From Eubacteriaceae bacterium UBA4266 (GTDB lineage Bacteria; Bacillota; Clostridia; Eubacteriales; Eubacteriaceae): a DNA stretch of 21,787 nucleotides. How positions within the stretch are numbered: the first letter of the stretch is position 1; each line of letters opens with the position of its first letter. Shown piece after piece: positions 1-21,787 of the stretch. Below the pieces are notes generated by a model. That model was not told the DNA's origin and did no database searches. It saw nothing but the letters and a program-made list of their open reading frames with translations. The translations under genes and the position numbers were made by a program. The stretch covers positions 1 to 21,787 of the forward strand of contig DGWE01000081.1 in NCBI GenBank assembly GCA_002396065.1, read 5' to 3'.

Positions 1-122
1 GCTTCAGCTTCCGCGTTTTTTTCGCTGGCTTCAGCCATGGCTTCCGCTGCCTTCGGCTGTTCCTTCACTTCTTCTGTATGACTTTGTAACATTGATTTTA
101 ATTTGCTTGTCTTTCTGGCCAT
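1..122 (-). CDS. Small ParA-partner candidate, 5' part only
   Basis: An open frame starts at ATG 122 and runs off the window after 40 codons. The ATG lies 3 bp beyond the parA stop and has a purine-rich ribosome site (AAAGGGGGA) inside the parA 3' end, so the two genes are almost certainly co-translated. The visible part begins with a short basic segment (MARKTSKLKSML) and then becomes rich in Ala, Glu and Lys, probably helical or disordered. It does not look like the start of Spo0J/ParB. In ParA systems the partner often carries a basic N-terminal peptide that stimulates the ATPase, and this start fits that, but this is inference from position and composition. I do not recognise the family. 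It could be a McdB-like or ParB-like adaptor, or an unrelated small protein. Confidence 0.6.
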   Translation of the reverse strand, partial: MARKTSKLKSMLQSHTEEVKEQPKAAEAMAEASEKNAEAE

Positions 123-125
123 GAT

Positions 126-896
126 TTAAAATCCCCCTTTGGCTTTAATCTCATCGTACAGCGCCTGGTAATCCTGCGCGCCGTTCGCTTTGGGCTTGTA
201 CTCGAAAATCGACTGCTTGAACACCGGCGATTCCACCAGCGCCACATTTTTCCGAATGGTGTGCCGCATGAATTTGTCGCCGAAGGCGTTTTCCAGATTT
301 TCGTACTGAAGCTGGTTGATGTTGTTACGCTTGTCGTGCATCGTCGCGAAAATGATTGAAATCTCCTTCTCGACCCCGAGGGAGTCGTTGACGTACTGGA
401 GCGTCTCCTGCAGCAGGTGAACCCCGTCCACCGCGTAGTACTCGGTCTGCACCGGAATGAAGATCTTGTCCGTCATCACCAGCGCATTGGTGGTCACCAC
501 CGAGAAGGACGGCGAACAGTCGATGATGCAGTAGGCATAGTCGTCCGCGATTTCCTTAAGGCGCCGCTTCAGAATAAATTCGCGGCCGACCATCCCCGAC
601 AGCCGCGGGTCGATCGTCGCCATCAAAAGGCTCGACGGGATGATATCGACATTATCTCTCAAGTGGAAGAGCGTGTCCGCAAGGGGTCTGTCTCCAGTCA
701 TCAGGTGATAGATGCACGGCCGGTCGTAATCCGGCTCCATCAGAGAGGTCGTCAGATTCGCCTGCATATCGCAGTCGACCAACAGCAGCTTCTGATGCTT
801 TTTGGCCAAATCCTTTGCGAGGAGATAGCCCAGATTGATCGCGGACGTGGTCTTGCCGCAGCCCCCCTTTAAATTAAAAAAACTGATTACCTTCAA
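126..896 (-). CDS. parA: ParA/Soj-family partition or positioning ATPase
   Basis: The 256-residue product is a complete ParA/MinD-superfamily ATPase without an N-terminal HTH, the usual Soj/McdA size. The deviant Walker A motif KGGCGKTT spans residues 10-17, with signature lysine K10 and P-loop lysine K15. The Walker A' motif is VDCDMQAN near residues 40-47 and Walker B is near YCIIDCSPS. A basic C-terminal region could bind DNA non-specifically. Such ATPases form nucleotide-dependent gradients on the nucleoid and move plasmids, chromosomes or protein cargo. The start is TTG at 896, preceded by AAAGGAGG; an in-frame TGA two codons upstream rules out a longer protein. It follows the Pdu terminator, so it should be its own transcript. 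The neighbours are not those of a chromosomal soj-spo0J locus. A role in placing microcompartments is suggested by position only; a mobile-element partition gene is the alternative. Confidence 0.9.
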   Translation of the reverse strand: MKVISFFNLKGGCGKTTSAINLGYLLAKDLAKKHQKLLLVDCDMQANLTTSLMEPDYDRPCIYHLMTGDRPLADTLFHLRDNVDIIPSSLLMATIDPRLSGMVGREFILKRRLKEIADDYAYCIIDCSPSFSVVTTNALVMTDKIFIPVQTEYYAVDGVHLLQETLQYVNDSLGVEKEISIIFATMHDKRNNINQLQYENLENAFGDKFMRHTIRKNVALVESPVFKQSIFEYKPKANGAQDYQALYDEIKAKGGF

Positions 897-906
897 CCTT
901 CAGGCG

Positions 907-914
907 CCTCCTTT
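907..914 (-). promoter_or_regulatory. Ribosome binding site of parA
   Basis: On the minus strand this reads AAAGGAGG, 10 nt before a TTG codon. Because an in-frame stop lies just upstream of the TTG and no ATG or GTG is available before the Walker A motif, this site fixes the unusual TTG start of parA. Confidence 0.7.
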
Positions 915-920
915 CCCGCG

Positions 921-969
921 TTGTGTCATCTGTTAAACCTTTAGATGAAATGCTTAACACATGGCACAA
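921..969. repeat. Long inverted repeat upstream of parA (operator or parS-like candidate)
   Basis: The arms at 921-936 (TTGTGTCATCTGTTAA) and 954-969 are inverted copies of each other matching at 14 of 16 positions, separated by 17 bp. The element lies between the terminator of the Pdu operon and parA. ParA operons are commonly autoregulated at, or segregate through, inverted repeats near their promoter, so this is a reasonable operator or centromere candidate. It does not match the Bacillus parS palindrome closely. No good -35/-10 pair was recognised, though the element would lie where the parA promoter should be. Confidence 0.6.
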
Positions 970-970
970 A

Positions 971-1002
971 TAAAAGCTCCGAAGGGCTTACGCCCTCCAG
1001 AG
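971..1002 (-). terminator. Intrinsic terminator ending the pdu operon
   Basis: In the minus-strand RNA an 11-bp stem (arms at 992-1002 and 977-987, two G-U wobbles) closes a four-base loop and is followed by CUUUUAUUUG. It starts 26 bp after the pduT stop, so it should end the Pdu transcript and separate it from parA. Confidence 0.85.
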
Positions 1003-1028
1003 TTTCCATAGATCCGTTTGGCTCAAAA

Positions 1029-1577
1029 TTAGAGAATCAGCTTGCGCACATCCTGATGCGGAGAGGCAATGACTGAGGTGCTCGTGATGACGCCGTATTC
1101 GCGCATGGCATTTTCAGCTGCTTTAACGGCCTGTTTTACAGGAGAGACTTCGCCGGTCATGATGACAAAGGCTTTCCCGCCGAGTCCGCGAGCCATTCTA
1201 ACTTCAACCAATGTAATATTTGCCGCTTTCACTGCGGTATCCGCCACAACAATCGATGAAATGGCGTTGATCGTTTCGATAATCCCAATCGACTGAACGT
1301 TGTCGACATCGACGTTGGCCATCAATGCTGGGAAAACAGCCTGATGAATATTTGGAATCACGTGTGATTCGATGACGAACATTCCCCCGACAACTTCACC
1401 ATTCTTGACAGAAGATCTTACCGCTCCTACATCGCCAGAAATGATGGTGATATATTTACCAGGACAAATCGGTGTCGCTGTCACCAACTCAACATTTCCG
1501 GATTTGAGCATTTGGTCAGTGGATTCGATACCGATAGGGATGCTTTTAAATTCGATAAATCCTATTGCGTTTTTCAA
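1029..1577 (-). CDS. pduT: Microcompartment shell protein PduT (BMC-T, Fe-S pore)
   Basis: The product has 182 residues made of two tandem BMC domains (about 3-85 and 95-180), which form pseudo-hexameric trimers in the shell. Cys38 sits in the sequence TPICPGKY, the same position and context as the cysteine that binds a [4Fe-4S] cluster at the trimer pore of Salmonella PduT. PduT is thought to pass electrons across the shell together with PduS, whose gene is next upstream. The start is TTG at 1577: an in-frame TAA lies a few codons upstream, and MKNAIGF aligns with the known PduT N-terminus. The ribosome site is weak. The gene is last in the operon, 39 bp after pduS. Confidence 0.93.
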   Translation of the reverse strand: MKNAIGFIEFKSIPIGIESTDQMLKSGNVELVTATPICPGKYITIISGDVGAVRSSVKNGEVVGGMFVIESHVIPNIHQAVFPALMANVDVDNVQSIGIIETINAISSIVVADTAVKAANITLVEVRMARGLGGKAFVIMTGEVSPVKQAVKAAENAMREYGVITSTSVIASPHQDVRKLIL

Positions 1578-1616
1578 ATTTCCACTCTTTCTTTATGCAT
1601 CGTTCAACGCAGATTC

Positions 1617-2936
1617 TCACGCCTTGACGGTGACCACACCGTTTTCGACCGATGTGACTTTGCCATCAATACTTGAGAAAATACGTGCACTCAAAGCCCC
1701 TTCCGGAATTTCTCCGACCAGCTGACCCCGTTTGACTTCATCGCCGACGGCGACGACCGGTGTTGCCGGTGCTCCAATGTGTTGAGACATCTGGAGATGG
1801 ACTTCTTTAAACTGCTTCTTGCACGGTTCCATCGGCGCGTCTTTGTCAAATTCGTCCAGACCTAAACGCTTGGTCAGGCGGTGAACATTGAAACGACGGT
1901 CTTCGATGAACGGGTTGGCCGATTTCGGCTGTTCGTGATGCGGGTTTTTGATCCCGTTTTTCTTCAATTCCCCTTTGAGGAATTCGTTGACCTTCCAAGG
2001 CTGGAGGTCCATCACGCACGCATACTGGCAGAGGCCGCAGTCGCAGCACAGGTAGGCGTTCGTCGGCAGGGCGACGTTGTCGCAGGTCGACGCGTAAGCC
2101 GCAATGCGCATCATCTTATGCGGTTCCAGATGGTGGCCGAGATTGTGTCTCGGGCAGACTTCCGTACACAGGCTGCACTGCATGCAGTAATTCGCAGCCA
2201 GCTTCAACGAGCGCTCTAAGCTTCTCGTTTTCGAGTGGATCAGGTAGTGATCTTTCGGCAAGACGATGAGGCCCTTCGTTCCCTTCGTGATGTACGAATC
2301 TTCGGAAACGATTTTCCCCATCATCGGGCCCCCATTGATGATCACATAATCACTGATGGTTGGGCCGCCGGCCAGGGCCAGCGCTTCTTTTACCGTGATC
2401 CCCAATGGCACTTTTGTCGTAATGCGGCGTTTGACGTTCCCGGTAACCGTCAGGTATTTGTCGATAACCGGTTTGTCTTCGGTCACACAGTCGTGAAGGT
2501 TGAGTAAGGTTTCAACGTTCATAACCAATGCGCCGACCGCCAGCGGAATACCGCCTTCTGGAACAATCTTGCCGGTGCATTCGTAGACGAGAGTCTGTTC
2601 GTCGCCAGCCGGGTAGAAATTGTTCATGATGTGCAGTTTCAGCTTTGGATATTTCGGCAAAAGTGAATTGAGTTTATTGATCGCCGGCACGTATTTTTTC
2701 TTCAGGCCGATAATGCCTTCTTTTGCTTTCGTGTGTTCGACGACCATATTGAGAGCTTCCAGTAAATCGGAAGCTCTCAGGTCCATTAATTGTTGATCGA
2801 CTCGAAGCAGAGGTTCGCATTCAGCACCGTTGACAATAACGACATCAGCCGTCGCATCGATTTTGACGTGGGTCGGGAAAGTGGCCCCGCCAGCACCGAC
2901 AATGCCAGCGCTTTTTACTTTGTCAACCAAGCTCAT
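1617..2936 (-). CDS. pduS: PduS, RnfC-like flavin/Fe-S protein (cobalamin reductase)
   Basis: The 439-residue product resembles RnfC/NuoF-type electron carriers. A glycine-rich N-terminus (GAGGATFPTHVK) and an SLBB-like middle region are followed by two ferredoxin-type 4Fe-4S motifs with cysteines at 251/254/257/261 and 297/300/303/307, and a C-terminal barrel-sandwich domain. In Salmonella PduS binds FMN and two [4Fe-4S] clusters and reduces cobalamin so that PduO can adenosylate it; it also interacts with PduT. The start is ATG at 2936, with AGGAG 8 nt upstream. A TTG two codons earlier would place the ribosome site too close. It lies 17 bp after pduP. Confidence 0.93.
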   Translation of the reverse strand: MSLVDKVKSAGIVGAGGATFPTHVKIDATADVVIVNGAECEPLLRVDQQLMDLRASDLLEALNMVVEHTKAKEGIIGLKKKYVPAINKLNSLLPKYPKLKLHIMNNFYPAGDEQTLVYECTGKIVPEGGIPLAVGALVMNVETLLNLHDCVTEDKPVIDKYLTVTGNVKRRITTKVPLGITVKEALALAGGPTISDYVIINGGPMMGKIVSEDSYITKGTKGLIVLPKDHYLIHSKTRSLERSLKLAANYCMQCSLCTEVCPRHNLGHHLEPHKMMRIAAYASTCDNVALPTNAYLCCDCGLCQYACVMDLQPWKVNEFLKGELKKNGIKNPHHEQPKSANPFIEDRRFNVHRLTKRLGLDEFDKDAPMEPCKKQFKEVHLQMSQHIGAPATPVVAVGDEVKRGQLVGEIPEGALSARIFSSIDGKVTSVENGVVTVKA

Positions 2937-2953
2937 ATGCAACTCTCCTCTGA

Positions 2954-4369
2954 TTATTTAATGTTGAAGGCGTCGCAGAGTACGCATCTTCTTCTTCTTG
3001 CGAAGGTCTTTGCTGAGGTCAAGCCTTCACCGGTCGGGCCAGCGATGGTAAAGGTCGGATAGCCTTCGCCGCCAGCGCCCAGTCCTGCGTAGGAAGGACC
3101 GTTCTTGACAAAGATCGTGGAAGCGATCTTCTTGGACATCTTAGACAGCGCGTCGACGTTCTTGGAGTGCATCGTCGCAGTGTGGCGGTTGCCGTGTTCC
3201 AATTCGCAGGCCAGATCGATCCCTTCGTCGACGTTGTCGACGCGGACGATCCCGAGGATTGGCATCATTAATTCGATCTGTACCAATGGATGGTCAGCCG
3301 GCAGTTCGCCGATTAAGACTCTGGTGTCTTCCGGTACGTCGATGCCAGCAGCCTTAGCGATGTATTTCGCGTCTTTCCCGACATAGTCACGGGAGACACG
3401 GCCGTCTGGTGCGACCATCGCAGCCAAATCGTCGAGCACCTTGCGGTCCTTGATTTCGAAAGCGCCGTTCTTCTTCATGTTGAAGATCAGGTAATCAGCA
3501 ACCTGGTCGACGACGACAACTTCTTTTTCAGCGATACACGGCAGGTTGTTGTCGAAGGTGCAGCCATCGATGATATCTTTTGCTGCTTTTTCGATGTCAG
3601 CCGTTTCGTCGACGAGTGCCGGTGGGTTCCCAGGGCCAGCGCCGATGGCTTTCTTGCCGCTTGACAGAACCGCGTGAACAACGCCAGGGCCGCCTGTTGC
3701 GCAGAGGAGTCTGACATCAGGATGGTGCATCATGACATTAGCGGATTCCATTGTCGGGTGTTCGGTGGACACGACCAGGTTAGCCGGGCCGCCTGCTGCT
3801 TCGATGGCCTGGTTGACCAGTCTGACGCAGTAGAGTGAAGTCTGGAGTGCGCCTGGGTGCGGAGCGAATACGATCGCGTTCCCAGCAGCTAACATACTGA
3901 TCGAGTTGTTGACGATGGTTTCATTCGGGTTGGTTGACGGGCAGATCGCACCGATGACACCGAATGGCGAGAGTTCAAGTAAGGTTAAGCCTTCATCGCC
4001 TGTCCAGCAGTTCGCCTGGAGATCTTCCATCCCAGGTGTCTTTTCTGCACAGAGATAAGCCTTGGTCAGTTTATCTTCGACATTGCCCATGCCTGTTTCT
4101 TCAACGGCCATGTTGACGATGGTTTCGACGGTTTCCTTTTTCGTAAAGGTTTTGCGAATTTCATCAATAATTTTGTAGCGCAGTGACAATGGGCGCATCT
4201 TGTAGTCGTTCCACGCGGCCTGAGCTGCTGCGATGGCATCTTCCATATCTTCGAAGATCCCGTCTTTGCCCTTGGCACCTTGTGGAGCTGGTGCAACGCC
4301 GTTAGCTTCGTCAATGGATGACATCACTCTTTTAACGATTGCTTCAATACCAGCTGTATCTATATTCAT
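2954..4369 (-). CDS. pduP: CoA-acylating propionaldehyde dehydrogenase PduP
   Basis: The 471-residue product belongs to the PduP/EutE aldehyde dehydrogenases and turns propionaldehyde, NAD+ and CoA into propionyl-CoA. The catalytic cysteine is Cys278 in FDNNLPC. Residues 1-20 (MNIDTAGIEAIVKRVMSSID) form an amphipathic helix typical of microcompartment encapsulation peptides, followed by an Ala/Pro/Gly linker and the catalytic core from about residue 40. The C-terminus RRRRCVLCDAFNIK is typical of the family. The length is normal. The ATG start is preceded by AGGAGG. A second, shorter enzyme of this family is encoded at 18660-19955. Confidence 0.96.
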   Translation of the reverse strand: MNIDTAGIEAIVKRVMSSIDEANGVAPAPQGAKGKDGIFEDMEDAIAAAQAAWNDYKMRPLSLRYKIIDEIRKTFTKKETVETIVNMAVEETGMGNVEDKLTKAYLCAEKTPGMEDLQANCWTGDEGLTLLELSPFGVIGAICPSTNPNETIVNNSISMLAAGNAIVFAPHPGALQTSLYCVRLVNQAIEAAGGPANLVVSTEHPTMESANVMMHHPDVRLLCATGGPGVVHAVLSSGKKAIGAGPGNPPALVDETADIEKAAKDIIDGCTFDNNLPCIAEKEVVVVDQVADYLIFNMKKNGAFEIKDRKVLDDLAAMVAPDGRVSRDYVGKDAKYIAKAAGIDVPEDTRVLIGELPADHPLVQIELMMPILGIVRVDNVDEGIDLACELEHGNRHTATMHSKNVDALSKMSKKIASTIFVKNGPSYAGLGAGGEGYPTFTIAGPTGEGLTSAKTFARRRRCVLCDAFNIK

Positions 4370-4402
4370 ACTGCCTTCCTCCTAAAATTAATCAATCTAA
4401 AA

Positions 4403-5410
4403 TTAATCATTTTGTTCAATGACCGCAAGGCCTGCTTTGGCAATGGCCATGTCTTCGTCGGCGGTGCCGCCGCTGACGCCGATGGCGCCAATCTGCTTGC
4501 CGTCGACGATTAACGGATACCCTCCGCCAAAGGTCACGATGCGGTTATTATTTGTGAACTGAATTCCGAATAAAGGGCTGCCTTCCTTCGCCAGATCCTG
4601 CACATCCTCGGTCGGGCATTTCAGCGCATTTGCGGTGAACGCCTTGTTCTGAGAAATGTCGATACTCGCGATCAGCGAATCCTTCATCCGTTCGTAATAA
4701 GCTAAATTTCCGCCACGGTCGACTGCTGAGAAGACGATGGGTACGCCGAGTTCCCGGGCCTTGACCCGTGAGCCGGCAGCTGCGCGCTTCGCGAGCACCA
4801 GCAGCAATTCGTTGTCGTCTTCAGACGTTTCAACCGGACCCTTTGCTTGTTGTTGATCCTTCATACCTTTTTCCGCTACATCCCGGATATCCTGTTCAAA
4901 TTCTTCAACCCGTGCCAGTGTAAACAGCAGGTCTGACAGGCGGTTGACGTATTTGACGACTTCCGGTCTGAGTTCCGGGTCCTGCGCTTCGTAAGACACG
5001 ATCCGTCTTTCTCCCCTTCGGACGACGGCGCGCGCAGTGTGCAGAGCTGAAGATGCGGGATTTCTGCCTGGGATCACAAACTTGGTCTGTTTGCCGACAA
5101 TCTGTAAATAATGATCGATCTGCTGTTCCATCAAATCAATATCCGATTGTTCGACCCGATCCTTCAGCATTTTTCTGCCGCGGTCATCACTGGCCAGCTC
5201 AGCCTCCAGAATGTAGATTCTTTCTTCAACGTGCAGAAGGATATCTCGAATTTCTTCGTCTTTCGTCAGGGACGCCGCCATGCCGATGAAGGCCTGAGCT
5301 TCGTCCATGGTCCCGTAGGCTTCGATCCGAATGTCGTCTTTCGAGATCCGGCTGCCGCCAAACAGGCCCGTCGTCCCTTTATCCCCTGTGCGGGTGTAGA
5401 CATTAGGCAT
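4403..5410 (-). CDS. pduO: PduO ATP:cob(I)alamin adenosyltransferase with C-terminal HbpS/GlcG-like domain
   Basis: The 335-residue product has the full PduO architecture. Residues 1 to about 190 are the adenosyltransferase, with the ATP-binding N-terminus TRTGDKGTTGLFGG, the segment HTARAVVRRGER and the later YVNRLSDLLF. Residues from about 195 form the GlcG/HbpS/PduO-C domain, which binds heme in some homologues. The enzyme makes adenosylcobalamin, the cofactor of PduCDE. The gene lies 14 bp after pduN and 33 bp before pduP. Confidence 0.95.
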   Translation of the reverse strand: MPNVYTRTGDKGTTGLFGGSRISKDDIRIEAYGTMDEAQAFIGMAASLTKDEEIRDILLHVEERIYILEAELASDDRGRKMLKDRVEQSDIDLMEQQIDHYLQIVGKQTKFVIPGRNPASSALHTARAVVRRGERRIVSYEAQDPELRPEVVKYVNRLSDLLFTLARVEEFEQDIRDVAEKGMKDQQQAKGPVETSEDDNELLLVLAKRAAAGSRVKARELGVPIVFSAVDRGGNLAYYERMKDSLIASIDISQNKAFTANALKCPTEDVQDLAKEGSPLFGIQFTNNNRIVTFGGGYPLIVDGKQIGAIGVSGGTADEDMAIAKAGLAVIEQND

Positions 5411-5424
5411 TCTGTTCTCCTCTG

Positions 5425-5727
5425 CTATAGTGTTTTCTTAACCTCCGGTGCCGATGTTTGAATTTCATCGACGATCCCGACGATTGTCATGTCCACAGGT
5501 GTTGTCTTGTCGCCGTAAACGAAACGGGCGGTACTCCCGCTCGTGATGATCACGGTTTCGCCGATCCCGGCGCCGACAGTGTCAACTGCGACGGATGTCG
5601 ACGAGCTCGAATATTTTTCGAATTCGCCCTTTTCGTCGATTTTCTTGACGATCATCAACTTACATCCCATCAGATGTGGATCCTTTTGGGTAGAGACGAT
5701 GGTGCCAACTACTTTTGCAAGCCGCAT
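5425..5727 (-). CDS. pduN: Microcompartment vertex protein PduN (EutN/CcmL family)
   Basis: The roughly 100-residue product is a pentameric vertex protein. It starts MRLAKVVGTIVSTQK and has the family pattern of a GCKLMIVK strand, a glycine-rich VGAGIGETVIITSGS segment and IVGIVDEI near the end. It caps the corners of the shell. I place the start at ATG 5727, five bases after AGGTGA; an in-frame GTG at 5736 directly follows the upstream stop codon and would add three residues. Confidence 0.92.
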   Translation of the reverse strand: MRLAKVVGTIVSTQKDPHLMGCKLMIVKKIDEKGEFEKYSSSSTSVAVDTVGAGIGETVIITSGSTARFVYGDKTTPVDMTIVGIVDEIQTSAPEVKKTL

Positions 5728-5736
5728 ACCATTCAC

Positions 5737-6570
5737 CTACTCTCTAACTAATTTCATACCATATTCTTCAGCCGCTTCAGCAGCGAACGCGGTAATGATC
5801 GCGTCTTTTCTGACTTTAACGACTTTCTGTCCTTTGCGGGGCATTAAATCCTTCCGACTGACGATATGGGAAACAATGACGTCACCTTCCGCAGGTGCAG
5901 CTGCCGGTGCGGCAGGTGCTGCTGCCTTTGGTGCAGCCGCTGCGGGCGATTCACTTTCGCTGACTGGCTTTTCAGCACAGACTTCGTACAGATCAGCCGC
6001 CGCACACAGCGTCCAGCCGAATGTGCCGAGAGTGGCCAGATTGTCGCGAAGCACCTTACGGTACCCGGCTGGGACCTTGCCCATCCCGAGCTTAGCGCGG
6101 ACTTCGTCGTCGGGGTCTGCCCCGTCGATCGCGCTGATAAAGTGCTTGCCGGACATAATGGCCTGGCTGATCGTGGTCAATACAGGTGTGTCCGCAATGC
6201 CGTGGGCAATTTTTGCTGCCGTGTTGATGGTCAGCGTCGGCAGAATGATTTCATCGGCCGTCTTCACAAATTCCTTGAGTTCGGCCGCGTTGTCATTCGT
6301 ATAAACCTGATCGACATCTAAAGTCTTCTTTATTTTTTCAAGATCAAGGACTTGTTTCGAACTGTCCGTCACTAAGACTTTAAGCTGCCATCCATCTTTG
6401 CGAAGCTTTTCCATTGCCTTCAGGCCGTTGGTGTAGCCAATCGCGGCACCTGTAAAGCAAACCAATGCGGTTTTCGGTTGATTGTTTAACCGTTTGATGA
6501 CTTCATCGATGATCCGCTGAACCAGAAGATCAAACACTTCTTTATTGTTCACCAAATCCTTTAAGTCCAA
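5737..6570 (-). CDS. pduM: PduM-like assembly protein with flavoprotein-like central domain
   Basis: The 277-residue product sits in the pduM position before pduN. An amphipathic N-terminal helix (about 8-28) is followed by an alpha/beta region (about 33-200) that looks like the HFCD/flavoprotein fold (LVCFTGAAIGYTNG, then VLVTDSS). An Ala/Pro-rich linker (about 205-228) leads to a 45-residue C-terminal module with KVVKVRKDAIITAFAAEAA. The N-terminal helix and C-terminal module resemble those of enteric PduM as I recall it (about 160 residues), which is required for proper microcompartment assembly. The flavin-like region makes this protein much longer. No flavin-binding residue can be assigned with certainty. 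The start is TTG 6570; an in-frame TAG lies upstream. PduM identity is a moderate-confidence inference. Confidence 0.65.
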   Translation of the reverse strand: MDLKDLVNNKEVFDLLVQRIIDEVIKRLNNQPKTALVCFTGAAIGYTNGLKAMEKLRKDGWQLKVLVTDSSKQVLDLEKIKKTLDVDQVYTNDNAAELKEFVKTADEIILPTLTINTAAKIAHGIADTPVLTTISQAIMSGKHFISAIDGADPDDEVRAKLGMGKVPAGYRKVLRDNLATLGTFGWTLCAAADLYEVCAEKPVSESESPAAAAPKAAAPAAPAAAPAEGDVIVSHIVSRKDLMPRKGQKVVKVRKDAIITAFAAEAAEEYGMKLVRE

Positions 6571-6616
6571 TTGATCACCACATTTCTAATTCATTAAAAC
6601 TTCAATTCTATACGCC

Positions 6617-7441
6617 TCAGACCTTGCAGTTGAACGCAATGCCCAATGGCGTGACCAGTAAGGGTTCTACAGGTTTGACGGTTTTGATGCCGATTTCCCG
6701 TTCGAAGACGCTTTCGAATTTTTTGAATTCGCAAGCCCCGCCGACGACGTAAATCGTGTCGACATTGTAGCCGTCGATGTAGCGCCGGACGATTTCAGCC
6801 ATTTTTTCGACCGTGGGCTTGATCAGCGGGAAGATTTTGCTTTCATCGTCATGGATTTTCATATCTTCCGCTTCATCAAAACTGATGTGGTAGGCCCCGG
6901 CGATGACTAGACTCATGTGGGTCCCGCCTGTCGGCTCATCCGCGGTGAATACAACTTTTCCATGATCCAGAATAGAAATCCCTGTCGTTCCGCCGCCGAC
7001 GTCCACTACCGCGCCGTTTTCGATGCCGAGCACCGTAGCGGCCGCTGTCGGTTCGTCGAGCACGTTGGTCACGTTGAAATCACAGGACTCTACAACATTG
7101 GCAATGATTTTGGTATTGCCTTCGATGATTCCCGGAGGAATGGCCGTCGCTGCCGGCGCATTGCTCAGATCCACACCAATCCGGTCTTCAAGCTGACGCT
7201 TCAGGTCTTTGACGATGTCGACCGCGCCGATGTAGTCGACGACGATCCCGTCTCGGACGACGTGGGCGCCCTGGGTCGCTCCGGCGACCGGTTTGTTGTT
7301 TTCGTCCACCACAGCCACAACGATATTAGCCGTACCGAGGTCAACGCCAACTTTGAGTCTGCCTTCGTAAGGAGCCACCCGTTTTTGTTTGATCAATTCG
7401 TCAAATGCTAATATGGTATCGTTGCCGCTTTTCCAATCCAT
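6617..7441 (-). CDS. EutJ-like actin/Hsp70-fold ATPase
   Basis: The 274-residue product belongs to the EutJ-type members of the actin/Hsp70 superfamily. It has the first phosphate motif VGVDLGTANIVVAVVD after about 30 residues, the second phosphate motif VVDVGGGTTGIS near the middle, and the adenosine motif YVVGGACEF near the C-terminus. It lacks the substrate-binding domain of DnaK. EutJ is presumed to be a chaperone or reactivase in ethanolamine microcompartment operons. Enteric Pdu operons have no such gene, but it sits here between pduL and pduM with short spacing. Its client is unknown. The N-terminal 30 residues before the ATPase fold may be a targeting or docking segment. Confidence 0.88.
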   Translation of the reverse strand: MDWKSGNDTILAFDELIKQKRVAPYEGRLKVGVDLGTANIVVAVVDENNKPVAGATQGAHVVRDGIVVDYIGAVDIVKDLKRQLEDRIGVDLSNAPAATAIPPGIIEGNTKIIANVVESCDFNVTNVLDEPTAAATVLGIENGAVVDVGGGTTGISILDHGKVVFTADEPTGGTHMSLVIAGAYHISFDEAEDMKIHDDESKIFPLIKPTVEKMAEIVRRYIDGYNVDTIYVVGGACEFKKFESVFEREIGIKTVKPVEPLLVTPLGIAFNCKV

Positions 7442-7458
7442 TAATACGCTACTCCCTG

Positions 7459-8112
7459 CTATTTTTTAATAATGATTTTGACACTGCTGCCTTTCTTTAA
7501 GCCTGCCGCTTTCGCTTCGTCGCCGGTCAGCATCAATTCGTGCCGGCCGTCTTCGGTGACGTGGACGAGGACATTTTCAAAAATCGTGCCGTCGACTCCT
7601 CTGGAATCGACTGAGACAGTGTCTTTGTCTTTGAGCTGCAGCTCTTCTGCGATGTAGGTCGGCAGGTTCACACTCCGTCGCGGAATGATCGCGCCCTTTT
7701 CACAGGCGACTGCTCCGGCCGGACCGACAATTCTGCAAGCCGCCGATTGATAATCGTCCTTCGATTCGCGCACCGGCGCATCGACGCCGATGGCTTCGCT
7801 TTCCGACCTGGACAATTCAATGACCGGGTCCTGATCATCATCGAGCAGCGGCCCGAAAATGTAGCCGTGGGTTGAACCCTTCGGCCCGCTGATGGCGACG
7901 CCTTCTTCATAATAAAAAGAATTCAGATCCTTCGCCCGGGTTAAGACGGCGTGAGATCCGAAAAGCTGTTCCACCGTTTTCTGGCTGCAGTAAATGTGTG
8001 CGCTGGGGATGCCCAGCGTGATGAGCTCAGGCGATTCTTCGCATTTTTTCGCCTTCTGAAAGGCTTCCAAAATGATTTGAACCATCTGGCTGATCTGTTG
8101 TTCAGTGTACAT
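7459..8112 (-). CDS. pduL: PduL-family phosphotransacylase homologue with degenerate metal site
   Basis: The 217-residue product starts at ATG 8112 (AAAGGGGAG upstream) with a probable encapsulation helix (about 2-22). The two PTAC half-domains are clear: GPKGS, IELSRSESEAIGVDAPVRES, a second IVGPAGAVACEKGAII, and DEAKAAGLKKG near the end. PduL normally converts acyl-CoA and phosphate to acyl-phosphate, freeing CoA, with zinc ions held by histidines. Here the first RHVHLS motif reads AHIYCS (H39 kept, second His is Y41), the second RHIHM motif reads RSVNL (S147, N149), and the late His before DTDEA is replaced by Met. Only one of these histidines remains. The frame is intact, so it is a preserved gene of doubtful catalytic ability. 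Confidence 0.88.
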   Translation of the reverse strand: MYTEQQISQMVQIILEAFQKAKKCEESPELITLGIPSAHIYCSQKTVEQLFGSHAVLTRAKDLNSFYYEEGVAISGPKGSTHGYIFGPLLDDDQDPVIELSRSESEAIGVDAPVRESKDDYQSAACRIVGPAGAVACEKGAIIPRRSVNLPTYIAEELQLKDKDTVSVDSRGVDGTIFENVLVHVTEDGRHELMLTGDEAKAAGLKKGSSVKIIIKK

Positions 8113-8153
8113 ATTTCGGCTCCCCTTTCTTGTTTGCGACAAGTCCAGATTGC

Positions 8154-8570
8154 TTAATTCTTCTTGTCTACTGGATCGGGCATTTCCGTTTTCGTTCCCC
8201 GGGAGGGTTCGAATTGACTTCCGAAGGTCGGAATGTTCCAGTAATACTTCATCCAGTATTTGTCCCGCACATTTGCAGGATCAAAGCCTTTTGTCTGTGT
8301 ATTGTAGACCATCGGCATCAGTCCGTCTGAGGGTCTGGCGATGACGATAGCTGACTGACAGCCATTGCCTTTGTCGCAGGCCGCTTCACCGGCAGCGACC
8401 GCTGCCTTGCAGGCGCCGACGTCTCCCAATACCTTGACAACATGCATGCCGCCGCCTCGGCTGGACTCAATGCCCAATAGACAGACATTCGCGGCCTTGA
8501 CAGCTGCGTCAGCTGCCTCAATGGCTGTTGCAAGTCCCTTGGCTTCGATAAAGCCAATAGATTGGCGCAT
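8154..8570 (-). CDS. pduK: PduK-like BMC shell protein with C-terminal extension
   Basis: The 138-residue product has one BMC domain (about 2-85) starting MRQSIGFIEAKGL, with a glycine-rich pore loop SSRGGGMH. The domain is followed by an aromatic-rich tail of about 50 residues (KYWMKYYWNIPTFG) that belongs to no shell domain. The place between pduH and pduL is that of pduK. Enteric PduK also has a C-terminal extension, but with a cysteine cluster; here all four cysteines (30, 54, 65, 71) lie in the BMC domain and the tail has none. The symbol therefore rests on position and architecture. The spacing to pduH is 28 bp. Confidence 0.8.
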   Translation of the reverse strand: MRQSIGFIEAKGLATAIEAADAAVKAANVCLLGIESSRGGGMHVVKVLGDVGACKAAVAAGEAACDKGNGCQSAIVIARPSDGLMPMVYNTQTKGFDPANVRDKYWMKYYWNIPTFGSQFEPSRGTKTEMPDPVDKKN

Positions 8571-8598
8571 TGACTTCTCCTTTCTTTGGCTTAAAGCA

Positions 8599-8964
8599 TC
8601 ACGCGTCTAAAGATTTAAACGGCATCCGCTTGATCAAGCGGGCTGCATTGGCACCGATGGCCCGCAGCTTTTCTTCTCCGGCACTCGGCGCTACGGTGAA
8701 CAACGGTTTGCCGCCTTTCAGTTTGATAAAATGAAGGGCGATCGTCTTGCTGTCGATCCCGATGCCGACGCCCAGATGGGAATCTTCTGCCGCTCTATAC
8801 GCTAAATCTTCTGCCGAAATTTTATCTGTTTTGTCTTCGTGCTTATAAGGCAAGCCTTCTTCTTCGATCCCGAGGATGACTTCTGTGACGACGTCCTTCG
8901 GCACCGAGCCCTTAATGCTGTATACGACAATTTCAGGTTTTGGTGCTTCTAATCCGGGATTCAT
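8599..8964 (-). CDS. pduH: Diol dehydratase reactivase small subunit PduH
   Basis: The 121-residue product is the small subunit of the diol dehydratase-reactivating factor, which exchanges damaged cobalamin out of PduCDE together with PduG. The family pattern is visible: IVVYSIKGSV at the start, ILGIEEEGLPY, GVGIGIDSKTIALH and GANAARLIKRMPF at the end. It starts at ATG 8964, one base after the pduG stop, with AAAGGAGAG inside the pduG 3' end. The open frame extends 27 codons further upstream inside pduG, without a better ribosome site. Confidence 0.93.
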   Translation of the reverse strand: MNPGLEAPKPEIVVYSIKGSVPKDVVTEVILGIEEEGLPYKHEDKTDKISAEDLAYRAAEDSHLGVGIGIDSKTIALHFIKLKGGKPLFTVAPSAGEEKLRAIGANAARLIKRMPFKSLDA

Positions 8965-8965
8965 A

Positions 8966-10780
8966 TTACTCTCCTTTGCAATATGAGAGAACAAGACCGG
9001 TTGCCACGGCGTTTCTCGGACCTTCCGTCCCTCTGATGTTCGCACGTCCGGCTACGATAGAGTAGCGCGACAGCGCGTCTGTGATCAGCTGTGGGATTTC
9101 AAAGTCGAGGGATGAGCCGCCGACCATTGTAACGTATTCCATATCGCGGGCGTTCCCCGTCGGGCTGACACGTTCCAATGCGCGGATGGCGTTGACAACG
9201 AAAACCTTTTTCTTCGCTTCCTGGCGGACCGTTTTGATCCGTTCAACTGTCAGGTTGCCTGGCAGCGGCACCATGCCGTCTGGCGTCAGGATGACCACTC
9301 TGGCAAATACAGTTGGTGGAAGCTGATTTTCAAAGAATTCTACAGAACCGTCTTCGTGACGAATGTGGAACAGGCTTTCAACCTTTGCGACTGGATATTT
9401 TTTGATATCTTCTGCGGTGTGCATGTCTTCGATGCCGAGTTCAGAACCGATGAGCATCGTAACCATGTTGCCGGCGCCTGCCAAATGAATGAAATGAATT
9501 TTGTCTTCGCGGTTGATGATCGCGGCATCTGTCGAGCCGGCCCCCATATCGAGGATCGCCATCGGCTTGTCCGCACCCGGTGTGGTCAACGCACCGAGAA
9601 TCGCCATCTGCGCTTCGACGCCGCCGACTTCGACCTTGACGTTCAATTCTTTTTCAAGTTCTTCGGCGATCATGTTCATCTGCAGTCTGTCCGCCTTGAC
9701 CATCGCGGCCAGCCCAACGGCGTTTTCCATTGAAAATTCGTTGGCCATCCCGCCTTTAACGGCCTGAGGGACGAAGGTATCTACAGCCAGAATATCCTGG
9801 ATCTGGATTTTATCCGGTGATTGGTTGGTCAGATTGGACATCACCTGACGGACGCGTTCGAGCATGCCGCCGGCATTTGTCCCCGGTTCCCCGGTCACAT
9901 CTTCCACAGGCTGAACGCTTCTCAGCGCTTCCATGATTTCTTCAGCACCTGAGTCAACGGGTACTTCGGTCTTCTTGTTTTCGCCCTGAATGATGATTTT
10001 GCCAGCCGGGATCTTTCTTTCTTTAACATCCCCTGCTGGCGTTTTGATGATAACCGCTGAACGGTTTCCGATTAAGGCACGTGAAATCGGCACGACCTGC
10101 TTCGTTTCTTCTGGATTTAAATCAAAAACGGTCGCAATCCCGTAAGGGTTCGACAGCTGTTCGATGACCTTACCGGGTTCGGCGACTTCTACAGCCGCCC
10201 GCATGCCAATCGGCACCTTGTCGATTAATGCGACTTCATCTACAATCGGTATTTTTTTGTTTAAGCGGTTGTTGATCAAAACACCATCGTCGCGCTGCAC
10301 GATCGCGCCGTTGACGTGAACGCCGCGTTCCACAGCTGTGTTGATCATCTTCGACGAGGTTTCAAAATCAACTTCTCTCGGAATCACCACAATGACCGCT
10401 TCCCCAGCATTGACCTGGGTCAAGTTGCGGATATTGATGGTTTCGCCGACGCCGGTTCCCAATCCACCCGGAGTGGATGGATTGTGACCGATCATCGTGG
10501 ATTCTGTGATAATCGTTTCTGTGATGGTTTCCATCGCCACATCGCCGATAACAGGAGCTGCTTCGTTAAGACGAATCAGCTCCACATCATCAAGCGTTAA
10601 ATTGGCTTTGTCCAAGGCTTGCTTTAAGGAGGCGAAGACACCGTGGATATTCTGACGCGTCCCCTTGATCCCGGTTGTCGCGACGATCCCACTGGCTAAA
10701 AATTCAGGTTTATTGTGATCAACGCGTGCCAATGCCGTTTCAGTACTGGCGTTGCCGATATCAATCCCTGCAATAATCAT
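8966..10780 (-). CDS. pduG: Diol dehydratase reactivase large subunit PduG
   Basis: The roughly 604-residue product is the ATPase subunit of the reactivating factor, an actin/Hsp70-like fold. The N-terminus GIDIGNASTETALA and the later DMGAGSTDAAI are the two phosphate-binding motifs; GLGTGVGETINIRNL and ATGLVLSYCKG are also typical. ATP hydrolysis drives release of inactive cobalamin from the dehydratase. It starts at ATG 10780, five bases after GGAGG; a TTG at 10792 contains that ribosome site and is unlikely to be the start. The length is normal for the family. Confidence 0.95.
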   Translation of the reverse strand: MIIAGIDIGNASTETALARVDHNKPEFLASGIVATTGIKGTRQNIHGVFASLKQALDKANLTLDDVELIRLNEAAPVIGDVAMETITETIITESTMIGHNPSTPGGLGTGVGETINIRNLTQVNAGEAVIVVIPREVDFETSSKMINTAVERGVHVNGAIVQRDDGVLINNRLNKKIPIVDEVALIDKVPIGMRAAVEVAEPGKVIEQLSNPYGIATVFDLNPEETKQVVPISRALIGNRSAVIIKTPAGDVKERKIPAGKIIIQGENKKTEVPVDSGAEEIMEALRSVQPVEDVTGEPGTNAGGMLERVRQVMSNLTNQSPDKIQIQDILAVDTFVPQAVKGGMANEFSMENAVGLAAMVKADRLQMNMIAEELEKELNVKVEVGGVEAQMAILGALTTPGADKPMAILDMGAGSTDAAIINREDKIHFIHLAGAGNMVTMLIGSELGIEDMHTAEDIKKYPVAKVESLFHIRHEDGSVEFFENQLPPTVFARVVILTPDGMVPLPGNLTVERIKTVRQEAKKKVFVVNAIRALERVSPTGNARDMEYVTMVGGSSLDFEIPQLITDALSRYSIVAGRANIRGTEGPRNAVATGLVLSYCKGE

Positions 10781-10809
10781 ATATTCCTCCAAACAATCCT
10801 ATTTGAAAC

Positions 10810-11319
10810 TTATTTAAATTCTTTGGTTCTCTTTCTCTTGTATCCGATGTAAGCAGCTTCTCTAACGAGCTGTGCGCAGACCTTTGCGCTGTATTTTGTT
10901 TCGAGTTCGTCAGCGATAGCTTCCAGTTCTTCTTTTGTTGAACGATACGGACGCAGTGCGTTGTAGATTTCGAGAACGCGGGCATCTGGAACGGCGATCA
11001 ATTCAGCCGCACGACGCAGGTTGATGCCGAAAGCATCACGGCCGACAGAGTCAGCAACCTGAGCCTGGAGTTCCAGAGTCTTCGGATTGATTCTTAAGTC
11101 TTCAGCTTTGAGGGTGCCGTCCAGAACCTTTTCAAGGGTTAATTCTTTCAGCGGAATCCCTGTTGCTGAAGTAATTAATTCAGGTCTTTTTTCTCCCAAC
11201 GGATAATCAGCATCGGTTACTTTAACGTCACCATCTGCTGGTGCAGCTGCGCCAGTACCGGAGGACATCGATGCCATTACCTGTTTGACGATTTGTTCTA
11301 ACATTTGTTCTTGTGTCAT
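10810..11319 (-). CDS. pduE: Diol dehydratase small subunit PduE
   Basis: The 169-residue product is the gamma subunit of B12-dependent diol/glycerol dehydratase, recognisable by the start of its core (DYPLGEKRPELI), the repeated segment INPKTLELQAQVAD and the basic end YIGYKRKRTKEFK. The first 17 residues (MTQEQMLEQIVKQVMAS) form an amphipathic helix and are joined to the core by a short Ala/Gly linker, which suggests a second encapsulation peptide besides that of PduD. Confidence 0.95.
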   Translation of the reverse strand: MTQEQMLEQIVKQVMASMSSGTGAAAPADGDVKVTDADYPLGEKRPELITSATGIPLKELTLEKVLDGTLKAEDLRINPKTLELQAQVADSVGRDAFGINLRRAAELIAVPDARVLEIYNALRPYRSTKEELEAIADELETKYSAKVCAQLVREAAYIGYKRKRTKEFK

Positions 11320-11334
11320 CTGTGCACCTCCTGA

Positions 11335-12009
11335 TTATTTGTAGGAAACTTTCATGTTGACCGGTTTTTTACCTAAGACAACAGACTGGACTTCTTTTAA
11401 GTAGAGAAGTGCAGCTCTTGCCTGGTAAGCCGGGCGAGCCATCTGGTCGTTCTTGACCGGAACTGGTTCCGGGCTTTCGCCTTTAGCGTAGCGAGCCGCA
11501 TTCTTACCGATCTGACGATAGGTGTCGAGGTCGATCAGCGGGCACTGCGGGAATAATTCCAAGTTCCCTAACTGCGGCAGGTCTGCCTGATGGATCAAGC
11601 AAGTCCCACGAGACTGAATGCCGATTGCAATCCCAGAGCCTGAAAGTTCAGCACAGTCATGTCCGATAACAGCAACGTCACCAGAACGATAAACTTTGAC
11701 AACACGAGCTTTCATACCTTCTTCTTCAATACCAGCGATCATTTCTTTCATGATCTGTGCGTGAGGCACACCGATGATGTTGGTCTGCTGTTCTGCACCG
11801 AACTGTGCGGAAACACCGATGATAACTTCATCAGCTGCAGTGCCTTTCTGTGCTTCTCCGTCTGGTGTTAATACTAATGTTTCAGCTGGGCCTTCATCTA
11901 CAGGAGCTGCTTTCGGCGCTTCCGCCGGCGCTTCTGCTGGTGCATCAGCTGACATTTCTTTAACAACATCTGCGATGATTGATTTTAACAATTCTTCGTT
12001 AACAGCCAT
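11335..12009 (-). CDS. pduD: Diol dehydratase medium subunit PduD
   Basis: The 224-residue product is the beta subunit of the dehydratase, which with PduC holds adenosylcobalamin. It has the core segments [32 protein letters not shown] and [21 protein letters not shown]. Residues 1-20 form an encapsulation-type helix ([20 protein letters not shown]), followed by an Ala/Pro-rich linker. The start is ATG 12009, 8 nt after GAGGGG; a GTG at 12027 that overlaps the pduC stop contains this site and is less likely. The spacing to pduE is 15 bp. Confidence 0.95.
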
Positions 12010-12026
12010 TCTATACACCCCTCTCA

Positions 12027-13688
12027 CTAAATTGTTTCTGGGTCATCTGCCCAAGGCAGATCAGCAATCTGATTCCAACGTTCTTCAGAAATCTGATACC
12101 CAGTTCCGACACCATGGTAGTCGTTCTTGTAGTTAACTGCAGAAATGACTTCCCAGTCAGAAGACAATTTAGAAGCTGTATGCAGGTAGTCACCAGCGCA
12201 TTTGATGTACTGGATGTTAAAGATCGACTGTGCGACATCGTGGAAGCCTTCTTTGTCGAGCGCTTTGATGAAGTCAACAGCAGTAACGCCTTTGTTCATC
12301 ATGTCTTCGATAGCTTTCAGGTCAGCGACAACGTCACGGTCCGGCATATCTTTTGAGCCGTCTGCGTATGTTGCAGCTTCGACTTCTTCATCAGTGATTT
12401 CCGGAAGTCCCATGCCTTTGAACAAGCCCTGAATGGCTCTAGCAGCTTTCGCACGTGCTTCGACCAATGCGTCTTCAGTGATTGGCTGTAAGCCAGCATC
12501 GATTCTCAAGTCACGCTGGATAACGTTCCAGTCATCGTAGTCGTGAGCATCCCAGTTGGATCCTGCGAACATGTTATCGTAGTTCGGTGTTGATGAGTAA
12601 CCGGAGCAGATGTAGTCTGTCCCTGGAACCATCTGCATCAGTGAACGAGCGACACGGCGTAAATCCGAGTGTGTGAATGTCTGGTCGTTTGATGATGCAC
12701 ATTCGAGGTCGAGGCAGGCAGCCAGCAGGTTTTCTGCCAAGATTTCACGAATACCGCCAGGTACAGCAGCCGGAACACCAACGCAAGAAACAGAACCGTT
12801 CTGAGTCCCCTGAACACCAGCACCTCTTGTGACGTACAAGCAGCGGGCTTCAAGGTACAGCATGGAGTGACCTTCTGCATAACCCATCTGAACTTCTGAA
12901 CCAGAACCAGATGTGAAACGCATTTTCAGGCCGCGTGATGCGTATGCGGATGCCAAGAATGCTTTTGAATACGGGGTATCGTCACCATCCATGAAGACCT
13001 GTTCAGTCCCATAAACGGAAATGGTTTCTGCGTAAGCGGTGAAGCCTCTCATACCCATATCCAGTTCGGTTGCTTCTTCAACAGAGCACTGAGTCAGGAT
13101 GCCTGGACGGCCGCAGTTTGCACCAACCATGATCCCTAAAGCGTTGAATGGTGCGTAACGTGCGATACCAACAGTAGTTTCCTGTTCGTCGAAACCACGG
13201 ATAGCTGCTTCAGCAGCGTCAGCCGCGATCTGAACCATGTTATCTTTAACGTTTGTGACGTGGCACTGGTTTGATGGCATTAAACGTGCACGCATTTTGT
13301 TCTGAGCCATCATCATTTCGAGGACACTCATGTATCCCAAAACTTCTGTCATCTTAGCTGGTGTAACAGCGGTTGTGATTTTGATGATGTCTTTTCTTGG
13401 CACGTGGATGTCAACGAGTTTGTTTGCAATGTCAATTGAAGGAATAGCCATTGCTTCTTCCGCGTCTTCGATATGGATTGCGTGGTCAGCGATGAACTGA
13501 TCGAGCATGTCGAAGTCATCTCTGTTCTTGCCATCCATTTCAACAATTTTGCCGTCTACAACTTTGATGCTTGGCTTTGGATCCAAGTCAGAGTTCATGG
13601 CGATCAAGCCAACTTCTGGCCATTCCTTAACGAAACCGTCTTTTTTAATTGGACGAGCTTCCAGAGCTTCAAATCTTTTTGATCTCAT
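12027..13688 (-). CDS. pduC: B12-dependent diol dehydratase large subunit PduC
   Basis: The 553-residue product is the catalytic alpha subunit, converting 1,2-propanediol to propionaldehyde (and often glycerol to 3-hydroxypropionaldehyde). Counting along the sequence, the active-site residues of the Klebsiella oxytoca enzyme fall at the same numbers here: Gln141, His143, Glu170, Glu221, Gln296, Ser301, Asp335, Gln336 and Ser362. The enzyme should therefore be fully competent. The N-terminus MRSKRFEAL is also that of the family. The sequence cannot separate diol from glycerol preference. It starts 51 bp after pduB with AAGGAGGA upstream. Confidence 0.97.
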
Positions 13689-13739
13689 TTAGTCATTCCT
13701 CCTTAAATCTCTTTGTGTATTAGTGTGGGTCTAATCACA

Positions 13740-14522
13740 TTAAATGTAAGGAGTTGTTGCTGATGGGCAAGGTCCGCCTAATGCTGATAATGCCTGGATA
13801 CCTGCATCACGGGCTGCACGGACTGCCTGACGAACTGCGCCAGCGTCGCCGTAAACATTGATGAAGCCTTCGTTTGAAGCCTTTGTGCCGTGATCTGGTG
13901 AGCAGTAGCTGATGAGTTCTACGTTAGCTGCTTTCAGAGCGATATCGGAAATGAGGATACCAATACCAGCAGGAGCGCCTAAGATCAGAGCGTATGCACG
14001 GCCGATCGGTGCGCCGAATGCTGCGTTGCAGGCGAAGGAAGCACGTGCGGTGTACTGGAATTCCAGGTGGCCAGCGTCGTTGCCGTAAACATCGCCGAAG
14101 TGTCTTTCAGTTTCAACCAAAGCAACTTCAACAGCGCGTTTCGCATCGGAAACATCTTCTGCACCGAAGACAACCAGTGAACCATGTCCTGCGCCGCCCT
14201 TGGTATCACGAGCCATTTCACAGATAACCATTTCGGTGTTGGTCGCTTTAACAGCTTCATCAGCTGCCATGATCTGCGGGCCAGCCCCAGTACGGCCAGA
14301 AATGATACCGATTGAACGATACTTCGGATCGATTTCCATTGCTTCGTGTAAGTTAGGATCTACGTTAGCGATGACCAGACCAATTGTATCCCCCATGGTC
14401 TGTCCTACGTATTCAGTCAGTCCACAAGTGCCTGTGGCTTCAGAGACGGTACCCGTTTCTTCAACTTCGTCCATCTTCTTCATGACTTCTTCCATCAATT
14501 TGTTCATAACATCGTCTTTCAT
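13740..14522 (-). CDS. pduB: Microcompartment shell protein PduB (BMC-T)
   Basis: The 260-residue product carries two tandem BMC domains (about 45-150 and 155-255) and is a major trimeric shell component. The N-terminal extension with an amphipathic helix (about 2-20) corresponds to the region that in Salmonella PduB links the shell to the enzyme core. Typical segments are GLVIANVDPNLH, SIGIISGRTGAGPQ and IYGDAGAVRQAV-like sequence near the C-terminus. It lies 21 bp after pduA with GGAGGTG before the ATG. Confidence 0.96.
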   Translation of the reverse strand: MKDDVMNKLMEEVMKKMDEVEETGTVSEATGTCGLTEYVGQTMGDTIGLVIANVDPNLHEAMEIDPKYRSIGIISGRTGAGPQIMAADEAVKATNTEMVICEMARDTKGGAGHGSLVVFGAEDVSDAKRAVEVALVETERHFGDVYGNDAGHLEFQYTARASFACNAAFGAPIGRAYALILGAPAGIGILISDIALKAANVELISYCSPDHGTKASNEGFINVYGDAGAVRQAVRAARDAGIQALSALGGPCPSATTPYI

Positions 14523-14543
14523 TAATTCACACCTCCACTATTT

Positions 14544-14819
14544 TTATAAAGTTGGTAACATTTTTTCCACATCTTGATGTGGTCTCGGAATCACATGAAC
14601 TGAAACAACCTGGCCAACTTTGTCAGCTGCCGCTGCACCTGCATCAACAGCTGCCTTGACCGCACCGACATCGCCGCGAACCATGGTTGTGACAAGACCG
14701 GAACCGATCTTTTCATAGCCTGTGAACGTGACGTTGGCAGATTTGACCATGGCATCAGTTGCTTCAATGCATCCGACGAGGCCTTTGGTTTCAATCATAC
14801 CCAAAGCTTCATTTGTCAT
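14544..14819 (-). CDS. pduA: Microcompartment hexameric shell protein PduA
   Basis: The 91-residue product is a single-BMC-domain shell protein starting [14 protein letters not shown]. It contains [10 protein letters not shown], identical in its pore loop (KIGSGL) to Salmonella PduA, whose pore favours 1,2-propanediol over propionaldehyde, and the edge motif [15 protein letters not shown]. It is the first gene of the Pdu operon, with AAAAGGAGG 8 nt before the ATG. No pduJ copy is present, so PduA is probably the main hexamer. Confidence 0.97.
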
Positions 14820-15007
14820 AAGCTTTTCCTCCTTTTAGGTTATCTGACTAACAATATTGTAAACCATTTGCACAGATAATTACTTGTGATATTATTATAA
14901 AAAAACCACTTTCCCCTGATTTTATCAGTGTTTCCTTGTGTCTTTAAATTTTGCACCACAAGATATAGTCTGACGAATGATTACGTTTTTAGTATAAATG
15001 ATTTTTG
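14820..15007 (-). promoter_or_regulatory. Leader and probable promoter region of the pdu operon
   Basis: This AT-rich gap between the metK terminator and pduA holds no gene. A TATAAT hexamer lies at 14894-14899 on the minus strand, giving a leader of about 65 nt. At the position expected for a -35 box there is no consensus, but a perfect palindrome CTGATAAAATCAG at 14916-14928. A good -10 without a -35 suits an activator-dependent promoter, possibly served by the AraC-type regulator at 16310-17341. No cobalamin riboswitch was recognised. Confidence 0.45.
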
Positions 15008-15008
15008 T

Positions 15009-15069
15009 AAAAAAGAGCTGAGATTTTGACAAATTCTTCTTGTAAATTTGTCACCTCTCAGCTCTTTTA
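15009..15069 (-). terminator. Intrinsic terminator after metK
   Basis: A long hairpin has outer arms AAGAGCTGAGA (15013-15023) and its exact complement (15056-15066), and inner arms TGACAAAT and ATTTGTCA. In minus-strand RNA it ends in a run of six U. It begins about 15 bp after the metK stop and separates the regulator/metK operon from pduA. The hairpin is nearly symmetric, but its plus-strand tail has only four T. Confidence 0.9.
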
Positions 15070-15083
15070 GGCTCATTATTTTA

Positions 15084-16313
15084 TTATTTTTTTACCGATT
15101 CAAAGGCGTCAACCTTTTCCCAGGGCAGGCCTTCCTTCCCGAAATGGCCGTAGGCTGCCGTCTGTTTGTAGATCGGACGGGCCAGTCCCAGGCCGTCGAT
15201 GATGTCCGGCACCGCGAAGGACACGTGCTGCTCAATCATTTTTTTGATTTTCCCTTCGTCGGCCTTCGCCGTCCCAAAGGTGTTGATTTCAAACATTTCC
15301 GGTTCTTCCCGTCCAATGGCGTAGGCCAGCGCCACCTCACAGCGCTTCGCCAGTCCGCAGGCGACGACGTTCTTCGCCAGATACCGCGCCATGTACGCGC
15401 CGGAGCGATCCACCTTGGTCGGATCCTTGCCGGAAAACGCCCCGCCGCCGTGGTGGCAGGCGCCGCCGTAAGTGTCCACCATCAGCTTGCGCCCGGTCAG
15501 CCCGGTGTCGCCCAAGGGCCCGCCGATGACGAACCGGCCCGACGGATTGATGTGCAGCTGCGTGTCCGTCGTGATTTGATCGGCGCCGATCGTCGCCTCA
15601 AAAACCGGTACCACCACGTGCCGCACCAAAGCCTGCTGCAGCGCCTGCAGCTCGATCGCCGGATCGTGCTGCGCCGACAGGACGATCGATTTGACCCGGT
15701 TTTGGCCGTCGAGGGTCACCTGAGACTTGCCATCGGGGCGCAGCCAAGGCAGCGTGCCGTCCTTACGGACCGCCGTCAGACGCTTCGACAGCGCCGTCGC
15801 CAGCACAAAGGGCAGCGGCATCAGCGTATCCGTCTCGTCGGTCGCGTAGCCGTACATAATCCCCTGATCGCCGGCGCCGACATGGCGGACCTTGTAATGC
15901 TCGCCGGGTGCTCTGTCTTCCGGCGGCAGCCATTTGCATCGGACCTTTCCGCCGACCCACTTCGCTGTCTCAATCGTATCCTGTTTTGAGACCGCCGCAT
16001 TAATATCGGCCGACTGCGCGTTGACGTTGGTCATGACGAGGCAGTTTTCAGCGTCGAGCCCGACTTCCTCGGACGTGTAGCCGATATCCGCCGCCGTCTT
16101 TCTCGCAAGGGCTTCAATCTGAATCGCGCCGTTTTCTAATAATTCCGGCGAAATCTCTCCCGCCAGAAACAACATATTTTTTGAAGCCATCACCTCAATG
16201 GCCGTGTGGCTTTCCGGATCGTCAGCGAGGCAGGCGTCGACAATGCCGTCCGCAATCTGATCGCAGAGCTTATCCGGATGGCCTTCTGTTACAGATTCTG
16301 CTGTTCTTTTCAT
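15084..16313 (-). CDS. metK: S-adenosylmethionine synthetase MetK
   Basis: The 409-residue product makes SAM from methionine and ATP. Family motifs are complete: ESVTEGHPDKLCDQIAD at the N-terminus, GAGDQGIMYGYATDET in the middle, and GGGAFSGKDPTKVDRS with KVD later on. Its ATG overlaps the stop of the response regulator gene (ATGA, 16310-16313), so it is translated with the regulators, an unusual place for a housekeeping enzyme. SAM is consumed by the glycyl-radical activating enzyme at 20250-21185 and by corrinoid biosynthesis. Whether this is the only metK of the genome or a pathway copy cannot be seen here. Confidence 0.96.
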   Translation of the reverse strand: MKRTAESVTEGHPDKLCDQIADGIVDACLADDPESHTAIEVMASKNMLFLAGEISPELLENGAIQIEALARKTAADIGYTSEEVGLDAENCLVMTNVNAQSADINAAVSKQDTIETAKWVGGKVRCKWLPPEDRAPGEHYKVRHVGAGDQGIMYGYATDETDTLMPLPFVLATALSKRLTAVRKDGTLPWLRPDGKSQVTLDGQNRVKSIVLSAQHDPAIELQALQQALVRHVVVPVFEATIGADQITTDTQLHINPSGRFVIGGPLGDTGLTGRKLMVDTYGGACHHGGGAFSGKDPTKVDRSGAYMARYLAKNVVACGLAKRCEVALAYAIGREEPEMFEINTFGTAKADEGKIKKMIEQHVSFAVPDIIDGLGLARPIYKQTAAYGHFGKEGLPWEKVDAFESVKK

Positions 16314-17341
16314 CTTGTACCACTTTTATTTTGTACTTTTGTCTTCTTCTTTTCTTCCCGAACCATTTTCTTGTAAGTTGAAATGGTCATCTTTTCGTAT
16401 TTCTTAAACAACTTGCTGAAATAAGAGCTTTCGTTGTAGCCCAGCCGGTAGGCGACGTCGGTGACGCTGTCGCTGGTGACGCAGAAATACCACTTGGCCT
16501 GCATCATGCGGCACAGATGGATGTACGTCATCACAGAGATGCCGAGGGTTTTCTTGAAAATCCGGCTCAGGTAACCCTGGGACAAGCCGCTGTTCTCCCG
16601 CACCTCTCTGAGTCCGATGTTCTCGCCGATGTGTTCATCTATATATAGGAAAGATTTTTTCATCGCCGGGTAAAGGGCGATGGCCTTGTGCCTGAAGATC
16701 AAATCCAAGGTCGCGTACAGCCTGAATTCCAGCCAGCGCTCAACCGGCAGCATCTTCCCCGCCGGCCGATTGACGTAATTGGTCTCTTCGAGACAGCCGT
16801 ACTGGGCGAACAATTTGTTTTCAATCGTGTAATAATAGTCGATAATTTCGTCTGTCGCGTCCCAGCTTTCCTGCTTGATATTGTCGATCAGCTCGGGCAG
16901 CGCGTAATACATCGCGGCGTAATCGCTGCTGTCCACAATGCCGCAGATTTTATCGAAGGTGGCGTTGCGGCGCTGCTTCAGTCCGCGGAAGTTTTCCAGC
17001 AGCCGCTTGACCCGCGAAAAGCTCAGCGGCTTGAGCAGGTATTCGTCGACGCCGATGTGCACAGCCTCTTTCGCGAAATCAAAGGTATTGTAGGCGGAGA
17101 CGAGGTAAATCGTCACGTGAGGCAGCGCCTCACGGATCTTCTTGGCGGCCTGAATGCCGTTTTCGTCCGGCATCACCACGTCCATAAAGACGATATCCGG
17201 CCGAAAAGTCTTCACCTTCTCGACTGCTTCGGTCCCTGTTTTGGCGACGGTGCAGACTTCAAACCCGTCGACCATGCCGATCATCTGCTCCAGGGCCTCG
17301 CGCATCAACGGCTCGTCATCGACAATGAGCACCTCATACAT
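16310..17341 (-). CDS. AraC-type response regulator
   Basis: The 343-residue product has an N-terminal CheY-like receiver (1 to about 120) with acidic pocket D8/D9, phospho-acceptor D54, S82 and K104, all in place. A linker region of about 120 residues without recognised motif follows, then an AraC-type double HTH (about 240-340; FFSKLFKKYEK-like second recognition region). It should activate transcription on phosphorylation, with the pduA and glycyl-radical operons as likely targets. It overlaps the kinase gene by 8 bp and metK by 4 bp. Confidence 0.92.
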   Translation of the reverse strand: MYEVLIVDDEPLMREALEQMIGMVDGFEVCTVAKTGTEAVEKVKTFRPDIVFMDVVMPDENGIQAAKKIREALPHVTIYLVSAYNTFDFAKEAVHIGVDEYLLKPLSFSRVKRLLENFRGLKQRRNATFDKICGIVDSSDYAAMYYALPELIDNIKQESWDATDEIIDYYYTIENKLFAQYGCLEETNYVNRPAGKMLPVERWLEFRLYATLDLIFRHKAIALYPAMKKSFLYIDEHIGENIGLREVRENSGLSQGYLSRIFKKTLGISVMTYIHLCRMMQAKWYFCVTSDSVTDVAYRLGYNESSYFSKLFKKYEKMTISTYKKMVREEKKKTKVQNKSGTR

Positions 17342-18545
17342 CGCTGCGGCCTCCTTCCGGAATGCTGATCACGAGGCGGTTAAGGCCGTCCTCTGTGGTG
17401 CGGGCGATGTGATAGCCCGTGCCGTAAATCCGGCCCAGCTTGTCACGGACCGCTTCAATGTTGGCTTCCACCGAGTAATGCTTTTTCGCTTCTGTCGGCA
17501 GCTCGGCCACTTCCTCAGGCACCACATTGTCTTCGATCTCGCAGATCAGCTGACCGGATTCCTGGGAAATGCGCACGAGGATCTGCCCGTCCTGATTCTG
17601 GTTGACCAGCCCGATGGTGCTGTGTTCGACAAAGGGCACGAGCATCATTCTCGGGATTCGGCACTTCATCATGTTCCGCGGCACATCGATTTTGTACTGA
17701 ATGCGGTCGCCGAAGCGCACCCCCTGAATGTGCAGATAGCATTCCACCGCTTCGGTTTCCTGCGCGACTGTCCAGTAGGTGTCGTGTTCAAACAGAGTAT
17801 CTCTGAGGAAATCGGAAATCAGCGTGATCATCTCATTGGTCCGCATCGCGCCTTCGATAATCGCCAGATTCGCGGCAGAGGTCAAAGAATTGAACCAAAA
17901 ATGCATGTTCAGCCGGTTCTCGAGATTTTCTTCCCGGGGCTGACTGTCCCTTCTCTCGTAGGCCTCAATTTTTCGGTACTGCTGCTCGATGATGGTGGCG
18001 TCCTGTTTGGCGTGCGCCCTCTGCTGATCCAGCTGATTTTCCAAATCGATGCGCTTGCCGAGCCACATTTTGACCATTTGAGCCGCACCCTTTAACTGCG
18101 CTGCAGTAAAAACTGGCATCGCATCGATCAGCATCTGATTGACCTTGCAGAACGTCTCGGCCTTTTTATCCAAACCCTTGTCGTAATCCGCAAAGCCGTC
18201 CAGGCCGCGCTCGACGCGCACCGGCCCGCCCTGAACGGCGCCGAGGTACTCGCCATCCTTCTCAAAGGGGACCACAAAAAAAGTCAATTGCTTCAAAGTC
18301 CGGTAAATGAGCACGTCCCCGTCGGTCACCGCCTGAATGCTGGCTTCTCGAGCTGATTTTTCAAGCGTCTTTTTGATCTCGCGCCAATTTTCGCTTTCCC
18401 TCAAAATCGGGGCACCCTCGTTTTCCGGCGCCAGCGCGCGCCCCTTGTAGTCGATCAAGCGGCAGGCGGCACCAGTTGCTTGTTGAAAGGTCTGCTGAAT
18501 TTGTTTAAATTCGTCCGATCCCGCCCATTTTTCAAATTCCGACAT
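17334..18545 (-). CDS. PocR-domain LytS-type sensor histidine kinase with altered ATP site
   Basis: The 403-residue cytosolic product has no membrane segment. Residues about 5-165 look like a PocR ligand-binding domain (FKQIQQTFQQATGAACRLID, then FFVVPFEKDG and GAVQGGPVRVERG); PocR of Salmonella responds to 1,2-propanediol. A coiled coil (about 165-212) leads to a His_kinase (LytS-type) core with H215 in MHFWFNSL. The ATP-binding part departs from consensus: the N-box Asn is His308 (PFVEHSTIGL), the G1 box reads EDNVVPEE, and the GxGL motif of the last box is missing. It may be a weak kinase, a phosphatase or a ligand-controlled scaffold. Start ATG 18545 has AGAGGA upstream. Confidence 0.85.
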   Translation of the reverse strand: MSEFEKWAGSDEFKQIQQTFQQATGAACRLIDYKGRALAPENEGAPILRESENWREIKKTLEKSAREASIQAVTDGDVLIYRTLKQLTFFVVPFEKDGEYLGAVQGGPVRVERGLDGFADYDKGLDKKAETFCKVNQMLIDAMPVFTAAQLKGAAQMVKMWLGKRIDLENQLDQQRAHAKQDATIIEQQYRKIEAYERRDSQPREENLENRLNMHFWFNSLTSAANLAIIEGAMRTNEMITLISDFLRDTLFEHDTYWTVAQETEAVECYLHIQGVRFGDRIQYKIDVPRNMMKCRIPRMMLVPFVEHSTIGLVNQNQDGQILVRISQESGQLICEIEDNVVPEEVAELPTEAKKHYSVEANIEAVRDKLGRIYGTGYHIARTTEDGLNRLVISIPEGGRSDV

Positions 18546-18585
18546 GTTCCGTCCTCTTTTCTCTCAAATTGTTTCTTTTTTTCCT

Positions 18586-18614
18586 ATTTTAAGAAAAAAA
18601 TGAGAAAATTTCAA
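18586..18614 (-). promoter_or_regulatory. Sigma-A promoter of the kinase-regulator-metK operon
   Basis: On the minus strand TTGAAA (18609-18614) and TAAAAT (18586-18591) are separated by 17 bp; each hexamer matches consensus at five of six positions. Transcription would start near 18579, giving a leader of about 35 nt before the kinase ATG. An imperfect AT-rich palindrome just upstream (about 18619-18645, TTTGA/TCAAA core) could be an operator. Confidence 0.75.
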
Positions 18615-18659
18615 CACATAATTGTTTGACTATTCAAATTATAGTGTTTTATTTTTCAA

Positions 18660-19955
18660 TTACTTTATTTGAAACGCCTCCGACAACACACAGCGTCTGC
18701 GGTGAGTGAAATGTCTTGCCGAAATCGGCCCTTCGCCGGTCTGAGAGGCGATGGAAAAGGCACAGGGCACGTCCACGCCGAAGCCAATCGACGAAATGAA
18801 CGGCGCGTTTTTGACAAAAATAGCCGTCCGCATCGCTCTCGCCGCTTCATCTAAGCGTTCGATGCTGCGGCTGTGAATCCCAGCTGTGTGATGGTAATTT
18901 TGTTCAACCTGCGATGCCGCGGTCAGCGCCGATTTAAAGTCCGGCATCCGGACCATCGGCACAATCGGTATCTTGACCTCTTTCATCACGAGCAGATCGT
19001 TCAGACGGGCCTCGCCCACCGCGAGCTTCGCCGGATAATGGTACACGACGCCCGCGCGGTCCAAGATTTCTTTCAAGGGCCGGCCTTCGTACCGTCTGGC
19101 CACGTCGCCGTCGGCATTGAACATCAGGCGCTCTACCTTTTCCATGTCTTTGCTGTCGAGCACCTGAACGCCCACTCTCGCGAAAGCGGTCAAAAGCGGC
19201 TCCGCGACGCAGTCCAGCGTCACGATGGCTTTTTCCGACACGCACATCAAATTGTAATCAAAGGCCGCGGATTCCGCGATAGCCGACGCCGCGCGGTCGA
19301 GATCCGCCGTTTCGTCGACGATGACCGGCGGATTGGCCGGTCCCGCGCCGATGACCTTTTTGTCAGCCCGGAATGCTGCGCTCACCGCTGTGCTCGATCC
19401 GGTCACGACAATCATGTCCACGTCGGGATGATTCATCAGCTGTTCGCTGACATTGTGGCCTGTTGTCGGCAGCATCGAGACCAAATGATCGATACCAATC
19501 GCTTCTTTAATGCTCGCGTTGATCAATTCAACCGCCGTCTGACTGCTGTGGAACGCTCTCGGATGAGGGCAGTGGATGATGGCGTTGCCCGCCGCCAAGG
19601 CCGAAATCGTCGTGTTGATCAATACCGCGATGGGATTGGTGCACGGGTGAACCGCGGCGATAACGCCGCAGGATGAAAGCTCAGTCAAGACGATGCCGTC
19701 GTCATTGGTGAGCACCTCTGTCTGCAAATCCTCGACCCCTGGCGTCTTGTCGACGGCCAACGCAATTTTTCTCGCCTTGTCTACGGAATGCCCCATGCCG
19801 GTTTCACGACAGGCCATTTCCGCGAGATTCATCACGGCGCCCTTCAGCCCTGTCCGAACGGCTTCGATCGTTCTTTTCCTATCTTTAAGTGTGCATTGTC
19901 TGTACGCCGTGTAGGCTTGTCCTGAAGCGCAGACAATTTGTCCTATCGCATCCAT
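18660..19955 (-). CDS. CoA-acylating aldehyde dehydrogenase (PduP/EutE family) without encapsulation peptide
   Basis: The 431-residue product is a second PduP/EutE-type enzyme, with catalytic Cys238 in FDYNLMC, the segment AIGxGPANPP-like GAGPANPPVIVDETADLD and the C-terminus HRRRCVLSEAFQIK, close to that of PduP here. It starts at ATG 19955 with AAAGGA five bases upstream. Upstream in-frame codons to 20057 lack a ribosome site and run through a terminator hairpin, so a longer protein is unlikely. It begins directly at the catalytic core, without the helix-plus-linker of PduP. Next to a glycyl radical enzyme it probably oxidises the aldehyde made there. Whether it is cytosolic or encapsulated through another partner is open. 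Confidence 0.9.
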   Translation of the reverse strand: MDAIGQIVCASGQAYTAYRQCTLKDRKRTIEAVRTGLKGAVMNLAEMACRETGMGHSVDKARKIALAVDKTPGVEDLQTEVLTNDDGIVLTELSSCGVIAAVHPCTNPIAVLINTTISALAAGNAIIHCPHPRAFHSSQTAVELINASIKEAIGIDHLVSMLPTTGHNVSEQLMNHPDVDMIVVTGSSTAVSAAFRADKKVIGAGPANPPVIVDETADLDRAASAIAESAAFDYNLMCVSEKAIVTLDCVAEPLLTAFARVGVQVLDSKDMEKVERLMFNADGDVARRYEGRPLKEILDRAGVVYHYPAKLAVGEARLNDLLVMKEVKIPIVPMVRMPDFKSALTAASQVEQNYHHTAGIHSRSIERLDEAARAMRTAIFVKNAPFISSIGFGVDVPCAFSIASQTGEGPISARHFTHRRRCVLSEAFQIK

Positions 19956-20249
19956 TGTTTTCCTTTCTGAATTTCTTTGTATCATCGTTGTTCGAATGGC
20001 TTGTCTACTTATAAAAATAGGGCCCGAAAGTCGGACCCTGAAATCAAAACCGATCAAGACATCCTGAGATCAAAAAGAATGGGCTCTGAAAGCTCGTATT
20101 TCGGCCGCGTCACCCCACATTGTGACGCAGCCTATAAATAAATTTGTCTTGTCGTTTGTTTTGATTATTGAACGGCAATCCCTTTGTGACCGCCGAATCA
20201 ACCGTAATATTTGGCTATTTAACCTTGTTTTAATCAACCATCTTTTGTA
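19956..20249 (-). promoter_or_regulatory. Structured leader upstream of the aldehyde dehydrogenase
   Basis: This 294-bp gap after the activating-enzyme gene has no supported coding gene. It holds a perfect inverted repeat GCGTCAC-N8-GTGACGC (20107-20128) and, nearer the gene, an intrinsic terminator (20011-20039). Two stretches of the minus-strand RNA share the pattern CGA-CTTTC-GCCC-ATT-T-run (around 20075-20095 and 20010-20033). The arrangement could be an attenuator controlling the dehydrogenase, or simply the end of one operon and the promoter of the next. No recognised riboswitch class and no convincing -35/-10 pair were found. Confidence 0.4.
20011..20039 (-). terminator. Intrinsic terminator 55 bp before the aldehyde dehydrogenase start
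   Basis: In minus-strand RNA the arms AGGGUCCGA and UCGGGCCCU pair over 9 bp (one G-U wobble) around a three-base loop and are followed by AUUUUUAU. On the plus strand the wobble becomes an A-C mismatch and no T-run follows, so the element is oriented to stop minus-strand transcription. It lies in the 5' leader of the dehydrogenase gene rather than next to the preceding stop codon. Confidence 0.75.
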
Positions 20250-21185
20250 TTAACCGCCGATTTTGCACTTCAGGCCCGCCGCTTCGACCATGTCTTTGAA
20301 ATGATTCATCGTTTCCCGAGAAGGGGTTTTGGTCTCTGGCATCCGGTAAGGAATACCCAGCAGCTCGTATTTGTTTTCGCCTAAAGTATGGTAGGGCAGC
20401 AAATGTATTTCGTGGACGCCCTGCAGCGATTTCGCGTATTCGATAATTTCCGCGATGGTTTGATCGTCTGCGTTGACGCCCGGAATCGTCGGCACGCGAA
20501 TAATGGTTTCGCCTGCCTCCCGCGCGATGCGCGCCGCATTTTTTCTTATGACTTGATTGCTGACGTTGGTGAATTTCTTGTGAATCTCGTCATTGGGTGC
20601 TTTCGCGTCGAGTAATGCCAAATCAACATGAGGCAGCACCAGATCCAGCGCTTCCTCGTTGGTCGTGTAACCCGTCGTTTCAATCGTGGTGTTCCACCCC
20701 TGAGCCTTTGCAGCCTTGAGCAGTTCCGCCGCGAATTTGTACTGCATCAGCGGTTCCCCGCCCGACAGGGTCATGCCGCCGTTAGTTCTCCGGTAATAAC
20801 TGGCGTCTTTTTTGACTTCCCGGATCACCTGCTGGACGGTCATCTTTTTCCCCTTCTGAACCAGGGCGTCCGCCGGACAGACAGCTGCGCATTCGCCACA
20901 GCCGTTGCACTTATCGTAATCGATAAAATGCGGATTGTCCGGCGACAGGGCCCCCGGCACCGGACAAACCTTTAAACACGAGCCGCAGTGAATGCAGTTT
21001 TCAGCTTGATACAAAACAACGGGCTGAAGCTTCTGAGATTCCGGGTTACAGCACCACAGGCATCTCAGCGGGCATCCCTTCAAAAATACGATCGTTCGGA
21101 TGCCCGGGCCGTCGTTGAGAGAAAATCGCTGGATGTTGAAGACACTGCCTTCCATCCCATAATTGATATTATCATCTGCAAGCAA
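20250..21185 (-). CDS. Glycyl radical enzyme activating enzyme (radical SAM)
   Basis: The 311-residue product cleaves SAM to place the radical on the glycine of its partner enzyme. The radical-SAM cluster motif CxxxCxxC is at C38/C42/C45 in KGCPLRCLWCCNPES, followed by a two-cluster ferredoxin insert with cysteines 64/67/70/74 and 93/96/99/103, the form found in activators of diol-dehydratase and choline-lyase type enzymes and not in the short pyruvate formate-lyase activator. GGEPLMQ and the IIRVPTIPGVN strand are also present. The start is TTG 21185 with GAAGGAGAAG 5 nt upstream; the alternative ATG 21155 has no ribosome site. It lies 26 bp after the glycyl radical enzyme. Confidence 0.94.
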   Translation of the reverse strand: MLADDNINYGMEGSVFNIQRFSLNDGPGIRTIVFLKGCPLRCLWCCNPESQKLQPVVLYQAENCIHCGSCLKVCPVPGALSPDNPHFIDYDKCNGCGECAAVCPADALVQKGKKMTVQQVIREVKKDASYYRRTNGGMTLSGGEPLMQYKFAAELLKAAKAQGWNTTIETTGYTTNEEALDLVLPHVDLALLDAKAPNDEIHKKFTNVSNQVIRKNAARIAREAGETIIRVPTIPGVNADDQTIAEIIEYAKSLQGVHEIHLLPYHTLGENKYELLGIPYRMPETKTPSRETMNHFKDMVEAAGLKCKIGG

Positions 21186-21190
21186 CGCGG

Positions 21191-21200
21191 CTTCTCCTTC
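21191..21200 (-). promoter_or_regulatory. Ribosome binding site fixing the TTG start of the activating enzyme
   Basis: The minus strand reads GAAGGAGAAG here, five bases before TTG 21185. No comparable site precedes ATG 21155, which would otherwise be the conventional start of this family. Confidence 0.65.
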
Positions 21201-21211
21201 CGTTTAGATTA

Positions 21212-21787
21212 TTATTCGAATGTCTGTTCAGTTCTCGCGATGATGTCATCCTGAACGTCTTTAGCCAGAACGACGAACTGTGCGGAGTAACCGGCGACGC
21301 GGACGATCAAGTCTTTGTGCTGTTCCGGATGTTTCTGCGCTTCGAGCAGGGTTGCACGGTCGACGATGTTGAACTGAATGTGATAGCCCTTGTGATCAAA
21401 GTATGCTCTGACCAATGCCGAGAAGCGTTTCAGGCCTTCGTCGCCTGCAACGGCTGACGGTAAGAGTTTCTGGTTCAACAGCGTCCCATTACCGAAGTCG
21501 AGGGCGTCGATGGTTGCGGACGATGCGTTCGCTGCGGTCGGTCCGCTGACATCACAGCCGTGACGCGGTGAAATGTTGTCGGACAATGCGGTCTGCGCTA
21601 AACGGCCATCTGGCAGTGCGTCGACAGCACGGCCCATCCCAACGTTGGCTGAAACGGTGTAGCAGCCTGCGTGGTAAATCCCGCCACGTGGATTCTTCTT
21701 GCCGTGAACGTTGCTGGAGTAGATCTTCGTGATCCGGCGTCCGAGCAGGTCGACTTCTGGAATATCGTTCCCGAAGTGCGGTGAGTT
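21212..21787 (-). CDS. Glycyl radical enzyme (diol dehydratase/choline lyase-type), C-terminal part
   Basis: The last 191 residues of a glycyl radical enzyme are visible; the gene continues beyond the window. The glycyl radical loop is IVRVAGYSAQFV, near the C-terminus as expected, and NPRGGIYHAGCYTVSANVGMG, ALPDGRLAQ, NGTLLNQKLLPSA and HIQFNIV are typical of the family. Two TAA stops follow in tandem. The active-site cysteine and the residues that decide the substrate lie outside the window, so 1,2-propanediol or glycerol dehydratase, choline trimethylamine-lyase or another lyase all remain possible. The dehydrogenase downstream points to an aldehyde product. Confidence 0.93.
   Translation of the reverse strand, partial: NSPHFGNDIPEVDLLGRRITKIYSSNVHGKKNPRGGIYHAGCYTVSANVGMGRAVDALPDGRLAQTALSDNISPRHGCDVSGPTAANASSATIDALDFGNGTLLNQKLLPSAVAGDEGLKRFSALVRAYFDHKGYHIQFNIVDRATLLEAQKHPEQHKDLIVRVAGYSAQFVVLAKDVQDDIIARTEQTFE

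What the first reader, a model, noticed from the sequence alone, without database searches (positions are those of the whole stretch)
7459..8112. PduL homologue that has lost almost all metal-binding histidines
In characterised PduL the zinc ligands include two HxH motifs (RHVHL and RHIHM) and a later His before DTDEA. Here they read AHIYCS, RSVNL and LMLTGDEA, so one of five recognisable histidines remains, while the fold, the SR motif, the encapsulation helix and the reading frame are intact. The protein is preserved yet probably cannot recycle CoA in the usual way. It may be structural, bind another ligand, or use a different metal or chemistry. No other phosphotransacylase is in the window.
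Basis: partly seen in the sequence, partly recalled or inferred. Interest (0 to 1): 0.75.

Follow-up and report, generated by a model that had tools for sequence, protein, structure and literature searches.

The report
Dead PduL kept in microcompartment operon
The enzyme that normally recycles coenzyme A inside a bacterial protein organelle has, in the genus Pseudoramibacter, lost most of its metal- and substrate-binding residues yet is still kept by selection, so this organelle probably runs without internal coenzyme A recycling.

Summary
Window 7459-8112 (-) encodes a full-length PduL-fold protein in the pduL slot (pduK-X-eutJ) of a B12-type pdu operon. By PduL crystal-structure numbering, four of six zinc ligands are lost (H50Y, H157S, H159N, H204M), with the phosphate arginine (R103L), the QPG lid and five of six CoA contacts; H48 and E109 remain. 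The same ligand positions are lost in every Pseudoramibacter genome held that has the gene (4 of 5), including strain P. porci RF-744-FAT-4; the fifth has the operon without the gene. No canonical PduL was found in any of the five; the four nearly complete ones carry an ordinary Pta. The gene sits on a long stem while its neighbours do not, and is now under purifying selection (dN/dS 0.08-0.16). Best reading: a phosphotransacylase pseudoenzyme kept as organelle cargo, with CoA recycling outside. A class-wide sample gave two more degenerate PduLs, in a glycyl-radical-enzyme-type and an EUT2-type locus. Loss of the PduL dimetal site is well supported; loss of activity and the present role are inference. 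My searches found no published description.

The parts
7459..8112 (-). pduL-derived gene (here called PduL*), 217 aa, in the slot between pduK and eutJ
   Evidence: PF06130 E 2.7e-33; synteny with five operons of other genera
8120..8128 (-). Shine-Dalgarno-like AAAGGGGAG before the ATG at 8112
   Evidence: sequence
8035..8112 (-). predicted N-terminal encapsulation-type helix (helix predicted at residues 4-26)
   Evidence: model pLDDT about 71-78 there; hydrophobic moment reached by 30 of 5000 shuffles, but a canonical relative's helix did not stand out in the same test (1312 of 5000)
7996..7998 (-). codon of His39 = rPduL His48 (Zn1 ligand, kept)
7990..7992 (-). codon of Tyr41 = rPduL His50 (Zn1 ligand, lost)
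7843..7845 (-). codon of Leu90 = rPduL Arg103 (phosphate contact, lost)
7816..7818 (-). codon of Glu99 = rPduL Glu109 (Zn1 ligand, kept)
7672..7674 (-). codon of Ser147 = rPduL His157 (Zn2 ligand, lost)
7666..7668 (-). codon of Asn149 = rPduL His159 (Zn2 ligand, lost; Ser in P0004)
7531..7533 (-). codon of Met194 = rPduL His204 (Zn2 ligand and CoA contact, lost; Leu in G001)
8154..8570 (-). pduK-like BMC shell gene upstream
   Evidence: PF00936
6617..7441 (-). eutJ-like gene downstream
   Evidence: NCBIfam EutJ 385 bits, cut-off 182
2954..4369 (-). pduP, acylating aldehyde dehydrogenase that should still make acyl-CoA
   Evidence: PF00171; DNNLPC stretch seen in the sequence, catalytic Cys named from recall

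Best explanation
The protein descends from the PduL of the same operon slot but is no longer a PduL-type phosphotransacylase. It is a pseudoenzyme, kept as an encapsulated, non-catalytic core protein of the Pdu microcompartment: the N-terminal helix docks it and the double barrel packs against the enzyme core. PduP still makes an acyl-CoA inside. Because nothing inside turns this into acyl-phosphate and CoA, acyl-CoA and CoA must exchange with the cytosol, where Pta and AckA finish the pathway. Shown: residue losses, predicted fold, shared lesions across the genus, long stem, purifying selection, Pta and AckA in four congeners. Inferred: loss of activity, location in the organelle, structural role, cytosolic recycling.
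For: Four of six zinc ligands, Arg103, the lid and five of six CoA contacts lost. Of 43 columns at least 90% conserved in 278 canonical rows, PduL* rows lose 17-19; canonical rows lose a median of 1 and at most 7. Fold kept. No stop in 4 of 4 genomes with the gene; dN/dS 0.084, 0.130, 0.157, 0.097 in four pairs. Distance ratio to five other-genus operons 2.72 against 0.90-1.66 for the 16 other genes. G002 does without the gene. Pta and AckA in G001-G004. The PduL N-terminus is a known encapsulation signal (PMC12108088, PMC9132943; passages).
Against: His48 and Glu109 of the first zinc site are kept. 12 of the 18 changed formerly conserved columns are invariant in the genus, like other columns (109 of 145, p 0.41), so the old site is not visibly relaxed. 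The helix region is the least conserved part (10 of 28 residues invariant) and the helix test does not mark a canonical relative. G002 lacks the protein, so it is not essential for the operon. No activity, metal or location data.
Confidence: 0.6

Rival explanations
1. Neofunctionalised: the remodelled cleft binds another ligand or catalyses another reaction of the pathway, possibly with His39, Tyr41, Cys42 and Glu99.
For: Residues 35-60 are invariant at 24 of 26 positions in seven genus rows; 35 genus-invariant residues occur in under 2% of canonical rows at their column, among them Tyr41, Cys42, Tyr67, Tyr68, Tyr84, Phe86.
Against: Changed cleft columns are not more invariant than other columns (p 0.41). 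One genus member lacks the gene.
Confidence: 0.22
2. Still a phosphotransacylase, using one metal at the surviving first site (His48, Glu109, perhaps Tyr50 or Cys51) or a rebuilt site.
For: His48, Glu109, Ser127 and Gln107 are kept; no other PF06130 protein in the genus.
Against: Arg103, the lid and five of six CoA contacts are gone as well; PMC4784909 (passages) found all metal ligands absolutely conserved and Arg103 present in all homologues of its set.
Confidence: 0.1
3. A useless gene on its way to loss.
For: G002 has the operon without it. It evolves faster than most neighbours: 78% identity between G000 and G004 where eutJ has 99%, and dN/dS above 12 of 16 neighbours in G000-G003.
Against: No stop in four genomes; dN/dS 0.08-0.16 at dS 0.19-1.64, lower than pduH in each of the four pairs.
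Confidence: 0.08

Closest known systems
PduL phosphate propanoyltransferase (PF06130), Rhodopseudomonas palustris structure 5cuo
   Different: H50, H157, H159, H204, R103, the QPG lid and five of six CoA contacts lost
Canonical PduL of the same slot in five other genera-level operons of the family (G006, G007, G009, G018, G034)
   Same: Same gene order around it
   Different: Those keep all six ligands; only 33-39% identity to the window protein
G005 GRE-locus PduL (L079 10006-10665) and P0127
   Same: Degenerate PduL in a microcompartment locus; H50 and R103 lost
   Different: Second zinc site intact; nearest intact relative is P0128 (99/95), so probably a separate origin
G064 EUT2-type PTAC (L088 8896-9672)
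   Same: PF06130 over 3-176 of 176; five of six ligands and R103 lost
   Different: H204 kept, H48 and E109 lost; locus with eutH; no close relative found in 119 genomes sampled from its family
Pta (PF01515)
   Same: Catalyses the reaction that PduL does elsewhere; present in G001-G004
   Different: Unrelated fold without metals (PMC4784909, passages); not near the pdu locus in these genomes

Membership tests
PTAC / PduL sequence family (PF06130) | Pfam profile match over the cut-off, full length | tested here: met
   115.7 bits, cut-off 25, positions 3-176 of 176
PTAC / PduL sequence family (PF06130) | PduL double-barrel fold | tested here: met
PduL enzyme | Six protein ligands of the two zinc ions | tested here: not met
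   Two of six kept
PduL enzyme | Arg103 at the phosphate | tested here: not met
   Leu90
PduL enzyme | CoA-contacting residues | tested here: not met
   One of six kept in the window, Lys70
PduL enzyme | NCBIfam PRK15070 cut-off | tested here: not met
   120.8 bits, cut-off 209; canonical relatives were not run as a control
EutD, Gram-positive type (NF040837) | NCBIfam cut-off | tested here: not met
   98.3 bits, cut-off 315
PduL enzyme | Phosphotransacylase activity | not testable with these tools
   Needs purified protein
Pdu microcompartment cargo | pduL slot in a pdu operon | tested here: met
   pduK-X-eutJ as in five operons of other genera
Pdu microcompartment cargo | Encapsulation peptide | tested here: inconclusive
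   Helix predicted, amphipathic, but the test did not mark a canonical relative
Pseudoenzyme | Catalytic residues lost while the gene stays under purifying selection | tested here: met
   inactivity itself not tested

The most novel reading that the evidence does not exclude
PduL-type phosphotransacylases have become pseudoenzymes more than once, in three kinds of microcompartment locus (PDU in Pseudoramibacter, glycyl-radical-enzyme type in G005, EUT2 type in G064). These are natural metabolosomes without an internal, private CoA cycle, in which the dead enzyme has been repurposed as a core-organising or ligand-sensing protein.
Probability: 0.4. Interest if true: 0.78.

Novelty: new variant of a known kind. 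Interest (0 to 1): 0.6.

Why it matters
PduL is described as the core enzyme that recycles CoA inside metabolosomes, and its metal ligands were reported as absolutely conserved (PMC4784909, passages). Loci without PduL are known to be common (PF06130 in 66% of heterotroph loci, PMC4207490, passage); a preserved but dead PduL is what is new here. A genus that keeps the operon, the acylating dehydrogenase and a dead PduL, with one member lacking the gene altogether, is a natural test of whether a private CoA pool is needed. A named strain, P. porci RF-744-FAT-4, carries it, so the question can go to the bench. It would also separate PduL's scaffold role from its catalytic role, which matters for engineering microcompartments.

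Tried and rejected
Horizontal replacement by another PduL: the slot is the same, the careful 50-row tree puts the genus beside the family's operon PduLs (support 84/67, not strong), and grouping with seven non-operon paralogues of the family is rejected (p-AU 0.0102). Against this, the first, quick 55-row tree did not put the genus with the operon PduLs; it left it on a long branch near L066 and warned that long branches meet. In-place descent therefore rests on synteny more than on the tree.

One shared origin with the G005 lineage: 12 log units worse but not rejected (p-AU 0.093). Separate origin of these two is likely, not proven; G064 was not put in a tree.

A second canonical PduL elsewhere: PF06130 gave one hit each in G000, G001, G003, G004 and none in G002. 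A Pta with an encapsulation helix: none seen by eye at the N-termini of three of the five Pta proteins found (two of G002, one of G004). EutD in the genus' Eut locus: eight proteins of G004's locus were scanned, none PF06130; G002's locus was read only by its likeness to this, G001's only by its shell hits.

Ordinary divergence as the cause: 20 of 20 PTACs fetched from family f6, most of them its weakest hits to the G064 query, keep all six ligands and R103.

Dropped rows: one search translated the minus-strand loci on the wrong strand; they were redone. In one search the 16 deviating rows and P0218 were left out of the canonical set (278 rows). In one search the first 60 residues of the G064 protein were cut off before alignment. 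A PHROGs scan found nothing.

Literature: nine searches pairing PduL with zinc/histidine, lack, pseudoenzyme, PTAC/catalog and catalytically inactive, phosphate propanoyltransferase with active site and loss, and Pseudoramibacter with microcompartment or propanediol. In the listings, abstract starts and passages that I saw there is no degenerate PduL; the library holds open-licence papers only and I did not read whole texts.

Full report
What is there. The window is contig C69 of an unnamed assembly of 1.3 Mb, 66% complete. The minus strand carries a pdu operon: pduA B C D E G H K, X, eutJ, a flavoprotein-like gene, pduN O P S T (several gene names are by likeness and position). X, window 7459-8112, is the gene of the finding; I call it PduL*.

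How unusual. The final alignment has 316 rows: 245 proteins (the window's and those listed by three database searches; the last two list only the best 120), 49 PTACs fetched from genomes around the window, the 5cuo chain, 20 PTACs of family f6 and the G064 protein. Some rows are redundant. 300 rows have all six ligands. The 16 others are 7 Pseudoramibacter rows, 3 rows of one other lineage (L066, P0126, P0127), the G064 row, one row with H50Q (P0233) and 4 rows gapped at a ligand column. These samples favour good scorers. A fairer look was PF06130 in 391 genomes of the class, own genome included: 143 have a match. In 138 of them the best hit has E 3.6e-63 or better. The five weaker are G000 (the window), G005 and G064, full-length, and G343 and G393, pieces at contig ends. 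So all three full-length outliers are degenerate, two of them new. Only best hits per genome were compared; most of the 138 sequences were not read.

History. Five genomes of the genus are held. Four have PduL*, G002 has no PF06130 protein, and none has a canonical one. G002 is listed at 100% completeness with 6% contamination. It keeps the operon, with 97 bases between pduK and eutJ and no N there; the stretch where pduA and pduB would be is a run of unknown bases. Against five operons of the family from other genera, PduL* is 33-39% identical where eutJ is 73-85%; the distance ratio is 2.72 against 0.90-1.66 for 16 other genes. The careful tree gives the genus a stem of 1.82 changes per site beside the family's operon PduLs (84/67); an earlier quick tree did not place it there. 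Within the genus dN/dS is 0.084, 0.130, 0.157 and 0.097 in four pairs (Nei-Gojobori): below pduH in each pair, above most neighbours.

What it may do. Of 43 columns at least 90% conserved in 278 canonical rows, the window protein keeps 25 and changes 18. Twelve of the 18 are invariant in seven genus rows, against 109 of 145 other columns (Fisher p 0.41), so the old site is neither visibly relaxed nor specially constrained. Several changes put aromatics into or near the cleft (H50Y, A79Y, R97Y, L99F), which I read as filling of the cleft (inference; no coordinates were at hand). The N-terminal helix is amphipathic (30 of 5000 shuffles reach its moment), but the same test gave 1312 of 5000 for a canonical relative, 638 for G064 and 3372 for G005, so it is weak evidence, and residues 1-28 are the least conserved part (10 of 28 invariant). 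PduL's N-terminus is a known encapsulation signal in Salmonella (PMC12108088, PMC9132943; passages). Together I favour retained cargo or scaffold function at 0.6.

CoA. pduP looks intact, so acyl-CoA should still form (inference). Pta and AckA occur in G001-G004 and were not found in the incomplete own assembly. In 'Ca. P. fermentans' the predicted glycerol route genes, dehydratase and propionaldehyde dehydrogenase among them, were expressed above median levels, and the cluster was described as a glycerol-related microcompartment cluster (PMC6974650, section 13 read; passages). In what I read PduL is not mentioned. I did not link that species to one of the handles.

Recurrence. G005, another genus of the family, has a pdu operon with 45 bases between pduK and eutJ and no pduL there. 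It also has a separate locus with activase, metK, glycyl radical enzyme, pduA, pduB and pduP that holds a PduL with H50C and R103G but all three Zn2 histidines. P0127, 79% identical to it (context unknown), has H48Y, H50R and R103G. Their nearest intact relative is P0128 (99/95). G064, of another family, has a PTAC with only H204 left of six ligands, in a locus with eutH, a cobalamin adenosyltransferase-like gene and shell genes. No close copy was found in 119 genomes sampled from its family. G005 carries a Pta; G064 was not checked.

Limits. There are no activity, metal, location or protein-level data, no model coordinates to look for a rebuilt site, and few species in the genus. Independence of the lineages rests on locus type and, for two of them, one tree.

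Noticed in passing
L079 10006-10665 (+), genome G005: Second degenerate PduL lineage, in a glycyl-radical-enzyme-type microcompartment locus: H50C, R103G, Zn2 histidines kept; the relative P0127 has H48Y, H50R.
   Followed up: partly
L088 8896-9672 (-), genome G064: Third degenerate PTAC, in an EUT2-type locus; only H204 of six ligands remains.
   Followed up: partly
L046 503-601, genome G002; L080 6722-6768, genome G005: pdu operons with no pduL between pduK and eutJ (97 and 45 bases between the genes).
   Followed up: partly
L050, genome G004: Eut microcompartment locus without a PduL-type EutD; the genome's only PF06130 protein is the degenerate one in the pdu operon.
   Followed up: partly
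window 15084-21637 (-): Next to the pdu operon lie metK, a response regulator, a PocR-like sensor, a second acylating-type aldehyde dehydrogenase, a glycyl radical enzyme activase and the end of a glycyl radical enzyme, which is whole in G003 and G004. Its substrate is unknown to me.
   Followed up: partly
window 8599-9045 (-): pduH evolves fast for an operon gene: dN/dS 0.15-0.30 in four pairs, 67-68% identity to G001 and G004.
   Followed up: no
L058 15555-16508, L056 16919-17872: A 317-aa ORF between pduS and pduT in two relatives, absent from the window's operon; the L058 copy has no Pfam match.
   Followed up: no
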